From: Pseudomonas botevensis
GTDB lineage: Bacteria; Pseudomonadota; Gammaproteobacteria; Pseudomonadales; Pseudomonadaceae
Reading direction: 5' to 3'
DNA: 64,000 bases
Assembly (NCBI RefSeq): GCF_019145475.1
Contig: NZ_JAHTKI010000004.1
Coordinates: forward strand, 1-64,000
In this document: piece by piece, positions 1-64,000 of the stretch
Layout of the letters: each line of letters starts with the position of its first letter
Position numbering within the stretch: position 1 is the stretch's first letter
Made by a program: the position numbers and the translations under genes
Notes under the pieces: generated by a model
The model's input: the letters and a program-made list of their open reading frames with translations, nothing else
Told to the model about the DNA's origin: nothing
The model's database searches: none

Positions 1-174
1 AGCAAACCGTAGGCGATGCCCCCGGATGAATCCCGGAACGAAGGAACCCCGAGCCTCAGCGAGGGGCCGTACGCCGGGGCAAAGCCTTTTGGGTTACCTT
101 TTTGGCGTTTGAAAAAGGTGACTCGCCGTAAGGGCGAAACCGCCAGCAAAAACACCCGCAGCAACGGATATTCA
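1..174. other. Non-coding stretch downstream of mntH, possible dispersed intergenic repeat
   Basis: I see no gene here. The block at about 75-165 (TTTTGGGTTACCTTTTTGGC followed by GTGACTCGCCGTAAGGGCG) resembles a sequence I associate with intergenic or gene-end regions of Pseudomonas genomes, where it can be read in one frame as '..PFWRLKKVTRRKGET..'. That resemblance is from memory, not a search. It is preceded by GC-rich CGAGGGGCCGTACGCCGG. Confidence 0.35.
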
Positions 175-216
175 CCCAATCCCAATCCCAATCCCAATCC
201 CAATCCCAATCCCAAT
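175..216. repeat. Seven tandem copies of the hexamer CCCAAT
   Basis: Seven perfect contiguous CCCAAT units are read directly, followed by CCCCAACCC. The array ends 9 bp before the mntH stop codon on the other strand, so on the mRNA it is (ATTGGG)7 in the 3' untranslated region. The tract is a substrate for slipped-strand length change, but it lies outside the reading frame. Confidence 0.97.
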
Positions 217-225
217 CCCCAACCC

Positions 226-1545
226 TCACCCCATCAACTGCAAAATCAACCACCCATTAGCCCCACTGATCACCCCGAACAACCCCCAGGCCAAAACCCG
301 CGTCGGCAACCGATTCACAAAACCACCCATCAACCGCCGGTCATTGGTCATCCGGATCAACGGATAAAGCGCAAACGGCAACTGCAGACTCAACACCACC
401 TGACTCAACACCAACAACTTGCCCACCGCCCCATCGCCCATCAGCCAAACGCCAATGAACGCCGGGATCAGCGCCAGCCCGCGCGTAATCAGACGCCGCT
501 GCCAGCAAGGAATCCGCAGATTGAGATAGCCCTCCATGATCACCTGCCCGGCAATCGTCCCGGTAAAGGTCGAACTCTGCCCCGACGCCAGCAACGCCAC
601 GCCAAACAACACACTCGCCAGCGCCCCGCCCACCAGCGGGTCGAGCAAGTGATACGCGTCCTGAATATCCACCACATCGGTATGCCCGGACTGATGAAAC
701 GCTGCCGCCGCCAGAATCAGGATCGCCGCGTTGACCAGCAACGCCAGCGCCAGCGAACCGATAGTGTCGATGCGCGCCAGTTTCACCGCGTCCTGCTTGC
801 TCGGCAGATCCTTGCCGATCAGCCGGGTCTGCACGATCGAAGTGTGCAGGTACAGGTTGTGCGGCATCACCGTGGCGCCAAGGATGCCGATGGCCAGGTA
901 CAGCGGCGCGGCATCGCTGATGGCCGACAGCGAAGGTTTGAAGCCCTGGGCGACGTCCGGCCAGAACGGTTTGATCAACAGCAGCTCGACGAAGAAACAG
1001 GCGCCAATGGTGGCAACCAGCACCAGCATGATCGCCTCCAGCCGCCGAAAACCACGGTTCTGCAAGGCCAGCACCAGCAAGGTGTCGAACGCGGTCAGGG
1101 CGATGCCGAAGGTCAGCGAACAGCCCAATAACAAGTGAAACGCCAGGGCGCAACCGAGCACTTCGGCCAGGTCGGTGGCGATGATCGAGATCTCCGCCAG
1201 CACCCATTGCAGGCGTGCGGTCGGCGTGCTGTAGCGCTCGCGGCACAGTTGCGCCAGATCGCGCCCGGTGGCGATGCCCAGGCGCGAGCACAGGCATTGC
1301 ACGACCATCCCCGCCAGACTCGCCAGCAACACCACGAACAACAGGCTGTAACCGAAGCGCGAACCGGCCTCGATGGCTGTCGCCCAATTGCCCGGGTCCA
1401 TGTAGCCGATCGACACCAGCAAACCGGGGCCGGCAAAGCGCAGCACGCGCTTGAAGAACGAGGCGTTGGGATCAACCGGGACACTGCCGGCCACTTCCGG
1501 CGGACAGAACGGCGCCGTGGCGATTTTGGGCAAACTGAATTTCAC
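226..1545 (-). CDS. mntH: Nramp-family divalent metal (Mn2+/Fe2+) transporter MntH
   Basis: Proton-coupled inner-membrane importer of Mn2+ and related divalent metals. The roughly 439-residue protein has about 11 hydrophobic segments. The TM1 metal-site motif is in 'GYMDPGNWAT' and the TM6 motif in 'ATVMPHNLYLHTS', both hallmarks of Nramp. I chose GTG at 1545 (protein starts 'KFSLPKIATAPF' after Met). The longer reading would need a TTG at 1563 inside the leader, close to a strong inverted repeat. It is transcribed in the same direction as the chalcone-isomerase-like gene upstream (88 bp gap). No Fur or MntR box is obvious; the leader hairpin at 1560-1596 is the only regulatory candidate. Family call is secure; metal preference is inferred. 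Confidence 0.93.
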   Translation of the reverse strand: MKFSLPKIATAPFCPPEVAGSVPVDPNASFFKRVLRFAGPGLLVSIGYMDPGNWATAIEAGSRFGYSLLFVVLLASLAGMVVQCLCSRLGIATGRDLAQLCRERYSTPTARLQWVLAEISIIATDLAEVLGCALAFHLLLGCSLTFGIALTAFDTLLVLALQNRGFRRLEAIMLVLVATIGACFFVELLLIKPFWPDVAQGFKPSLSAISDAAPLYLAIGILGATVMPHNLYLHTSIVQTRLIGKDLPSKQDAVKLARIDTIGSLALALLVNAAILILAAAAFHQSGHTDVVDIQDAYHLLDPLVGGALASVLFGVALLASGQSSTFTGTIAGQVIMEGYLNLRIPCWQRRLITRGLALIPAFIGVWLMGDGAVGKLLVLSQVVLSLQLPFALYPLIRMTNDRRLMGGFVNRLPTRVLAWGLFGVISGANGWLILQLMG

Positions 1546-1559
1546 GCACACATCCAGAA

Positions 1560-1596
1560 ACAAGTCGAAAGACGCAGCTTAGACGTTTCGACTTGT
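1560..1596. promoter_or_regulatory. Perfect 11-bp inverted repeat in the mntH leader
   Basis: ACAAGTCGAAA (1560-1570) and TTTCGACTTGT (1586-1596) are exact reverse complements separated by 15 bp, ending 15 bp upstream of the mntH GTG. It could be a protein operator, an attenuator, or the terminator of the upstream gene. There is no long T-run after it on the minus strand (only TTTC), so a simple terminator is not clearly favoured. Confidence 0.6.
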
Positions 1597-1632
1597 GTCG
1601 TGTAGCGCGCACCTGCATCGCAACGATTGCGG

Positions 1633-2172
1633 CTAAGGTCGACCGCCACCCAGCAACTGCTGACGCAACTGCGGACTGCGCGTACGCGGGTCAAACCAGA
1701 TATCGAAAAACGCGCGGGCAAACAGCGGATCATCAATTTCATGCTGCAATTGCTGCCCGACGAAAAACCGCGCGCCCCGGCCCGGCAGATAAACGCCGGT
1801 GATTCGCGTGCCGGCCTGCACATCGACAAACGACTGTTGCATCTGCGTTTGCCACCCGGCCAATTGCGCAGGGCTGACAGTGGCACCCGCCAGACGCTTG
1901 ATTTCATCGACGCTGGCCTTGACCAGATCGTCCCGGGAAATGGTGCGCCGATAAATCAGTTCCAGCGCGAACGGCTGGCCCTCCGCCAAGGGCCGCGCGG
2001 AACTCCAAAGGCGAGCGTTGTAAACATCGAACCCGAACACACTGAAGTCACCGCTGCCGATGATTTGCGCACCGGGCAACGCGTCCTGCCAACTCGCCCA
2101 GGTCGGCGTCAGCAACAAGGCCCACAAGCCGATTCCGCAACATCCACGAAACACCCTCGGCGCCCTGTTCAT
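1633..2172 (-). CDS. Chalcone isomerase-like exported protein
   Basis: A 179-residue protein with an N-terminal signal sequence (about residues 1-26, ending 'LLLTPTWA|SWQDALPG'). The remainder fits the bacterial chalcone-isomerase-like fold family: 'GSGDFSVFGFDVYNARLW', 'LELIYRRTISRDDLVKASV' and the C-terminal 'FARAFFDIWFDPRTRSPQLR' are typical blocks. Bacterial members are periplasmic and not known to isomerise flavonoids; their role is unclear. I chose ATG at 2172 because the residues upstream in the longer frame are not signal-like. It faces a membrane protein gene across a divergent 146-bp region containing a perfect palindrome, so that palindrome may control it. Confidence 0.8.
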   Translation of the reverse strand: MNRAPRVFRGCCGIGLWALLLTPTWASWQDALPGAQIIGSGDFSVFGFDVYNARLWSSARPLAEGQPFALELIYRRTISRDDLVKASVDEIKRLAGATVSPAQLAGWQTQMQQSFVDVQAGTRITGVYLPGRGARFFVGQQLQHEIDDPLFARAFFDIWFDPRTRSPQLRQQLLGGGRP

Positions 2173-2232
2173 TGCGTATCGACTCCGGGAAACCCTGATA
2201 GTCAGAGCATAGTCGGCGATTGCACCGGGCAC

Positions 2233-2244
2233 TTTGTATACAAA
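2233..2244. promoter_or_regulatory. Perfect palindrome TTTGTATACAAA in divergent intergenic region
   Basis: The 12-bp palindrome sits between the start of the chalcone-isomerase-like gene (2172, minus) and the membrane protein start (2319, plus). TTGTATACAA is the sort of half-site pair bound by GntR/FadR-type regulators. No regulator gene of that type lies in this window, so the binding factor is unknown. Confidence 0.55.
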
Positions 2245-2318
2245 AATTGCAGACACATGCAGCAATCGGTTATCAGCAGTGCTACCGTGACCGCCTCTCA
2301 CACCACGGAGACTCCCGC

Positions 2319-3095
2319 GTGCTGATCCTCAAGTTGCTGCTGATTCCCGGTTTTCTGCTGCTGATTTCCCTGGCGGGAAAACGCTGGGGGCCGAGTGTCG
2401 CCGGGTGGCTGTCGGGGTTGCCGGTGGTGGTCGGGCCGATTCTGTTTTTTCTCGCCATCGAGCAAGGCCCGACATTTGCCGCGCAATCGGCAGTGGCCGC
2501 GCTTTCGGCCATGTTTGCGATGATCGCGTTCTGCATCACCTACGCGCAGGTGGCGCAACGGGCGAACTGGCCGTGGGCGTTGATGATTTCGCTGACGGTG
2601 TGGGCCGTGATCGCGCTGGTGTTGTCGCTGATTCCGGCGTCGCTGCCCTTTTCGGTCGCTGCAGCGGCGACGGCGTTACTCGCCGCGCCTCATCTGTTTC
2701 CCAACGTGCAACCGGTGATCGGCGGCCCGGCGCCGAAGTCGGACAGGCTGATCTGGCGGATGATCGCCGGCGCAGCGTTGACCCTGGTGGTGACAATGCT
2801 CGCCAGCACCGTCGGCGAACGCTGGAGCGGTCTGCTCGCGGTGTTCCCGGTGCTCGGCAGCGTGATGGCGGTGTTCTCCCAGCAGACTCGCGGCCCGGCC
2901 TTCACCGCCGCCTTGCTGCGGGCGACGGCCATCGGGATGTACTCGTTTTCCGCGTTCTGCCTGGTGACGGCGCTGACCTTGCCAAGCCTGGGCCTCGGCG
3001 GGTTTGCCGTTGGCGTGGCGGTGTCCGTGGCGATGCTGGGCGTCACCCGGCAGTTGCTCGCCCGCCCGGCCCCGAAACAGAGCCTGCCTCAGTAA
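2319..3095 (+). CDS. Predicted integral membrane protein with internally repeated halves
   Basis: A 258-residue protein, almost entirely hydrophobic, with about eight predicted transmembrane helices. GTG at 2319 is chosen because ACGGAG (2305-2310) is well spaced upstream and the preceding codons are polar. The first half contains 'GKRWGPSVAGWLSGLPVVVG' and the second half 'GERWSGLLAVFPVLGSVMAV', which look like two copies of one motif and suggest an ancestral duplication. The motif is reminiscent of the small GlpM membrane protein of Pseudomonas, a resemblance I cannot verify here. Function unknown; a transporter-like role would be a guess. Divergent from the chalcone-isomerase-like gene. 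Confidence 0.75.
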   Translation: MLILKLLLIPGFLLLISLAGKRWGPSVAGWLSGLPVVVGPILFFLAIEQGPTFAAQSAVAALSAMFAMIAFCITYAQVAQRANWPWALMISLTVWAVIALVLSLIPASLPFSVAAAATALLAAPHLFPNVQPVIGGPAPKSDRLIWRMIAGAALTLVVTMLASTVGERWSGLLAVFPVLGSVMAVFSQQTRGPAFTAALLRATAIGMYSFSAFCLVTALTLPSLGLGGFAVGVAVSVAMLGVTRQLLARPAPKQSLPQ

Positions 3096-3142
3096 AAGCT
3101 GACAGACGAATCGCGCTGGAGTGTCAGACATGCTCCGTGGGA

Positions 3143-3165
3143 TGATCGCCGCCCAAGCGCGATCA
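3143..3165. terminator. Hairpin between membrane protein and exported protein genes
   Basis: TGATCGC (3143-3149) and GCGATCA (3159-3165) form a 7-bp stem with a 9-nt loop. No U-run follows, so termination is uncertain; it lies just ahead of the ribosome site of the next gene. Confidence 0.35.
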
Positions 3166-3181
3166 CCCTTCGGAGTTTCAA

Positions 3182-3748
3182 ATGTCATTGCTGTCCAAGA
3201 AAGCCGTCGTCCTGTTGCTGGCGGCGGTTGCCGGTTTCGGCGCCATCAACGCCCAGGCGGCCAAGGCCAAGGAAAAAGCCGTCGCCGCCAGCGTATCGAT
3301 GCTCGGCGGCAAATTCATCTTCACCCTGCCCAAAGGCTTTATCGGCGACCCGATCCCTCCGGGACCGACCGGTGCCAACGGCAACATGTACACCAACCAG
3401 ACGACAAAAACCGTGGTGATCGCCGCCGAGAACGATCTGCCGGGCCAACCCAACCTCAAGGACAACGACAGCGCATTCCTCGATGACACCGTCGACTCGT
3501 TCGTCAAGGAGCAACGCAAGGGCCTGTCGGACTTCAACAAGCTCAGCGAAAAGAGCCTGACCCTGAAAAACTCCGGGCTGGGTGTGCGTCAGGTCGACAG
3601 CACCGTGACCCAGGGCGGCGGTTTGACCCTCACCACCACGCTGATGGCCGGCTCGGGCAACCGCATGGCGATCGTGCAGATCATCTCGCGCCCGACCGAC
3701 ACCAAGGGTCACGACGAATTGGTCAACCGGATCGTTTCCGGTCAGTGA
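3182..3748 (+). CDS. Exported protein of unknown function, possibly DcrB/PsbP-like
   Basis: A 188-residue protein with a clear signal peptide (residues 1-26, cleaved after 'AINAQA') followed by a soluble domain. CGGAG lies 7 bp upstream of the ATG. The blocks 'GKFIFTLPKGFIGDPIPPG', 'DDTVDSFVKEQRKGLSDFNK' and 'MAIVQIISRPTDTKGHDELVNRIV' are compatible with a periplasmic alpha/beta domain of the DcrB/PsbP kind, but this is a fold guess. Lies alone between a membrane protein and a convergent esterase, only 3 bp from the esterase stop codon, so the two transcripts must overlap. Function not recognised. Confidence 0.75.
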   Translation: MSLLSKKAVVLLLAAVAGFGAINAQAAKAKEKAVAASVSMLGGKFIFTLPKGFIGDPIPPGPTGANGNMYTNQTTKTVVIAAENDLPGQPNLKDNDSAFLDDTVDSFVKEQRKGLSDFNKLSEKSLTLKNSGLGVRQVDSTVTQGGGLTLTTTLMAGSGNRMAIVQIISRPTDTKGHDELVNRIVSGQ

Positions 3749-3751
3749 CCG

Positions 3752-4468
3752 TCAGGGATTGAGCGTCTGCAACCAGCCGTTCAAATCCCGCAATTCGGCC
3801 GCGCTGATGCTGTGGCCGACACCCGGATAGGCATGGAACTGCGGCTGGTAGGCCAGGCGTTGCAACAGCGCATCGGCCTCGGTGCCGCCGCTGTAAGGCA
3901 CGCGGTCGTCGGCGGTGCCATGGCCGATGAAGATCGCCAGCGACGCCGGTGGCGGATCGGTCTTCAGCTCATTCTTGAGTACCGGCAACACACGCCCGCT
4001 CAACGCGGCGATGCCCCCGACCGCCGCCGGCTGCCGCAACCCCACCTCGTACGTCATCATCGCGCCCTGGCTGAAGCCGATCAGGTACACCTTGTCCGGC
4101 CGGGCGTGATACTTCTGCGCCGCTGCCGCGATGAATGCCCGCAGTTTCTGGCTGCTGGCCTTCAGATCATCGCTCTCGCCGTTGTAGGCACCGTCGCCCT
4201 TCTTGCGAAACCACTGGAAACGCCCTTCGCCCAGCGCCATCGGAGCCTGCACCGACAGGTAGTTGTACTGCGGGGGCAGCTGAAATTTCATACCGATCAG
4301 ATCGGCTTCGTTACTGCCGTAGCCGTGCAGGAAAATCACCAGCGGCCGCCACTCGGTATCAGGATGAACCTGTGCCAGGTAGTTGAGCGGCAGATCGCTT
4401 TGCAGCGAGGTTTGAGCCTGGACGGCGCTGGACGCCAGGAGGGTCAGCAGAGCAAACACCTTCAACAT
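3752..4468 (-). CDS. Exported alpha/beta-hydrolase, phospholipase/carboxylesterase family
   Basis: A 238-residue serine hydrolase of the small esterase / dienelactone-hydrolase-like group. The signal peptide is about residues 1-18 ('LLASSAVQA'). The oxyanion region is 'IFLHGYGSNEADL' (about 47-57). The nucleophile elbow is GFSQG with Ser133. Asp187 or Asp188 in 'GTADDRVP' and His219 in 'GVGHS' complete the triad. Substrate unknown; periplasmic ester hydrolysis is inferred from the leader. Convergent with the exported protein gene at 3182. The 180-bp upstream region carries a REP element. Confidence 0.85.
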   Translation of the reverse strand: MLKVFALLTLLASSAVQAQTSLQSDLPLNYLAQVHPDTEWRPLVIFLHGYGSNEADLIGMKFQLPPQYNYLSVQAPMALGEGRFQWFRKKGDGAYNGESDDLKASSQKLRAFIAAAAQKYHARPDKVYLIGFSQGAMMTYEVGLRQPAAVGGIAALSGRVLPVLKNELKTDPPPASLAIFIGHGTADDRVPYSGGTEADALLQRLAYQPQFHAYPGVGHSISAAELRDLNGWLQTLNP

Positions 4469-4553
4469 AAGCCTTCCTTCACAGAGGTGCAGGGTTCGGG
4501 GCAGAGCCTAACACTGTGAGGACAGGATCCAAATGTGGCGGTGTCGCTGATAC

Positions 4554-4582
4554 CCCTTCGCCGGCAAGTCCGGCTCCCACAA
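4554..4582. repeat. Single REP-type palindrome
   Basis: CTTCGCCGGCAAGTCCGGCT followed by CCCACAAGG matches the common fluorescent-Pseudomonas REP consensus, with an imperfect stem around CGGCAAGTCCGG. It lies between the divergent ends of the esterase promoter region and the M14 hydrolase stop. Confidence 0.7.
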
Positions 4583-4649
4583 GGCGGTGTCCACACATGT
4601 TGTGTTCCGCCGAAAATCTGTGGCAGCCGATCAATCCAGCGAAGCCCCG

Positions 4650-5762
4650 TCAGTCGTTGATCAGCTTGCCCACCCGGATCGGCTCGCGCCCGGCCACTTT
4701 CGCCTGCCAGATCCCCGGCTGGGTGTAGCGCCCGCGATCGATGGCAAACAGCACTCCGCTGGTGCCGGCGCGCACGGTGGTCACCCGGTCGTTCAACGGA
4801 TCGACCACTTCAAACAGGGCATCGCCCTTCTCCACCCATTCCCCGGCATCACGCAGGAAACTCACCACGCCATGGTGCGGCGCGAACAGATACTCGGTGC
4901 CTTCGAACGGCATGCCTTCGCAGCATTCGCCCGGTGCCGCCGGCCATTCACCGCTGATGAAACCCTGCTCGGCCAGGAAGCCCAGAATCGCTTCGCAATT
5001 GGCCTGGGCCTGATCGACACGGGTGTCACCCATGCTGCCCAGCTCAAGCGTGGTCGCCAGGTTGGCCGCCGGGATTGCCGCGTTCGGGAACGCCCGCGCC
5101 AGCCGCAGCCACGGCGACGAACACGACTCGTCGAACGAACTGCCGCCGGAGTCCTCGCACAGCAGCGCCACGCCAGCCTTCAGGCGTGCGGCCAGGGATT
5201 GCCACTGTGGCCAGTGTTGCGGCAGTGCATAAATATGAATCGCCGCGTCGAAATCGCAATGCAGATCCAGCGTGATGTCGGCATCGCAGGCGTGACGCAG
5301 CAACAAACGATGCAGCGCTTCCAGTTGCGAGGCCGGTGCCGGCAGGTCGTCGAGCACCTGGCCCATGGTCTGGCGAATCAGGACGATGTTGGCCTCGGCA
5401 TCGCTGCCCAGACGCTCACCGATCAACGCCGCAACCGGAGCACTGAGTTCAACGAAGGCACGGTTGAAATTCTTGCCGCTGCCCAGCTCGAAACGGCCCA
5501 TGTGGCTGCCCTGCAAATGCTGGTCGAGGCCAATCGGGTTGGCCACCGGCACCAGTTCGATTACCCCTTGCAGACGGCCCTGCTGTTCGAGTTCGGCAAG
5601 GCGTTTTTTCAGCTCCCAGGCGGTGCGCATCCCCGGCAGTTCGTCGGCGTGCAGGCTGGCCTGGATGTAAACCTTGCGCGGGCCGGCGCCGTAACGGAAC
5701 ACGCTGAGGGAGCGTTCGCTGCCCAGGTGGCTCCACGGCAGAAGATGATCGATGCGTTGCAT
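4650..5762 (-). CDS. Succinylglutamate desuccinylase/aspartoacylase-family (M14) hydrolase
   Basis: A 370-residue zinc carboxypeptidase-fold deacylase of the AstE/AspA type. Zinc ligands are expected in 'ASLHADELPGM' (His and Glu, about residues 37-41) and in 'TLDLHCDFD' (His). The C-terminal region carries the beta-barrel 'GVVSFLRDAGEWVEKGDALFEVVDP' seen in this family. ATG at 5762 follows GGAGAACG. It lies directly downstream of the AotJ-like binding protein on the same strand. In P. aeruginosa a homologous M14 gene lies inside the aot arginine/ornithine transport operon, so a role in processing an acylated basic amino acid is plausible; the exact substrate is not known. The REPIN and terminator in between suggest separate transcription. 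Confidence 0.88.
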   Translation of the reverse strand: MQRIDHLLPWSHLGSERSLSVFRYGAGPRKVYIQASLHADELPGMRTAWELKKRLAELEQQGRLQGVIELVPVANPIGLDQHLQGSHMGRFELGSGKNFNRAFVELSAPVAALIGERLGSDAEANIVLIRQTMGQVLDDLPAPASQLEALHRLLLRHACDADITLDLHCDFDAAIHIYALPQHWPQWQSLAARLKAGVALLCEDSGGSSFDESCSSPWLRLARAFPNAAIPAANLATTLELGSMGDTRVDQAQANCEAILGFLAEQGFISGEWPAAPGECCEGMPFEGTEYLFAPHHGVVSFLRDAGEWVEKGDALFEVVDPLNDRVTTVRAGTSGVLFAIDRGRYTQPGIWQAKVAGREPIRVGKLIND

Positions 5763-5798
5763 GGGCGTTCTCCAGAATGCTTGAACGGCGAAAATCAC

Positions 5799-5891
5799 CT
5801 GTGGGAGCGGGCTTGCTCGCGAATGAGATTTGACGGTCAACAAAGAGGTTGAATGTCTGACCGCATTCGCTGGCAAGCCCGCTTCCACAGG
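5799..5891. repeat. REPIN: two REP sequences in inverted orientation
   Basis: GTGGGAGCGGGCTTGCTCGC (5801-5820) is followed at 5864-5891 by the inverted, slightly divergent copy ATTCGCTGGCAAGCCCGCTT CCACAG, about 40 bp apart. This is the doublet structure typical of mobile REPINs dispersed by RAYT transposases; no RAYT gene lies in this window. Confidence 0.9.
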
Positions 5892-5910
5892 TATTTCGTC
5901 TGGATGAAAA

Positions 5911-5950
5911 AAGTGGTCGCCCTCGGCGGGCGACCACTTATTTTTTACGG
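5911..5950. terminator. Strong bidirectional intrinsic terminator
   Basis: AAGTGGTCGCCC (5911-5922) pairs with GGGCGACCACTT (5928-5939) around a 5-nt loop. On the minus strand the stem is followed by a U-run (complement of 5906-5912), so it ends the AotJ-like gene; the plus strand also has TTATTTTTT after it. Confidence 0.92.
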
Positions 5951-5954
5951 CGTA

Positions 5955-6734
5955 TCAATGGCCGTAAACATCAAAATCGAAATACTTGTCCTGCACGGCC
6001 TTGTACTTGCCGTTGGCGCGAATTTCGCCGATGGCGGTGTTGAATTTGTCCGCCAGCTCCTTGTCGCCCTTGCGCACGGCGATACCGGCGCCGCCGCCGA
6101 AGTACTTGGCGTCTTCGTAGGTCGGGCCGACGAATTCGAAGCCTTTGCCGGCGTCGGTTTTCAGGAAACCGTCGCTCAGGTTGACCGAGTCGGCCAGCAT
6201 CGCGTCGATACGCCCGGCCACCATGTCCAGGTTGGCTTCCTGTTGCGAGCCGTAACGCACCAGGTCGATCCCGGCCGGGACCAGCACTTCGGTGGCGTAG
6301 CGGTCATGGGTACTGGCACGCAGCACGCCGACTTTCTTGCCCTTGAGTTCGGTCAGCGGGTCTTTGACGCCCGAGCCTTCCTTCATCACGAAGCGCGCCG
6401 GGGTGTGGTAGTACTTGATGGTGAAGTCGACGTTTTTCTTGCGGTCGTCAGTGATGGTCATGGACGACAGGATCGCGTCGATCTTCTTCACTTTCAGCGC
6501 CGGGATCAGGCCGTCGAACTCCTGCTCGACCCAGGTGCATTTGACTTTCATCTGCTCACACAGCGCATCGCCGATGTCCACGTCGAAACCGGTCAGTTTG
6601 CCGTCAGGGGTTTTCATCGAGAATGGCGGGTAACCCGCTTCGATACCGATGCGGATCGGCTTGGCGTCTTCGGCCACGGCCGTCAGGGACAACATCGACA
6701 GTGCCAGGGCACCGAACATAACCAGCTTTTTCAT
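5955..6734 (-). CDS. AotJ-like periplasmic amino-acid (arginine/ornithine type) ABC binding protein
   Basis: A 259-residue type-I/II periplasmic binding protein of the lysine-arginine-ornithine family, with signal peptide 1-21 ('[13 protein letters not shown]'). Ligand-site blocks include '[20 protein letters not shown]', '[20 protein letters not shown]' and '[16 protein letters not shown]'; the Arg in 'LRAST' should bind the substrate alpha-carboxylate. The strong likeness to AotJ suggests arginine/ornithine/histidine. No permease or ATPase genes are adjacent, so it is an orphan receptor that must use components encoded elsewhere. Upstream is a 240-bp region with a candidate ArgR site, and a strong terminator follows. 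Confidence 0.9.
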
Positions 6735-6846
6735 TTATTACTCCCGTGTGCGGAGGCTTTTATTGGCAGCTTTGGATTCAGCGTCCGGTCATGGCTTTTT
6801 CAAAGCAAAAACCGAAGTGGCCGGAGTCTATGGCGGCGCGCACGGG

Positions 6847-6888
6847 GCAAATTGTTTTTAAGCGACAAATACTTATAGAAAATCGGCG
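6847..6888 (-). promoter_or_regulatory. Candidate ArgR tandem half-sites upstream of the AotJ-like gene
   Basis: Reading the minus strand, TGTCGC-N8-AA occurs exactly (complement of 6867 down to 6852), the half-site form described for Pseudomonas ArgR. Directly upstream in the 21-bp register is a weaker half-site CGCCGA-N8-AA. The spacing and the regulated gene (arginine-type binding protein) both fit. Not experimentally supported here. Confidence 0.5.
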
Positions 6889-6974
6889 CACCTTTCAGCA
6901 TCGGAAAAGAGTGCGCCATGTCGGTGCGAAAGCTGTAGGACAAGACCTGCAAGCGATCACATTGGCTGCCGGTT

Positions 6975-7397
6975 TCAGCAGGCGCAACTGATCGCAGTCG
7001 TCACCGGCACGCTCAATGTGAAGCCCTCATCCAGCCACCCGGTCACGCCGCCGATCATCTCCTTGACCGGATACCCCAGCGCCGCCAGTTTCACCGCTGC
7101 CTTGTTGGCGCCGTTGCAATGGGGGCCGGCGCAATAGACCACGAACAGCGTGGTTTTCGGGTATGCCGCCAGCGTCTCGGCATTCAGCAGACGCCCCGGC
7201 AGGTTGATCGCCCCCGGTACGTGTCCGCGCTCGAAGGCCTGTGGCCCGCGTACATCCAGCAGCACAAAATCCAGTTCACCCGCCTCCTGGCTGCTGAAGA
7301 CGTCGGAACAATCGGTTTCGAAAGTCAGACGGTTGCTGAAATGCATCAGGGCAATGGCGGAGGGGGCAGCAGGAATTTCGCGAACCAGGCTGGTCAT
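6975..7397 (-). CDS. Rhodanese-domain protein (sulfurtransferase-like)
   Basis: A 140-residue single-domain rhodanese. 'FVLLDVRGPQAFERGHVPGA' is the CH2A motif and the active-site loop contains Cys89 in 'VYCAGPHCNGANKAA', with a second Cys four residues on. Such proteins move sulfane sulfur or reduce arsenate-like oxyanions; the exact acceptor is unknown. The start at 7397 is preceded by AGGAGCAACACC. It is divergent from ftrA across about 100 bp, a pairing I recall as common in Pseudomonas, which suggests FtrA controls it. Confidence 0.9.
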   Translation of the reverse strand: MTSLVREIPAAPSAIALMHFSNRLTFETDCSDVFSSQEAGELDFVLLDVRGPQAFERGHVPGAINLPGRLLNAETLAAYPKTTLFVVYCAGPHCNGANKAAVKLAALGYPVKEMIGGVTGWLDEGFTLSVPVTTAISCAC

Positions 7398-7500
7398 GGG
7401 GGTGTTGCTCCTACGTCTGTGTGGGTGTGAACAGACTTTATCGAGCTGCCGCTTGCCGCTACAGTGGCGCACAAGACACTCACCGGGAATTTTCCGCCAA

Positions 7501-8475
7501 ATGCCTGCCTCCCCTGGATTGGTCGCGATCCTGGCCTACGATGGCCTCTGCACCTTCGAATTCGGCATCGCCGTGGAGGTCTTCGGCCTCGCTCGACCAG
7601 AGTTCGATTTCCCTTGGTACACGCATCGTATCGCGGCGGTCGATCAAGGCCCGATGCGCGCCATGGGCGGGATTCAAGTGCTGGCCGACGGTGGTCTGGA
7701 ATTGCTGGCCGAGGCGCGCACCGTCATCATTCCCGGCTGGCGCGACCGCAGCGCCCCGGTGCCGGAACCGTTGCTCGATGCATTGCGCCAGGCCCATGCA
7801 CGCGGCGCACGCCTGCTGTCGATCTGCTCCGGGGTGTTTGTACTGGCGGCCAGCGGCTTGCTCAACGGGCACGGCGCCACCACCCATTGGCGCTACGCGG
7901 CGGAACTGGCCGAGCGGTTTCCAGAGATTGCGGTGGACCCGGATGTGCTCTATGTCGACGCCGGGCAGTTGATTACGTCGGCGGGCAGCGCGGCCGGGAT
8001 CGACGCCTGCCTGCATCTGGTGGCGCGGGATTTCGGCACGCAGATCGCCAACGCGGTGGCGCGGCGGCTGGTGATGTCGCCGCAGCGCACCGGCGGCCAG
8101 GCGCAATTCATTCCCACCCCGGTCAGCCCGACACCGCGCAGCGATCTGTCGCGGGTCATGCAATGGGCCCGCGAGCGTTTACATGAGCCACTGGAAGTGC
8201 GCGACCTGGCCAGTGAAGCCGCGATGAGCGAGCGAACCTTTTTACGAAGATTCACCGAGGCCAGCGGCCAGTCGCCCAAGACCTGGCTGCAGCACGAGCG
8301 CCTGGCCCGCGCACGGGAACTGCTCGAAAGCAGCCCGCACAACACCGAGCAGATCGCCCTGCGCTGTGGTTACCGTTCAGTGGAAAGTTTTCGCGTGGCG
8401 TTTCGCAGCGTGGTCGGCGTGCCGCCCTCGGTGTATCGGGAGCGGTTCGGGCGCGAGGCCAGGGTGATTTCCTGA
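7501..8475 (+). CDS. ftrA: FtrA-type AraC/GlxA-family transcriptional regulator
   Basis: A 324-residue regulator. Residues about 1-175 form a DJ-1/PfpI (class I amidotransferase-like) domain with the nucleophile-elbow Cys in 'RLLSICSGVFVLAASGLLNG'. Residues about 215-320 form an AraC double helix-turn-helix ('VRDLASEAAMSERTFLRRFT' and 'TEQIALRCGYRSVESFRVAF'). ATG at 7501 is the first Met that precedes the conserved 'LVAILAYDGLCTFEFGIAVE'. Expected to be a DNA-binding activator whose N-terminal domain senses an unknown ligand. Divergent from the rhodanese, its probable target, and convergent with cobF. Confidence 0.88.
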   Translation: MPASPGLVAILAYDGLCTFEFGIAVEVFGLARPEFDFPWYTHRIAAVDQGPMRAMGGIQVLADGGLELLAEARTVIIPGWRDRSAPVPEPLLDALRQAHARGARLLSICSGVFVLAASGLLNGHGATTHWRYAAELAERFPEIAVDPDVLYVDAGQLITSAGSAAGIDACLHLVARDFGTQIANAVARRLVMSPQRTGGQAQFIPTPVSPTPRSDLSRVMQWARERLHEPLEVRDLASEAAMSERTFLRRFTEASGQSPKTWLQHERLARARELLESSPHNTEQIALRCGYRSVESFRVAFRSVVGVPPSVYRERFGREARVIS

Positions 8476-8487
8476 GGTGTCCGCGAA

Positions 8488-8515
8488 GAGGCAGGCTCGA
8501 TCAACCCCCTGCCTC
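8488..8515. terminator. Hairpin between convergent ftrA and cobF
   Basis: GAGGCAGG (8488-8495) pairs with CCTGCCTC (8508-8515) around a 12-nt loop. The right arm overlaps the cobF stop codon region. No U-run on either strand; likely a weak bidirectional terminator. Confidence 0.45.
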
Positions 8516-9269
8516 AAGGCTTGCGCAACAGATAGGTATCCATGATCCACCCATGCGCCAGCCGGGCCGCCTTGCGCACCCGCTCGATCTCATCGGCGAC
8601 CTCGCCCAGCTTGCCGCTGATCAGGATCTCATCCGGCGTCCCGAGGTAGGCGCCCCAGTAAATCTCGGTCTCCGGGTCCGCCACATGATGGTAGGAATCT
8701 TCGGCATCGAGCATCACCACCAGGCTGTCCGTGCCACTCACCTGCCCCGCCGCCAGACGCCGGCCGGTGGTGATTTCAATCGAACGCCCGATGGTGTTCA
8801 GCGGCACCTTGTGCTGCGCCGCCAGGGCTTGAACGCTGGTGATGCCGGGGATCACCTCGAACTCGAACTGACAGTGCCCGTCCGCCAGAATCGCTTGCAG
8901 GATGCGAACGGTGCTGTCGTACAACGCCGGATCGCCCCACACCAGAAAACCGCCGCACTGGCCGTCAGCCAACTCGTCATCGATCAGGCGTTCGAAGGTC
9001 TGCTGCTTGGCGCGGTTCAGATCATCGACGCTGGTGGTGTAGTCCACTTCACCACGCTCGCGCTCCGGGCTGTGGGCTTCGGCGAAACGATAAGGGTGAT
9101 CGGTGATGTAGCGCTCGCAGATGTCCCGGCGCAGGTCGATCAACTTGTCTTTGCTCTGGCCCTTGTCCATCAGGAAAAACACGTCCACCCGATTCAGCGC
9201 CTTCACCGCCTGCATCGTGATGTAGTCCGGGTTGCCGGCGCCAATGCCGATGACCAGCAATCGCTTCAT
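8514..9269 (-). CDS. cobF: Precorrin-6A synthase (deacetylating) CobF
   Basis: A 251-residue tetrapyrrole methylase that adds the C-1 methyl group and releases acetate, turning precorrin-5 into precorrin-6A in aerobic cobalamin synthesis. The N-terminal 'LLVIGIGAGNPDYITMQAVK' is the SAM-dependent tetrapyrrole methylase signature, and 'GGFLVWGDPALYDSTVRI' and 'FEVIPGITSVQALAAQHK' are further family motifs. It overlaps the start of the next gene downstream in genome order: the upstream phosphatase gene's stop at 9269 shares bases with the cobF ATG, so the two are co-transcribed. Other cob genes are not in this window. No cobalamin riboswitch was seen upstream. Confidence 0.94.
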   Translation of the reverse strand: MKRLLVIGIGAGNPDYITMQAVKALNRVDVFFLMDKGQSKDKLIDLRRDICERYITDHPYRFAEAHSPERERGEVDYTTSVDDLNRAKQQTFERLIDDELADGQCGGFLVWGDPALYDSTVRILQAILADGHCQFEFEVIPGITSVQALAAQHKVPLNTIGRSIEITTGRRLAAGQVSGTDSLVVMLDAEDSYHHVADPETEIYWGAYLGTPDEILISGKLGEVADEIERVRKAARLAHGWIMDTYLLRKP

Positions 9270-9844
9270 TAAAGAACTCCTTCAGGTTCGATCGCACACA
9301 AGCGTAGCCGCCAGCGCCCGGCGAAACGCAACTCGACCGCCGCCAGCGGCTCGACATCGATACTGTGCAACGCCTGCCCTTGCATCACCTGCATCAGCGC
9401 CGCGCGAATGAAAAACGGATGGGTGACCGCCACGACATGACCCGGCGTGTTTTGCAGGGAAGCCAGCCACGCGGCCACGCGCTCGCCCAGTTGTGCCACG
9501 GATTCACCGCCGTGGGGCGCTGCATGAGGATCGTCGAGCCAGGCCTGCAACGCCTCGGGTTCGTCCCGTTGCAGCGCCTTGATCGATTGGCCCTGCCAGC
9601 GGCCCCAATCGCAATCGCGCAGGGCCGGATCAATCTGCGCATCGCGGCCAAACCACTCGGCGGTCTGCCGGGTACGCAATTCCGGGCCACAAATCAGACG
9701 GCGCGGCGCGATGAATCGGGCGCTCAGGGACGCGGACGCCAGCCCGGTCTCTTCAACGGGTTCGTTCGTAGGAAAACACGCCAGTTTTTGTGCGACGGTT
9801 CTGGCATGGCAAATCAATGTCAAACGCGTGGCCTGCACGGTCAA
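9269..9844 (-). CDS. Histidine-phosphatase-fold protein with degenerate catalytic motif, coupled to cobF
   Basis: A 191-residue protein of the phosphoglycerate-mutase/CobC-like histidine phosphatase superfamily: 'FIAPRRLICGPELRTRQTAEW', 'LRDCDWGRWQGQSIKALQRD' and 'VVAVTHPFFIRAALMQVM' match family blocks. The catalytic RHG box, however, reads 'LICHARTVAQK', with Arg replaced by Cys and Gly by Ala while the His is kept. Coupling with cobF by a 1-bp stop/start overlap suggests a cobalamin-linked role such as alpha-ribazole phosphate handling, but the altered box raises the chance of a changed or lost activity. Confidence 0.8.
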   Translation of the reverse strand: MTVQATRLTLICHARTVAQKLACFPTNEPVEETGLASASLSARFIAPRRLICGPELRTRQTAEWFGRDAQIDPALRDCDWGRWQGQSIKALQRDEPEALQAWLDDPHAAPHGGESVAQLGERVAAWLASLQNTPGHVVAVTHPFFIRAALMQVMQGQALHSIDVEPLAAVELRFAGRWRLRLCAIEPEGVL

Positions 9845-10159
9845 TCACTCGCTAGGAAAGCCATCAAAGTTATCGGCAAAATGCCAATGTGGCGGCAATT
9901 GTGCCGGAAACAGCCGGGTTGCAGGCAGTCGGTGATAGTGGCTATGCCGCAATCCGGCGGCAATGTCTGACACCGTTATGGGCAATGGACTACAAACCCT
10001 GTCGGCATCCGTGTAGCCCCCGTTACACGGGCGTCTCGCTCCATATTGGGGCGTTCATTCAACCGTCAAAAATTCACTAGACATGTAACGTAAATTACAT
10101 AAATACTGTTTTAACGGATTGTGAAGCGAATTCTACATACCCATCCAGCAGGAGCCCGG
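9845..10159. other. 315-bp divergent region between phosphatase and RpiR genes
   Basis: No gene or structured RNA was recognised. The right end is AT-rich and holds the ATGTAA-N6-TTACAT palindrome. A small hairpin GCCGCC..GGCGGC-like stretch lies near 9945-9965. I looked for a cobalamin riboswitch box on the minus strand and did not find one. Confidence 0.6.
10083..10100. promoter_or_regulatory. Operator-like palindrome upstream of the RpiR-family regulator
   Basis: ATGTAA (10083-10088) and TTACAT (10095-10100) are perfect inverted repeats with a 6-bp spacer. The core TGTAACGTAAATTACA closely resembles the TGTA-N-TACA operators of RpiR-family proteins such as HexR. It is 60 bp upstream of the RpiR-type gene, so autoregulation and control of the cluster is a natural reading. 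Confidence 0.6.
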
Positions 10160-11014
10160 ATGCCCCCTCTCAGAGACCTGATCACCGATCCCGGCCTGGA
10201 TCTTACGCCGTCGGAGCGCAAAGTCGTTCGCGCCTTGCTCGATCAGTATCCACGCAATGGCCTTGGTCCTATGGCACGCCTGGCGGAACACGCCGGCGTC
10301 AGCGATCCGACCATCGTGCGCCTGGTGAAAAAGCTGGGCTTCGGCGGTTATGCCGAGTTCCAGGACGCCCTTCTCAGTGACATGGATCATCGCCTGCGCT
10401 CGCCGCGCACCCTGTTGCAGCCCCGCTCGCACCAGAACAACGACGACGCCTGGAGTCATTATCTGGCGGACAGTCATCGTCTGCTGGTCGAAACCCAGGC
10501 ACTGACCCAACCGGAAGATGTGCGGATCCTTGCCGACTGGCTGCTCGACGCCCGGCATCAGGTGTACTGCTTTGGCGGGCGTTTCAGCAGCCTGCTGTCG
10601 ACTTACCTGCTCAATCACCTGCGCCTGCTGCGCCCCGGCTGCTTCACCCTGGAAGACAACGCGCAACTGCCGGACCGGCTGTTCGACCTGCAACGCCAAG
10701 ACGTAGTGCTGGTGTTCGACTATCGCCGCTACCAGAGCCAGGCCCTGCGCGTAGCCAGCGCGGCGAAGAACAGCAACGCACGGGTGGTGCTGTTTACCGA
10801 CATCTATGCCTCGCCGCTGCGTGAGCTGGCGGACCTGATCATCAGCGCCCCGGTGGAATGGGCCTCACCGTTCGACACTTTGGTGCCGGCAATGGCGCAG
10901 ATTGAGGCGCTGATCGCCTGCCTGGCGCTGCGCAACCCCGATCTGGCCGATCGCCTGGAAGGCATCGATGCCCTGCGCAACGACTTCGACACCCACTTGC
11001 TGGAGGATAAATAA
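10160..11014 (+). CDS. MurR/RpiR-family transcriptional regulator of the adjacent catabolic cluster
   Basis: A 284-residue regulator with the standard two-part layout: an N-terminal RpiR winged helix-turn-helix (about residues 12-85, 'LAEHAGVSDPTIVRLVKKLG') and a C-terminal SIS domain (about 115-260, 'HQVYCFGGRFSSLLSTYLLN' and 'VVLVFDYRRYQSQALRVASA'). SIS domains of such proteins usually bind a phosphosugar or related effector; here the genes downstream suggest an amino-acid or amine derived effector instead. ATG at 10160 is preferred over 10121 because CAGGAG ends 5 bp upstream of it. First gene of a tight run: the next gene starts 2 bp after its stop. Confidence 0.9.
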   Translation: MPPLRDLITDPGLDLTPSERKVVRALLDQYPRNGLGPMARLAEHAGVSDPTIVRLVKKLGFGGYAEFQDALLSDMDHRLRSPRTLLQPRSHQNNDDAWSHYLADSHRLLVETQALTQPEDVRILADWLLDARHQVYCFGGRFSSLLSTYLLNHLRLLRPGCFTLEDNAQLPDRLFDLQRQDVVLVFDYRRYQSQALRVASAAKNSNARVVLFTDIYASPLRELADLIISAPVEWASPFDTLVPAMAQIEALIACLALRNPDLADRLEGIDALRNDFDTHLLEDK

Positions 11015-11016
11015 GG

Positions 11017-11661
11017 ATGTTCAGCCTTCCCCACCGCTCGCCGCGGGATCTGCCGTTTGTCACCGGCCACACCGCGTTGCTGCTGGTGGACATGCAGCGC
11101 GCCTGGCTCGAACCGCAGTTCGACGCGCATCTCGAAGGCCCGCAGGCGACGTACTTCCTGAACCGTGCCCGCACGCAAGTGGTGCCCAATCAACGCCGGC
11201 TGCTCGAGGCCTTTCGCCAGGCACGGCAGAATGTGCTGCACACGATCATCGAAAGCCTGACCGCCGACGGTCGCGACCGCTCCCTCGATCACAAGCTGTC
11301 GGACATGCACCTGCCCAAGGGCAGCCCGCAGGCCCAGGTGATTGCCGAGCTGACCCCGGTGGAGAACGAAATCATCCTGCCCAAGACCTCGTCCGGGGTC
11401 TTCAACTCGACCAACATCGACTACGTGCTGCGCAACCTTGAAACCCGCCACCTGATCATTGCCGGCATCGTCACCGATCAGTGCGTCGACATGGCCGTGC
11501 GCGATGCCGCCGACCGTGGCTACCTGGTCACGCTGGTCGCCGACGCCTGCGCCACTTACACCGCCGAACGGCACGACGCCTGCCTCAACGCGATCAAGGG
11601 CTATTGCTGGATCACCGACACCGACACCGTGCTCGGTCGCCTGCGGGAGATGCAGCCATGA
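11017..11661 (+). CDS. Isochorismatase-like cysteine hydrolase
   Basis: A 214-residue member of the isochorismatase/nicotinamidase-like hydrolases. The catalytic triad is visible as Asp25 in 'LLLVDMQRAW', Lys in 'IILPKTSSGVF' (about residue 126) and Cys156 in 'IVTDQCVDMAVRDAA'. Members hydrolyse amides, carbamoyl groups or nicotinamide-like substrates (for example ureidoacrylate, biuret or N-carbamoylsarcosine). Its place between an RpiR regulator and a ligase-type gene, with a 4-bp ATGA overlap to the latter, suggests it opens or deamidates the cluster's substrate. The substrate cannot be named from sequence. Confidence 0.88.
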   Translation: MFSLPHRSPRDLPFVTGHTALLLVDMQRAWLEPQFDAHLEGPQATYFLNRARTQVVPNQRRLLEAFRQARQNVLHTIIESLTADGRDRSLDHKLSDMHLPKGSPQAQVIAELTPVENEIILPKTSSGVFNSTNIDYVLRNLETRHLIIAGIVTDQCVDMAVRDAADRGYLVTLVADACATYTAERHDACLNAIKGYCWITDTDTVLGRLREMQP

Positions 11662-12989
11662 GCGAACGCCTGTCACCGCTGCCGATGACCACCATCGTCA
11701 CCACTGACCTGATCGGCATCACCCGGGGCCGCTCGTTTCCCACCGACGAGCTGGAGCACTATCAGGCCGCCGGTTGCGGCTGGGTGCCGGCCAACAGCGC
11801 GCTGACGCCGCAGGACATCATTGCCTCGAGCAACCCGTGGGGCGCCTATGGCGACTTGCGGCTGATTCCCGACCTGTCGAGCCGCGTCACCGTCGGCAAT
11901 GGCCCGGATCCGCAGGCCCCGGCGCTGGACTTCATCCACGGCGACATCCGCGAGACCGATGGCCGCGCATGGGCGGCCTGCCCGCGCACGCTGTTGCGCG
12001 ATGAAGTCGAGCGTTATCGCGATGAACTCGGCTTGCAGGTCAACGCGGCGTTCGAACACGAATTCAATCTGCATGCAGGTTTTGCCGAGCATCTGGCGTT
12101 CTCCCTCGAGGCCCAGCGCCAGGGCGCCGAATTCGGTGGCTGGCTGCTCAGCGCGCTGCGCGCCGGTGGTGTCGAGCCGGAAATGTTCCTGCCCGAATAC
12201 GGCAAGCATCAATACGAAATCACCTGCCGGCCGACCCTCGGCGTGGCGGCGGCGGATCGCGCGGTGAACGTGCGCGAGATCACCCGCGAGATTGCCCGGC
12301 AGATGGGCCTGGACCTGAGTTTCGCCCCGAAGACCGCCGCCGATGCGGTGTGCAATGGCGTACACCTGCACGTCAGTCTGCTCGATCTGGGCGGTCAGCC
12401 GATGCTCTATGACGCCGGCACCAGCAACGGCCTGTCGACCCTCGGCCAGCACTGGGCGGCGGGCGTGCTGCATTACTTGCCGGCGCTGTGTGCGTTGACC
12501 GCGCCGACACCCGTGTCCTACGAACGTTTGCAACCGCATCACTGGAGCGCGTCCTATGCCTGCCTCGGCCAACAGAACCGCGAGGCGGCGCTGCGCATCT
12601 GCCCGACCGTGAGCCTGAGCAGCAAATCCGTGGCGGCGCAGTACAACCTCGAATTCCGCGCCATGGACGCCACCGCCTCGCCACACGTGGCGATGGCCGC
12701 GCTGCTGATCGCCGGACGCCTGGGCATCGAACAGCGCCTGGCACTGAATGCGATCACCGATGACATTCCCGATTCACTCAACGACGAGCAACGCAAGGCC
12801 CGGGGCATCGTTGCCCTGCCCGCCTCCCTGGCTCAGGCACTGGATTGCCTGCGCCGCAGCGAAGCGCTGATCGAAGCGCTGCCGAGCGCGCTGCTCGAAA
12901 CCTTTTTCGCCCTTAAAACCGAGGAACTGGCGCTGACGGAACAGCTCTCGCCCGCTGACTTGTGTGAGCACTATGCACGCCTGTACTGA
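11658..12989 (+). CDS. Glutamine-synthetase-family ligase (gamma-glutamyl-amine type)
   Basis: A 443-residue GS-I-fold enzyme. Recognisable sites are 'AAFEHEFNLHAG' (metal/glutamate Glu residues), 'EYGKHQYEITCRP' , 'CNGVHLHVSLLD' (ATP-metal His) and 'LEFRAMDATASPHVAMAALL' (the Arg/Glu block near the C-terminus). It lacks the tight conservation of true GlnA and falls in the group that includes gamma-glutamylpolyamine and other gamma-glutamylamide synthetases. Likely ATP-dependent glutamylation of an amine or amino acid, or the related ligation. Start ATG at 11658 overlaps the previous stop; the end overlaps the next gene by 17 bp, so translation is coupled. Confidence 0.85.
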   Translation: MSERLSPLPMTTIVTTDLIGITRGRSFPTDELEHYQAAGCGWVPANSALTPQDIIASSNPWGAYGDLRLIPDLSSRVTVGNGPDPQAPALDFIHGDIRETDGRAWAACPRTLLRDEVERYRDELGLQVNAAFEHEFNLHAGFAEHLAFSLEAQRQGAEFGGWLLSALRAGGVEPEMFLPEYGKHQYEITCRPTLGVAAADRAVNVREITREIARQMGLDLSFAPKTAADAVCNGVHLHVSLLDLGGQPMLYDAGTSNGLSTLGQHWAAGVLHYLPALCALTAPTPVSYERLQPHHWSASYACLGQQNREAALRICPTVSLSSKSVAAQYNLEFRAMDATASPHVAMAALLIAGRLGIEQRLALNAITDDIPDSLNDEQRKARGIVALPASLAQALDCLRRSEALIEALPSALLETFFALKTEELALTEQLSPADLCEHYARLY

Positions 12990-13725
12990 ATCCGCCGAGC
13001 TGGGGCTGTACACCCGGCCGGTCTACAACCTGAGTCGCGAAGACTCGACGCATCCGCTGATCCTGGTGTGCGAACACGCCAGCCGCTACATCCCCGCCGC
13101 CCTGAACAACCTGGGCCTGGATGACGCCGCTGCGCGCGAGCACATCGCCTGGGACATCGGAGCGCTGGAGCTGGCCGGGCAATTGTCCGAAAGCCTCGGT
13201 GCAACATTGCTCAGCGCCAATTATTCGCGGCTGCTGATCGACCTCAACCGCCCACGGCATGCCCCCGACAGCATCCCGGCGCAGAGCGAGATCTATCAGG
13301 TTCCGGGCAACCGCGATCTGGACGAAGTGACCCGCGAATACCGTCGCCAGTGCCTGTTCAAGCCGTTTCACGCACGCCTGCAGCAATTGATCGATGAACG
13401 CCTGGCCCGGGGCTTGCCGGTGCGGGTGGTGGGGATTCACAGTTTCACCCCGGTGTATTACGGCCAGCCGCGCGATCTGGAAGTGGGCGTGCTGTTCGGT
13501 CAGGCGCAGGATTACGCCCGACGCCTGCTCGACGGCCTCGAACGACACCCGTTGAAAGTCGCTGGCAACCAGCCGTACCGGATTGACCCGCTGGGCGACA
13601 TGACCGTACCGGTACACGGCGATGCACGAGGCCTGGAATCGGTGCTGATCGAGGTCCGCAACGATCTGCTGCGCAACCCCGAAGCGGTGTCACGCTGGGC
13701 CGGATACCTTGCTCCACTGCTGTAA
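12973..13725 (+). CDS. N-formylglutamate amidohydrolase-family protein
   Basis: A 250-residue enzyme of the HutG2/FGase family, zinc-dependent hydrolases. 'LILVCEHASRYIPAALNNLG' and 'HIAWDIGALELAGQLSESLG' carry the expected metal-binding His/Asp, and 'VVGIHSFTPVYYGQPRDLEV' the third block. In histidine breakdown such enzymes release formate from N-formylglutamate, but no hut genes are here, so another N-acyl or glutamyl product is probable, possibly the product made by the adjacent ligase. ATG at 12973 is used; a GTG at 12964 is an alternative. Overlaps the ligase gene by 17 bp. Confidence 0.85.
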   Translation: MHACTESAELGLYTRPVYNLSREDSTHPLILVCEHASRYIPAALNNLGLDDAAAREHIAWDIGALELAGQLSESLGATLLSANYSRLLIDLNRPRHAPDSIPAQSEIYQVPGNRDLDEVTREYRRQCLFKPFHARLQQLIDERLARGLPVRVVGIHSFTPVYYGQPRDLEVGVLFGQAQDYARRLLDGLERHPLKVAGNQPYRIDPLGDMTVPVHGDARGLESVLIEVRNDLLRNPEAVSRWAGYLAPLL

Positions 13726-13813
13726 AGACTGTTTTGAAAGACTGCTGACGCGGTAAACGACGGACCGATATAACAACTAAAACGACCGATTGGCTGACAA
13801 GGAGTTGCGCTTC

Positions 13814-15163
13814 ATGGAAATAGAAGAATTCGGCTACAAGCAGGAGCTTAAACGCAGCCTGACGCTGACCGATCTGGTGGTGTACGGAATGATCTTCATG
13901 ATCCCCATCGCCCCGTTCGGCGTGTACGGCTACGTCAACGCCGAGGCACCGGGGATGGTGCCGCTGGCCTACATCATCGGCATGGTGGCGATGGTCTTCA
14001 CCGCGCTGAGCTACGGCAGCATGGCCCGGGCGTTTCCGATTGCCGGTTCCGTGTATTCCTACGCGCAGCGGGGCTTGAATCAGCATGTCGGTTTCATCGC
14101 CGGCTGGCTGATGCTGCTCGATTACCTGCTGATTCCACCGCTGCTCTACGTTTATGCGGCGATGGCGCTCAACCACCTGTACCCGGACATCCCGAAAGTC
14201 GGGTTCATCCTGGCGTTCCTGGTCAGCGCAACCTTCGTCAACCTGCGCGGCATCACGTTCACCGCGCGGATGAACATCCTGTTCCTGCTGGCGCAACTGG
14301 TGGTGCTGGGGATTTTCCTGTTCTACGCCTGGAATGCCCTGCACAACGGTGGCGGCAATGGCCAGTTGACCCTGGCGCCGCTGTATCACCCGGAAACCTT
14401 CAACTTCGCCCTGCTGATGCAAGCGGTGTCGATTGCCGTGCTGTCGTTCCTCGGTTTCGATGCGATCTCCACCCTCGCCGAAGAGATCAAGGGCGATCCG
14501 GGCCGCAGCGTCGGCAAGGCAGCGCTGATCACGCTGGTGGTGATGGGGGTGATTTTCGTCGTGCAAACCTGGATCGCCACCGATCTGGCGGCAGGCATGG
14601 GCTTCAAATCCGCCGACACCGCGTTCTATGAAATCGCCGAAATCGCCGCCGGCAGCTGGCTGGCGACCCTGACCGGTGTCGCCACCGCCCTGGCCTGGGG
14701 CGTGGCGGTGGCCATCACCTCGCAAGCCGCCGTCTCGCGCCTGCTGTTCGGCATGGCCCGTGACGGCAAGCTGCCGAAAGTGCTGGCCAAGGTTCATCCG
14801 AAGCACAACACGCCGTACCTGAGCATTTACCTGGTGGCAGTGTTGTCGCTGGTGATCTGCTACCTGTTCATCAATTCGGTGGACACCCTGACCTCGCTGG
14901 TCAACTTCGGCGCGCTGAGCGGTTTCATGCTGCTGCACCTGACCGTCATCAACTACTACTGGCGTCGGCAGAAGTCCGGTCAGGTGATCCGTCACCTGAT
15001 CTGCCCGGTGATCGGCTTCGTCATCGTCGCGGCCATCATGTACAACATGGGTGTTGATGCGCAAAAACTCGGCCTGATCTGGATCGCACTGGGCCTGGTG
15101 TACCTGTTCTTCCTGAACAAGCTCGGCGCCAGTACCGCGCTGCCTGACCCGAGCAATGGCTGA
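13814..15163 (+). CDS. APC-superfamily amino-acid/amine permease
   Basis: A 449-residue inner-membrane transporter with about 12 transmembrane helices; 'YGMIFMIPIAPFGVYGYVNA' (TM1) and 'GSVYSYAQRGLNQHVGFIAG' are typical of APC/PuuP-like amino-acid and polyamine permeases, and 'FLGFDAISTLAEEIKGDPGR' is the conserved TM6 block. The ATG at 13814 follows AAGGAG at 13798-13803; the upstream TTG in frame would bury that site. Lies 88 bp after the amidohydrolase gene and ahead of two succinyltransferases, so it probably imports the cluster's substrate. Confidence 0.9.
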   Translation: MEIEEFGYKQELKRSLTLTDLVVYGMIFMIPIAPFGVYGYVNAEAPGMVPLAYIIGMVAMVFTALSYGSMARAFPIAGSVYSYAQRGLNQHVGFIAGWLMLLDYLLIPPLLYVYAAMALNHLYPDIPKVGFILAFLVSATFVNLRGITFTARMNILFLLAQLVVLGIFLFYAWNALHNGGGNGQLTLAPLYHPETFNFALLMQAVSIAVLSFLGFDAISTLAEEIKGDPGRSVGKAALITLVVMGVIFVVQTWIATDLAAGMGFKSADTAFYEIAEIAAGSWLATLTGVATALAWGVAVAITSQAAVSRLLFGMARDGKLPKVLAKVHPKHNTPYLSIYLVAVLSLVICYLFINSVDTLTSLVNFGALSGFMLLHLTVINYYWRRQKSGQVIRHLICPVIGFVIVAAIMYNMGVDAQKLGLIWIALGLVYLFFLNKLGASTALPDPSNG

Positions 15164-15238
15164 CAAGAAAAAGAGCGGCGTCTGACAACAAATCAGGCGA
15201 CCGCCGATTTAACGCGTGGAAACCGACAGTGATAGTCA

Positions 15239-15263
15239 GGTTCGGCGATTCGTCGAACCTTTT
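15239..15263 (+). terminator. Intrinsic terminator or attenuator ahead of the first succinyltransferase
   Basis: GGTTCGGCG (15239-15247) and CGTCGAACC (15251-15259) form a 9-bp stem with one G-U pair and a 3-nt loop, followed by TTTT. It ends 18 bp before the ATG at 15281 and so could end the permease transcript or attenuate the downstream genes. Confidence 0.65.
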
Positions 15264-15280
15264 GATACAGGAGTGCATCC

Positions 15281-16297
15281 ATGCTGGTCTTACGCCCAGT
15301 CGAGCCAACCGACCTGCCTCAACTGCAACAATTGGCCCGCGACAGCCTGGTCGGCGTGACGTCCCTGCCGGACGACAGCGAACGCCTGGGCGAGAAGATC
15401 GCCGGCTCCCGCGATTCGTTCGACAGCGAAGGCAGCGCCCATGGCCCGGAGAACTATTTCTTCGTCCTGGAAGACCTCGACAACCGGCGCCTGGTCGGCT
15501 GCTCGGAGATTCTTGCCACCGCCGGGTACGACGAGCCGTTCTACAGCCTGCGCAACCGCCATTTCACCAGTGCCTCGCGTGAGCTGAACATCGAGCACGG
15601 CGTGCCGGCGCTGTCGTTGTGCCATGACCTCAGCGGCCACACGCTGCTGCGTGGTTTCCACATCGACGCGGCGCTGGTGCGCACGCCGTTTTCCGAATTG
15701 CTATCGCGGGCGCGGCTGCTGTTCATCGCCGCCCACGGGCAACGTTTCGCCGAAGCGGTGATCACCGAAATCGTCGGTTACAGCGATGAACAGGGCCATT
15801 CGCCGTTCTGGGATGCCCTGGGCAAGCACTTCTTCGATCTGCCCTACGCCGAGGCCGAACGCCTGTGCGGCTTGCAGAGCCGCACGTTTCTCGCCGAACT
15901 GATGCCGCAATACCCGATTTACGTACCGATGCTGTCCCAGGCGGCGCAGGACTGCATCGGCCGCATCCACCCCGATGGCCAGGAAGCGTTCGACATCCTC
16001 GAGCGCGAAGGCTTTGAAACCAACAGCTACATCGATCTGTTCGATGCCGGCCCGACCCTGTATGCACGCACCGCGAACATCCGTTCGATCGCCCGCAGCC
16101 AGACCGTCACCGTCTGCCGGCAGGCCCAGATCGATGCCCGGGGTCGCTACCTGCTGAGCAACGACGCGCTGCACGGATTCCGCGCCATCGTCGCTGAACT
16201 GGATTACCAGCCTGGTCAATCCCTGGCGCTTACCCCGGCCATGTGCGCGGCGTTGCAGGTCAGCGATGGCGCCAGCGTACGGCTGACAGCCCTGTGA
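15281..16297 (+). CDS. Arginine N-succinyltransferase paralogue 1 (AstA/AruF-AruG family)
   Basis: A 338-residue acyltransferase of the AstA family, which in the AST pathway joins succinyl-CoA to the alpha-amino group of arginine or ornithine. Hallmarks are the N-terminal 'LVLRPVEPTDLPQLQQLARD', the centre 'VGYSDEQGHSPFWDALGKHF' and 'TFLAELMPQYPIYVPML'. GGAG lies 9 bp upstream of ATG. It is not next to astCDBE genes, and the second paralogue follows after 55 bp, so this pair may act as a heteromer (as AruF and AruG do) on another basic amino acid supplied by the permease. Confidence 0.88.
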   Translation: MLVLRPVEPTDLPQLQQLARDSLVGVTSLPDDSERLGEKIAGSRDSFDSEGSAHGPENYFFVLEDLDNRRLVGCSEILATAGYDEPFYSLRNRHFTSASRELNIEHGVPALSLCHDLSGHTLLRGFHIDAALVRTPFSELLSRARLLFIAAHGQRFAEAVITEIVGYSDEQGHSPFWDALGKHFFDLPYAEAERLCGLQSRTFLAELMPQYPIYVPMLSQAAQDCIGRIHPDGQEAFDILEREGFETNSYIDLFDAGPTLYARTANIRSIARSQTVTVCRQAQIDARGRYLLSNDALHGFRAIVAELDYQPGQSLALTPAMCAALQVSDGASVRLTAL

Positions 16298-16352
16298 ACC
16301 GCGCCCCTACCCCACGACAGTGCCCGAGCAGGCGCGCAAAAGGAGTTGCAGC

Positions 16353-17387
16353 ATGATTGTCCGTCCGGTTCACATCAACGATCTGCCCGCCTTGATGGCA
16401 CTGGTCCAGCAGGCCGGCCCGGGGTTCACCACCCTGCCGGCCAACGAAGAGCGCCTGGCTCACCGGGTACGCTGGGCTCGTCGGGCCTTCGCCGAACAGG
16501 TCGAGCGGGCCGACGCCGATTATCTGTTCGTGCTCGAAGACGACGAGCAACGGCTGGTCGGGGTCAGCGCCCTGACCGGCGGGATCGGTCTGCGTGAGCC
16601 CTGGTACAACTACCGGGTGGGCGTGACCGTCAGCTCGGCTCCGAACCTGGGGATTCAACGGCAGATTCCGACCCTGTTTCTCAACAATGAACTGACCGGC
16701 CAATCGGAGCTGTGCTCGCTGTTCCTCGGCCACGATCAGCGCCACGGCAGCAACGGTCGCCTGCTGTCGCTGGGGCGACTGCTGTTTGTCGCCGAGTTCC
16801 CGCATCTGTTCGGCGAGAAGATGATCGCCGAACTGCGCGGCAGCGCCGACGAACAGGGCTGCTCGCCATTCTGGGACAGCCTGGGACGGCACTTCTTCCA
16901 GATGGATTTCAGCCACGCCGATCATCTGTCGGGGCTGGGCAACAAGGCGTTCATCGCCGAACTGATGCCACGCCAGCCGCTGTACACCTGCCTGCTCACC
17001 GAACAGGCCCAGGCGGTGATCGGCCAGCCGCACCCCAACACCGAGCCTGCGCTGAAAATCCTCCAGGGCGAAGGTTTCGCCCACAAAGGCTACATCGATA
17101 TTTTCGATGGCGGCCCGGTGATCGAAGCCCCGGTGCGCAGCATCCGAACCGTGCGCGACAGCCTGGAACTGACCCTGAGCCTCGGCACGCCGGACGATCA
17201 GGCGCCGCTCTGGCTGATTCACAACCGGCGCCTGGAAAACTGCCGCATCACTGCCGCCCGTGGACGTCGCGTCGGCGGCAGCCTGGTGGTCGACCGCCTC
17301 ACCGCCAAACGCCTGCAATTGCAGCCGGGCAACTCGGTACGCGCGGTCATGCTGCCCAACCGGCAGCAACAAATCGCCGCCGCCTGA
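16353..17387 (+). CDS. Arginine N-succinyltransferase paralogue 2 (AstA/AruF-AruG family)
   Basis: A 344-residue paralogue of the preceding gene. It shares the same blocks ('IVRPVHINDLPALMALVQQA', 'GSADEQGCSPFWDSLGRHFF' and 'AFIAELMPRQPLYTCLL') but is clearly divergent elsewhere, so this is an old duplication and not a recent copy. ATG at 16353 has AAGGAG ending 11 bp upstream; the earlier in-frame ATG does not. With its neighbour it probably forms the succinyl-CoA-dependent step of the pathway. A hairpin follows the stop. Confidence 0.88.
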   Translation: MIVRPVHINDLPALMALVQQAGPGFTTLPANEERLAHRVRWARRAFAEQVERADADYLFVLEDDEQRLVGVSALTGGIGLREPWYNYRVGVTVSSAPNLGIQRQIPTLFLNNELTGQSELCSLFLGHDQRHGSNGRLLSLGRLLFVAEFPHLFGEKMIAELRGSADEQGCSPFWDSLGRHFFQMDFSHADHLSGLGNKAFIAELMPRQPLYTCLLTEQAQAVIGQPHPNTEPALKILQGEGFAHKGYIDIFDGGPVIEAPVRSIRTVRDSLELTLSLGTPDDQAPLWLIHNRRLENCRITAARGRRVGGSLVVDRLTAKRLQLQPGNSVRAVMLPNRQQQIAAA

Positions 17388-17389
17388 AC

Positions 17390-17414
17390 CCACGGGAACA
17401 CTCGCTTCCCGTGG
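17390..17414 (+). terminator. Hairpin downstream of the second succinyltransferase
   Basis: CCACGGGAA (17390-17398) pairs with TTCCCGTGG (17406-17414) around a 7-nt loop, starting just after the stop at 17387. It lacks a U-run, so a Rho-independent role is uncertain. Confidence 0.5.
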
Positions 17415-17558
17415 CGAGGGCGGACGCGCCAGCGCGCCCGGTCAGCCTCCCTCGCAAATTCGTCATGATCCTTGACCCATTCGCGTGATAGCCTTTTCAT
17501 CCTTCGGCGTTGACACCTTTGCTCAAGCCTTTCCATTCCTTTGTATGGTGGAACTCGT

Positions 17559-18428
17559 ATGTCCAGGCTTTCTCATCAAGATTTGCGCCGTAATTTCCGT
17601 CAGCTGCTGGCGTCCGACACCTGCTATCACACAGCCTCCGTGTTCGATCCGATGTCCGCCCGCATCGCCGCTGACCTGGGGTTTGAAGTCGGCATTCTCG
17701 GCGGTTCGGTCGCCTCCCTGCAGGTACTGGGCGCCCCGGACTTCGCCCTGATCACCCTCAGCGAGTTCGCCGAGCAAGCCACCCGCATCGGCCGCGTCGC
17801 CCAATTGCCGGTGATCGCCGACGCCGACCACGGCTATGGCAACGCCCTCAACGTGATGCGCACCATCGTTGAGCTGGAACGCGCCGGTGTCGCCGCGCTG
17901 ACCATCGAAGACACCCTGCTGCCGGCCCAGTTCGGGCGCAAGTCCACCGACCTGATCACCGTGGCCGAAGGTGTCGGCAAGATCCGTGCGGCACTCGAGG
18001 CCCGGGTCGATGCGGAAATGGCGATCATCGCCCGGACCAACGCCGGCATCCTGCCGGTCCAGGAAATCATCAGCCGCACCCGCCAATACCAGGCTGCCGG
18101 TGCTGACGGTATCTGCATGGTCGGCGTGCAGGACTTCGATCAGCTCGAGCAGATCGCCGAACACCTGAGCGTCCCGCTGATGCTGGTCACCTACGGCAAC
18201 CCGGCGCTGCGCGACGACAAACGCCTGGCCGAGCTGGGCGTGCGCGTGACCATCGACGGCCACGGCGCCTATTTCGCCGCGATCAAGGCCACTTACGACA
18301 GCCTGCGCGAACAACGGCAGATCTTCACCCAGGCCTCCGACCTCAGCGCCACCGAACTGACGCACACCTACACCCTGCCGGAGGATTACATCCGTTGGGC
18401 GAAGGAATACATGAGCGTCAAGGAGTAA
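17559..18428 (+). CDS. PEP mutase/isocitrate lyase superfamily enzyme, oxaloacetate-decarboxylase type
   Basis: A 289-residue (beta/alpha)8 enzyme, close in length and motifs to the P. aeruginosa oxaloacetate decarboxylase PA4872. '[20 protein letters not shown]', '[20 protein letters not shown]' (metal-binding Asp-x-Asp and the Gly-Tyr loop) and '[12 protein letters not shown]' are superfamily signatures. It would convert oxaloacetate to pyruvate and CO2, or act on a related C-C bond. ATG at 17559 follows GGTGGAA. It lies 171 bp after the succinyltransferases and directly before a LysR gene, which may regulate it; link to the amino-acid cluster is uncertain. Confidence 0.85.
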
Positions 18429-18476
18429 CAAGGACGCAGACGAGCGGCTCGCAAAGACGTCGTCAGCTCCTACACT

Positions 18477-18504
18477 GAAGGCTCCCGAACCCGAACGAGC
18501 CTTC
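18477..18504. promoter_or_regulatory. Perfect 8-bp inverted repeat at the LysR gene start
   Basis: GAAGGCTC (18477-18484) and GAGCCTTC (18497-18504) with a 12-bp spacer end 5 bp before the LysR ATG at 18509. No good ribosome site lies between, so the right arm overlaps the initiation region. It may be an autoregulatory operator or a translation-blocking hairpin. Confidence 0.5.
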
Positions 18505-18508
18505 CGGC

Positions 18509-19435
18509 ATGAATCGCAACGACTTGCGCCGCGTCGACATGAACCTGCTGGTGATTTTCGAAACGTTGATGTTCGAAAAGAACCTGACCCGCGCCGGGGA
18601 AAAGCTGTTCCTCGGCCAGCCGGCGGTGAGCGCCGCCCTCGCTCGTCTGCGTGACCTGTTTGATGACCCGCTGCTGGTACGCAATGGCCGGGTCCTGGAA
18701 CCGACCCAGCGGGCGCTGGCGATCCTCAGGGAATTGCAGCCGGCGATGGACACGATCTCCGGTGCCGTCAGCCGGGCCAAGGACTTCGACCCGCTGAGCA
18801 GCCGCGACGTGTTCCGCATCGGTCTGTCGGATGACGCCGAATTCGGTCTGCTGCCGCCCTTGCTCAAGCAATTGCGCGAAGATGCGCCGAACGTGGTGGT
18901 GGTGATTCGCCGGGTGAATTTTCTGCTGATGTCGTCGATGCTCGGCTCCGGGGAGATCTCCGTTGGCGTCAGCTACACCACCGAACTGCCGGCCAATGCC
19001 AAACGCAAAAAACTGCGGGATCTGCACTGCAAGATCCTGCGCGGCGACGATCGCCCCGGCGCTCTGACCCTCGACGACTACTGCGAGCGGCCCCATGCAC
19101 TGGTGTCGTTTTCCGGCAGCCTGGACGGTTCTATCGACAACGATCTGGCGCGGGTCAACCGCACCCGCAACGTCGTGCTGGCGGTGCCGCAATTTGCCCC
19201 GTTGCGGGCAATCCTGGCCGGCACCGACCTGCTCGCCACCGTGCCGGATTTTGCCGCTTGCGCGCTGGTCGACGGCAGTACGGTGTTGCGCGCCGACGAA
19301 CCGCCGTTCCAGATCGTGCCGTCGGAGTTGTCGATGGTCTGGAACGGGGTCAACGACAACGACCCGGCGGAACGCTGGCTGCGCTCGCTGATTGCCCATC
19401 ACATGTCGGCTCCGCTACCGTCGCAGGCGCACTGA
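18509..19435 (+). CDS. LysR-family transcriptional regulator
   Basis: A 308-residue LysR protein. Residues about 8-66 form the helix-turn-helix ('NLLVIFETLMFEKNLTRAGE' and 'LFLGQPAVSAALARLRDLFD') of the NodD/LeuO-like subgroup, followed by a co-inducer-binding domain to about residue 300. It probably controls the oxaloacetate-decarboxylase-like gene upstream, from which it is 80 bp apart on the same strand. Its last 86 bp overlap the converging DinB-family gene. Confidence 0.88.
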   Translation: MNRNDLRRVDMNLLVIFETLMFEKNLTRAGEKLFLGQPAVSAALARLRDLFDDPLLVRNGRVLEPTQRALAILRELQPAMDTISGAVSRAKDFDPLSSRDVFRIGLSDDAEFGLLPPLLKQLREDAPNVVVVIRRVNFLLMSSMLGSGEISVGVSYTTELPANAKRKKLRDLHCKILRGDDRPGALTLDDYCERPHALVSFSGSLDGSIDNDLARVNRTRNVVLAVPQFAPLRAILAGTDLLATVPDFAACALVDGSTVLRADEPPFQIVPSELSMVWNGVNDNDPAERWLRSLIAHHMSAPLPSQAH

Positions 19436-19949
19436 CCGGCCTGAACCCGGGATCGGCCTCGCGCAGGTACACCGGCAGATCAGTCATCGGCGGCATCTGC
19501 GGGATCTCGAAATACATCTGCACCACCCAGCCCCGGTGATAGTTGTTGTGGTTGATCACATGCATGAGGATCGCCCCGGCGTTCATGGTGCCGCCGTCAC
19601 CGGAGACGAACTTGAAATCGATCTCGCGGGTCAACGAAGCCTCGGTCTGTCGTGCGCTCCAGGTGCGATACCAGCTATCGACCTCCTGCTGTGCCTGGCG
19701 CAGGTCCCCGAGGTCGTCATGCACCAGATCGTGGGAGGTTTTGAAACCATGGTCACGGCCTTCGAGATGCGCCTGCCAGATCCGGTCGACCACGTAGATA
19801 TGGTTAAGCGTGCCGAGCATGTTATGGAAAACGGTTTTGCGTTCTCGGGTGACCTCCCCGGACGGCAGCGCTTGCAGGCTGTCGAACAGGCGCTGATTAG
19901 CCCAGGTCTTGTAGTCAGCGAGCAGATGGGCAGTGGCTAAGTTGATCAT
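19350..19949 (-). CDS. DinB-family protein
   Basis: A 199-residue four-helix-bundle protein. 'TAHLLADYKTWANQRLFDSL' is the N-terminal DinB signature, and the metal-binding histidines are expected in 'FHNMLGTLNHIYVVDRIW' and 'ILMHVINHNNYHRGWVVQMY'. Such proteins are metal-dependent thiol- or stress-linked enzymes of uncertain substrate. The usual family length is about 165-170 residues; the final 30 residues ('VSAPATVAEPTCDGQSASAA' and beyond) extend antiparallel into the LysR gene and look like a read-through tail. Convergent overlap 86 bp. Confidence 0.82.
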   Translation of the reverse strand: MINLATAHLLADYKTWANQRLFDSLQALPSGEVTRERKTVFHNMLGTLNHIYVVDRIWQAHLEGRDHGFKTSHDLVHDDLGDLRQAQQEVDSWYRTWSARQTEASLTREIDFKFVSGDGGTMNAGAILMHVINHNNYHRGWVVQMYFEIPQMPPMTDLPVYLREADPGFRPVSAPATVAEPTCDGQSASAASVPPGRCR

Positions 19950-20063
19950 CGCGGGTCACCGTAGGCACAAAAGGGCTGCGTCCAGCATAGACGTTGATTG
20001 GCGGGATGGGCGTCGGGCCGACTGTCGGTTCTCTGGACTGCTGGGAGAGGGCACGATCGTCGC

Positions 20064-20981
20064 TCAGGCCCCAAGGCTCGCCCACCCCGCCACCCGTTGT
20101 GCACTGATGCTGACCCCGCCGCAGACAATGATCACCACATCATGCGCCCCGGCCAGCGCCGGATGATCGAGGTACGCCGTCGCCAGCGACACCCCGCACG
20201 CCGGCTCCACCAGTTGCCGCAGATCATTGGCGAAACGCACCACACCCATGATCGCGTCGTCATCGGACAGCACCAGGCACTCATGGGTAAATTCGCCGAT
20301 ATGCTCGACCGGCCACGCCGCCACCTGACTGGCGCCAAGGGACGTGGCAACGCTGTCGATCTTGCTCAGGCGCACCGGATGGCCGGCCTGCAGGGCGGCG
20401 GCAAACGAAGCGGCGCCCCGGGTTTCGCAGGCCACGATCCGGCAGTCCCGCCGGTCATGGCGCAACAGCCCAACCAGCAGCCCGGCAAGCAAACCACCGC
20501 CGCCGACCGAGGTCACCAGGACATCGACCTGCGGACAATCTTCGAGAATTTCATCGACCATCGAGCTGTGCCCTTCCCACAACACGGGATGGTCGAAGGC
20601 CGGCACGTATTCGCTGTCCGCCGCGCTCGCCAGCGCCTGCGCGCGTTGATTGGCCTCGTCCCAGACCTTGCCGTGGACGATGACCTCGGCGCCGGTGCGG
20701 CGGATGCGATCACGGGTTGCTTCCGGCGTGGTGTTCGGCACCACGACGCAGGCTTGCAGGCCCAGGCGGGTCGCCGCCACCGCTGTTGCCAGCCCGGCAT
20801 TGCCACCGGACGGACAGACGACTTTGCGTTTGCCCTGCGCCTCGGCCTGGCTGCACAGCAGGCCGATGCCGCGAATCTTGAACGACCCTCCGGGTTGCAG
20901 GTTTTCCAGTTTCAACCAGATGCGCCGCGTGGCGCTCGATAAAGTCGGGTGCAGGATCAAAGGCGTGCGGATGTGCAACAT
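20064..20981 (-). CDS. PLP-dependent serine/threonine dehydratase-like enzyme
   Basis: A 305-residue fold-type II PLP enzyme. Lys in 'NLQPGGSFKIRGIGLLCSQA' is the Schiff-base Lys. 'CPSGGNAGLATAVAATRLGL' is the phosphate or substrate loop (serine/threonine dehydratases usually read S-x-G-N-H; here it is S-G-G-N-A). 'TSVGGGGLLAGLLVGLLRHD' is the glycine-rich phosphate loop, and the C-terminal Cys in 'VVIIVCGGVSIS' sits where dehydratases contact the pyridine nitrogen. Likely a deaminase of a hydroxyamino acid. ATG at 20981 is used because CAGGAG is well placed upstream of it. Confidence 0.85.
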   Translation of the reverse strand: MLHIRTPLILHPTLSSATRRIWLKLENLQPGGSFKIRGIGLLCSQAEAQGKRKVVCPSGGNAGLATAVAATRLGLQACVVVPNTTPEATRDRIRRTGAEVIVHGKVWDEANQRAQALASAADSEYVPAFDHPVLWEGHSSMVDEILEDCPQVDVLVTSVGGGGLLAGLLVGLLRHDRRDCRIVACETRGAASFAAALQAGHPVRLSKIDSVATSLGASQVAAWPVEHIGEFTHECLVLSDDDAIMGVVRFANDLRQLVEPACGVSLATAYLDHPALAGAHDVVIIVCGGVSISAQRVAGWASLGA

Positions 20982-21141
20982 GACGGCTCCTGACGACGCC
21001 ACGACCGGCATCATCCGGGTCGGATCGTGGCGAGTGAATCAAAACGTCCCACGTTCAAGCTTAGTCCACGGCCCTTGCATCGGGTAAACGCCGGAGATCG
21101 TGCCGGGATCTACACTGAACAGCATCAGCTCAGAGGTGCCC

Positions 21142-21801
21142 ATGAAAATGTCTGCGCAAATGACCGTCGTCGCGGTGCTCGCCACCCTCGCCTATCTGGG
21201 TCTGGCGGTCTGGGGTATGGGTGGCGTGGCGGTGTTCTTTTCCCACGATGCGCTGGTGCTGATAGCGCTGGCGACCCTGGCGATGGTGGTGGCGTCGCTG
21301 TTCACCGAAGTGAACCTGAGTGCCGGCGAACGCGAGGATCGGGCCAATCGCTGGGTGATTCCGGCCTTCGCCGTGATTGGCGTCATCAGTGGATTTCTCC
21401 CGGCCTATTGCGACCGGATCAATTTCTGGACGTTTGGCGGCGAAGGCGTGCGCTGGCTCGGCGCGCTGCTGTTCATCGTCGGCGGCGCGCTGCGGTTGTG
21501 GCCGGTGTTTGTGCTCGGGCATCGCTTCAGCGGGCTGGTGGCGATCCAGCCGGGGCATCGACTGGTCACCGAAGGCATCTACCGGCACCTGCGCAATCCC
21601 AGTTACCTGGGGCTGGTGATCAATGCGCTGGGCTGGGCGCTGGCGTTTCGTTCAGTGGTCGGGATTTTGCTCGCGGCGCTGACCCTGATCCCGCTGATCG
21701 CCCGTATTCATTCTGAAGAAGCGCTGCTGCGGGGACAGTTTGGCGCGGAGTACGACGCCTACTGCACCCGCAGTTGGCGGCTGCTGCCGGGCGTCTACTA
21801 A
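21142..21801 (+). CDS. Isoprenylcysteine carboxyl methyltransferase-like membrane protein
   Basis: A 219-residue inner-membrane protein with about six transmembrane helices. The C-terminal half carries the ICMT/PEMT-type signature 'VTEGIYRHLRNPSYLGLVIN' and 'IARIHSEEALLRGQFGAEYD', the SAM-binding and catalytic region of this superfamily. Start at 21142 follows AGAGGTGCCC; a second ATG two codons on is possible. Substrate unknown. Stands alone between the divergent PLP enzyme and the convergent HAD gene. Confidence 0.82.
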   Translation: MKMSAQMTVVAVLATLAYLGLAVWGMGGVAVFFSHDALVLIALATLAMVVASLFTEVNLSAGEREDRANRWVIPAFAVIGVISGFLPAYCDRINFWTFGGEGVRWLGALLFIVGGALRLWPVFVLGHRFSGLVAIQPGHRLVTEGIYRHLRNPSYLGLVINALGWALAFRSVVGILLAALTLIPLIARIHSEEALLRGQFGAEYDAYCTRSWRLLPGVY

Positions 21802-21845
21802 TCCTGAAACCGCCGAACATGCCCGCTCCCACGAGGGGCGATGGT

Positions 21846-22514
21846 TCAGATGGCTTGCAGGCGCAGTTGGCCGTCGCTGCCGACCTTGACCCCGAGCGCA
21901 TCGTAGCTGGCGATGGTCGCGTGAGCGGTTTCGAGCGGGTGCTGGTGGGTCGCGGTGATAATCATCAGCGCCGAGCCTGCCGCCTCCGCTGCAAGGATGC
22001 CGACGGTGGCGTCTTCGAAGATCAGGCAATCGGCCGGTTCAAGCCCCAGGCGTTTCGCCGCCAGGCGATAGCCCGTCGGATCCGGTTTGCCGGCGGTCAC
22101 GTCCTCGGCGGTAATCATCACCGCAGGCTCGGGAATCCCGGCCGCCGCCATCCGCCGCAGCGCCAGATCCCGCGGCGCCGAGGTCACCATGGCCCAGCGA
22201 TCCGCCGGCAATGCGTCGAGAAACGCCGCCGCACCGGGGATCGGCACGATGCCTTCGACATCTTCGATTTCCGCTTCGGTGATGAACGCTGCCTGGGCCT
22301 GGGCATCCACGCCCGGCAGGTTCAGCCGATTGATGGTGTCGATGGCCCGCGCACCATGGATGGTGGGCAGAAAGGTTTCGACGTCGACGCCATGACGCAC
22401 CGCCCAGGCCGACCAGATCCGCTCGGCGGCGGCGATGGAGTTGAGGACGGTGCCGTCCATGTCGAACAGGAAGGCGCCGAACGCGCGGTTGAAAACAGCA
22501 TCGAGAGCAGACAA
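21846..22514 (-). CDS. HAD-family phosphatase (beta-phosphoglucomutase-like)
   Basis: A 222-residue HAD hydrolase. Motif I is 'FLFDMDGTVLNS', motif II the Ser/Thr in 'WAMVTSAPRDLALR', motif III the Lys in 'ITAEDVTAGKPDPTGYRLAA' and motif IV 'CLIFEDATVGILAAEAAGSA'. The cap inserted after motif I makes it a subclass I member like sugar-phosphate phosphatases. The frame has no ATG near the conserved start; TTG at 22514 (protein 'LSALDAVFNRAFGAF..') fits family length. The longer frame to 22703 overlaps the receiver gene and is improbable. Confidence 0.82.
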   Translation of the reverse strand: MSALDAVFNRAFGAFLFDMDGTVLNSIAAAERIWSAWAVRHGVDVETFLPTIHGARAIDTINRLNLPGVDAQAQAAFITEAEIEDVEGIVPIPGAAAFLDALPADRWAMVTSAPRDLALRRMAAAGIPEPAVMITAEDVTAGKPDPTGYRLAAKRLGLEPADCLIFEDATVGILAAEAAGSALMIITATHQHPLETAHATIASYDALGVKVGSDGQLRLQAI

Positions 22515-22578
22515 GGGGTCGCATCCTCTGGCAAGGGGCCGGGCAAATGTGCCCGGCAATGTAGCACTTGCGCAGGCC

Positions 22579-22989
22579 TCAGTGCAGGCGCGGAGCCCTG
22601 GATTTGAACGCGCCGTCCACGCAGTCGAGCAACTGGCCGATGGCCCAGGGCTTTTTGATGAACGCCACCGGACGCTTGACCCCGGACGTCTCCGGTGTCT
22701 CATAACCGGACATCACCATCACCGGTTTTTCCGGCCAGCGCTCGCCGACCAGATTCGCCAGATCCGCACCGTTGAGGGTGCCGGGCATGGTGATATCGGT
22801 GAGCAACAGCGCCACTTCCGGCGCGTGTTCCTCCAGATATTGCGAGGCCGCATCGGCGCTGGTCTGCGGTTCGACCTTGAAGCCTTCCTCCTGAAGAATT
22901 TCGCACAGAAACTCCAGAATCAACGGATCATCCTCGACCACCAGAATCAACCCGTCATGAAGGTGCGTACTCGACGGAATTGGACTCAT
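22579..22989 (-). CDS. Stand-alone response-regulator receiver protein
   Basis: A 136-residue CheY-like receiver with no output domain. The acidic pair lies in 'LILVVEDDPLILEFLCEILQ' (Glu19-Asp20-Asp21), the phospho-acceptor Asp65 in 'VALLLTDITMPGTLNGADL', the switch Ser in 'VMVMSGYE' and the conserved Lys in 'AFIKKPW'. No histidine kinase is adjacent, so its partner is unknown; single-domain receivers often act in phosphorelays or motility control. Situated between the HAD gene on the same strand and a divergent methyltransferase. Confidence 0.9.
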   Translation of the reverse strand: MSPIPSSTHLHDGLILVVEDDPLILEFLCEILQEEGFKVEPQTSADAASQYLEEHAPEVALLLTDITMPGTLNGADLANLVGERWPEKPVMVMSGYETPETSGVKRPVAFIKKPWAIGQLLDCVDGAFKSRAPRLH

Positions 22990-23146
22990 GAACTGGCACT
23001 CCCTGAATTACGTGTACGTTTTAGCGGCTTGACCCGCTGCTTATCTGGTATGAGCGGCGACTTGTACAGAAATTCATTTTTGATACAGGTCTTTTCCGAA
23101 GTGCCTGATCGGCGACCCATCGCCCCCGCCCATTTATGGTTAAAAT

Positions 23147-23164
23147 GCCGGCCCTTTTGCCGGC
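23147..23164 (+). promoter_or_regulatory. Small GCCGGC hairpin in the methyltransferase leader
   Basis: GCCGGC (23147-23152) and GCCGGC (23159-23164) are a self-complementary pair around CCTTTT, 13 bp upstream of the ATG at 23177. TTAAAAT at 23140-23146 could be a -10 element. Function untested. Confidence 0.35.
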
Positions 23165-23176
23165 CGATCCCGATTG

Positions 23177-24124
23177 ATGAACCCTCAAGCCCTTGCCACT
23201 CTCCAAGCTCACCTGCTGACCGCGCTGACCTCGGCACCGGCCGAAACCCGGCGCCTGTTCCATGGGCGCGGACGCTGCTGGCCGGGACTGGAGCAGCTCA
23301 CCGTCGACTGGCTGCAAGGCGTGGTGCTGGTGTCGCTGTTCAAGGAGCCGGCGGCGGATCAACTGGACGACCTCAAGCGTCTGTTGCTGGCCCTCGGTGA
23401 CAGCGCGCAATGGAAAGACTCCGGTGCCCACACCCTGCTGATCCAGCACCGTTATCTGCCGCAAAACACTGCCGAATGGTTGCTGGGCGAGGAAATCGAC
23501 GAAATGACCATCGTCGAGGGCGGCCTGAAATACCGGGTCGACCTGGGCCGCAAGCAAAACGCCGGGCTGTTTCTCGACATGCGCTACGGGCGCAACTGGG
23601 TGCGCGATCAGGCGGCAGGTCAACGGGTGTTGAACCTGTTTGCCTACACCTGCGGTTTCTCGGTGGCGGCGATCGAGGGCGGCGCCAGCCATGTGGTCAA
23701 TCTCGATATGTCCCGCGCCGCGTTGAGCCGGGGTCGCGACAATCACCGTTTGAACGGCCATGACTTGAGCAAGGTGAGTTTTCTCGGCCACGACCTGTTC
23801 AAGTCCTGGGGCAAGGTAATCAACAGCGGCCCGTATGATCTGGTCATCATCGATCCACCGTCGTTCCAGAAAGGCAGCTTCCTGCTGACCAAGGATTACC
23901 AGCGCGTGCTGCGCCGCCTGCCGGAGCTGCTGACGCCGCAAGGCACGGTGCTGGCGTGCATGAACGATCCGTCGTTCGGGTCGGACTTTTTGATTGATGG
24001 CGTGACCCGCGAGGCGCCGGGCCTGCGCTTCGAACAGCGCCTGGAGAACCCGCCGGAGTTTGCGGACATCGATCCGCAAAGCGGCTTGAAAGCGCTGGTG
24101 TTCAAGCGCACCGAAACCCTCTGA
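23177..24124 (+). CDS. Class I SAM-dependent methyltransferase, RlmI/RlmK-like
   Basis: A 315-residue methyltransferase. The SAM loop is in 'QRVLNLFAYTCGFSVAAIEG', followed by 'HVVNLDMSRAALSRGRDNHR'. 'YDLVIIDPPSFQKGSFLLTK' supplies the catalytic D-P-P-S motif of rRNA/tRNA base methyltransferases. The N-terminal part ('GLKYRVDLGRKQNAGLFLDM') is typical of the RlmI-like 23S rRNA m5C methyltransferase group, but the usual PUA domain is missing. Probably modifies rRNA or a similar nucleic acid. ATG at 23177 is preferred to the TTG just before. Confidence 0.83.
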   Translation: MNPQALATLQAHLLTALTSAPAETRRLFHGRGRCWPGLEQLTVDWLQGVVLVSLFKEPAADQLDDLKRLLLALGDSAQWKDSGAHTLLIQHRYLPQNTAEWLLGEEIDEMTIVEGGLKYRVDLGRKQNAGLFLDMRYGRNWVRDQAAGQRVLNLFAYTCGFSVAAIEGGASHVVNLDMSRAALSRGRDNHRLNGHDLSKVSFLGHDLFKSWGKVINSGPYDLVIIDPPSFQKGSFLLTKDYQRVLRRLPELLTPQGTVLACMNDPSFGSDFLIDGVTREAPGLRFEQRLENPPEFADIDPQSGLKALVFKRTETL

Positions 24125-24142
24125 CCCCACTCCCCCCAGTGG

Positions 24143-24916
24143 TCAACGCGGACGCAACACCAGCGCGAACAATTCGCCATGCCCGGTGACATTGAGCTTG
24201 TAATAGAGGTTGCGCCGATGGACCTTCACGGTCTCCGGCGAGATGTTCATCCGCTGGGCGATAGCCTTGCTGGAAAAGCCTTGCAGGATCAACCGCGCGG
24301 TGTCGATTTCCCGCCCGGTCAGCCGCGCATCGAAACGATCCAGCAACGCTGCCAGGTCACCGACACCCGCTTCGGTGACCGGGCCTTGTGGCGGCAGCAG
24401 TTGCACATGCCGGCGCATCGCCGCCAGCACCCAGTCCCGCACGCAGAGCAAACGCCCCTGCTCCTGTAACTCGAACGCCGTCCTCCGCCCCAGCGACAGA
24501 CCCAGCACGCCGCCATCGACATTGACCATGAACTGCAACTCGTCCGCGCCAACCACCGAGCGGAAGTAGCTCTGGTAATACTCGCTGTGCAGAAACTGGT
24601 CCGGCGCGACCGACGCCAGGCTGTGCAAGCCATCGGCGATCCCGGCGGTGGCGGCCTGATAGAACGGATCGAGCAGGTACATCCCGGCGCTGTAGCCGGC
24701 CAGGTCTTCCTGCTCGTCGGTGCCGCCCTTGCTGTCGAAGTCGATGAGCAATCGTGGCGCCTGCCCGCCGGTCATCAGCGCCACCAGAGCGTTGTCCAGC
24801 GGCACCAGCAGGCGCACGGTGTCCACCAGCGCGCGCCAGAAACCGTCCTGGCCGACGGCGGCGAACACCCGCGCCAGACTCTGGTGAACCGGCAACTCCT
24901 GCAACAACGCGTCCAC
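24143..24916 (-). CDS. LuxR-family transcriptional regulator (solo)
   Basis: A 257-residue regulator. The C-terminal domain (about residues 190-257) is a LuxR/FixJ helix-turn-helix: 'LTGREIDTARLILQGFSSKA' and 'IAQRMNISPETVKVHRRNLY'. The N-terminal part is GAF-like and does not show the residues of a typical acyl-homoserine-lactone pocket. It is divergent from the potF-like gene across 110 bp with inverted ACCCAT/ATGGGT half-sites, so it likely governs that gene and the P1 peptidase. No luxI is present. Confidence 0.85.
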   Translation of the reverse strand: MDALLQELPVHQSLARVFAAVGQDGFWRALVDTVRLLVPLDNALVALMTGGQAPRLLIDFDSKGGTDEQEDLAGYSAGMYLLDPFYQAATAGIADGLHSLASVAPDQFLHSEYYQSYFRSVVGADELQFMVNVDGGVLGLSLGRRTAFELQEQGRLLCVRDWVLAAMRRHVQLLPPQGPVTEAGVGDLAALLDRFDARLTGREIDTARLILQGFSSKAIAQRMNISPETVKVHRRNLYYKLNVTGHGELFALVLRPR

Positions 24917-24935
24917 GCTCTACCCCTTTTGTGTA

Positions 24936-24954
24936 ACCCATGATGGGAATGGGT
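24936..24954. promoter_or_regulatory. CCCAT/ATGGG palindrome plus third half-site between luxR and potF-like genes
   Basis: CCCATGATGGG (24937-24947) is a perfect palindrome with a central G. ATGGGT (24949-24954) adds a further half-site, giving ACCCAT-N7-ATGGGT as a second inverted pair. The site lies 20 bp upstream of the LuxR start and is a good operator candidate for that regulator. Confidence 0.5.
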
Positions 24955-25025
24955 CAGGCGCGGTCGCGCCGATAGGCTGACCACTCCTGTTCATCACCGG
25001 CCGCACAGGCCAGGAGTGCCGCATC

Positions 25026-26127
25026 ATGCGTCGTCATCGTGGGTATATCAACCTGGGCCTGGCGGCCTGTCTGGCCAGTGGATCAATCGCCATGGCGGCC
25101 GATGCGCCGAGCGTGCATGTCTACAACTGGTATGACTACATCGGCCCCGATACCCTGCACGACTTCAAGCGACAGCGGCATCCAGCCGGTGTACGACACC
25201 TTCGACAGCGCCGAAGTGCTGGAAGGCAAACTGCTCACCAGCCGCAGCGGCTACGACGTGGTGGTGGCAAGCAACTACAGCCTGCCGACCCTGATCAAGG
25301 CCGGCGCCCTCGCCCCGTTGCCGCGCGAGCAACTGCCGGGCTGGAAAAACCTCGACAGCGACCTGCTGGGCAAACTCGCCAACAACGACCCCGGCAACCA
25401 ATACGCTGTGCCCTATCTGTGGGGCACCAACGGCATCGGCTACAACGTCGACAAGGTGCGCGCCGCCCTCGGTGACCAGGCGCCGGTGGATTCCTGGGAT
25501 CTGGTGTTCAAGGAAGAGAACCTCGCAAAACTTGGCGAGTGCGGTGTGGCGATGCTCGACTCGCCCTCGGAAATGCTGCCGGTGGCCCTGCATTACCTGG
25601 GCCTACCGCCCAACAGCACTAATCCCGAGGACTACAAGAAGGCCGAGGCGCTGCTGCTGAAACTACGTCCGCACATTGCCTACTTCAACTCGTCGAAATT
25701 CATCAGCGACCTGTCCAACGGCAATATCTGCGTGGCGGTCGGCTGGTCCGGGGCGATGCTTGAAGCCAAGACCAACGCCGAGCAGGCCGGCAACGGCGTG
25801 AAGATCGCCTACAGCCTGCCGAAGGAAGGCGCACCGGTGTGGTTCGACACGCTGGTGCTGCTCAAGGATGCGCCGAACCGCCCCCAGGGCCTGGCATTCA
25901 TCGACTATCTGCTGCACCCGGAGGTGATCGCACCGGTCAGCGATCACCTGTCCTATCCGAACGGCAACCGCGCCGCCACCGCGCTGGTCGCTGCGGCCAC
26001 TCGCGACAATCCGGCGGTATATCCGCCAGCAGCGGCCATGGCCACGCTGTACACCCTCGAACCGTTGCCCAAAGCCACCGAGCGGGTACGCACCCGGGTG
26101 TGGAGCAAGGTCAAGAACGGCCAGTAA
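25026..26127 (+). pseudogene. PotF/SpuD-like polyamine-binding protein gene with a frameshift
   Basis: The first frame from ATG 25026 has a signal peptide and 'VHVYNWYDYIGPDTLHDFKR', then the reading frame switches. The rest ('GIQPVYDTFDSAEVLEGKLL' to '..TRVWSKVKNGQ') is only open in the +1 frame. Comparison of the expected 'DFKRDSGIQPVYDTF' with the DNA at 25165-25180 shows that two bases, CG, appear to be missing after GACTTCAAG. Joined, the protein would be about 367 residues, the full family length. The gene would bind putrescine or spermidine. It may be a real frameshift, a strain pseudogene, or a sequencing error. The homologous region is otherwise well preserved, so the change is recent. 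Confidence 0.85.
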
Positions 26128-26187
26128 ACACACCGCCCCCACAGAGGGGATGAGTAACCCGTCAGATTTCCATTGAGAGAACCATCG

Positions 26188-27306
26188 ATGAAACCACGTG
26201 CCCGCGACCTCGATATCCGCATCGGTCAACTGTCACCCGGCCCGCTCAACGCCATCACCGACGTGCCCGGCGTGCGGGTCGGTCACAGCAATGTCCGGGG
26301 GCGCAGCGCCGCCGGGCGCGACATCTGCACCGGCGTCACCCTGATCGAACCCCGCGTCGGCTCGACCAACCGGCAACCGTGCTTCGCCGGGGTCCATGTG
26401 CTCAACGGCAACGGTGATGCCACCGGGCTGGAATGGATTCGTGAAGCCGGACTACTGACCAGCCCGATCGCCTTCACCAACACCCATAGCCTGGGCGTGG
26501 TGCGCGATGCCTTGATTGCGCTGGATCGAGCGCAGCAACCGGATGACGGGCGGCTCTACTGGAACATGCCGGTGGTGCTGGAAACCTTCGACGGCCTGCT
26601 CAACGATATCAATGGTTTTCACGTAACCGCCGAGCATGTTGCCGAAGCGTCACGCAACGCCGCTGATGGCCCGGTACAGGAGGGCGCAGTGGGCGGCGGC
26701 AGCGGAATGATCTGCCATGAGTTCAAGGGCGGCATCGGCACCGCTTCACGCCGGTTGAACAGCGCCCGGGGCGGTTGGACGGTGGGCGCCATCGTCCAGG
26801 CCAACCATGGTGTTCGTCGCGAATTGCGGGTCGATGGCTATCCGGTCGGGCGTTACATGGCGCGTGAGGATTCGCCCTTTCTGCGCGCCGCGTTGCCGCA
26901 TCCCGGGATGGGCTCGATCGTGATCTGCCTGGCCACCGACGCACCGCTGCTGCCGCACCAATGCACCCGCCTGGCACAACGGGCCAGCCTCGGTCTGGCG
27001 CGTACCGGCGGCGGTAACGAAGACCACAGCGGCGACATTTTCATCGCGTTCTCCACCGGTAACGCGCAGATCCCGCCCGCCGCCTACGAAAGCCAGGGCG
27101 CACCGACCTGCGACGGTTTGCGCATGGTCAACAACGACCATATCAGCGAGCTGTTCCTGGCCGCGACCGAAGCGGTGGAAGAGGCGATCATCAACGCCTT
27201 GCTCGCCAGCAACAGCACCGAAGGCAATGGCCATTCAGTGCCGGGGCTGGAGGGTGCGACGCTGTTGAGCGCACTGGAAAAGGCAGGCTGGCGCGGGTCT
27301 TTGTAA
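26188..27306 (+). CDS. P1-family (DmpA/BapA-like) N-terminal-nucleophile aminopeptidase
   Basis: A 372-residue precursor of the P1 peptidase family (S58 clan). Blocks are 'NAITDVPGVRVGHSNVRG', 'VGGGSGMICHEFKGGIGTAS' and 'GLARTGGGNEDHSGDIFIAF', the last holding the cleavage-and-nucleophile region (Ser in 'HSGD' is the likely N-terminal nucleophile after self-processing). Relatives release N-terminal D-amino acids or beta-peptides. No leader peptide is seen, so it is cytoplasmic. It follows the potF-like gene by 60 bp on the same strand and probably handles what that system imports. Confidence 0.88.
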   Translation: MKPRARDLDIRIGQLSPGPLNAITDVPGVRVGHSNVRGRSAAGRDICTGVTLIEPRVGSTNRQPCFAGVHVLNGNGDATGLEWIREAGLLTSPIAFTNTHSLGVVRDALIALDRAQQPDDGRLYWNMPVVLETFDGLLNDINGFHVTAEHVAEASRNAADGPVQEGAVGGGSGMICHEFKGGIGTASRRLNSARGGWTVGAIVQANHGVRRELRVDGYPVGRYMAREDSPFLRAALPHPGMGSIVICLATDAPLLPHQCTRLAQRASLGLARTGGGNEDHSGDIFIAFSTGNAQIPPAAYESQGAPTCDGLRMVNNDHISELFLAATEAVEEAIINALLASNSTEGNGHSVPGLEGATLLSALEKAGWRGSL

Positions 27307-27323
27307 CAACACGCCACCTCATG

Positions 27324-27344
27324 GTGGGAGCAAGCCACTCCCAC
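27324..27344 (+). terminator. REP-like hairpin GTGGGAG/CTCCCAC
   Basis: GTGGGAG (27324-27330) and CTCCCAC (27338-27344) flank CAAGCCA, a short derivative of the local REP palindrome. It lies 18 bp after the P1 peptidase stop and may act as transcript end; there is no U-run. Confidence 0.45.
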
Positions 27345-27438
27345 ACTGTTTTGGGCTGTTACCGACACGGCTGTGTGACGCAAAACCCTGGGCGGGATGG
27401 GTGCTCGAAAGCACCAGAAAACAGCTGACTGACGGTAC

Positions 27439-27467
27439 TTGAGCGCCTCCTCGCACCTTCCTACGAT
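27439..27467 (+). promoter_or_regulatory. Sigma-70-like promoter for the candidate small RNA
   Basis: TTGAGC (27439-27444) and TACGAT (27462-27467) are separated by exactly 17 bp, each matching four of six consensus bases. A start near 27474 would put the first hairpin at the RNA 5' end. Weak by score but correctly placed relative to the terminator. Confidence 0.4.
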
Positions 27468-27471
27468 GGAG

Positions 27472-27614
27472 CTACGCAGTCATTGGGTTCGCCCAATCGC
27501 CGCGTAGACGCGGGTGTACTGAACCCCAATCAAGCCCGCGTCTGGCTTCATGCGCATCTTGAGCCTCACGGGCTCCACTTCCTCCCCATCGAAGAGTCTT
27601 GAGGCTCTTTTTTT
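27472..27614 (+). ncRNA. Candidate structured small RNA with intrinsic terminator
   Basis: This 323-bp gene-free region contains four successive potential hairpins. Hairpin 1 has CTACGC/GCGTAG (27472-27477/27502-27507) enclosing ATTGGG-TTCG-CCCAAT (27482-27497, a UUCG tetraloop). Hairpin 2 has GACGCGGG/CCCGCGTC (27507-27514/27535-27542). Hairpin 3 has GAGCC/GGCTC (27561-27565/27571-27575). Last, a terminator stem AAGAGTC/GGCTCTT (27592-27598/27603-27609) with U-run to 27614. A long-range CGATGG/CCATCG pair (27464-27469/27586-27591) could close a multibranch fold if the RNA starts further upstream. ATTGGGTT can also pair with AACCCCAAT at 27522-27530. I do not recognise the family; a trans-acting sRNA or C4-like antisense RNA are options. 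Confidence 0.6.
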
Positions 27615-27629
27615 GTCTGTGCGAAAGGC

Positions 27630-28316
27630 TCAGTGCAGGGTCATTCGCTGGCGAACAAAGGCTTCGGTCTGGCGGGTCACCTGATCCAGATGCCGGTCCC
27701 GCTGCTTCTCGGCATCGAGCATCGCCCGCTTGCCGTGCTTTTGCAGCAGGTAGGTGTGGATCTGCTGCACCTCCAGCGAACGGTAGATCGGTGTCGTGTC
27801 GATGAATCCGCGCAGGCCGTTGCTGCGGTAATGCCGGGTGCTCATCAGCACCTGGGTTTCACGCTGGCCGATCACCTCAAAGCCCAGCGCTTCGAAATAC
27901 GCGACCTTGCCGACGCTGCAAGTCAGCTCCGCATGCGGGAAACGCGCAAGCATCTCGCCGATCATCGCCCGCGCCACACCCTGACGCCGATACCCCTCGC
28001 GCACCGCCAGATAGGCGACGTTGCACGCCTCCCAATCGCCCTGCACCGGCAGGTACAACAGGAAGCCGATCACCTGTTCCGGGTCGTCCTCGTCGGTGGC
28101 GACCAGCAGTTCCACTTCCGTGCCCTTCTCGCCGTTCAAGGCCTCCAGGTACAGATGCACCTCGTAGCCGACCGCGTACTGATAGACGTTGTAGAGCAGA
28201 TTGCTCGGGCCAAGTCCGACCGCGCTGATGTCGGTCAGGTAGTCGACCACCATTTGCAGGATCTGGCTGTTGACGCCTTCGGGGCATGGGGATTTGTAGT
28301 GGGTGATGCGGGGCAT
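27630..28316 (-). CDS. GNAT-family N-acetyltransferase
   Basis: A 228-residue GNAT protein. The acetyl-CoA pyrophosphate loop is 'REGYRRQGVARAMIGEMLAR', preceded by 'VIGFLLYLPVQGDWEACNVA' (strands 3-4). The C-terminal extension of about 90 residues ('RGFIDTTPIYRSLEVQQIHT' onward) is helical and charged and unusual for a simple GNAT. Substrate not predictable. Its stop lies 16 bp beyond the U-run of the candidate RNA, which therefore ends convergently against it. Confidence 0.85.
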   Translation of the reverse strand: MPRITHYKSPCPEGVNSQILQMVVDYLTDISAVGLGPSNLLYNVYQYAVGYEVHLYLEALNGEKGTEVELLVATDEDDPEQVIGFLLYLPVQGDWEACNVAYLAVREGYRRQGVARAMIGEMLARFPHAELTCSVGKVAYFEALGFEVIGQRETQVLMSTRHYRSNGLRGFIDTTPIYRSLEVQQIHTYLLQKHGKRAMLDAEKQRDRHLDQVTRQTEAFVRQRMTLH

Positions 28317-28473
28317 GGCGGGTGAACTCCAACGCTGAAAACGGGTTGCCGACGACCTGGCCGCTGGCGAACAGCGCCATCATACCCCGCGGCGGCCCGG
28401 ACACTGGCTAAAGTTGCCCGGCGTCGCGCCGATGCAACGTTTCCCCTCATTCCAAAAAACGAAGGATCGTCCG

Positions 28474-28959
28474 ATGTTCCACCCGCGCGAAGCCCAGCGA
28501 GATCACCTCTACAACCGTATCGTCATGCTCACCGTGGCTTGTTGCGTGGTCTTGCTGTTGGCCGGGATGGCCCGTCATCAGGGCATCCGCTATGGCGCGT
28601 TGCAGTTCAATGCGATGCAGGTCAGCGGCACCGTCACGGCGCTGGAAGAGATCCTGTTGAACGACAACGGCAAAATCATTCACTACCGCTACACCGACGA
28701 GCAGGGTCTCAGCCACGACGATCAATACGCCGACGAACGCTACGCCGAGCACACCCAATATGAAGTCGGCGGATCGATTGCGTTGCTGGTGTCGCGCTGG
28801 TTGCCGAAACAGAACGCCATCGCCAGCGAACTGCACAGCTATCGTCCGAGCTTCTACATCATGACCGGCGGCCTGTTGCTCGCGGTGCTGTTCCTGCTGA
28901 TCTCGGGGCGCACGTTCTGGCAGATTCAGGCGATGAAAGACCAGGACCGCTACTACTGA
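28474..28959 (+). CDS. Membrane protein with DUF3592-like domain
   Basis: A 161-residue protein with two transmembrane segments (about residues 16-32 and 128-145) around a periplasmic beta-rich part ('MQVSGTVTALEEILLNDNGK' and 'IHYRYTDEQGLSHDDQYADE'), a layout seen in DUF3592-type proteins. ATG at 28474 follows GAAGGATCG. Function unknown. It is divergent from the GNAT gene across about 157 bp. Confidence 0.72.
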   Translation: MFHPREAQRDHLYNRIVMLTVACCVVLLLAGMARHQGIRYGALQFNAMQVSGTVTALEEILLNDNGKIIHYRYTDEQGLSHDDQYADERYAEHTQYEVGGSIALLVSRWLPKQNAIASELHSYRPSFYIMTGGLLLAVLFLLISGRTFWQIQAMKDQDRYY

Positions 28960-29009
28960 GCCCTCGCCCGTCGCCCTCAAATTCTCCCTGAAGAAAATTT
29001 CATCTGCCC

Positions 29010-29038
29010 GACGCCGGATCTTTCGCCAATCCGGCGTC
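29010..29038. terminator. Hairpin GACGCCGGAT/ATCCGGCGTC
   Basis: The perfect 10-bp inverted repeat GACGCCGGAT (29010-29019) / ATCCGGCGTC (29029-29038) with a 9-nt loop lies between the DUF3592-like gene and the repeat-motif protein. No U-run; likely a weak terminator or structural element. Confidence 0.5.
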
Positions 29039-29087
29039 CAATTCTTCAGCTGCGTTCAATTCCCGACGCAGGCCCTGAGGAGTTGTC

Positions 29088-29399
29088 ATGAACGTTTTGC
29101 GTTCCCTGTTCAAATTGCTGCTGGTGCCGTTGACGCTCGCCGCCCTGTCGAGTGCGCCGGCATTTGCCCAGCCCGAAGTCATCATCCGCGAAGCGCCACC
29201 GCCGATGCGCATGGAACCCATGCCCGGCGCACGGCCCGGTTATGCCTGGGATCGCGGCCACTGGCGCTGGGAAGGACGCGGTTACGCCTGGGTGCCGGGG
29301 CACTGGCAGCCGGTGCGTCACGGCGCGCGCTGGGAGCCGGGCCATTGGCAGGCACGCGGGCCGAACTGGTACTGGATTGAAGGCCATTGGGTGCGTTGA
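29088..29399 (+). CDS. Exported WXXGXW-repeat (YXWGXW-type) protein
   Basis: A 103-residue protein with signal peptide 1-27 ('SSAPAFA|QPEVI'). The mature part is Trp/Pro/Arg-rich with serial 'W-x2-G-x-W' motifs: 'WDRGHWRW', 'WVPGHWQP', 'WEPGHWQA' and 'WIEGHWVR', evenly spaced by about 10-15 residues. Small repeat proteins of this kind are envelope-associated with no known biochemical role. TGAGGAG lies 7 bp upstream of ATG. The next gene encodes a lipoprotein with the same motif, so they form a two-gene unit. Confidence 0.85.
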   Translation: MNVLRSLFKLLLVPLTLAALSSAPAFAQPEVIIREAPPPMRMEPMPGARPGYAWDRGHWRWEGRGYAWVPGHWQPVRHGARWEPGHWQARGPNWYWIEGHWVR

Positions 29400-29441
29400 T
29401 CGCCCATCCGCCAATCCCTCTCATCGACCAGGAATCCAATC

Positions 29442-29654
29442 ATGTCGCGAACCTTGAAAACCCTGCTTGGCGCCACGCTGGTGGCAATCACCCTGTCCGG
29501 CTGCATCGTCGCCCCGGCCCGTCCGCACCGGCCACCGCCGCCGGTGGAAGTGGTGCCGGTCATGCCTGCGCCGGGCTATCACTGGGTCGCCGGCCACTAC
29601 CGCTGGGGCGGTGGCGAATGGCGCTGGGTGCCGGGGCACTGGCGCGCCTATTGA
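29442..29654 (+). CDS. Small WXXGXW-repeat lipoprotein
   Basis: A 70-residue predicted lipoprotein. The lipobox is 'VAITLSGC' (Cys21), followed by a proline-rich linker 'APARPHRPPPPVEVVPVMPA' and two 'W-x2-G-x-(W/Y)' motifs, 'WVAGHYRW' and 'WVPGHWRA'. It is 42 bp after the larger WXXGXW protein and probably co-expressed. Asp is absent at +2, so outer-membrane sorting is expected. Function unknown. Confidence 0.82.
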   Translation: MSRTLKTLLGATLVAITLSGCIVAPARPHRPPPPVEVVPVMPAPGYHWVAGHYRWGGGEWRWVPGHWRAY

Positions 29655-29660
29655 GGCCCG

Positions 29661-30218
29661 TCACTGCTGGGGCGCCACCACTTTGAACTTGATGTCGATG
29701 TCCTTCGACACCACGGTGTCCGCCCACTCCCCCGCGCCGAGGCTGAACTCGTCACGCTTGAGCACCAGTTCACCGTCGAAGATGCCGATGCCGCTGCCAG
29801 GCTTGAGCCGCACCGGCACCTGCACGTCGCGGGTGATGCCTTTGAGGGTGAGCCGGCCGGCGATCAGGTATTGGTTGTCGCCGACCTGACTGAAACGGGT
29901 CGACTCGAACAGCGCCACCGGAAACTGCGCGGTGTCGAACCACGCCGGTTTCACCAGCTCGGTGTTGGCATCTTCACTGCCGGCGTCGATGCTGGTGAGG
30001 TCGATGTGCAGCGTGGTACGGGCGCCGGCGAGGTTGGCGGTGTCGAACTCAAGGGTGGCCTCGAACTTGCCGAACGTGCCGTACATCCGCGAGCCCATCT
30101 GGTTGTAGGTGAAACTGATCTGGCTGGCGGTGGTGTTGACTCGGGTGTACTCGACCGCCTGCGCCGCCGGCATCACGATCAGGCAACACACGGCAGCCAA
30201 CAACCATCGGATCGACAT
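29661..30218 (-). CDS. YceI-family periplasmic protein
   Basis: A 185-residue lipocalin-like YceI protein with signal peptide 1-21 ('VMPAAQA|VEYTR'). Family blocks are 'SQISFTYNQMGSRMYGTFGK', 'DTAQFPVALFESTRFSQVGD' and 'YLIAGRLTLKGITRDVQVPV'. Members bind isoprenoid quinone or amide-type lipids. Convergent with the preceding lipoprotein gene, 6 bp apart; next gene on its 5' side is a LysR regulator on the same strand. Confidence 0.88.
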   Translation of the reverse strand: MSIRWLLAAVCCLIVMPAAQAVEYTRVNTTASQISFTYNQMGSRMYGTFGKFEATLEFDTANLAGARTTLHIDLTSIDAGSEDANTELVKPAWFDTAQFPVALFESTRFSQVGDNQYLIAGRLTLKGITRDVQVPVRLKPGSGIGIFDGELVLKRDEFSLGAGEWADTVVSKDIDIKFKVVAPQQ

Positions 30219-30272
30219 GGGATTCTCCGGCGCCGGAATGGGCCTCGATTGACTTAAGCAAACAACCGCCGG

Positions 30273-31166
30273 TTATGCCATCCGCGCCTTCAAGTAATCG
30301 ATCAGCGCGGTGACCTTGGGGGATGGCAAATGCTCGCGGGCGGTCACCGCATTGAGGTCCTGGGGCGGGCCGGTCCACTCCGGCAGCACCCGCACCAGCC
30401 GCCCGGCCCGGACATCGGCATCCATGCTCTGCTCCATCGCCAGGCTCAACCCTTCCCCGGCCAGCAGCGAGTCGTGCAACAGCGCCGGATCGTTGGCGAG
30501 AATCGACGGTTCGACCCGGTAATCCTTCAGCCGCGCACCGCCCCGACGCAGCGGCCAGACATAGCCGACATCGCGTCGGGCCTGATGCAGGATCAGTGTC
30601 TGATGCTGCAGCAGTTCCTCGGGGCTGGCCGGCTGACCGTGGCGCGCGAGGTAATCCGGCGCGGCAAAAATACCCGTGGGGAAACTCGCCAGACGCCGGG
30701 CGATCAGGCTCGAATCCGGCAGGCTGCCGAGGCGCAGGGCGACGTCGATCTCTTCCGCGACCAGATCCAGCGGCACATGGGACGCAAGAATCTCCAGACG
30801 AATTTCCGGGTACGCCCGGCGAAACCCCGCCAGCATCGGCGCAAACCAATGGGCGCCAAAAGAAAACGGCACCGTGACCCGCAACCAGCCACGCGGGCCG
30901 TCGCGCAACTGATGCACCGCGCGCTCGGCGTGTTCCAGGGTGTCGGCGATGGTCCGGCACTGCTCGTAATACACCGCGCCGGCCTCGGTCAGGCTCAACT
31001 GGCGGGTGGTGCGGCGCAGCAACTGGACGCCGATCGCCTGTTCCAGCTCGCGCACCCGTCGGCTGACCGTAGTCTTGGGGATCTGCAACGCATGGGCGGC
31101 GGCGGTGAAACTGCCGAGGCGCACCACCCGCACAAATACCAGCGTGTCATTCAAATCGCGGATCAT
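30273..31166 (-). CDS. LysR-family transcriptional regulator, divergent from amidase
   Basis: A 297-residue LysR regulator of the CrgA/PtxR-like group. Helix-turn-helix at about residues 3-62 ('FTAAAHALQIPKTTVSRRVR' and 'GVQLLRRTTRQLSLTEAGA'), then the co-inducer domain. ATG at 31166 is used; the earlier Met leaves an unsupported N-terminal extension. It is divergent from the amidase gene across 123 bp, so it most likely controls it. Confidence 0.9.
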   Translation of the reverse strand: MIRDLNDTLVFVRVVRLGSFTAAAHALQIPKTTVSRRVRELEQAIGVQLLRRTTRQLSLTEAGAVYYEQCRTIADTLEHAERAVHQLRDGPRGWLRVTVPFSFGAHWFAPMLAGFRRAYPEIRLEILASHVPLDLVAEEIDVALRLGSLPDSSLIARRLASFPTGIFAAPDYLARHGQPASPEELLQHQTLILHQARRDVGYVWPLRRGGARLKDYRVEPSILANDPALLHDSLLAGEGLSLAMEQSMDADVRAGRLVRVLPEWTGPPQDLNAVTAREHLPSPKVTALIDYLKARMA

Positions 31167-31289
31167 TCGAGGCCCTTCCCGAGAGGCACAGGATTGTGCC
31201 ACTGACGGCACATTGCATGCCGCGATTATGGGCTAATCACGACGAGGCACGCGACCTAAGATCGAGACTTCTCACCTGGAGTCTCCACG

Positions 31290-32726
31290 ATGAATCTCAA
31301 CGAATACGCCGCTCACGACGGCATCGCTCTGGCGCAACTGATCGCGGCGGGCGACGTCAGCACTCAAGAAGTTGCAGCGCTGGCCATCGAAGCCGTGCAG
31401 CAGATCAATCCGTCGATCAACGCCGTGATCGAACACTGGACGCCGAGTATTTCCACCGGCAGCGGCCCGCTCGCCGGGGTGCCGTTTCTGATCAAGGATC
31501 TGGCGATCACTGCCGCTGGCCGGCGCAATGAACTGGGCAGCCGCCTGGCTGCTGGTCTGGTCGCGGAACACGACTCCTACCTGATGCAACGCTTCAACGC
31601 CGCCGGGTTGAGCACGGTTGGCCGCACCACGACCCCGGAAATGGCCTTCAGCACGGAAACCGATTCCACCCGGCAAGGGCCGACGCGCAATCCCTGGGAC
31701 ACGCGGCTGTCGGCCGGTGGTTCAAGCGGTGGCGCCGGTGCCGCCGTGGCGGCGGGGATCGTGCCGATCGCCCATGCGACCGACGCCGCCGGCTCAATCC
31801 GCGTGCCGGCGGCGTTCAACGGTCTGGTCGGCCTCAAACCGACCCGAGGCCGCTGTTCCCATGGGCCGGTGATGGATGAAGTGTTCGCCGGGCTCGGCGT
31901 GCAGTTGGGCCTGTCCCGTTCGGTACGCGACAGCGCCGCGCTGATGGATATCGTGCAGGGCCACGCGCCCGGTGATCCGTATCACACCGCCGCGCCGGCC
32001 GAGGGTTTCCTCGCCCAGGTCGGCCGCGATCCGGGGCGGCTGCGCATTGGCCTGCTCGACACGCCGTGGAACGGCGCCGCCGTCGATGGCGAAATCCTCG
32101 ACGCCACCTCGCGCATCGCCCGGGAACTGGACACCCTCGGCCATCGGGTGGAATCGGTACAAGCGCCGCTGGGTCTGTCCTGGGACGCCTTCGTCGAGGC
32201 CAACGCGCACATCTGGTGTGCGAGTCTGGTGCGCTGGATCGATCATCTCGCTGGCGCCACCGGTCGGCCGATCGATGAGCGCACGCTGGAGCCTGCCACC
32301 CTCGCCTGCTACGCCTTTGGCCAGCGCTCCCGTGGCACTGATTTCGCCGCCGCGCTGGAGGTACGCAACAGCATCGCCCGACAGGTCGCCGGGTGGTTTG
32401 AAGAAATTGACGTGCTGCTGACCCCGACCCTGCCGTGCCTGCCGCAAGCCATCGGCACTTACAACCTGGGCGCCGAACACATGGACGGCCGGCAGTGGAC
32501 GGCGCGGGTGTTCGAACATTCGCCGTTCACGCCGGTATTCAATGTCGCAGGGACACCGGCGATTTCGCTGCCACTGGGGATGTCCAGCGCCGGGCTGCCG
32601 ATCGGCCTGCAATTCGCCGCGCGGTTTGGTGCCGAGGACATGCTGTTGCGTCTGGCCGGGCAGCTGGAACAGGCGCTGCCGTGGCAACACCGCAAGCCGC
32701 CAATCCGGGTGGGGCATCCGGGCTGA
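31290..32726 (+). CDS. Amidase-signature-family hydrolase
   Basis: A 478-residue amidase of the Ser-cisSer-Lys type. Lys69 lies in 'VPFLIKDLAITAA', the cis-Ser145 in 'SAGGSSGGAGAAVA' and the nucleophile Ser169 in 'ATDAAGSIRVPAAF'. The spacing 69-145-169 matches FAAH-type enzymes (Lys142-Ser217-Ser241). The N-terminal helical part resembles the cyclic-amide and aryl-amide hydrolases. Substrate unknown; the divergent LysR suggests induction by it. No signal peptide, so cytoplasmic. Confidence 0.88.
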   Translation: MNLNEYAAHDGIALAQLIAAGDVSTQEVAALAIEAVQQINPSINAVIEHWTPSISTGSGPLAGVPFLIKDLAITAAGRRNELGSRLAAGLVAEHDSYLMQRFNAAGLSTVGRTTTPEMAFSTETDSTRQGPTRNPWDTRLSAGGSSGGAGAAVAAGIVPIAHATDAAGSIRVPAAFNGLVGLKPTRGRCSHGPVMDEVFAGLGVQLGLSRSVRDSAALMDIVQGHAPGDPYHTAAPAEGFLAQVGRDPGRLRIGLLDTPWNGAAVDGEILDATSRIARELDTLGHRVESVQAPLGLSWDAFVEANAHIWCASLVRWIDHLAGATGRPIDERTLEPATLACYAFGQRSRGTDFAAALEVRNSIARQVAGWFEEIDVLLTPTLPCLPQAIGTYNLGAEHMDGRQWTARVFEHSPFTPVFNVAGTPAISLPLGMSSAGLPIGLQFAARFGAEDMLLRLAGQLEQALPWQHRKPPIRVGHPG

Positions 32727-32744
32727 CGATCAATCCGGATGCCA

Positions 32745-32771
32745 GAAAAAAGGCTGCCCCGACAGGGCAGC
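32745..32771 (-). terminator. Intrinsic terminator of the MATE gene
   Basis: GGCTGCCC (32752-32759) and GGGCAGCC (32764-32771) pair around CGACA. Read on the minus strand the stem is followed by a U-run (complement of 32745-32751), 25 bp after the MATE stop. Confidence 0.9.
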
Positions 32772-32795
32772 CCTCCGCTCCGCTCGTCCAGACAA

Positions 32796-34151
32796 TCAAA
32801 CCAGCCGCTCGATCTTCTGATGCTGCCAAACCATCCGGTAATACAGCGTCTGCAACACCAGCATGCCGAGGTAGGCCACCGGGAATGCCATCCACACGCC
32901 TTGCAAACCGAATTGGCCATCCAGCCAGTACGCCGCCGGCAACTGCACGCCGAGCACGCAGACGATCGCGATCCCCACCGGCACCAGCACCGTGCCGCTG
33001 GCGCGCATGATGCCGCCGATGATCGCCTGGAAACCGAATATCAACAGGCTCCACAGCATGATGTGCAGCAAGTGTTCGGCCATCGCCCGGGTCGAGTCTT
33101 CGGTCAGGAACAGCCCCAGCAGCCAATGCGACAACAGATAACCGAGCACGATCAAGCCACCGGTCAGGCAGACGTTGATCCACAGCCCGGTGCGCAGGAT
33201 CGGCCCCATCCGCTCCAGCCGTCCGGCGCCAATCGCCTGGGCGCCGAGGATCGACGCGGTGATCGCAATCGACAGCGCCGGAAACTGTACGTAGTTGACG
33301 ATCTGCGTCACCGCACCGTAAGCCGCCGTCGCCTGCGAGCCGTGCTGGTTGACCAGCGCCAGAATCACCAGCTCCGACAGCGACAGGACAATCATCTGCA
33401 CCCCGGTGGGCAGGCCGATGCGCAGCACTTTGCTGAGGATCTCGCGGTCCAGGCGCAGCGCTGCAAAGAACTCGCGATCCGGCGCCAGCGGGTGGTTCTT
33501 GCGAATCAGACTCCAGGCCAGCCAAGCCATCGCCGCCAGCGTCCCGAACAGCCCGGCAAAAGCGGCACTCTGAATCCCCAGTTGCGGCAGCCCGAGCCAG
33601 CCGCGAATGAACGCCGGCGTCAGCGCCAGCCCGACCACGGTCGAGAGCAGCAGCGCCAGCATCGGCGACAGCGTATCGCTGACCCCGCGCAGCAACTGCG
33701 TGAACAGCACGTACACCAGCACAAACGGCAACGTCCACATCATCACGTGGGCATACGCCACCGCATCGTCCAGCACATCCGCCGGCGTCCCCAGTCCTTG
33801 CAACGCCTGCCGCGCGAACACACTGCCCAACACCGCCGCCACCAGGCCGATCAACACCCCCAGCAGCAGCGTCGCCCCGGCAATGGCCTTCACCATATGC
33901 CCCTCGCGCGCACCCCACGCCTGCCCGATCAACACCCCGGCACCGGCGCCAAGACCAATGACCAGGGCGATGAAGAAAAAGATGATCGGAAACATCCCCG
34001 ACACCGCCGCCAGCGCCTGGGTGCCGAGCATCTGGCCAATGTAGATACTGTTGACCGTGCCTGACATCGACTGCAGGAAGTTCGACAGGACCATCGGGGC
34101 CAGGAACAGGAAGTAGGTTTTCCAGAGCGGGGATTGCGCGGGGTTTTGCAT
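32796..34151 (-). CDS. MATE-family multidrug efflux transporter
   Basis: A 451-residue inner-membrane antiporter with 12 transmembrane helices. It starts 'PLWKTYFLFLAPMVLSNFLQ' and shows the MATE blocks 'MSGTVNSIYIGQMLGTQALA' and 'LGIGAGVLIGQAWGAREGHM' -like 'GLGAGAGVLIGQAWGAR', and again in the second half 'RIGLPTGVQMIVLSLSELVI'. It exports cationic drugs or metabolites using Na+ or H+. ATG at 34151 lies in good agreement with family length; upstream Met residues would add a non-membrane tail. Converges with the amidase gene. Confidence 0.9.
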   Translation of the reverse strand: MQNPAQSPLWKTYFLFLAPMVLSNFLQSMSGTVNSIYIGQMLGTQALAAVSGMFPIIFFFIALVIGLGAGAGVLIGQAWGAREGHMVKAIAGATLLLGVLIGLVAAVLGSVFARQALQGLGTPADVLDDAVAYAHVMMWTLPFVLVYVLFTQLLRGVSDTLSPMLALLLSTVVGLALTPAFIRGWLGLPQLGIQSAAFAGLFGTLAAMAWLAWSLIRKNHPLAPDREFFAALRLDREILSKVLRIGLPTGVQMIVLSLSELVILALVNQHGSQATAAYGAVTQIVNYVQFPALSIAITASILGAQAIGAGRLERMGPILRTGLWINVCLTGGLIVLGYLLSHWLLGLFLTEDSTRAMAEHLLHIMLWSLLIFGFQAIIGGIMRASGTVLVPVGIAIVCVLGVQLPAAYWLDGQFGLQGVWMAFPVAYLGMLVLQTLYYRMVWQHQKIERLV

Positions 34152-34353
34152 TGACTGGCGGTCCGTCTCGACGACTGGGGGGACTGATGGAGGATAGCTT
34201 CGGTGAGTTGGATCCGAGGTGCAAATGAACATCTCAGGTATAAGTATTTATTTCCAGCCGGGGCGGTGAATCTTTTATCAATAACGCGATAGGTGTCCGC
34301 TCGCCGCTGTGATAAACAAGCCACTCTCAGGATATCCATCAAGGCTCTTGTTC

Positions 34354-34917
34354 ATGCACCTCTCTCCACGCCTGCTCACCTGCACCCTCTTCGCCCTGTT
34401 TGCCAGTGCCGCCCAGGCAGCCGCCCCGGCGCCGGACGCCCTGCAACCCTTGCTGGTTACCCTGAACGAACGCCTGAACATCGGCGACCTCGTGGCCCTG
34501 ACCAAGTGGGACAGCGGCAAGCCGATCCAGGACAGTCCGCGTGAGGCTCAGGTGATCGCCAATGCCCGGACGCTCGCCGCCGGGCGCAAGCTCGATGCGG
34601 AGGATGTCGCCCAGTTGATCGCGGCGCAGATGGAGGCCAACAAACTGGTGCAGTACGGTTTGCTCGCGCAGTGGCAAGCGGCAGGCGCGGCGCCGGACAC
34701 GCCGCGTCCGGATCTGGGCACGCAGATTCGCCCACGACTGGATGAACTGCAAACCCGTCTGTTGCAGCAATACGCCGACTTCACGCCCTATCGCCACGAT
34801 CCGAATTGCCCCGCCTGGCTGGCCAGGGCGCGCAATGGCCTGGCCCATGATGCGCTGCATGAACTGGCCCTGACCCGCGCCACCGGGGAGTTGTGCATTC
34901 GTGCGACGGCCCCGTGA
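34354..34917 (+). CDS. Periplasmic chorismate mutase (AroQ-gamma type)
   Basis: A 187-residue enzyme that rearranges chorismate to prephenate. It has a signal peptide (1-22, 'ALFASAAQA|AAPAP') and the all-helical AroQ fold: 'LQPLLVTLNERLNIGDLVAL' (first catalytic Arg/Lys helix) and 'DVAQLIAAQMEANKLVQYGL' (Lys/Gln active-site helix). The leader and its single-domain layout match the exported gamma subclass known in P. aeruginosa. Why chorismate mutase acts in the periplasm is still debated; a cyclohexadienyl dehydratase partner is not in this window. Confidence 0.87.
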   Translation: MHLSPRLLTCTLFALFASAAQAAAPAPDALQPLLVTLNERLNIGDLVALTKWDSGKPIQDSPREAQVIANARTLAAGRKLDAEDVAQLIAAQMEANKLVQYGLLAQWQAAGAAPDTPRPDLGTQIRPRLDELQTRLLQQYADFTPYRHDPNCPAWLARARNGLAHDALHELALTRATGELCIRATAP

Positions 34918-34940
34918 ATCGGGGTGACGGCATACATCGC

Positions 34941-34966
34941 TGACGTCGATAGTCACCATCACGTCA
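34941..34966. promoter_or_regulatory. Inverted TGACGT/ACGTCA half-sites upstream of the repeat-protein gene
   Basis: TGACGT (34941-34946) and ACGTCA (34961-34966) are perfect inverted half-sites 14 bp apart, 75 bp upstream of the 35041 ATG and near a probable promoter (CATAAAAAAT). The binding protein is not known. Confidence 0.4.
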
Positions 34967-35040
34967 ATGAAGTTCTCATAAAAAATCCCGGGCGTAACAT
35001 CTGCTCCATACCAACCAAAAACACCCCGGAGCACACGATC

Positions 35041-35442
35041 ATGAAACGCCAGACCCTCCTCAGCATCGCTTTCTCGGTTTTTGCAGTTAACGCTTTTGCC
35101 GCTACTCCCGCTCACACGATGATCGCCGAAGGCGGTTCTGACCGGTTGATTGAAAGCCGCGTGGCTGAAGGTGGTTCGGATCGTCTGCAAGAACGCCGTG
35201 TAGCCGAGGGTGGTTCGGATCGTCTGATGGAACGCCGTGTTGCCGAAGGTGGTTCTGATCGTCTGATGGAACGCCGTGTTGCCGAAGGTGGCTCGGATCG
35301 TCTGCTGGAACGCCGCGTTGCCGAAGGTGGTGCGGATCGTCTGCTGGAACGCCGCGTTGCCGAAGGTGGTGCGGATCGTCTGCTGGAACGCCGTGTAGCC
35401 GAAGGTGGTTCTGATCGTCTGCTGGAACGCCGCGTCGCCTGA
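35041..35442 (+). CDS. Exported 13-residue tandem-repeat protein ('phage infection protein'-type)
   Basis: A 133-residue protein with a signal peptide (1-20, 'AVNAFA|ATPAHT') followed by eight contiguous copies of a 13-residue unit, consensus VAEGGSDRLLERR, from residue 28 to 131, ending 'VA'. Position 10 varies (I, Q, M, M, L, L, L, L) and two copies have Ala in place of Ser. Similar Pseudomonas proteins are often labelled 'phage infection protein', a label I cannot support from sequence. Highly charged and probably extended; a role in the envelope is inferred. Upstream is a pair of ACGTCA half-sites, and a strong terminator follows. Confidence 0.9.
   Translation: MKRQTLLSIAFSVFAVNAFAATPAHTMIAEGGSDRLIESRVAEGGSDRLQERRVAEGGSDRLMERRVAEGGSDRLMERRVAEGGSDRLLERRVAEGGADRLLERRVAEGGADRLLERRVAEGGSDRLLERRVA
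35122..35433 (+). repeat. Eight tandem 39-bp units inside the repeat-protein gene
   Basis: The DNA repeats with a strict 39-bp period (ATCGCCGAAGGCGGTTCTGA.. onward) and remains in frame throughout. Adjacent units 5-8 are nearly identical at DNA level, the first units are more diverged, which suggests that the array grows from the 3' side by unequal crossing over. Confidence 0.95.
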
Positions 35443-35472
35443 ATCAACCGCTGCACTGCAACACCCATAAAA

Positions 35473-35500
35473 AGCCCGGCCTGATCAGCCGGGCTTTTTT
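35473..35500. terminator. Bidirectional intrinsic terminator
   Basis: AGCCCGGC (35473-35480) pairs with GCCGGGCT (35488-35495) around CTGATCA, with TTTTTT on the plus strand and an A-run (U-run on minus) before it. It serves the repeat-protein gene and the convergent lipoprotein gene. Confidence 0.93.
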
Positions 35501-35515
35501 GCATCCAGCCGCCAG

Positions 35516-35851
35516 TTACTGCACGGTTTTCAGCTTGACCACGTCACCGGAGATCTTGGTGGTGTAACCGGTCAGGACCCATGCCCAGAACCAGTTTTCC
35601 TGAACCTGGGTGTTGATCATCGCGTCGCCGCCCTTGGCCTTGATCGCAGCGTCCTGAGCGCGGACGAAACGGTTGTTCTGGCGGATCGGGATAACGCCGA
35701 ACAGCAGCAGGCCGGTAGCGCTGGCTTCGCTGTGGCCAACCACGGTGTATTGGCTGCTGTCATATTGTCTGGTGTTCATCGGGGTGCCGGTGCAACCTGC
35801 CAGAACCACACCGAACAGTGCGGCGGCGACTACTTTGCTGAGGTATTTCAC
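35516..35851 (-). CDS. Small lipoprotein of unknown function
   Basis: A 111-residue predicted lipoprotein. GTG at 35851 starts 'VKYLSKVVAAALFGVVLAGC', with the lipobox 'VVLAGC' (Cys20), and GGAG lies upstream of it. The mature part includes 'SEASATGLLLFGVIPIRQNN' and 'WFWAWVLTGYTTKISGDVV', a pattern seen in Pseudomonas envelope lipoproteins. Function unknown. Convergent with the repeat-protein gene. Confidence 0.8.
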   Translation of the reverse strand: MKYLSKVVAAALFGVVLAGCTGTPMNTRQYDSSQYTVVGHSEASATGLLLFGVIPIRQNNRFVRAQDAAIKAKGGDAMINTQVQENWFWAWVLTGYTTKISGDVVKLKTVQ

Positions 35852-36024
35852 TGCAAGACTCCATGGGTAAACGCCCGGGATCCATCTCTCGGGCGGTGCA
35901 CACTTTACGCAAAATGATGGCTCATTAGTATCATCTCTCGACAAGTTTCATGAACCCGTTCTCTGTTCGCCACTCGGCGATGTCGCATACCATGACGCCA
36001 CTCCAATAAAGACAGACATCGCCC

Positions 36025-37668
36025 ATGCTCAAAGCCAGTCTGCGCAGTCACCTGACCCTGTGGTTCGCCGGTTTGTCCCTGCTGACGCTGTTGAGCGTGG
36101 GCTTTTACGTCGGCCACATCGCCACCGAGCAAATGAAACAGGCCAGCGGCAATGCCCTGTTGAGCACCGCGCGGTCGGCAGCGGTGTTGTTGGGCGAACA
36201 GTTGCGCGAGCGGCAGCTGGAGGTCTACCTGCTCAGCCGCGCGCCGCATCTGGAACGTGGCGACCTGGACAATCCGTTGATTCTGCGGTCGATGCAGTTG
36301 CGCACCCAGGCCCGCACCGAGTATGCGTGGATGGGCGTGACGGATGCCTCGGGCCAGGTGCATCAGGCGGTCAACGGCTTGCTGGTCGGCCAGTCGGTTC
36401 AGGCACGGCCCTGGTTCCAGGCCGGCCTGCGCGGTGAGTACACCGGCGATCCGCACGAAGCGGTGCTGCTGGCGAAGTTGCTCCCGGGGTTGCCCAACGG
36501 CGAGCCGCTGCGTTTCATCGATTTCGCCGCGCCGATCCGTAATGCCGAAGGTCAGGTGATCGGCGTGCTCGGCGCCCATGCGCACTGGAACTGGGTGACA
36601 CGCATCGTCGAATCGGCGGCCATGTCGCACAAGGGTGTGGCGCCGGATATCGAAGCCTTGATCATCGATCACGACGGCAAGGTGCTGTATCCGGAAGCGC
36701 TGGTCGGCCAGCAACTGGCCGCCAATGATCCGGCGTCGCCGGGCTGGACCGCCGGCAACGGTTACCTGACCAGCGTAGTGACGGTGCCAACGCCCTCAAG
36801 CACGGCGCTGTCGTGGTCGATCGCCGTGCGCCAGCCGCTGGACACCGCGCTGCAACCGGCACGCCTGCTGCTCTACAAATTGCTGCTGTTGGGCGTGTTT
36901 GCCGCCGTGGTCTTTGCGCTGGTGGCGTATTACCTCGCGCTGTACCTGAGCCGTCCGATCGAACAACTGGCGCATTCGGCCAAACAGGTGCAGAACAACC
37001 AGCCCGGCGCGCACTTCGCGCTGCAACATCCGGTGCAGGAAATCGCCCAGCTCGGCCAGTCCATCGACGCCATGACCCAATCGCTGCTGGCCAAGGAGCG
37101 CGAACTGCAAGACGCCAATGCCTCACTCGAAGCCACCGTCGCCCAGCGCACCGCCGCCCTCACCCAGGCCAACGCCGAACTGATGAACCTGGCGACCCAC
37201 GACGCCCTGACCGGCGTCTACAACCGCCGCCGCTTCGACGAAAAGCTCACGGAGTACAGCCTGCTGTTCCGCCGCACCGGCCGACCGTTCGCCCTGCTGC
37301 TGATCGACGCCGATCACTTCAAACGCATCAACGATACCCACGGCCACGCCGTCGGCGATGACGTGCTGCGGCAACTGGCGCAGCTGATTCAGCTCAGCAC
37401 CCGCGCCACCGACTTCGTCGCCCGTTATGGCGGTGAAGAGTTCGCCGTGCTGCTGCCGGAAATCGCCAAACCCGATACGCCCGAAGTGGTCGCCGAAAAG
37501 ATCCGGACGGCGGTGGCCGACGCGCTCTTCCCGGCGGTGGGCGATGTCACGGTGAGCATCGGCGTGGGCCTGGCCGATCCGGCGGACAATCATCACACCG
37601 CCCTGATCAAACGCGCCGACCAACAGCTCTATCAGGCGAAGGCAGCGGGCCGGAACCAGGTGGCGTGA
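36025..37668 (+). CDS. Membrane-bound diguanylate cyclase with Cache-type sensor
   Basis: A 547-residue c-di-GMP synthase. TM1 is about residues 8-30, then a periplasmic dCache-like sensor (about 31-280, 'YAWMGVTDASGQVHQAVNG'), TM2 about 283-311, a HAMP-like linker and coiled coil ('SLLAKERELQDANASLEATV'), and a GGDEF domain from about 390. The active site is GGEEF (residues 469-473), and a product-inhibition I-site RxxD ('RATD') lies five residues upstream of it. Both motifs are intact, so the protein should be active and feedback-controlled. It would respond to an extracellular small molecule. A lipoprotein gene follows convergently, 10 bp away. Confidence 0.93.
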   Translation: MLKASLRSHLTLWFAGLSLLTLLSVGFYVGHIATEQMKQASGNALLSTARSAAVLLGEQLRERQLEVYLLSRAPHLERGDLDNPLILRSMQLRTQARTEYAWMGVTDASGQVHQAVNGLLVGQSVQARPWFQAGLRGEYTGDPHEAVLLAKLLPGLPNGEPLRFIDFAAPIRNAEGQVIGVLGAHAHWNWVTRIVESAAMSHKGVAPDIEALIIDHDGKVLYPEALVGQQLAANDPASPGWTAGNGYLTSVVTVPTPSSTALSWSIAVRQPLDTALQPARLLLYKLLLLGVFAAVVFALVAYYLALYLSRPIEQLAHSAKQVQNNQPGAHFALQHPVQEIAQLGQSIDAMTQSLLAKERELQDANASLEATVAQRTAALTQANAELMNLATHDALTGVYNRRRFDEKLTEYSLLFRRTGRPFALLLIDADHFKRINDTHGHAVGDDVLRQLAQLIQLSTRATDFVARYGGEEFAVLLPEIAKPDTPEVVAEKIRTAVADALFPAVGDVTVSIGVGLADPADNHHTALIKRADQQLYQAKAAGRNQVA

Positions 37669-37677
37669 TTCAATCCG

Positions 37678-38376
37678 TCACGGCTGTTTCAAGTCATCCA
37701 CCAGCTTGTTGACGAGCAGATCCGTGACGTGAGTGAACGCCTTGCGCAGCGCCTCCCCATCCGTGGCGTACTGCTCAGGCAAATAGGCAATGGTGTTGGC
37801 ATCGTTGAACACGGAAATCGTCTCGAAATTGCGCCACACCGACGAACCCTGACGCTTGATCGAGGCGTTGGCGCCGATCACCGGATACAGCACGGTGCTG
37901 AAGTTCTTCAGGCACAGTCCCCACTGCGACACCATGATTTCCACCTCGGCATCGGCCTGCTCGCCTTCACCGACGATGGTGAACAGGCGCTCCTGCCTGA
38001 CCCGGTCGGCAAAGCTCTGCCGGATCAATTTGCTCAGGTCAATGTCATGGGCCTGCATGTTATTGCGGATCGCCCGGGAAATATCCCCGGTCGCCACATC
38101 ACCCGCCTTCGTCCCGGCCACGGAGCCTGCGCCCGCCAGCGCACTGGTCCCGGCTGTCGACGCCCCGGCAGCCATGCCGCTGGCCGCACCTGCACCGGCG
38201 CCAAGCCCGGCGCTCCAGGCCTGGGTCATGCTCGTGTACTTGAAGTTATCGACGGCGACAAACACCGGCAGGATCTTCAGCGTCTTGATCTGCTGGCGAT
38301 CTTCCGTGCTCAGATTTTTGGTCACGCAGCCCGACAGCAGCAGGAGCCCACAGATAACAGCGAATAGCTTTTTCAT
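37678..38376 (-). CDS. Lipoprotein with glycine/alanine-rich segment
   Basis: A 232-residue predicted lipoprotein; ATG at 38376 gives 'KKLFAVICGLLLLSGC' with the lipobox (Cys17). Residues about 52-95 are Gly/Ala-rich ('GLGAGAGAASGMAAGASTAG'), suggesting a membrane-interacting or glycine-zipper-like segment. The C-terminal part ('LFTIVGEGEQADAEVEIMVS') is a soluble domain. Function unknown. Converges on the diguanylate cyclase gene. Confidence 0.8.
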   Translation of the reverse strand: MKKLFAVICGLLLLSGCVTKNLSTEDRQQIKTLKILPVFVAVDNFKYTSMTQAWSAGLGAGAGAASGMAAGASTAGTSALAGAGSVAGTKAGDVATGDISRAIRNNMQAHDIDLSKLIRQSFADRVRQERLFTIVGEGEQADAEVEIMVSQWGLCLKNFSTVLYPVIGANASIKRQGSSVWRNFETISVFNDANTIAYLPEQYATDGEALRKAFTHVTDLLVNKLVDDLKQP

Positions 38377-38452
38377 GGCGAAAGGTTTTCGAGGAAATGA
38401 CAGGGGACTTATCGCCCGCGACGGCCGATCCTTGAGCGCCCTGTTGATGCGA

Positions 38453-38842
38453 TCACGGCGCCGGGAACGTCTGCAGATAGGCCAACAGGTCGTCGATCTT
38501 TTCCTCGTCACTCAATCCCCAGAAGATCATCCGCGTCCCCGGCACTACGCCTTTCGGGTCTTTCAGGTACGCCGTCAGGGTTTCGCGATTCCAGGTCACG
38601 CCCGAGTTTTTCATCGCATCGGAATACACGTAATTCGCCGAGGTGCCGGCGGGCCGGCCGAAAATGCCGTTGAGTTGAGGGCCGAAGCCGGGACGGGCGG
38701 ACTCACCCACCTGATGGCAGCCACCGCACAGGCGCGGGAAGATTTTGCCGCCCGCCTCGGCGTCGCCGGCTGCAAGGGCGGGGGGCACGCTGAGCAGGCT
38801 GGCGTTGAGGATCAACAAGGTCAGTGCGGTGATGTTTTTCAT
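38453..38842 (-). CDS. Class I c-type cytochrome (c550-like)
   Basis: A 129-residue periplasmic cytochrome c. Signal peptide 1-24 ('VPPALA|AGDAEA'). Heme is attached by Cys39 and Cys42 in 'LCGGCHQVG' with His43 as axial ligand; the Met in 'GTRMIFWGLS' is the sixth ligand. ATG at 38842 is in place with the leader. Likely an electron carrier to an oxidase or dehydrogenase; partner not adjacent. Confidence 0.92.
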   Translation of the reverse strand: MKNITALTLLILNASLLSVPPALAAGDAEAGGKIFPRLCGGCHQVGESARPGFGPQLNGIFGRPAGTSANYVYSDAMKNSGVTWNRETLTAYLKDPKGVVPGTRMIFWGLSDEEKIDDLLAYLQTFPAP

Positions 38843-38905
38843 CAGGGTTCCGGAGCAGAAATTCGGCGGGCGACAGGGTAGCAATTTTGCGACGCAGGAG
38901 CGCAG

Positions 38906-40237
38906 CTACAGGTAGGCCCCAACCACCTGCCGAACCTTGATCAGTGCCTGACGCAGCACCTCCATGCTCACCGAACCCAGCGCCAGCCGGATCGCATGGG
39001 GCACGTGGGCGCAAACCACGAACGGCTCGGCAATCGACACCGCGATCTGCTGCTGCATCAACTCGACCACCACTTGATCGGCGCGGGCATCTTCCGGCAG
39101 TGGCAGCCAGAGGAAATAGGAGGATGGATGGCCGATGCAAGGCAAGTCCTTGAGGATCTCGGCCGCCAGCGCCTGACGCGCCTGGGCATCACGGCGCTTT
39201 TGCGCTTCGAGCAACGTGACGGTGCCATCGTCGAGCCAGCCGCAGGCGATGGCCGTCATCACGCCTGGGGTGTTCCAGGTTGTCGCGCGGATGATGCGCT
39301 CCAGCGCCGGCACCATGGGCACGGGCGCGGCGATGAAACCGACGCGCAGGCCGGTGGCGATGTTTTTCGAAAGACCCGAGACATGAATCGTTCGCTCCGG
39401 CGCCAGTTCAGCCAAAGGTGGCGGTGAGTTATCGACCAGAAAGGAGTAGGCCGCGTCTTCGATGAGCGTCAGATCATGCGTCCGGGCAATCGCCACCAGT
39501 TGCTCCCGCGCCTCAAGCGGCATCACCCAGCCAAGAGGATTGTGCAGGGTCGGCATGCTGTAGACGGCGCGCACCGAACGGCTGCGGCAGAGTTTTTCCA
39601 GTGCCGGCAGATCCGGTCCCTGCGCGGTCACGGGAATCGCCACCACCTCCAGATGCAGCGCTTCGGCCAACACCTTGAAGCCTGAGTAGGTCAACGCATC
39701 GGCGGCAATCACATCGCCGGGTTTGAGCAATGCCATCAGCGCCACCGCCAGCCCTTGTTGCGCACCGTTGACGATCAGCACCTGCTCGGCATCGACATTC
39801 ACACCGCGAGTTTGCAGATATCGCGCAACCGAGGCGCGCTCGTGCTGACGTCCGGCGTGGGGCTGATAACGCAGCAGTGCTTCGAGATCGCCCGACAGCG
39901 CCAATTGCCGCAGCGCGGTGCGCAGCAGCTCAGCCTGACCGGGCAATGACGGGTAGTTGAAATTGAGGTCGACCATGCCGACCGCAACATCTTTCTGATC
40001 GATGCTGTGCCCCGGCGGCAAGGCAATTTCACGCACATAGGTGCCACGCCCAGTTTCGCCGCTGACCAGGCCCATGGCCTCCAGTTCGGCATACACCCGC
40101 GATGCCGTGACCAGCGCCAGCCCTTCGCTGGCAGCCAGTTGCCGATGGGTCGGCAGGCGTGTACCGGGCAGCAGTCGACCGGAGCGGATATCCGCCGCGT
40201 AGCGGTCAACGAGAGTCTTGTAGCGGGAACGTGGCAT
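38906..40237 (-). CDS. MocR-type GntR/aminotransferase regulator
   Basis: A 443-residue protein with an N-terminal GntR winged helix ('YKTLVDRYAADIRSGRLLPG' to 'EGLALVTASRVYAELEAMGL', about 6-72) fused to a fold-type I aminotransferase domain (about 95-440). The PLP Lys is expected in 'IHVSGLSKNIATGLRVGFIA'. Such proteins use PLP or amino-acid adducts as effectors. ATG at 40237 is preferred; an in-frame TTG lies 21 bp upstream. Divergent from the EamA transporter at 40328 and so its likely regulator. Confidence 0.9.
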   Translation of the reverse strand: MPRSRYKTLVDRYAADIRSGRLLPGTRLPTHRQLAASEGLALVTASRVYAELEAMGLVSGETGRGTYVREIALPPGHSIDQKDVAVGMVDLNFNYPSLPGQAELLRTALRQLALSGDLEALLRYQPHAGRQHERASVARYLQTRGVNVDAEQVLIVNGAQQGLAVALMALLKPGDVIAADALTYSGFKVLAEALHLEVVAIPVTAQGPDLPALEKLCRSRSVRAVYSMPTLHNPLGWVMPLEAREQLVAIARTHDLTLIEDAAYSFLVDNSPPPLAELAPERTIHVSGLSKNIATGLRVGFIAAPVPMVPALERIIRATTWNTPGVMTAIACGWLDDGTVTLLEAQKRRDAQARQALAAEILKDLPCIGHPSSYFLWLPLPEDARADQVVVELMQQQIAVSIAEPFVVCAHVPHAIRLALGSVSMEVLRQALIKVRQVVGAYL

Positions 40238-40327
40238 GTCGGGATGTATCCATGACAATTCTTTGATTGTGCTGATTCTCAGTCATAGGATTTATCCGAC
40301 GCAACCCCACTTCAGAGCGCAACTCGT

Positions 40328-41221
40328 ATGGAACGCACTTCTCATCTGCCCAGCCCGGCCCTGGAAAAAACCAGTGGCTGGATCAACGGCTTCATCGGCG
40401 TCGTGATCTTCAGCGGCTCGTTGCCGGCCACGCGCCTGGCGGTGCTGGAGTTCGATCCGCTGTTCCTCACCGTCGTCCGCGCGACCATTGCCGGAGTGTT
40501 GGCGCTGTGCCTGTTGTGGCTGTTTCGCGAGCGGCGTCCGGCGCGGGACCAGTGGTTTTCGTTGTTGATCGTGGCGCTGGGCGTGGTACTGGGTTTTCCC
40601 TTGCTTACCGCGCTGGCGCTGCAGTACGTGACGTCGGCCCATTCGATTGTCTTTGTAGGATTGTTGCCGCTGACTACGGCGATTTTCGGTGTATTGCGCG
40701 GTGGCGAACGGCCGCGTCCGGTGTTCTGGATCTTCTCGGTGCTGGGTAGTGCGCTGGTGGTCGGTTTCGCTATTTCCCAGGGCCTGAGTGCTTCGCCCAT
40801 CGGCGATCTGCTGATGCTGGCGGCCATCCTCGCCTGCGGGCTCGGTTACGCCGAAGGCGCAAAGCTGTCGCGAGCCCTCGGCGGCTGGCAAGTGATCTGC
40901 TGGGCGCTGGTGCTGTCGCTGCCGGTGATGGCGCTGCTGAGCGTCTGGCGGATGCCCGCCTCGCTGCATGGCATCAGTGTTTCGGCCTGGATGTGCCTGG
41001 CATACGTGTCGCTGTTCAGCATGCTGATCGGGTTTGTGTTCTGGTATCGCGGCCTGGCCCAGGGCGGGATTGCGGCGGTCGGGCAGTTGCAGTTGTTGCA
41101 GCCGTTTTTCGGCCTGGCGCTGGCGGCGACGCTGCTGCATGAACAGGTCAGTATCGGCATGCTCGCCGTGACGCTGGGGGTGATTCTGTGCGTGGCCGGG
41201 GCGAAGAAATTTGCCCGGTAA
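40328..41221 (+). CDS. EamA/DMT-superfamily exporter
   Basis: A 297-residue protein with ten transmembrane helices in two EamA repeats ('VIFSGSLPATRLAVLEFDPL' and 'LGGWQVICWALVLSLPVMAL'). Members export amino acids and metabolites, for example the RhtA or YdcZ group. Divergent from the MocR regulator across 90 bp, so probably induced by an amino compound. Ends 3 bp before the stop of the convergent AraC gene. Confidence 0.88.
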   Translation: MERTSHLPSPALEKTSGWINGFIGVVIFSGSLPATRLAVLEFDPLFLTVVRATIAGVLALCLLWLFRERRPARDQWFSLLIVALGVVLGFPLLTALALQYVTSAHSIVFVGLLPLTTAIFGVLRGGERPRPVFWIFSVLGSALVVGFAISQGLSASPIGDLLMLAAILACGLGYAEGAKLSRALGGWQVICWALVLSLPVMALLSVWRMPASLHGISVSAWMCLAYVSLFSMLIGFVFWYRGLAQGGIAAVGQLQLLQPFFGLALAATLLHEQVSIGMLAVTLGVILCVAGAKKFAR

Positions 41222-41224
41222 TCT

Positions 41225-42046
41225 TCAACGGGCGCCCGCCTTCCACTCCCTCGGACTGAGCCCGGTCTTGCGCCGAAACGCCCGGGCCAGCGCCGAAGGA
41301 CTTTCGTAGCCGACCTCCTCGGCGATCAAGGCAATCGGTCGACCCTCGCGCAGGCGTTTCTGCGCGAGGCTGACCCGCCAGTTCACCAGATAATCCGCTG
41401 GCGTCTGCCCCACCACCTGCCGGAAGTGTTCGGCGAAAGCGGCCCGGGACATGCTCGCGGCAGTCGCCAGCTCGGCGACGCTCCAGGCTTTGGCCGGTTG
41501 TTCGTGCATCAGGTTCAGGGCGCGGGACAATCGTGGGTCCGCCAGCCCCGCCATCATCCCCGGTTGCTGGTCGCGACTGCCGATGAGGTGACGCAGCAGC
41601 AAAATCACCAGCAATTCGAACAGACGATCCATCACCGCCACGCGCCCGCAGTGGCCGTCGAACGCTTCCTTGAACAACCATTCCAGAGTGTTGGCCATCT
41701 CCGGCAGCTCGCCGAGTTTCAGTATCAGGTAGTCCGGCAGCGCCGCCGCCAAGGCATTCCCCGCGCCGCCGTCGAAGGTCAGCGAGGCGCACACCAGTTG
41801 CGTGTCCATGGCTTCGTCAGCAAACAGACGATGGGCAAACGGTCGGGGGAAGAAAATCAGCGTTGGTTCGCTTAGGATGACTTCAGGCTCATTCCCCGGT
41901 TTGAGCCGCAATTGACCGGCCTGCAACAGATGCACATGACCTTCCGCCTGCTCGCCACCGTAGGCGCTGATGCCGCAGAAAGTGCCGCTATGGAACGTGC
42001 CGGCATTGACGCCGAAATGGCTGAGCAAAGTAGAAAGGCGATCCAT
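41225..42046 (-). CDS. AraC-family transcriptional regulator with cupin sensor
   Basis: A 273-residue regulator: an N-terminal cupin-like domain (about 1-150, 'FCGISAYGGEQAEGHVHLLQ') and a C-terminal AraC DNA-binding domain ('WSVAELATAASMSRAAFAEH' and 'IALIAEEVGYESPSALARAF'). It is divergent from the AhpD-like gene across 134 bp, so that gene is the natural target. ATG at 42046 begins the conserved 'DRLSTLLSHFG'. Converges with the EamA gene. Confidence 0.9.
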   Translation of the reverse strand: MDRLSTLLSHFGVNAGTFHSGTFCGISAYGGEQAEGHVHLLQAGQLRLKPGNEPEVILSEPTLIFFPRPFAHRLFADEAMDTQLVCASLTFDGGAGNALAAALPDYLILKLGELPEMANTLEWLFKEAFDGHCGRVAVMDRLFELLVILLLRHLIGSRDQQPGMMAGLADPRLSRALNLMHEQPAKAWSVAELATAASMSRAAFAEHFRQVVGQTPADYLVNWRVSLAQKRLREGRPIALIAEEVGYESPSALARAFRRKTGLSPREWKAGAR

Positions 42047-42180
42047 GGGGGATGTTCTCGGTGACAGATTTGGACGATCTGTTGTATATCCTCGACGATT
42101 TGCACCCAAAGCACCAGCCGCGCTGATTAGCATGAACTCCATCCCCGGCGCACTTCGCGACGGACTTTCGGAGAATCACC

Positions 42181-42693
42181 ATGAGCCGCATCGCCCCCCT
42201 CAGCCTCGATACCGCCACCGACGCCACCCGCCCATCGCTTGAAGGCGTGCAGAAGAAAATCGGCTTCCTGCCCAATCTGTTCACCACCCTGGCCAAGGCT
42301 CCGGTCGCGCTGGATACCTACCTGCAAGCCTCGGCCATACTCGGCAAGACCTCGCTGAGCGCCAAGGAAAAAGAAGCGGTGTACCTCGCCACCTCGCAGG
42401 TCAACGGTTGCGACTATTGCCTGACGGCGCACTCGCTGTTCGCCAGCAAGGCCGGACTCTCGGCGCTAGAAATTGGCGAGGCCCGCCACGGCCGCCTCAA
42501 CGCGTTCGCCGCCCTCGCTCGGGAGCTGACCGAAACCCGTGGTCACCTGAGCGACGAGCAGATCGCCATTGCCCGCGCCGCCGGCATCGATGACAAGAAA
42601 ATCATCGAAGTCATCGCCCTCGTCGCCGTACAGACCCTGACCAACTACCTGAACAACGTCGCCCTGACCGACATCGACTTCCCGGCCATCTGA
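42181..42693 (+). CDS. Carboxymuconolactone decarboxylase/AhpD-family protein
   Basis: A 170-residue alpha-helical protein with the peroxidase-linked CxxC in 'VNGCDYCLTAHSLFASKAGL', as in AhpD-like thiol reductants. GAGAATC lies upstream of ATG. Probably part of peroxide or alkyl-hydroperoxide defence rather than aromatic decarboxylation. Divergent from the AraC regulator, convergent with the SulP gene. Confidence 0.88.
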   Translation: MSRIAPLSLDTATDATRPSLEGVQKKIGFLPNLFTTLAKAPVALDTYLQASAILGKTSLSAKEKEAVYLATSQVNGCDYCLTAHSLFASKAGLSALEIGEARHGRLNAFAALARELTETRGHLSDEQIAIARAAGIDDKKIIEVIALVAVQTLTNYLNNVALTDIDFPAI

Positions 42694-42711
42694 ACAGACA
42701 CCACAAACAAT

Positions 42712-42738
42712 CGTGGGAGCGGGCACCCCGCTCCCACG
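42712..42738. terminator. REP-derived 12-bp palindrome between convergent genes
   Basis: CGTGGGAGCGGG (42712-42723) pairs with CCCGCTCCCACG (42727-42738) around CAC. The sequence is REP-like, and its place between convergent genes fits a bidirectional terminator, although U-runs are short. Confidence 0.65.
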
Positions 42739-42757
42739 TTGTTGAAGGAAGACGCCT

Positions 42758-44203
42758 TCAGTCGTGATCGACGCCCGCGCGTTTGAGCAGTTTCTTGCAG
42801 CGCTCGGACAGATGAAACACCTGCAGATGCTTGCCCGCCTTGGCATAGCGTTCACGCAGGGTTTTCAGTGCGGCGATGGCCGAATAGTCGACGAAGATCA
42901 GATGCCGGCAATCGAGGGTGACCCGCTGCGGATCGTTGGCCGGGTCGAACTGGTTCAGGAACGGCGTGGTCGAGGCGAAAAACAGCGTACCGTGCAGGCG
43001 ATAGAGTTTGCTGCCGTCCGCTTCCTGATGCTCATCGGCGTACAACTCACGGGCCTGCTGCCAGGCGAAGTTCAGCGCCGCGATGACGATCCCGCACAGC
43101 ACAGCCGTCGCCAGGTCGGTGAACACGGTGATGGTGGTCACCGCGATGATGACCAGCACATCGTTGAACGGCACTTTGTTCAGCACCCGCAACGACGCCC
43201 AGGCGAACGTCTGCTGCGACACCACGAACATCACCCCCACCAGCGCCGCCAGAGGAATGCGCTCGATCAGCGGCGACAGAAACAGAATGAACAGCAGAAT
43301 CAGCATCCCGGCCACCACGCCGGACAAACGCCCGCGCCCGCCGGAGCTGAGGTTGATCACGGTCTGCCCGATCATCGCGCAGCCGCCCATGCCACCGAAC
43401 ACACCCGAAACCATGTTCGCCGCACCCAGTGCCACGCACTCGCGATCCGGGTAGCCGCGCGTTTCGGTGATTTCATCGGTAAGGTTGAGGGTCAGCAGGG
43501 TTTCCAGCAGCCCGACCAGCGCCATCAGAATCGCGTACGGGGCGATGATGCCCAGGGTTTGCAGATTCCACGGGATGTCCGGCAGGGCGAAGGTCGGCAG
43601 ACCGCCAGCAATGTGCGCCATGTCGCCGAGGGTGCGGGTCGGCAGACCGAGCAGGTAGACCAGCAGGCCCACGCCGAGGATCGCCACCAGTGCCGGCGGC
43701 ACCGCGCGGGTCAGGCGCGGCAGGATGTAGACGATGGCCATGGTCAGCAGCACCAGCCCGGTCATCAGGTACAACGGCGTGCCGCTGAGCCAGTGTTCAC
43801 CGCTCTTGAAATGCTCCAGTTGCGCCAGCGCAATGATGATCGCCAGACCGTTGACGAAGCCGAGCATCACCGGATGCGGCACCATCCGCACCAGTTTGCC
43901 CAGGCGCAACACACCGAAGGCCACCATGATCAGCCCGCCGAGCAACACCGTCGCCAACAGGTATTGCACGCCGTGCTGCACCACCAGCGCCACGATCACT
44001 ACCGCCATCGAACCGGCCGCCCCGGAAATCATCCCCGGCCGACCACCGAACAGCGCCGTCAGCGTACAAATGATGAACGCGCCATACAGGCCCATCAGCG
44101 GATTGAGATGCGCCACCAGCGCAAACGCAATGCATTCGGGCAACAGGGCAAACGAGGTGGTGAGTCCGGCCAGGACATCGGCGCGCAGACGAATCGGTTT
44201 CAT
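42758..44203 (-). CDS. SulP-family anion transporter with STAS domain
   Basis: A 481-residue transporter of the SLC26/SulP family. About 10-12 transmembrane segments precede a cytoplasmic STAS domain at about residues 385-475 ('QRVTLDCRHLIFVDYSAIAA'). The TM1-3 block 'AGLTTSFALLPECIAFALVA' and 'GMISGAAGSMAVVIVALVV' are family signatures. Sulfate, bicarbonate or another anion could be carried; substrate is not read from sequence. ATG at 44203 is used; a 7-bp inverted repeat lies in the leader. Confidence 0.9.
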   Translation of the reverse strand: MKPIRLRADVLAGLTTSFALLPECIAFALVAHLNPLMGLYGAFIICTLTALFGGRPGMISGAAGSMAVVIVALVVQHGVQYLLATVLLGGLIMVAFGVLRLGKLVRMVPHPVMLGFVNGLAIIIALAQLEHFKSGEHWLSGTPLYLMTGLVLLTMAIVYILPRLTRAVPPALVAILGVGLLVYLLGLPTRTLGDMAHIAGGLPTFALPDIPWNLQTLGIIAPYAILMALVGLLETLLTLNLTDEITETRGYPDRECVALGAANMVSGVFGGMGGCAMIGQTVINLSSGGRGRLSGVVAGMLILLFILFLSPLIERIPLAALVGVMFVVSQQTFAWASLRVLNKVPFNDVLVIIAVTTITVFTDLATAVLCGIVIAALNFAWQQARELYADEHQEADGSKLYRLHGTLFFASTTPFLNQFDPANDPQRVTLDCRHLIFVDYSAIAALKTLRERYAKAGKHLQVFHLSERCKKLLKRAGVDHD

Positions 44204-44218
44204 GGCATACCTGACAGA

Positions 44219-44239
44219 GCGGCCGACGGGCACGGCCGC
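44219..44239 (-). promoter_or_regulatory. GCGGCCG/CGGCCGC inverted repeat in the sulP leader
   Basis: GCGGCCG (44219-44225) and CGGCCGC (44233-44239) are exact inverted repeats with a 7-bp spacer, lying 16-36 bp upstream of the sulP ATG on the minus strand. In RNA they form a stable hairpin next to the ribosome site, so a leader-control role is possible. Confidence 0.45.
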
Positions 44240-44363
44240 TGATATTCGCGGGAAAAGAAGGGTTGCGGATGTTACGGAAATGTCCGGGATCGGGCCAGTC
44301 ATCGCTGACAGCCAATGACTGGCGCACTATGCTTGCGCGCTGTTTTTATCGAAGGAAATCCGC

Positions 44364-44660
44364 ATGTCGACCGAATTGACCCGCCGCGAAGTCTGCCAGC
44401 AGTTGCGCGACGCGGCCCTGGGTATTCGTCCGTTACAAGTGATCCACGCGGGAACGAGTCAGGTATCGGTCGACATCGAAGGCTGGCAACTGCAACTCGA
44501 ATTCGACGGCCAGCATCTGCATCACTGCAGCCAGTGCCGCTGCCCGGACGGCCGCGAATGGACGCTCGACAGCCGGCAACGCTTCGGCACCGATCCGGTC
44601 AGCCTGCTGAGCACCTGGGAATTGGCGCAGATCGAGGGTTTGTTGCGCCGGGTCGAATGA
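44364..44660 (+). CDS. Small cysteine-containing hypothetical protein
   Basis: A 98-residue soluble protein. GAAGGAAATCC precedes the ATG with ideal spacing. The central 'HHCSQCRCPDGREWTLDSRQ' contains a CxxCxC cluster that might bind metal, and 'GWQLQLEFDGQHL' is a short beta region. I recall Pseudomonas-restricted proteins of this type but not a function. Stands between the divergent SulP gene and a lipoprotein gene. Confidence 0.72.
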   Translation: MSTELTRREVCQQLRDAALGIRPLQVIHAGTSQVSVDIEGWQLQLEFDGQHLHHCSQCRCPDGREWTLDSRQRFGTDPVSLLSTWELAQIEGLLRRVE

Positions 44661-44736
44661 GGCGGGCGAACACCCTTGCTCGATGATGGCACTCTGCCCA
44701 TAATTCGCCCCCCTCCTCTACACGCAAGGAAATGCC

Positions 44737-45282
44737 GTGAAAAAATCTCTGCTGTTCGTCCCGCTGCTGGCCCTGCTGCTTCAAGGTTGTGGCGTGACCA
44801 TGACCCGCTACGAGCCAAGTTACGACAACGTTCAGAAGCTCAAGCAAACGCCACCGCTGCACGCGATCAGCAATCCGCAAGTGACGGCCGCTTCGGGCGA
44901 AGGCTCGCTGATGGTCCGGGCCAACCCGATCAGCTCGCCAACCGGCAGCATCCCGGCGCACATCCAGGACGCCATCACCGAGGAACTGCGCAAGGCCGGC
45001 CTGCTTGACCCGAACGCCGCCCGCCACCTGCAAGTGCTGGTGGTGAAAAACCAGTTGAATGCCGGCATGGGCACCGGTGACGGCAAAATCGCCGCACGCT
45101 TCACGCTGCTCAACGGCAACGACGTGGTGTACGACGCGACCAAGGATGTCAGCCACGAGTGGAACAGCAGCTTCTTCGGCTTCATCGCCATTCCCAACGC
45201 CGCCAACGCCTACAACCCGATGCTGAAAGATTTGCTGAAGGATCTGTACAGCGATCCGCAATTCATTCAGGCCCTGAAATAA
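44737..45282 (+). CDS. Lipoprotein of unknown function
   Basis: A 181-residue predicted lipoprotein; 'LLLQGC' (Cys18) is the lipobox after a normal leader. The mature part has 'SGEGSLMVRANPISSPTGSI' and 'AARHLQVLVVKNQLNAGMGT', and a C-terminal 'NAANAYNPMLKDLLKDLYSD'. AAGGAAATGCC lies upstream of ATG. Function not recognised. A strong bidirectional terminator follows, shared with a convergent lipoprotein gene. Confidence 0.8.
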   Translation: MKKSLLFVPLLALLLQGCGVTMTRYEPSYDNVQKLKQTPPLHAISNPQVTAASGEGSLMVRANPISSPTGSIPAHIQDAITEELRKAGLLDPNAARHLQVLVVKNQLNAGMGTGDGKIAARFTLLNGNDVVYDATKDVSHEWNSSFFGFIAIPNAANAYNPMLKDLLKDLYSDPQFIQALK

Positions 45283-45287
45283 GGGTA

Positions 45288-45318
45288 AAAAAAGAGCCGC
45301 GATTGCGGCTCTTTTTTT
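45288..45318. terminator. Bidirectional intrinsic terminator AAGAGCCGC/GCGGCTCTT
   Basis: AGAGCCGC and GCGGCTCT pair around GATT, with an A-run before and TTTTTTT after the stem, giving terminators on both strands for the two convergent lipoprotein genes. Confidence 0.95.
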
Positions 45319-45342
45319 GGCTGCTTACCCGCGCAACGCGGA

Positions 45343-45957
45343 TCAGAGGGCCGAGTATTTCGGGCGGTTGCTGTCAGCCCATTCTTTGAGCAACGCATTG
45401 ACCTGGCGAGTGAACGTGTCACTCACCGCAGCCTTGGGCGTATTGAACGCCAGAGGAATGAACCAGATGCCCATCCAGGTGCCGACCGAGTCATGATTGC
45501 TCGCTGTGGTCAGAGGCTGCCCTTGCTGATCGAGGGTTTCCAGGCTCAGGGTGTACTGGTCGGTGGCGTAGGCCGGAATGATCGTCATGCTCAGACCACT
45601 GATGAACGCCAGCGCCAACTCACCACCATTTGGCGGATGGTTGTACATCTTCAGGCGCAGACTGTAGTCGCCCGGTTGCTTCTCGAATTCGTCCAGCGTG
45701 ACGCGACCGAACAGGCCGGAGTCCGTCAGGGCTTTTTGCAGTTGCGGCTTGAGCATGTCCCGCGCTTGCGGCAACTCCACGGCGGAAGCGCTTTTCGGCT
45801 CGCCCTGATAGAAATCGAAATCGACATAGACATTAGGCTTGTTGGCATAGCTTGCCATCGACGGCAGCGTGACCGGCGCCACTTCGTCCTTGGTAAAACT
45901 GGCGCAACCGCCCAGTGTCAGCACCAGGCCCAGCGCCAGGATTTTCCCGAATTGCAT
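45343..45957 (-). CDS. Lipoprotein of unknown function
   Basis: A 204-residue predicted lipoprotein. ATG at 45957 gives 'QFGKILALGLVLTLGGC' with the lipobox (Cys18). The mature region has 'NVYVDFDFYQGEPKSASAVE' and 'LALAFISGLSMTIIPAYATD', a hydrophobic stretch in the middle, and 'YTLSLETLDQQGQPLTTASN'. The layout resembles the lipoprotein on the opposite strand only in being an outer-membrane anchored protein. Function unknown. Confidence 0.8.
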   Translation of the reverse strand: MQFGKILALGLVLTLGGCASFTKDEVAPVTLPSMASYANKPNVYVDFDFYQGEPKSASAVELPQARDMLKPQLQKALTDSGLFGRVTLDEFEKQPGDYSLRLKMYNHPPNGGELALAFISGLSMTIIPAYATDQYTLSLETLDQQGQPLTTASNHDSVGTWMGIWFIPLAFNTPKAAVSDTFTRQVNALLKEWADSNRPKYSAL

Positions 45958-46078
45958 GATGTCTTCCCTAAGTGATAGCAAAGAGCCTCCATTGCGGAGA
46001 GCCGGGGCGGATTCTAGTGATCGCCCGTCTGCGGGAAAAGACCAAACAACAGAAAAACCCGAAAAAAGTCAGAGTCGA

Positions 46079-46537
46079 TCAATCGCCTCGCAAATCGAGG
46101 TTGTAGGTGTAGTAACCGGTATCGCGCACATAACCCAGCGATTCATACAGACCCTGCGCGGTGAAATTGTCGATGGCGGTTTCCAGCACCAGCCCCTTGG
46201 CGCCGCTCGCCAACACAAAGTCCCGCGTAGTGTTCATCAATAGCCTGCCGACGCCCCGCCCACGGGCCGCAGGCGCAGTGAACAAGTCGCTGAGCAGCCA
46301 GGTGCGATGAGCATCGATGGACGAAAACGACGGGTACAACTGTACGAATCCGAGTGCTTCAGCGTTTTCGTTCTCAGCCAGAAAAATCACCGACTCACCA
46401 CCCGCCATGCGCTCGGCGATGAACGCCCGCGACTGGGCGAGGTTCGGCGGCTGACCATAAAAGCCGCGATAGGCGTCAAACAGTGTGGCGACCGCCTCAA
46501 GATGAACCGCACTGGCGCGCAATGCCTGAATACCCAT
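46079..46537 (-). CDS. GNAT-family N-acetyltransferase
   Basis: A 152-residue acetyltransferase. The acetyl-CoA loop is 'TAPAARGRGVGRLLMNTTRD' and the C-terminal 'KGLVLETAIDNFTAQGLYES' gives strands 5-6 with the usual Tyr ('YESLGYVRD'). 'FGQVQLYPSFSSI'-like 'GFVQLYPSFSSIDAHRTWLL' is strand 4. Substrate unknown. Divergent from the TetR regulator across 143 bp, so possibly its target. Confidence 0.87.
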   Translation of the reverse strand: MGIQALRASAVHLEAVATLFDAYRGFYGQPPNLAQSRAFIAERMAGGESVIFLAENENAEALGFVQLYPSFSSIDAHRTWLLSDLFTAPAARGRGVGRLLMNTTRDFVLASGAKGLVLETAIDNFTAQGLYESLGYVRDTGYYTYNLDLRGD

Positions 46538-46609
46538 ATGCCCTCCCCGATGACTTTCAATAATGGAACCAGCATAGCGCTGTCGACCGAGTGCGCTGGC
46601 TTAACCGCT

Positions 46610-46625
46610 ATATAGTTTTGTATAT
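46610..46625. promoter_or_regulatory. AT-rich inverted repeat upstream of tetR-type gene
   Basis: ATATA (46610-46614) and TATAT (46621-46625) with GTTTTG between. The island is far more AT-rich than its surroundings and also holds -10-like elements; it may be promoter, operator or both. Confidence 0.3.
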
Positions 46626-46680
46626 TGCGAAACCGAATTCGCCAGAACCTTGCCATGCCGTCCTTGAAATCCGTACTTCC

Positions 46681-47322
46681 ATGAGCAGCATCCGCGAACG
46701 CAATCAACAACTCATCCTCGCCGCCGCCAGCGAGGAATTCGCCGCCAACGGCTTCGACGCGACCCAGACCCGCGACATCGCCGTTCGCGCCGGCGTGCCC
46801 AAGGCCAATCTGTATTACTACTTCCAGAGCAAGGAAAACCTCTACGGCAAAGTGCTGCTCGGCTTTGTCGAACCGCTGCTGGAAGCCTCGGCGGTGCTGC
46901 GCGAAAGCGACGACCCGCTGATCGGCCTGCGCGCCTATGTCGCCGCCCGCATCCGCATCGCCCGCGAACATCCGGCAATTGCCAAGGTGTTCAGCGGCGA
47001 ATTGCTGCTCGGCGGCCGCCAACTGCCCGAAGAATGCCGCGACCTGCTGCACGCCGAAGCCCGACGCAACGTCGATTGCCTGCGCAGCTGGATCGACCGG
47101 GGCCTGCTCGCGCCGGTCGACCCGGAGCATCTGATGCTGTTCATCTGGTCAGCGACCCGCACCTACACCAACATCGGCTGGCAAATGGGCCGCATCACCG
47201 GACGGGAGGTGCCGCTGGATGAAGATTATGAGAACGCGACGCAGACCATCACGCGACTGGTGCTGGAGGGCGTGGTGGCCGAGCCGGTGAGGGATGTCCG
47301 GATGTTGATGTTTGCGACCTGA
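46681..47322 (+). CDS. TetR-family regulator (RutR/YcdC-like C-terminal domain)
   Basis: A 213-residue regulator. The N-terminal TetR helix-turn-helix is 'NGFDATQTRDIAVRAGVPKA' followed by 'NLYYYFQSKENLYGKVLLGF'. The C-terminal ligand domain ('ARRNVDCLRSWIDRGLLAPV' and 'LFIWSATRTYTNIGWQMGRI') is of the RutR/YcdC group that senses pyrimidines or related bases. ATG at 46681 is chosen. An AT-rich inverted repeat, ATATA-N6-TATAT, lies at 46610-46625 in the upstream region. Confidence 0.88.
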   Translation: MSSIRERNQQLILAAASEEFAANGFDATQTRDIAVRAGVPKANLYYYFQSKENLYGKVLLGFVEPLLEASAVLRESDDPLIGLRAYVAARIRIAREHPAIAKVFSGELLLGGRQLPEECRDLLHAEARRNVDCLRSWIDRGLLAPVDPEHLMLFIWSATRTYTNIGWQMGRITGREVPLDEDYENATQTITRLVLEGVVAEPVRDVRMLMFAT

Positions 47323-47352
47323 ACGGGGGACGCGATACCGCCTCACAATGGA

Positions 47353-48372
47353 TTACGGCATCAGATCCAGTGGCAGAGCTTCGTCGTGCGTCATTCGTAC
47401 GTGCCAGGCCTGCAGCACATCGGGCACCTGTTTTTTCCATTTCGCCACGTTGGTGTAGTAGCGCGCCCTGACTTTGCGCTGCTCGTCAAAAACCAACAGC
47501 ACCAGCCACAACCGGTTGCCCGGCGCACGCATCAGGATCGCCGCATTGCTGGAAGCCAGGCCTCGTACCCAGAACTCATCGACCGCGCCATCCGGCACAT
47601 CGGCCGATGCCTCGCCCGTCACCATCGAACCACTGTTGTTGAGCAGGGTTTGATAGTCGCCTTTGAGCAGAACACGCAACGCTTGATCTTCCTGCGGCGT
47701 GCGCAGCACGCCCAGACTGAGCAAATCGTAGTCGATCGATATGGGTTGCTCTGACGCGACATAACGTCCGGCGTAATAGACGCCCACCCCGCCGCCGCAC
47801 GCCCCTTCACCCCCCTCCTGCTCAACGTCCAGCAGACCGTTGGATGCGCTGAACTTCAACGTGCAATTCCCGCCTTCGTAATGAGCGGCAGCACCGGCAA
47901 TCGTGGCGACGCCATCCATGTCTCCAGAGTTGCCGCCGTTTGCCGCCGAGATATCAAAGGCGATGTGCGTAGCGTCCTGACGTGATGTGGTCACTTGCGC
48001 CGCCGTGGAGGTGCCCCACGGAATCATTTGCCAGGTCGCATTCCAGGTGAAGGGCCTGGCCGCGTATTCAAGTGCTTTCATACGCATCAGATACTGGCGG
48101 CGCAAACAGGAAATATCCTCTGCGCATCGATTGCGCTGCTTGAGCCACTCGCGCTGATCGGCCTTGAGGGCCTTGGAGTCGGACACTGTGGGGAGCGTTG
48201 TCTGCCAGAGTGCACCAAGCTTTTCATCAAGGCTTGAGGTGTAGGGGTCTGCGCAGATCGCCTTCTCGGCGGGATTGCCGGCACTGGCGCAATCGAAACT
48301 GCTGGCATGGACCATCGGGGTGAGCGAGAGGTACGCCAGTACGACGGCGTACCGGCACTTGAAAGCGGGCAT
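47353..48372 (-). CDS. LprI-like lysozyme-inhibitor domain protein
   Basis: A 339-residue exported protein (signal peptide 1-23, 'TPMVHA|SSFDCA'). Residues about 26-95 match the LprI/DUF1311 domain: 'FDCASAGNPAEKAICADPYT', 'LDEKLGALWQTTLPT' and 'CAEDISCLRRQYLMRMKALE' with the conserved cysteines. The C-terminal 240 residues ('GKCTLKF'-like 'GGNCTLKFSASNGLLDVEQE') have no family I recognise. LprI proteins can inhibit lysozyme; here the extra domain may give another role. Confidence 0.8.
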   Translation of the reverse strand: MPAFKCRYAVVLAYLSLTPMVHASSFDCASAGNPAEKAICADPYTSSLDEKLGALWQTTLPTVSDSKALKADQREWLKQRNRCAEDISCLRRQYLMRMKALEYAARPFTWNATWQMIPWGTSTAAQVTTSRQDATHIAFDISAANGGNSGDMDGVATIAGAAAHYEGGNCTLKFSASNGLLDVEQEGGEGACGGGVGVYYAGRYVASEQPISIDYDLLSLGVLRTPQEDQALRVLLKGDYQTLLNNSGSMVTGEASADVPDGAVDEFWVRGLASSNAAILMRAPGNRLWLVLLVFDEQRKVRARYYTNVAKWKKQVPDVLQAWHVRMTHDEALPLDLMP

Positions 48373-48438
48373 TGCTGGATTCCATTCTTCAAACGATGTC
48401 GCAGTGACACAGAAATTCTGGGGGAGCGACGATTCGAC

Positions 48439-48463
48439 TTCGCGAGCAAGCCTGCTCCCCCGG
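48439..48463. repeat. Single REP-type element
   Basis: TTCGCGAGCAAGCCTGCTCC followed by CCCGG is a single REP copy with a small change from the consensus. It lies 20 bp from the stop codon of the cysteine hydrolase gene. Confidence 0.7.
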
Positions 48464-48483
48464 ACAGCGGGGTGTGGTGTGCT

Positions 48484-49017
48484 TCAGAAAAGGATGTCGG
48501 CAGCCGGTTTGACGTCGATCCGCGCCACCGAACCGGTCAGGTGCGCCAGGTCCTTGTTGTGTTCGGCGATGATGTCTTCGGCGCTCATGTTGCCGTTGTC
48601 GACCGTGGTGTGAGCGTCGGCTGCAAGCTCCACGTCGTAACCCAGTTGATGGGCCTGGCGCACGGTGGCGTTGACGCAGTAGTCGGTTTGCATGCCGCAG
48701 ATCACCAGGCGGTCGAAGTCTTCCAGCGGCACCAGTTTTTGCAGGTTGGTCTGGTAGAACGAATCCCGGGTGGTTTTGCCGACACGCAAGTCGCTGGATG
48801 CCGTGACCAGGCCTTCGGCCAGTTGCCAGCCCTCGGCGCCGTGGGCCAGCGGACTGTCCTTCTCTTCGTGCTGGATCAGCACAACCGGAACCCCGGCCTT
48901 GCGTGCGCGTGTACTGAGAGCGTTGATGGTGTCGATCACGCGAGTGACGTCGTAGCACTCGTATTCGCCCGCGCACAGGGCGCGCTGGACGTCGATGATC
49001 AGCAATGCGGTGGTCAT
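48484..49017 (-). CDS. Isochorismatase-like cysteine hydrolase
   Basis: A 177-residue hydrolase, shorter than the one at 11017 but with the same triad: Asp9 in 'LLIIDVQRALC', Lys81 in 'LRVGKTTRDSFYQ' and Cys114 in 'CGMQTDYCVNATVRQAHQLG'. The nicotinamidase-type subgroup is a possible match, but substrate is unknown. Lies upstream of the LprI-like gene and downstream of ggt, all on the minus strand; a hairpin separates it from ggt. Confidence 0.88.
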   Translation of the reverse strand: MTTALLIIDVQRALCAGEYECYDVTRVIDTINALSTRARKAGVPVVLIQHEEKDSPLAHGAEGWQLAEGLVTASSDLRVGKTTRDSFYQTNLQKLVPLEDFDRLVICGMQTDYCVNATVRQAHQLGYDVELAADAHTTVDNGNMSAEDIIAEHNKDLAHLTGSVARIDVKPAADILF

Positions 49018-49048
49018 GATGTGCCTTCCTTGATCGAACTTTGAGACA

Positions 49049-49075
49049 GGGGCGGACGCGTGTCCGCCCCCTTTT
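49049..49075 (+). terminator. Terminator-type hairpin between ggt and cysteine hydrolase genes
   Basis: GGGGCGGAC (49049-49057) and GTCCGCCCC (49062-49070) pair around GCGT, followed by CTTTTT on the plus strand. Both neighbours are on the minus strand, so the U-run faces the wrong way for ggt; it could stop antisense transcription. Confidence 0.7.
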
Positions 49076-49083
49076 TACGCCTC

Positions 49084-50811
49084 TCAGTAACCCAATGACA
49101 ACCCGGTGTTGCGACGCGGATCATTGGCACCGTAGAAACGGTTCTTGCCGACCGGTTTGCCACCCAGGGACGGTGCGCCAACCAGGATCGCAGCGATGTG
49201 GTTGGGGTCCTGAGGACCGGCAAACTTGTGCCCCCAGCTCTCGAGGATTTTCTTCGTGTCCGGGCTGGCCGCGAAATCTTCGAGGTTGGTTTGTTCCGGC
49301 ATCCATTGCTGGTGGAAACGTGGCGCGTCGACCGCTTCCTGCAGGCCCATGCCGTAGTCGATGACGTTGAGCATGGTCAGCAAAGTCGCGGTGATGATCC
49401 GGCTGCCGCCCGGTGTGCCCACCACCATCACCACCTTGCCGTCCTTGGTGACAATGGTCGGGCTCATCGACGACAGCGGCGCCTTGCCCGGAGCAATGGC
49501 ATTGGCCTCGCCCTGCACCAGACCGTACATGTTCGGCACGCCGACCTTCGAGGTGAAATCGTCCATCTCGTCGTTGAGGATCACCCCGGTCTTGCTGGCC
49601 ATCACGCCCGCACCGAACCAGTCGTTGAGGGTGTAGGTCACCGACACCGCATTGCCCCACTTGTCGACGATCGAATAGTGGGTGGTGTTGCTGCCTTCAT
49701 GGGGCGCGACCCCGGGTTTGAGTTCAGCGGACACACCGGCCTTCTGCGGCGCGATGGCGTCGCGCAGCTTGGTCGCGTAGTTCTTGTCCAGCAGGTGTTC
49801 GATCGGGTTCTTGACGAAATCCGGGTCGCCCAGATAGCTGTTGCGATCCACATAAGCGTGACGCATGGCCTCGATCTGATAGTGCATGCCCTGGGCCGAA
49901 TGGAAGCCCAGATCCTTCATCGGATAGCCTTCGAGGATGTTCATGATCTGACAGATCACCACGCCACCGGAGCTCGGTGGCGGCGCCGATACGACGTGGT
50001 AACCGCGATAGTCGCACTCCACCGGAGCCAGTTCGCGGGTCTTGTATTTGTCGAGGTCGGCCTGGGTGATGATGCCCTTGTTGGCCTGGCTCGAAGTGAC
50101 GATGGCGTCGGCCACCCAACCTTTGTAGAAGCCGTCGGCGCCCTTCTCGGAAATGGTCCGCAGGGTCTTCGCCAGATCCTTCTGCACCAGTTTCTGCCCG
50201 ACCTGCATCGGTTCACCGTTGCTCAGGAAGATCGAGCCGGAGTCCTTCATGTCCTTCTTGAACACGTCGGTGGCGTAATCCAGCAGATCGACATCGCCCT
50301 GCTCCAGTGCAAAGCCGTCTTCGGCCAGTTTGATCGCCGGGGCAATCATGTCCTTGCGCGGCTTGGTGCCGTACTTGGTCAGCGCCAGTTCCATGCCGGA
50401 CACGGTGCCCGGCACGCCCACCGCGAGATGGCCACGGGTACTCAGGTCGGGAATGACGTTGCCCTGTTTGTCGAGGTACATGTCGGCGGTCGCCGCCAGC
50501 GGGGCTTTTTCGCGGAAGTCGAGGAAGGTCTTGCGCCCGTCCGCCAGTTGAATGGTCATGAAACCGCCGCCACCGAGGTTACCGGCGGCGGGATAGACCA
50601 CCGCCAGCGCATACCCCACGGCAACCGCTGCATCGACGGCGTTGCCGCCGCTTTTCAATACATCGACGCCAACGTGGGTGGCCAGGTGCTGGGCGGTGAC
50701 CACCATGCCGTTTTCCGCCGCGACCGGCGCTACAGAAGCGGCGTGGGCCATGAGGCAACTGAGTGTCAGTGACGTCGCTATCAGCGACTTGGCAAAAGGT
50801 TCGTACTTCAT
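49084..50811 (-). CDS. ggt: Periplasmic gamma-glutamyltransferase
   Basis: A 575-residue precursor that self-cleaves into two chains and hydrolyses or transfers the gamma-glutamyl group of glutathione and similar compounds. Signal peptide 1-25 ('CLMAHAA'). The autocleavage and nucleophile Thr376 lies in 'EGSNTTHYSIVDKWGNAVSV', and 'SAPPPSSGGVVICQIMNILE' and 'MSPTIVTKDGKVVMVVGTPG' are further family blocks. ATG at 50811 is used. It sits in a small minus-strand group; the upstream divergent gene is ogt. Confidence 0.94.
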   Translation of the reverse strand: MKYEPFAKSLIATSLTLSCLMAHAASVAPVAAENGMVVTAQHLATHVGVDVLKSGGNAVDAAVAVGYALAVVYPAAGNLGGGGFMTIQLADGRKTFLDFREKAPLAATADMYLDKQGNVIPDLSTRGHLAVGVPGTVSGMELALTKYGTKPRKDMIAPAIKLAEDGFALEQGDVDLLDYATDVFKKDMKDSGSIFLSNGEPMQVGQKLVQKDLAKTLRTISEKGADGFYKGWVADAIVTSSQANKGIITQADLDKYKTRELAPVECDYRGYHVVSAPPPSSGGVVICQIMNILEGYPMKDLGFHSAQGMHYQIEAMRHAYVDRNSYLGDPDFVKNPIEHLLDKNYATKLRDAIAPQKAGVSAELKPGVAPHEGSNTTHYSIVDKWGNAVSVTYTLNDWFGAGVMASKTGVILNDEMDDFTSKVGVPNMYGLVQGEANAIAPGKAPLSSMSPTIVTKDGKVVMVVGTPGGSRIITATLLTMLNVIDYGMGLQEAVDAPRFHQQWMPEQTNLEDFAASPDTKKILESWGHKFAGPQDPNHIAAILVGAPSLGGKPVGKNRFYGANDPRRNTGLSLGY

Positions 50812-50960
50812 GAGTCGATCTCTTTTTTGTTTTGGATTGATGCAACACACAGGGGGAACACTTGAGAGCAACAAGCAGTATGGTCGGGATTGCGGTTTGC
50901 GCCTCCCCGATCCGGCAGTATGCTGGCGGCTGTTTTCGTACCGATCCGGAGTCTGTCGCC

Positions 50961-51470
50961 ATGGCCTACACGTTCATCACCCTGCCCTCGCCGGTCGGCG
51001 AGCTGAAGCTGGTCGCGAACGGTTCACGACTGGCGGCCATCCTCTGGGAAAACGACAAACCGAACCGGGTACGCCTGGGGCCGATGAGCGAGGCGCCGGA
51101 CAATCCGGTGCTGCTGAAAACCGCCCGGCAACTGGCAGAATATTTTGCCGGCACGCGCAACGGCTTCGAGCTGGACCTGGACTTTGTCGGCACCGACTTT
51201 CAGAAAAAGGTCTGGGCGGCGCTGCTGACCATTCCCTTCGGTGAAACCCGGACCTACAGCGAAATCGCCCGCCAGATCGGTCATCCCACGGCAGTACGTG
51301 CGGTAGGCGCAGCGAACGGGCGCAATCCGATTTCGATCGTTGCACCCTGTCATCGGGTGATTGGGGCGTCAGGAAAACTGACCGGGTTTGCGGGCGGGCT
51401 TGAGGCCAAGGAGCGATTGCTGACGCTTGAGGGTTTTCGCGAAACAGGTCGTACGGGCGACCTGTTCTGA
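50961..51470 (+). CDS. ogt: Methylated-DNA--protein-cysteine methyltransferase
   Basis: A 169-residue suicide DNA-repair enzyme that removes O6-alkyl groups from guanine. The acceptor Cys130 lies in 'IVAPCHRVIGASGKLTGFAG', preceded by the DNA-binding helix 'TYSEIARQIGHPTAVRAVGA' with the Arg finger. Size and lack of an Ada N-terminal domain make it an Ogt type. ATG at 50961 matches the usual start. Divergent from ggt. Confidence 0.93.
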   Translation: MAYTFITLPSPVGELKLVANGSRLAAILWENDKPNRVRLGPMSEAPDNPVLLKTARQLAEYFAGTRNGFELDLDFVGTDFQKKVWAALLTIPFGETRTYSEIARQIGHPTAVRAVGAANGRNPISIVAPCHRVIGASGKLTGFAGGLEAKERLLTLEGFRETGRTGDLF

Positions 51471-51483
51471 TCTCGTTCTGGAT

Positions 51484-51510
51484 GTAGGCCGCCCTCGTGG
51501 GCAGGCCTAC
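51484..51510. terminator. Long hairpin between ogt and nudK
   Basis: GTAGGCC and GGCCTAC flank an inner GCCC-TCGT-GGGC stem, giving a near-continuous hairpin of 11 bp in two parts. It lies between convergent ogt and nudK and probably ends both transcripts. Confidence 0.6.
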
Positions 51511-51550
51511 TCCCACAAAGGCAACACATGCCAATGCGGGAGCATGACAA

Positions 51551-52141
51551 TCAGTTGTTAAAGAGCTTGTTCATCGCCGCGTACTGCAACAGCATGATGG
51601 TCTTGGCATCGCAGATCTCGCCACGCGCGAACGCCGCCAGTGCCTCGTCGAAATGCCACTCCAGCACTTCCAGTTCTTCGGTCTCTTCCTCCAGACCGCC
51701 GCCGTCGCCGACCTTCGACGCCGAATCGTATTCAGCAATGAAAAAGTGCAGCTTTTCGGTCACGGAGCCAGGGCTCATGTAAGACTCGAACACCTTCTTC
51801 ACATCATGGACGCGGTAGCCGGTTTCTTCCTCGGCCTCGGCGCGAATCCGTTGCTCCGGTGCCGCACCTTCCAGCAAACCGGCTGCCACTTCGATCAGCA
51901 ACCCGTCATGACCGTTGACGAACACCGGCAAGCGGAACTGGCGGGTCAGCACCACGGTCCGTTTCTCACGGTTGAACAGCAGAATCGCCGCGCCGTTGCC
52001 CCGGTCGTAGACCTCACGGGTCTGACGCTGCCAGTCACCGTTGTTGCGCTGGTAATCGAAGGTGATTTTCTTCAGCAGATACCAGTCGTGGGACAACACC
52101 TGGGTTTCAACAATGTTGACCCGCTCGGCTGTGGTAGACAT
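51551..52141 (-). CDS. nudK: NUDIX hydrolase, GDP-mannose pyrophosphatase NudK type
   Basis: A 196-residue NUDIX enzyme. The Nudix box runs through 'GLLEGAAPEQRIRAEAEEET' followed by 'GYRV' (G-x5-E-x7-REUxEE type, with small changes). The N-terminal 'HDWYLLKKITFDYQRNNGDW' and the 'LPVFVNGHDGLLIEVAAGLL' region resemble NudK, which cleaves GDP-mannose. ATG at 52141 begins the conserved part. Downstream lie chitin-related genes. Confidence 0.86.
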   Translation of the reverse strand: MSTTAERVNIVETQVLSHDWYLLKKITFDYQRNNGDWQRQTREVYDRGNGAAILLFNREKRTVVLTRQFRLPVFVNGHDGLLIEVAAGLLEGAAPEQRIRAEAEEETGYRVHDVKKVFESYMSPGSVTEKLHFFIAEYDSASKVGDGGGLEEETEELEVLEWHFDEALAAFARGEICDAKTIMLLQYAAMNKLFNN

Positions 52142-52211
52142 GACGCCTGATCCTTTTTTGTCATCGAAAGGCGTCCATCGTAGGCGAAAAACCACCCGCC
52201 AAGAACGAAAA

Positions 52212-52237
52212 AAAGCCCGGCAGCGCTACCGGGCTTT
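52212..52237 (-). terminator. Intrinsic terminator of the chitinase gene
   Basis: AAAGCCCGG (52212-52220) pairs with CCGGGCTTT (52229-52237) around CAGCGCTA. On the minus strand it is followed by a long U-run (complement of the A-run at 52208-52214), 8 bp after the chitinase stop. Confidence 0.93.
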
Positions 52238-52244
52238 CATTCAT

Positions 52245-53312
52245 TTACTGCTGACGGGCGACGCCTGGTGCGACGGCATCAGACTCTGGCGAAGACAGCC
52301 GCGCCCCATGGATCAGCGGCCCATAGCGCCGACTGAATTCCCAGTTGTAGGGCACGCGATCCTTGCTGGTGCCGTTGTCCCAGTTCACCGACCAGGTCAT
52401 CAGGCCCTTGATCGGATGCCCTTTGATCGCCAGGCGTTTCATCGCGTTGCCGACGGCAGTGTCGTCGATCACATAACCGGTGGCAGCCGCATCGACGTTG
52501 GCCGGCAGGCCGATGACGAACTTGTCCGCCGGAATACGGGTAAAGCCGCGAGTACCGGTCACCAGGCTTTCTGTCAGGTAATAGAGGAAATCCTCTTTCA
52601 GCGCATCGTTGTTCTGGGCGATCCACGCCCCGTTGCCGTTGTTGGCTTCCGGCACCCAGACGCCATCACCGCCTTGGTTGTAGAACTGTGGAGCGATGAA
52701 GTCGTAGTAGCCTTCCAGCGCTTGCAGGTAGCCGACGTATTTGCCGGTGCTGGTCAGGTACGGGAACTCCGGCGCCATGCTGATGATGAAATGCTTGCCC
52801 TGGCCGGCGTAGTGATCCTTGACCAGTTTCAGCGCGGCCGGCAGCACGGTCTTGTTGGCGGCGAAATCAATCGCGCTCTGTTCAAGATCGATGTCCAGAC
52901 CGTCGAAACCATAGGTTTCCACCAGCCGGATGATTTCGTTGGCCAGAGGACGCTCCTGGCCGCTGCGCAGTTCGATGTGGGCATCGGCACCGCCGAGGGA
53001 AATCAGCACCGCCCGCCCCTGGCTGTTGAGCACGCCGACCTGGCGGCGAAACTCGGCATCGGAAACGTTGAACGGCTTGAAAGTCGGAATCCCGCTGCCC
53101 TTCATGAAGGCCACCGCGACGACGTTGTACTCCTTGGGTACGTCTTCGAGCGCAATGCTGGCGAAACGGCCTTGGCGGTAACCGTCGCTGGGGCCTGCCG
53201 GCCAGTTGTGCCAGAAGCCCATGAGGATCTTCTTGCCAGTGAGGCTCGGCATCAGCGACGCCGCGTCGCTCGCCTGGTTTTGCACAAGGGTGAAGTCAAT
53301 GTTCGATGACAT
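52245..53312 (-). CDS. GH18 chitinase without a signal peptide
   Basis: A 355-residue (beta/alpha)8 glycoside hydrolase that cuts chitin with retention. The catalytic DxxDxDxE is 'FDGLDIDLE' (Asp137, Asp140, Asp142, Glu144), preceded by the 'AVLISLGGAD' strand-3 motif. The N-terminus 'MSSNIDFTLVQNQASDAASL' is not a signal peptide, and no in-frame leader is open upstream, so Sec/Tat export is not expected; release by lysis or another secretion route would be needed. It follows the LPMO gene after a 40-bp gap and is probably co-transcribed with it. Confidence 0.93.
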   Translation of the reverse strand: MSSNIDFTLVQNQASDAASLMPSLTGKKILMGFWHNWPAGPSDGYRQGRFASIALEDVPKEYNVVAVAFMKGSGIPTFKPFNVSDAEFRRQVGVLNSQGRAVLISLGGADAHIELRSGQERPLANEIIRLVETYGFDGLDIDLEQSAIDFAANKTVLPAALKLVKDHYAGQGKHFIISMAPEFPYLTSTGKYVGYLQALEGYYDFIAPQFYNQGGDGVWVPEANNGNGAWIAQNNDALKEDFLYYLTESLVTGTRGFTRIPADKFVIGLPANVDAAATGYVIDDTAVGNAMKRLAIKGHPIKGLMTWSVNWDNGTSKDRVPYNWEFSRRYGPLIHGARLSSPESDAVAPGVARQQ

Positions 53313-53352
53313 GTTCTAATCCTTCAGAACGTGTGAGTGGGGTGTCGCGTGG

Positions 53353-53988
53353 TTATTTGAAATCCACATCGAAGGCCTGATAGAAAGCGTTGCCGGTGTT
53401 GGCGACGATCCACATCAGCACGATGACGTGATGGCCTGTCTTGTTGGCCGGCAGTTTCACCGCATGATTGATCTTGGCCTTCAGTTCGGCCGAATGGCTG
53501 TAGTAAGGCACCTGAGGGTAAAAATCCTCGAAGAATGGCTGCGCTTCGAGCTGCGCACGGCTGATGCGCTGCTGCGGGTCCCAGCCATCCTTGGTGATCA
53601 GCCAGCGGTAGCCGCGGGTGGTGTGTGGCGCGGTGTATTCCCATTTGACCTCGAGGGTCTGACCGGGGGCGACATTGAGCAGCGGCCAAGAGAACGGACG
53701 ACCGAGCTTCTTGCTCATTTCCGCGGCGGTGAAGTTCACGCAGTCGCGGGCATCGGTCTTGCCGCCGCTGAGGATGTAGCCATCGGCGGGTGGTACGTCG
53801 CTTGGGTTATCTGTCTCGAACGGCGCCGGGAACGGACCGGCCACCAGCGCCGGGAAGTTCTTGCCACCCTCCATTTCGTTGACCTGCCAGGCACCAAGCA
53901 ATCCTTGCTCGATGGCCACCGCGCCGCGGCTGGCAGGAGAGATGACGCGACCGTGTCGCAGTTGGGTTTGAGCTTGTGGTTGATTCAT
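53353..53988 (-). CDS. AA10 lytic polysaccharide monooxygenase without a signal peptide
   Basis: A 211-residue chitin-active copper oxidase. Normally the first copper ligand is the N-terminal His exposed by signal cleavage; here His12 in 'LRHGRVISPASRG' is internal. The second brace His is His122 in 'EYTAPHTTRGYRWLIT', and 'GNAFYQAFDVDF' holds the axial aromatic residue. ATG at 53988 has GGAG 8 nt upstream. A TAA lies in frame a few codons before, so a leader cannot be added. An N-terminal trim of 11 residues would be needed for full activity. Heads the LPMO-chitinase unit; leader has a GGA-loop hairpin. Confidence 0.9.
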   Translation of the reverse strand: MNQPQAQTQLRHGRVISPASRGAVAIEQGLLGAWQVNEMEGGKNFPALVAGPFPAPFETDNPSDVPPADGYILSGGKTDARDCVNFTAAEMSKKLGRPFSWPLLNVAPGQTLEVKWEYTAPHTTRGYRWLITKDGWDPQQRISRAQLEAQPFFEDFYPQVPYYSHSAELKAKINHAVKLPANKTGHHVIVLMWIVANTGNAFYQAFDVDFK

Positions 53989-54013
53989 GTTTTTCACTCC
54001 GTTGATTTAAGAA

Positions 54014-54032
54014 CTCTCCTTTCCGAGGAGAG
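54014..54032 (-). promoter_or_regulatory. GGA-loop hairpin in the LPMO leader, RsmA/RsmE-like site
   Basis: On the minus strand CTCTCCT and AGGAGAG form a 7-bp stem (54032-54026 with 54020-54014) with loop CGGAA, exposing GGA. A second GGA is part of the ribosome site (ACGGAGTG, about 8 nt before the ATG). A loop GGA plus SD GGA is the layout bound by CsrA/RsmA proteins in Pseudomonas. Confidence 0.5.
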
Positions 54033-54119
54033 ACCTTCAAGCTAGCGGAGCTGGTTATTTTGTCCATTGGCAGGTTTGTCGCAGCTAACAAGGTCCGGTG
54101 CAGCAAAACGCCGAAAATA

Positions 54120-54135
54120 CTGGATATAAACACAG
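54120..54135. promoter_or_regulatory. LexA-type (SOS) box
   Basis: CTGGATATAAACACAG has the CTG-N10-CAG form with an AT-rich, TATA-containing core, close to CTGTATATATATACAG. TATAAA inside it could be a plus-strand -10 element. It lies 132 bp upstream of the LPMO gene on one side and 44 bp upstream of the small ORF on the other. Confidence 0.65.
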
Positions 54136-54178
54136 TGCGCTGCGCCGACGCCTACCCAACGCATGGCAAAAGGAGTAC

Positions 54179-54373
54179 ATGGCAACGTTGCGAAAACCTG
54201 CATTCACCACACGGCGCGCAGCCTCGAAAGAGGATTGGAATGATCGTCTGAAGCGCGCTAGGCTGCGTGCTCATTGCTATCAAGGAAGCGCAGATGAACT
54301 TGCGGATCGAGCTGTCGCAAAACTCCACGGACGAAGAACGCCAGGCCATCCTGGCACCGCTCCATGCCTATAA
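54179..54373 (+). CDS. Possible SOS-controlled small ORF
   Basis: A 64-residue reading frame whose ATG is preceded by AAAAGGAGTAC, an almost ideal ribosome site, and by the LexA-type box 44 bp further up. The protein (starting 'MATLRKPAFTTRRAASKEDW') is basic at the N-terminus, without a known domain. It overlaps the start of the GNAT gene in another frame, and its C-terminal third is therefore suspect. It may be a real small gene, a translational leader, or a remnant. Confidence 0.35.
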   Translation: MATLRKPAFTTRRAASKEDWNDRLKRARLRAHCYQGSADELADRAVAKLHGRRTPGHPGTAPCL

Positions 54374-54719
54374 CGTCGCCCAGGCCGGGATTGCGGTTTC
54401 GGAACCGCTCACGCTGCTGGTGCGCGACGAGCACGACGAGATTCTCGGCGGGCTGTATGGCCGGCTGGTCTGCAACTGGCTGTTCGTCGATTTACTGTCG
54501 GTGCCGGAACAGGGCCGGGGCCAGGGTGTTGGCTCGAAACTGATGCGCATGGCCGAGGAGCTGGCGCGAGAGAAAGGTTGCATCGGCGCGTGGCTCGATA
54601 CCTTCGATTTCCAGGCGCCGGAGTTCTACAAGAAGTTGGGGTACAGCCAGTTTGGCGAGCTGCAGGATTATCCGCCGGGGCATAAGCGGATGTTTTTCCA
54701 GAAAAGGCTGGACGATTGA
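54294..54719 (+). CDS. GNAT-family N-acetyltransferase
   Basis: A 141-residue acetyltransferase. The acetyl-CoA loop is 'SVPEQGRGQGVGSKLMRMAE', with strand 4 'LVCNWLFVDLLSV' before and 'AWLDTFDFQAPEFYKKLGY' (strand 5 with the usual Tyr) after. ATG at 54294 follows AAGGAAGCGCAG. The LexA-type box upstream may place it under SOS control. Substrate unknown. Confidence 0.88.
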   Translation: MNLRIELSQNSTDEERQAILAPLHAYNVAQAGIAVSEPLTLLVRDEHDEILGGLYGRLVCNWLFVDLLSVPEQGRGQGVGSKLMRMAEELAREKGCIGAWLDTFDFQAPEFYKKLGYSQFGELQDYPPGHKRMFFQKRLDD

Positions 54720-54791
54720 GTTGACTGAAGCTTTTCGCGAGCAGGCCGGCGCCCATGACTTCAGCGTGGGAACCGGCACGTTCTGCAGTGC

Positions 54792-55142
54792 TTAGAGACA
54801 GGTCGCCAGCGCCGCCATCCGGCGCTTGGCGACGAAGTCGTCTTTCTGCGCGTAATAGCTCAATGTCGTACCCGACGCATCGCTGGTCAGATCGACAAAC
54901 GACTCCGCCGAACGCGTGTAGACCGTCGAGCCACCCTTCTTGCCCGGTTGCAGATAGGCGGCGGCATCGACCCCGAATACAGCTTCGTCCTGCCAGGCGA
55001 ACTGTACGCACTGGGCCACGTCTTTCTCCGGCTTTTCCGAAGTCAGGGTCTTGTAAGGGGCCTTGGTGCGGGCATCGTCCATCACCGAACCCGCGCAACC
55101 GGCCAGCACGGTGGCCGCCAGCGCTACCATCAGAATTCGCAT
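54792..55142 (-). CDS. Small lipoprotein
   Basis: A 116-residue predicted lipoprotein; 'ATVLAGC' (Cys16) is the lipobox. The mature part has 'YKTLTSEKPEKDVAQCVQFA' and 'GGSTVYTRSAESFVDLTSDA', a pattern seen in small Pseudomonas envelope proteins of unknown function. Two Cys could form a disulfide. Divergent from the DUF6388-like gene. Confidence 0.8.
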   Translation of the reverse strand: MRILMVALAATVLAGCAGSVMDDARTKAPYKTLTSEKPEKDVAQCVQFAWQDEAVFGVDAAAYLQPGKKGGSTVYTRSAESFVDLTSDASGTTLSYYAQKDDFVAKRRMAALATCL

Positions 55143-55277
55143 TGCATTCGCTCATTCGGAAAAAAGCGGACTGTATCACCGCAGCGCAGGAAAACGTTCT
55201 GCTTTACTGCATTTATGACGCGACACGCTGCGCCGACTCCTGCACCCTATGGTCAACCAGCCCAACAAGGAAACCCC

Positions 55278-55607
55278 ATGGCGGCCACCGACCAGCGACA
55301 CGAACAGGCCCTGAAACTGTTTCTCGATGCACGCCCGGAACTGCGCGAAACCCTCGATCACCTCAACCCGCTGCTGGCCCAGGCCAAGGGCGAGACTCAG
55401 GCGCAATACCGCGAAGAACGCCTGCACGAAGCCTTCGAAGCCGAGGCCGAAAGCCTTGGTCTGTTCGCCTGGGAACTCACTTTGCAATTGACCAGCGCCA
55501 CGCCCGAGGACTATCAGGCACAACGCCTTGAAGTGCATCGCGAGGTCGCGGAAATGGCCGGCATGAGCTGGCTGGAATACTGCGATCTGTATGGCATAGA
55601 ACCGTAA
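55278..55607 (+). CDS. DUF6388-like hypothetical protein
   Basis: A 109-residue, acidic and helical cytoplasmic protein. CAAGGAAACCCC sits upstream of the ATG. The sequence 'HEQALKLFLDARPELRETLD' and 'HREVAEMAGMSWLEYCDLYG' is like small Pseudomonas proteins classified as DUF6388 (from memory). No catalytic motif is visible. Followed 26 bp later by a DUF1275 membrane protein, possibly co-transcribed. Confidence 0.75.
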   Translation: MAATDQRHEQALKLFLDARPELRETLDHLNPLLAQAKGETQAQYREERLHEAFEAEAESLGLFAWELTLQLTSATPEDYQAQRLEVHREVAEMAGMSWLEYCDLYGIEP

Positions 55608-55632
55608 TTGCCGCTCAAGGACCTCCTTATCA

Positions 55633-56337
55633 ATGCTGCCGTCAGCCTCGACTCACCGCGCCAGTCCCGGTCATCTGCACACACAAAAGTGGCGCGGGCG
55701 TGTGGGCCTGGCGCTGGTTGCCGCGCTCTCGGTGCTGGCCGGGATGACCGATGCCATCGGTTTCATGGCCAGCGGCGATTTCGTGTCGTTCATGAGCGGC
55801 AACACCACGCGGCTGGCGGTGGCGATCAGCGCTGGCGATATGAGTCTGACGTTGCGGCTGGTCATCCTGGTCGTCACATTCATTGTTGGTAACGCCCTGG
55901 GCGTAGTGGTCGGGCGCCTGGGTGGGCGACGGGCGCTGCCGCTGCTGCTGTGTATCGCCACGCTGCTCTGCGCGGCGGCGGTCTGGCCGTTCGAGGCGCA
56001 ACTGCCGGCGCTGCTGGCGGCGATCATTGCCATGGGCATGCTCAATGCCGCCGTGGAAGAAGTGAACGGCCTGGCCGTCGGGCTGACGTATGTCACCGGC
56101 GCGTTGTCCCGGTTCGGGCGCGGGCTCGGGCGCTGGATGCTCGGCGAACGACGCAATGGCTGGCGGGTGCAACTGGTGCCGTGGAGCGGGATGTTCATCG
56201 GCGCGGTTCTGGGGGCGGTGCTGGAACACCATCTGGGGCTGAAGGCGTTGTTCGTCAGCGGTTTGCTGGCAGGACTGCTCGGGGTGGTGTCGCTGGCGAT
56301 TCCTCGGCGCTGGCAGTTGGGGTACATGCCGCGCTGA
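55633..56337 (+). CDS. DUF1275/YoaK-family membrane protein
   Basis: A 234-residue protein with six transmembrane helices. The family marker is 'LAGMTDAIGFMASGDFVSFM' followed by 'SGNTTRLAV'. Function unknown. ATG at 55633 gives a short polar N-terminus before TM1. Precedes tusD by 120 bp. Confidence 0.87.
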   Translation: MLPSASTHRASPGHLHTQKWRGRVGLALVAALSVLAGMTDAIGFMASGDFVSFMSGNTTRLAVAISAGDMSLTLRLVILVVTFIVGNALGVVVGRLGGRRALPLLLCIATLLCAAAVWPFEAQLPALLAAIIAMGMLNAAVEEVNGLAVGLTYVTGALSRFGRGLGRWMLGERRNGWRVQLVPWSGMFIGAVLGAVLEHHLGLKALFVSGLLAGLLGVVSLAIPRRWQLGYMPR

Positions 56338-56457
56338 GGTTTGCAGATGCGGCATCGTTATCGCCTGAGCGGGCGCTTTCGCGGGCAAGCAACATCGACT
56401 TAGCCGCCCCGCCGATAAAGCTTTATCATGGCCGCAGTTTTGCTGATCGAGTCCGTC

Positions 56458-56850
56458 ATGAAGTTCGCCATCGCGCTGTTTTCCGCCGCTCATGCGCCCT
56501 CCTCGCGCCGCGCCCTGCTGTTCGCTCAGGCCGCGTTGGCCGGCGGGCATGAAATCGTCCGGCTGTTTTTCTATCAGGACGGCGTCTACAACGCGTCCGA
56601 CGCGGTGGTCACCCCGCAGGACGAACGGGATCTGCCCAAGCAATGGCGCGCGTTCATCACCGAGCAACAACTGGACGGCGTGGTGTGCATCGCCGCCGCC
56701 CTGCGTCGCGGTGTTCTGAATGATGAAGAAGCCAAGCGTTATCAGCGTGAAGCGGTGGCAGTCAGCGCGCCGTGGGAGTTATCCGGGCTCGGGCAGTTGC
56801 ACGATGCGGTACAGGACGCCGACCGTCTGATCTGTTTCGGAGGCGCATGA
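56458..56850 (+). CDS. tusD: TusD, sulfur-relay subunit for 2-thiouridine tRNA
   Basis: A 130-residue DsrE-fold subunit of the TusBCD complex that passes persulfide sulfur from TusA to TusE during mnm5s2U34 synthesis in tRNA. The sulfur-carrying Cys77 is in 'DGVVCIAAALRRG'. ATG at 56458 is used. First of a tight operon tusD-tusC-tusB-tusE-ybiB. Confidence 0.93.
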   Translation: MKFAIALFSAAHAPSSRRALLFAQAALAGGHEIVRLFFYQDGVYNASDAVVTPQDERDLPKQWRAFITEQQLDGVVCIAAALRRGVLNDEEAKRYQREAVAVSAPWELSGLGQLHDAVQDADRLICFGGA

Positions 56851-56851
56851 A

Positions 56852-57208
56852 ATGGCCAAATCCCTGTTGATTATCAGCCGCCAGTCGCCGTGGTCCGGCC
56901 CGGGCGCCCGCGAGGCGCTGGACATCGTACTGGCCGGCGGCGCATTCGATCTGCCGATCGGCCTGCTGTTTCTCGACGACGGTGTGTTGCAACTGGCCGC
57001 CGGGCAAAACGCCAAGGCCCTGCAGCAGAAAGACCTGAGCGCCAACCTGCAAGCGCTGCCGATGTTCGGCGTCGAAGAGCTGTTCTACTGCGCCGACAGT
57101 GCCAGCCAGCGTGGTCTGGCGAATCTGTCGCTGGACGAGGCACAACCGCTCGCCGCCGAACACATCACCGCCCTTATTGACCGTTACGACCAGGTGATCA
57201 CCCTCTGA
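56852..57208 (+). CDS. tusC: TusC, sulfur-relay subunit
   Basis: A 118-residue DsrF-like subunit of the TusBCD hexamer. 'SLLIISRQSPWSGPGAREAL' and 'LPIGLLFLDDGVLQLAAGQN' match the family. It carries no catalytic Cys and is structural. One bp after tusD; its stop overlaps tusB's ATG. Confidence 0.92.
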   Translation: MAKSLLIISRQSPWSGPGAREALDIVLAGGAFDLPIGLLFLDDGVLQLAAGQNAKALQQKDLSANLQALPMFGVEELFYCADSASQRGLANLSLDEAQPLAAEHITALIDRYDQVITL

Positions 57209-57501
57209 TGCCGACTTTGCATGTGTTGTCTCACTCGCCGTTCGGTGACGAACGCCTGACCAGTTGCCTGCGTCTGCTGGGCGCGGCCGATGCTTTGCTG
57301 TTGTGTGGCGACGCCACCTACGCCTTGCAAGCGGGCACCGCGCCGTTCGAAGCGCTGAATACACGCCGGGTGAAGTTGTTCGTACTCGCCGAAGATGCCG
57401 AGGCGCGTGCCGTTCAGGTGCCGGACTGGGCCGAAGCCGTGGACTACCCGGCCTTCGTCGATCTGTCGATCCATCACGACAAGGTCAACACCTGGCTATG
57501 A
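57208..57501 (+). CDS. tusB: TusB, sulfur-relay subunit
   Basis: A 97-residue DsrH-like subunit; 'LHVLSHSPFGDERLTSCLRL' and 'DALLLCGDATYALQAGTAPF' are the family regions. Completes the TusBCD complex. Overlaps tusC by 1 bp and tusE by 4 bp. Confidence 0.9.
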   Translation: MPTLHVLSHSPFGDERLTSCLRLLGAADALLLCGDATYALQAGTAPFEALNTRRVKLFVLAEDAEARAVQVPDWAEAVDYPAFVDLSIHHDKVNTWL

Positions 57502-57833
57502 ATGCGCTGACCGTCGGCGCCCGCGCCATCGAACTGGACAAGGACGGCTTTCTGGTCGACCTCGATGACTGGTCGGCAGAGGTCGCCAGCGCCCTCGCCG
57601 CTGTCGAGAACATCGAGCTGACCCCCGAGCACTGGGAAGTCCTCGAACTGCTGCGCAGCTTCTATACAGAGTTTCAGCTGTCTCCGGCAACCCGGCCGCT
57701 GATCAAGTACACCGCGCTGAAGCTCGGCCCGGACAAAGGCAACAGCCTGCACCTGAACCGATTGTTCAAAGGCACCCCTGCCAAACTCGCCGCGAAACTG
57801 GCGGGCCTGCCCAAACCGACGAATTGCTTATGA
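57498..57833 (+). CDS. tusE: TusE, DsrC-like sulfur acceptor
   Basis: A 111-residue protein that accepts sulfur from TusD and delivers it to MnmA. The conserved penultimate Cys110 ends the chain in 'PKPTNCL', and 'LDKDGFLVDLDDWSAEVASA' and 'ELLRSFYTEFQLSPATRPLI' are signature blocks. Overlaps tusB by 4 bp and the next gene by 4 bp. Confidence 0.94.
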   Translation: MNALTVGARAIELDKDGFLVDLDDWSAEVASALAAVENIELTPEHWEVLELLRSFYTEFQLSPATRPLIKYTALKLGPDKGNSLHLNRLFKGTPAKLAAKLAGLPKPTNCL

Positions 57834-58831
57834 CCGACTCTCCAGCCCTGACCCTCGAAACGCCCGCCGAACATCCCTTCGCCCAGTTCGTGCGGATCCT
57901 CGGCAAGGGCAAGCGCGGCGCCCGCGACCTGACCCGTGAAGAAGCCCGGCAAGCCATGGGCATGGTGCTGGACGACACGGTCGAGGACACGCAGCTCGGC
58001 GCATTTCTGATGCTGCTGCGGCACAAGGAAGAAAGCGCCGAGGAAATGGCCGGTTTCACCGAAGCCCTGCGCGAGCGTTTGCAGGCGCCAGCGTTGAAGG
58101 TCGATCTGGACTGGCCGACCTACGCCGGCAAAAAACGCCATCTGCCGTGGTATCTCTTGGCTGCCAAGTGCCTGGCGCAGAACGGCGTGCGCATTTTCAT
58201 GCACGGCGGCGGCGCCCACACCGCCGGACGTCTGTACTCCGAACAACTGCTCACAGACTTGAACATCCCGCTGTGCCGCAACTGGCAGCAGGTCGGCAGC
58301 GCGCTGGACAACGGTGGGCTGGCGTTTATGCCGCTGGTGGACTGGGCACCGCAACTGCAAAAGATGATCGACCTGCGCAACACCCTCGGCCTGCGCTCGC
58401 CGATTCATTCGCTGGCGCGGATTCTCAATCCTTTGGGCGCACGCTGCGGCCTGCAAAGCATTTTCCACCCCGGCTATCAGGCGGTGCATCGCGAAGCCAG
58501 TGGCTTGCTCGGCGACATGGCGATTGTGGTCAAGGGTGACGGCGGCGAAATCGAGATCAACCCGGACGCCGACAGCCACCTGTACGGCACCACGGGCGGC
58601 GTGAGCTGGGACGAGGAATGGCCACAGTTATCCGCCCAGCGCCACGTCAAACCGGCCTCGCTGGACGTCGAGCATTTGAAAGCGGTGTGGCGGGGTGAGG
58701 TGGTCGACAGCTATCCGCAAATGGCACTGATTTCGACCATGGCCCTGGCGCTGCGCGGTTTGGGACAACCCCGTGAACAGGCCTTCGAAACCGCTGAAAA
58801 ATACTGGGCCGCACGGAACACATCGATCTAG
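57830..58831 (+). CDS. ybiB: YbiB/TrpD2-like protein
   Basis: A 333-residue protein with the fold of anthranilate phosphoribosyltransferase. 'LGKGKRGARDLTREEARQAM' and 'NGVRIFMHGGGAHTAGRLYS' are characteristic. The PRPP-loop of true TrpD is replaced, so it is not a tryptophan enzyme; YbiB binds nucleic acids and dimers of it are known. Coupled to tusE by 4-bp overlap, consistent with a tRNA-related role. Confidence 0.9.
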   Translation: MTDSPALTLETPAEHPFAQFVRILGKGKRGARDLTREEARQAMGMVLDDTVEDTQLGAFLMLLRHKEESAEEMAGFTEALRERLQAPALKVDLDWPTYAGKKRHLPWYLLAAKCLAQNGVRIFMHGGGAHTAGRLYSEQLLTDLNIPLCRNWQQVGSALDNGGLAFMPLVDWAPQLQKMIDLRNTLGLRSPIHSLARILNPLGARCGLQSIFHPGYQAVHREASGLLGDMAIVVKGDGGEIEINPDADSHLYGTTGGVSWDEEWPQLSAQRHVKPASLDVEHLKAVWRGEVVDSYPQMALISTMALALRGLGQPREQAFETAEKYWAARNTSI

Positions 58832-58922
58832 TCGATCATTTGCGCCCGATCTTTGCGCTTTTTGTTCGAACTCATCGGAATAGACTCCACTCCAACGATT
58901 ATTGGTTTCTGGAGTCTTGATC

Positions 58923-59924
58923 ATGGGTTTACTCGTCGATGGCCACTGGCAGGACAAGTGGTACGAAAGCAGCAAGGATGGCGCCTTCCAGCGCGAACAG
59001 GCGCAGCGACGCAACTGGGTCACCGTTGACGGCCAACCCGGCCCGAGCGGGGACGGCGGATTTACCGCCGAGGCCGGGCGCTATCACCTCTATGTGTCAT
59101 TGGCCTGTCCGTGGGCACATCGCACGCTGATCCTGCGCAAACTCAAAGGCCTGGAAGGACTGATCGACGTTTCGGTGGTCAGTTGGCTGATGCTGGAAAA
59201 CGGCTGGACGTTCGACAAGACGCTCGGCTCCACTGGCGACAAACTCGACGATTTCGAATTCATGCACCAGCGCTACACCGCCGACACCGCCGATTACACC
59301 GGGCGCGTGACCGTGCCGGTGCTGTGGGACAAGCAGCTCAAGCGCATCGTCAGCAATGAATCGGCGGAAATCATCCGCATGTTCAACAGCGCCTTCAACG
59401 ACCTGACCGGTAACGACCTGGACTTCTACCCGGCCCCCCTGCGCAGCGAGATCGATGCGCTGAACGAGCGGATCTACCCGGCGGTCAACAACGGCGTTTA
59501 TCGCGCCGGGTTCGCCACCTCACAGAATGCCTATGAAGCGGCGTTCGATGATGTGTTCGCCGAACTGGATCACCTCGAACAGCTTCTGACTGCCAATCGT
59601 TACCTGACCGGCGAGTACCTGACCGAGGCGGACGTTCGCCTGTTCACCACCCTGATTCGCTTCGACGCGGTGTATCACGGGCACTTCAAGTGCAACCTGC
59701 GACGGATTGCCGATTATCCGAACCTGTCGAACTGGCTGCGTGAGATGTATCAGGTGCCGGGCGTCGCGCAGACCGTGGACTTCACCCACATCAAGCACCA
59801 CTACTACGCCAGCCACAGGACCATCAACCCGACGGGCGTGGTGCCGAAGGGGCCGGAGCAGGACTTCAGTGTGGCCCATGACCGGGCGCGTTTGAGCGGA
59901 AAAGGGGTCTGGAAGCGGGATTGA
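58923..59924 (+). CDS. yqjG: Glutathionyl-hydroquinone reductase (Xi-class GST)
   Basis: A 333-residue enzyme that reduces glutathionyl-hydroquinones. Catalytic Cys62 is in 'LYVSLACPWAHRTL', followed by the thioredoxin-like N-domain and a helical C-domain ('YRAGFATSQNAYEAAFDDVF'). 'HIKHHYYASHRTINPTGVVP' near the end is Xi-class specific. ATG at 58923 is used. A REPIN follows. Confidence 0.93.
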   Translation: MGLLVDGHWQDKWYESSKDGAFQREQAQRRNWVTVDGQPGPSGDGGFTAEAGRYHLYVSLACPWAHRTLILRKLKGLEGLIDVSVVSWLMLENGWTFDKTLGSTGDKLDDFEFMHQRYTADTADYTGRVTVPVLWDKQLKRIVSNESAEIIRMFNSAFNDLTGNDLDFYPAPLRSEIDALNERIYPAVNNGVYRAGFATSQNAYEAAFDDVFAELDHLEQLLTANRYLTGEYLTEADVRLFTTLIRFDAVYHGHFKCNLRRIADYPNLSNWLREMYQVPGVAQTVDFTHIKHHYYASHRTINPTGVVPKGPEQDFSVAHDRARLSGKGVWKRD

Positions 59925-59944
59925 ATATTGCGTTGAATTGAACG

Positions 59945-60024
59945 CCCTTTCGCGAGCAAGCCCGCTCCCACATGTGATCTGAGTTCGACTCGATCTGATG
60001 TGGGAGCGGGCTTGCTCGCGAAGG
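59945..60024. repeat. REPIN with two near-perfect inverted REP arms
   Basis: TTCGCGAGCAAGCCCGCTCC-CACAT is followed, after a 24-bp spacer, by its exact reverse complement ending CGCGAA, both with flanking CCC/GGG. This is a more intact copy than the one at 5799-5891. Confidence 0.95.
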
Positions 60025-60038
60025 GACAACGCGATCTG

Positions 60039-61433
60039 TCAGACCTGGCCCTGAGCCCCTTCGAACCACGCCAGTTTCTCGCGCAGTTGCACCACTTCGC
60101 CGACGATCACCAGGGTCGGCGCATGCACTTCATGCTCCGCCACCAGTTTCGGCAAATCGGCCAAAGTGCCGGTGAACACCCGCTGATTGACCGTGGTGCC
60201 CTGCTGGATCAGCGCCGCCGGGGTATCCGCCCCGCGACCGTGCCTGATCAACTGCTCGCAGATGACCGGCAGGCCCACCAGGCCCATGTAGAACACCAGG
60301 GTCTGCGCGGGCGCGACGAGGTCGGCCCAAGGCAGATCGGTGGAGCCGTCCTTCAGATGCCCGGTGACGAAACGCACCGACTGCGCGTAATCACGGTGGG
60401 TCAGCGGAATCCCGGCATAAGCCGCACATCCGCTGGCCGCCGTGATGCCCGGCACGACCTGGAACGGGATGCCATGGGCCGCCAGTTCCTCGATCTCCTC
60501 GCCGCCACGACCGAAGATGAACGGATCGCCACCTTTCAACCGCACCACGCGCTTGCCGGCTTTCGCCAACTCCACCAGTTGCTGGTTGATCTGATCCTGC
60601 GGCACCGCATGATCGGCGCGGCGCTTGCCGACGTAAACGCGCTCGGCATCACGCCGGCACAGTTCAAGAATCACCGGCGCCACCAGACGGTCGTACAGCA
60701 CCACATCGGCTTGCTGCATCAGACGCAGCGCGCGGAAGGTCAGCAGGTCCGGATCACCCGGCCCGGCACCCACCAGATACACCTCACCGGTCGTGATAGC
60801 GGCATCGCCGTCGATTTTCGCCTGCAACAGACGCTCGGCCTCGGCGCCCTGCCCGGCCAGTTGCCGGTCGGCAATCGGGCCTTGAAACACGTCTTCCCAG
60901 AAACCACGACGCTGATTCACATCCGGAAACAGGTTTTTCACCTGATGACGGAAGCGCGCGGCGAGGCCGGCCAGATGGCCGTAGGTCGAAGGAATCCAGG
61001 TTTCGATCTTGGCGCGGATCAGCCGCGCCAGCACCGGCGCATCGCCGCCACTGGACACGGCGATAATCAGCGGTGACCGATCGACAATGGCCGGAAAGAT
61101 CACGCTGCACAGCGCAGGCGCATCCACCACGTTGACCGGTACGCCACGCCGATGGGCATCGGCGGACACTTGGGCATTGAGCGCTTCATCGTCGGTGGCG
61201 GCGATGATCAGCCCGCAACCGTCCAGATCCGTTTCGACGTAACCACGCAGCAGGCATTCGCCCTTGCTGGCAGCGACCAGCTCGCGCAGTTGCGTTTCGA
61301 TTTCAGGTGCGACCACCCGCAGCAGCGCACCGGCGTCGGCCAGCAGGCGGGATTTGCGCAAGGCAATTTCCCCCCCACCGACGACCAACACACGACTGCC
61401 GCGCAGGTTGTGAAACAGCGGCAGATATTTCAT
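60039..61433 (-). CDS. cysG: Siroheme synthase CysG (methyltransferase + dehydrogenase/ferrochelatase)
   Basis: A 464-residue trifunctional enzyme that makes siroheme from uroporphyrinogen III. The N-terminal NAD(P)-binding domain begins '[20 protein letters not shown]', and the C-terminal SAM-dependent uroporphyrinogen methyltransferase contains '[20 protein letters not shown]' and '[20 protein letters not shown]'. Its start abuts the serS stop, so the two are co-transcribed. Confidence 0.96.
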
Positions 61434-62726
<1,293 letters not shown>

Positions 62727-62729
62727 TTA

Positions 62730-63104
62730 TCAAAGTTTGGTCAGGGACAGGCCGGCCCAGGTGGCGAGCAGCCCGCCGAATACGCTGATGGCCGCATAGC
62801 CCAGGGCCAGCGGCACTTGCCCGCTTTCCAGCAAGCGCACCGTATCCAGTGAAAAGGATGAAAAAGTCGTCAGCCCCCCGAGGAAGCCGACCATCAACCC
62901 GGCGCGCACCTCGATCGGCACCTCCGGGCGTATCAAAAACAGACCGTACAACACACCGATCAGCAGACAGCCCACGATATTAACGGCGAGCGTCGCGGTA
63001 TAGAAGTGCCGTGGCCAATTGGCGTTGACCCAATTGCCGGTGGCGAAGCGCAACAAGGTGCCGGCAATGCCGCCGACCGAGACGGCAACAATCAATGGAA
63101 TCAC
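62730..63104 (-). CDS. crcB: Fluoride exporter CrcB
   Basis: A 124-residue four-helix Fluc channel. '[20 protein letters not shown]' contains the Thr/Ser-lined pore motif and '[17 protein letters not shown]' the first helix. It lowers cytoplasmic fluoride. It overlaps the rarA stop by 4 bp and has no room for its own fluoride riboswitch, so it depends on the rarA promoter. Confidence 0.95.
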
Positions 63105-64000
63105 GGTTTTCTCCGCTGCCGGGGGCTTAGACGGTCAAGTTGGGCGAGGTGGTTGAGCTTCTCGCCGATCTTCAACTCCAGGCCACGGGGCACCGGTTGG
63201 TAGAACGGAATCGGATCGAGTTCTTCCGGGAAATAGTCTTCGCCGGCGGCATAGGCGTCCGGCTCATCATGGGCATAACGGTATTCGTCGCCGTAACCCA
63301 GCTGCTTCATCAGCTTGGTCGGGGCGTTGCGCAGGTGCAGCGGCACTTCCAGCGAGCCGTATTCGGCGGCGGCACGCAGTGCGGTCTTGAAGCCCATGTA
63401 AACCGCGTTGCTTTTCGGCGCGCAGGCCAGATAGGTGATGGCCTGCGCCACCGCCAGTTCGCCTTCGGGGCTGCCGAGACGCTCCTGCACTTCCCACGCC
63501 GCCAGGCACAGGCTCAGGGCACGGGGGTCGGCGTTGCCGATGTCTTCGCTGGCCATGCGCACCACACGCCGGGCCAGGTACAGCGGATCGCAGCCGCCGT
63601 CGATCATCCGCGCGAACCAGTACAGCGCGCCATCGGGATTGGAGCCGCGCACCGATTTGTGCAGCGCGGAAATCTGGTCGTAGAAGGCTTCGCCACCCTT
63701 GTCGAAACGTCGGCGGGTGTCGCCGAGCAGACTTTGCAGCAGCTCGGTGCCCATCTCGCTGTTGTCTTCGGCCAGGTCCGAAGCGTTCTCCAGCAGATTG
63801 AGCAGGCGTCGGCCATCACCGTCGGCGGCCGACAGCAGCATCTGGAACCCTTCATCGCTGAGGGTCAGATTGCGTTTGCCCAGGCCTCGCTCTTCGGTCA
63901 GCGCGCGATGCACCAGTTTGCGCAACGCTGTTTCGTCGAGGCTCTTGAGCACGTAGACCCGCGCCCGCGACAACAGCGCGTTGTTCAATTCGAACGAAGG
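63101..64000 (-). CDS. rarA: RarA/MgsA replication-associated recombination protein (5' end beyond window)
   Basis: The visible 299 residues are the C-terminal two thirds of a clamp-loader-like AAA+ ATPase. The start lies past 64000. Visible parts are the sensor-type '[20 protein letters not shown]' (Arg finger region), '[20 protein letters not shown]' and '[20 protein letters not shown]'. The Walker motifs are outside the window. RarA acts at stalled replication forks. Confidence 0.95.

Follow-up and report, generated by a model that had tools for sequence, protein, structure and literature searches.

A candidate gene for a structured small RNA with C-rich loops in Pseudomonas

The locus, its promoter and its reading frames

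The window analyzed here is the whole 64-kb stretch of DNA presented above. In it, genes that Pfam identifies as encoding an S58 (P1) peptidase and a GNAT acetyltransferase flank a segment, 27439-27614, which looks like a genuine structured, free-standing, noncoding small-RNA gene. An earlier note had described a structured candidate small RNA in this gap, to which it could assign no family, and comparative evidence supports that description. The features of the gene are collected in Table 1. Just 3′ of the S58 gene, at 27324-27344, there is a GTGGGAGCAAGCCACTCCCAC inverted repeat that appears REP-like by eye.

Table 1. Features of the candidate small-RNA gene (positions in the window)
Feature	Position	Strand	Evidence
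Conserved upstream block of the promoter, GACT...GGTACTTGAG, covering most of the -35 box	27427-27443	+	Per-base identity in 104 distinct sequences
-35 hexamer TTGAGC	27439-27444	+	Sequence and conservation
-10 hexamer TACGAT	27462-27467	+	Sequence and comparison of homologues
Predicted small-RNA transcript, ~141 nt	27474-27614	+	Start from -10 box spacing and start of hairpin 1; end from T-run; covariance-model match 27468-27614
Hairpin 1, with a base of the ACGCAG/CUGCGU type and a variable apex	27474-27505	+	Both sides changed in 4 of 7 pairs; 98.1% of cells paired
Hairpin 2	27506-27543	+	Both sides changed in 7 of 9 pairs; 98.6% of cells paired
Conserved loop UGAACCCCAAUCAAG of hairpin 2, a putative seed	27520-27534	+	Mean unpaired probability 0.74 at motif (99 sites)
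Conserved, mostly unpaired linker (GGCUUCAUGCGCAUCUU)	27544-27560	+	Mean unpaired probability 0.76 at core motif (98 sites)
Arms of the GAGCC/GGCUC hairpin (first two of four elements complementary to one another)	27561-27575	+	Alignment and folding
C-rich stretch ACUUCCUCCCCAUC, unpaired and nearly invariant, a putative anti-Shine-Dalgarno seed	27577-27590	+	Folding and homologue counts
Intrinsic terminator with T7	27592-27614	+	Sequence and terminator scan

Since the terminator and the structure are visible directly while a consensus scan of 26500-28500 lists no sigma-70 promoter, the promoter needs support from conservation. The two hexamers named by the earlier note, TTGAGC-N17-TACGAT, are present with their 17-base spacer (27439-27467) and are conserved across homologues, but they are weak by consensus alone. 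In 104 distinct sequences, every base of GAC and of the -35 block GGTACTTGAG reaches an identity of 99% or more, compared with 20 to 80% just upstream. Conservation begins abruptly at GACT (27427), 47 bases 5′ of the predicted start. The -10 box reads mostly TA(C/G)GAT in homologues, with TAGGAT in many and TAAGAT, CATGAT, or TAGCAT in a few. A sigma-70-type promoter at this place would start transcription at A27474, the first base of hairpin 1, and yield an RNA of some 141 nt; position 27439, from which the note had begun its segment, is the start of the -35 box. We searched six genomes for the full promoter pattern and found it once per genome in five, at the small-RNA gene, and not in the sixth. 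A regulon sharing this promoter was rejected, as the exact pattern did not occur elsewhere in these six genomes. The 104 sequences exclude the truncated row L134/L151; they collapsed to 100, all of which were carried on as the homologues below. The pattern used to gather this set omitted L093, L103, and L117, which lie too close to the end of their loci, and L125, in which no terminator was matched; it also missed L168 and L187, both of which match by BLAST.

An open reading frame, 27550-27684 (44 aa), overlaps the 3′ half of the gene, which speaks for a short-protein gene. Its ATG is missing in 26 of 100 homologues, however, and the other 74 read it in three different frames; the frame has no Pfam match, and 35 of the 100 homologous transcripts hold no closed frame of at least 12 codons. 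We therefore rejected this frame as coding. The earlier view that no protein frame fits agrees with this result for the one frame checked, and the short-protein reading, largely refuted, is barely credible.

RNA structure and covariation

The predicted structure has a folding energy of -66.6, compared with -50.73 (standard deviation, 4.13) for dinucleotide shuffles (z = -3.84; 0 of 200 equal it). We then examined base pairing in the 100 homologues, whose alignment leans toward the model structure because it was fitted to it. For the whole structure, 98.3% of cells are paired (92.5% in shuffles). Cells changed on both sides number 199 against 63.0 in shuffles, a value that 0 of 500 shuffles reach, and 11 pairs show such double-sided change against 8.7 (9 of 500 reach it). 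The covariation score is 0.258, compared with 0.147 for shuffles and 0.012 to 0.047 when the partners are slid, which destroys the signal. In a free MAFFT alignment of 30 sequences, 8 pairs covary against 4.0 in shuffles (1 of 500), and the count of pair types in that alignment is not above shuffles (307 of 500). RNAalifold recovers the same helices. Variable G-U pairs (at two positions of hairpin 1 they fill 40 and 30 cells) would be A-C if read on the other strand, so the plus strand is favored. The terminator helix hardly varies, its GAGGCTC arm being unchanged in 97 distinct rows, and it gives no covariation support.

Much of the architecture drawn in the earlier note was recovered. The 8-bp stem GACGCGGG/CCCGCGTC of hairpin 2 (27507-27514 with 27535-27542), the GAGCC stem (27561-27565 with GGCTC at 27571-27575), and the intrinsic terminator with U7 are all present as described; the last is one of four terminator-like sites that a scan of 26500-28500 found against 1.6 expected. 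The UUCG-capped hairpin exists in this copy but is no family feature, as the apex of hairpin 1 varies widely. Two further proposals did not hold. An alternative pairing, ATTGGGTT/AACCCCAAT, requires a bulged C, and the longest uninterrupted match that hairpin 1 can make with loop 2 is 7 bp here; a match of at least 7 bp occurs in 12 of 100 homologues, compared with 5.8% of shuffles, and the pairing is not conserved. The outer stem CGATGG/CCATCG fails as well: CCATCG occurs in 1 of the 100 homologues, this one, and its partner falls in the -10 region.

The 3′ half contains four mutually complementary elements, GAGCC, GGCUC, GAGC/GAGUC, and GGCUC, and can be folded either into two hairpins (mean, -16.9 kcal/mol) or into one long nested hairpin (mean, -21.8 kcal/mol). 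The nested form is favored in 100 of 100 homologues, by 3.4 to 8.5 kcal/mol. Two C-rich stretches are nearly invariant and unpaired: the loop of the terminator hairpin carries ACUUCCUCCCCAUC, and loop 2 carries UGAACCCC. In the computed ensembles CUCCCCAUC has an unpaired probability of 1.00 (99 sites), and ACTTCCTCCCCATCAAAGAG is exact in 71 of 100 homologues. ACUUCCUCCCCAUC is a candidate for the conserved unpaired seed for which a check had been suggested.

Distribution and neighborhoods

With a 241-base DNA query, we found homologues in 68 of 398 Pseudomonas genomes. A covariance model was built from 30 of them, and this search, the kind called for in the earlier note, matched 69 of the 398 genomes, one match per genome. 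Of these, we count 65 as full length (at least 114.9 bits), 3 as truncated, and 1 as spurious. The truncated copies, in G230, G198, and G036 (66.7, 48.1, and 46.1 bits), have lost the 5′ part. Matches in G084 (27.7 bits) and G465 (24.8 bits) were dropped as spurious, having neither a BLAST match to the RNA nor such a gene in their letters. Among 198 genomes of the family there were four covariance matches, three in Pseudomonas and one (24.8 bits) dismissed, and among 194 genomes of the order there were two, both in Pseudomonas; no full-length copy outside Pseudomonas was found in these samples. Because the larger covariance searches scored only 7 to 16 candidates in each genome, they may have overlooked diverged copies. 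An improved model, R2, run for divergent homologues on 39 genus genomes with no earlier match gave a best score of 17.2 bits. Of 36 genomes with a GNAT protein at least 88% identical to the one in this window, 24 carry the gene at full length and 3 in truncated form, and 9 lack it. An exact pattern occurs in 77 stretches of a named collection, all titled Pseudomonas; the species include P. fluorescens, P. koreensis, P. jessenii, P. mandelii, P. migulae, P. frederiksbergensis, and P. umsongensis.

Truncated or decayed copies were noted at L149, L150, L151, L140, L142, and L144 (G036, G198, G230, G229, G011, and G215, respectively). L150 still has the seed-bearing 3′ half and the greater part of the promoter block. 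In several decayed copies, REP-like repeats of the GTAGGAGCTGCCGAAGGCTGCGATC type adjoin the break, as if losses went with the repeats.

Such repeats near the gene in relatives could point to conserved DNA that makes no transcript, either a binding site or the remnant of a mobile or REP-like element. Against this stand the single copy per genome, the correct order of promoter and terminator, and base-pair covariation that includes G-U pairs. A plasmid, phage, or viral origin was rejected, with zero matches in plasmids, in phages, and, for the pattern, in viral contigs. We regard untranscribed DNA as very improbable.

The nearest upstream gene within 1 kb of the 100 homologues encodes the S58 peptidase in 49 cases, a TetR-type protein in 31, a methyltransferase in 9, and something else in 8; in 3 the locus ends. 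The names TetR, DUF4442, and methyltransferase come from reading the sequences by eye. Wherever it was recognized (89 of 100), the upstream neighbor lies on the same strand, and the promoter often stands right behind its stop codon. This arrangement would suit a cis-acting element, that is, an RNA derived from the 3′ untranslated region of the upstream gene, a terminator shared with it, or a leader of the downstream gene. However, promoter, hairpins, and terminator persist where the upstream gene differs, so the small RNA is not the leader or tail of one particular gene but a unit untied to one neighbor. Downstream lies commonly a DUF4442-like gene or a GNAT gene on the opposite strand, and a convergent neighbor also speaks against a cis-acting element. 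A cis-acting role is accordingly improbable.

A pair of genes that by eye encode a TetR-type regulator and a thioesterase-like protein (L145, 4190-5640, and related loci) is found on either side of the small-RNA gene. In some loci, as in this window, the pair is absent beside it. In L066, L068, L079, L064, and L159 the small-RNA gene sits in quite different neighborhoods, which suggests that the unit relocated or that its surroundings were rearranged.

Relation to known RNAs and a proposed mode of action

We searched Rfam 15 and obtained no family at gathering score in the 64-kb window or in 10 homologous loci; with E values up to 10, the region 27300-27700 gave three subthreshold, chance-like matches only. 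The earlier note likewise could not assign a family, and of the two results that it said would overturn its reading, covariation is present rather than absent and a match to a known family did not appear. In open-license papers, titles and abstract openings contained no description that we recognized as this RNA. The RNA family is therefore new in being absent from Rfam 15, and its kind is already well known: the gene has its own promoter (by conservation, not by the consensus scan), a structured RNA, an intrinsic terminator, and no protein frame, as is general for intergenic trans-acting small RNAs.

Small RNAs of Pseudomonas include RgsA (P16), PhrS, CrcZ, RsmX/Y/Z, PrrF, and ErsA. Like them, the RNA described here is intergenic, belongs to the same genus, and has its own promoter and terminator; the lack of Rfam 15 matches sets it apart from them to the extent that Rfam covers those six. 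Sponges of the RsmX/Y/Z type expose several GGA motifs in loops. GGA is absent from the predicted transcript, which excludes the Rsm/Csr type for this copy.

Comparison of the homologues shows a conserved promoter, two covarying hairpins, a near-invariant terminator hairpin, two near-invariant C-rich stretches, and persistence across changing neighbors. With somewhat better than even confidence, we read this as a gene that stands on its own and encodes an antisense small RNA acting in trans, whose C-rich anti-Shine-Dalgarno loops would act against G-rich ribosome-binding sites. When a loop presents a C-rich anti-Shine-Dalgarno strand that is better conserved than the varying stems around it, this is the signature of an anti-Shine-Dalgarno riboregulator, which favors translational repression of several mRNAs. 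Hairpin 1, at the extreme 5′ end, would protect the RNA. UGAACCCC in the loop of hairpin 2 and CUUCCUCCCCAUC in the large loop of the terminator hairpin would pair with the Shine-Dalgarno regions of several mRNAs, and such pairing would block translation. Judging by the U-rich tail, Hfq probably binds at the 3′ end.

The best explanation by analogy is that the RNA may work like αr14/NfeR1 or sX13, with no membership in either family claimed. NfeR1 (αr14) of Sinorhizobium meliloti silences start regions through three redundant CCUCCUCCC anti-Shine-Dalgarno motifs (PMC10746234). Both RNAs have several hairpins and an unpaired C-rich anti-Shine-Dalgarno motif, which in NfeR1 is ultraconserved while the stems vary (PMC10746234). 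NfeR1 carries an identical CCUCCUCCC in three hairpins, whereas the Pseudomonas RNA has two C-rich loops, UGAACCCC and CUUCCUCCCCAUC, which are related but not identical; the RNA of the window lacks CCUCCUCCC, having a CUUCCUCCCC stretch in one place and a different C-rich loop in another. The Xanthomonas RNA sX13 (115 nt) uses C-rich loops to repress mRNAs that carry G-rich motifs close to their start codons, and it does not need Hfq (PMC3771888). Our RNA is of about the same size class and also has stable stems with C-rich loops. Whereas sX13 has three stems with apical C-rich loops, this RNA has two conserved C-rich loops and a variable apex on hairpin 1; the sequence relation of the two RNAs was compared via Rfam alone.

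We searched for targets by perfect match. GGGGAGGAA-N2-10-ATG occurs at 17 places in six genomes, with one recurring start region, that of a 110-aa frame (twice in G000, once in G311); four other places share one context but open 5 to 15 codons only. TTGATGGGGA occurs at 33 places in five genomes, and of the 30 inspected, 4 are the small-RNA gene itself and two orthologous pairs lie inside coding sequence. Neither search yielded a conserved target. Pairing with neighboring start regions (six start regions, three seeds) was not above shuffles, the best of 18 tests being 12 of 300. The 110-aa frame resembles a membrane protein and begins immediately behind GGGGAGGAAC, which matches the C-rich seed over 8 to 9 bases (G000:C24:99-115, G000:C25:48532-48548, and G311:C1:940125-940141); by eye, it is perhaps a phage or tailocin holin. 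Counted against the antisense explanation are the lack of a conserved target, the presence of the RNA in a minority of the genus, and a scan that finds no sigma-70 promoter.

The want of a conserved mRNA target would fit another kind of real small RNA, one that binds a protein as a sponge or scaffold, with conserved CCCC(N)AUCAA loops as repeated recognition sites. Loops 2 and 3 indeed share this motif at 9 of 10 aligned positions, but the similarity is weak, as 195 of 5,000 shuffles of loop 2 are as similar, and the likeness is only suggestive. Antisense pairing would be served just as well by C-rich single strands, and the exclusion of the Rsm/Csr type for this copy also weighs against protein binding, which we consider unlikely. 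Returning to antisense action, a bolder version seems similarly doubtful: a lineage-specific hub regulator with two redundant C-rich seeds (CCCC(N)AUCAA) and a 3′ half in two forms that would keep the chief seed always in a loop. Such an RNA, with changed neighbors and repeated losses, may govern a large number of ribosome-binding sites across the Pseudomonas fluorescens group.

The near-invariant seed makes target identification directly testable. The gene represents a well-supported RNA family, not included in Rfam 15, in bacteria associated with plants and soil. If the anti-Shine-Dalgarno reading is true, Pseudomonas would have evolved, apparently on its own, the multiloop C-rich design known from rhizobia and Xanthomonas.
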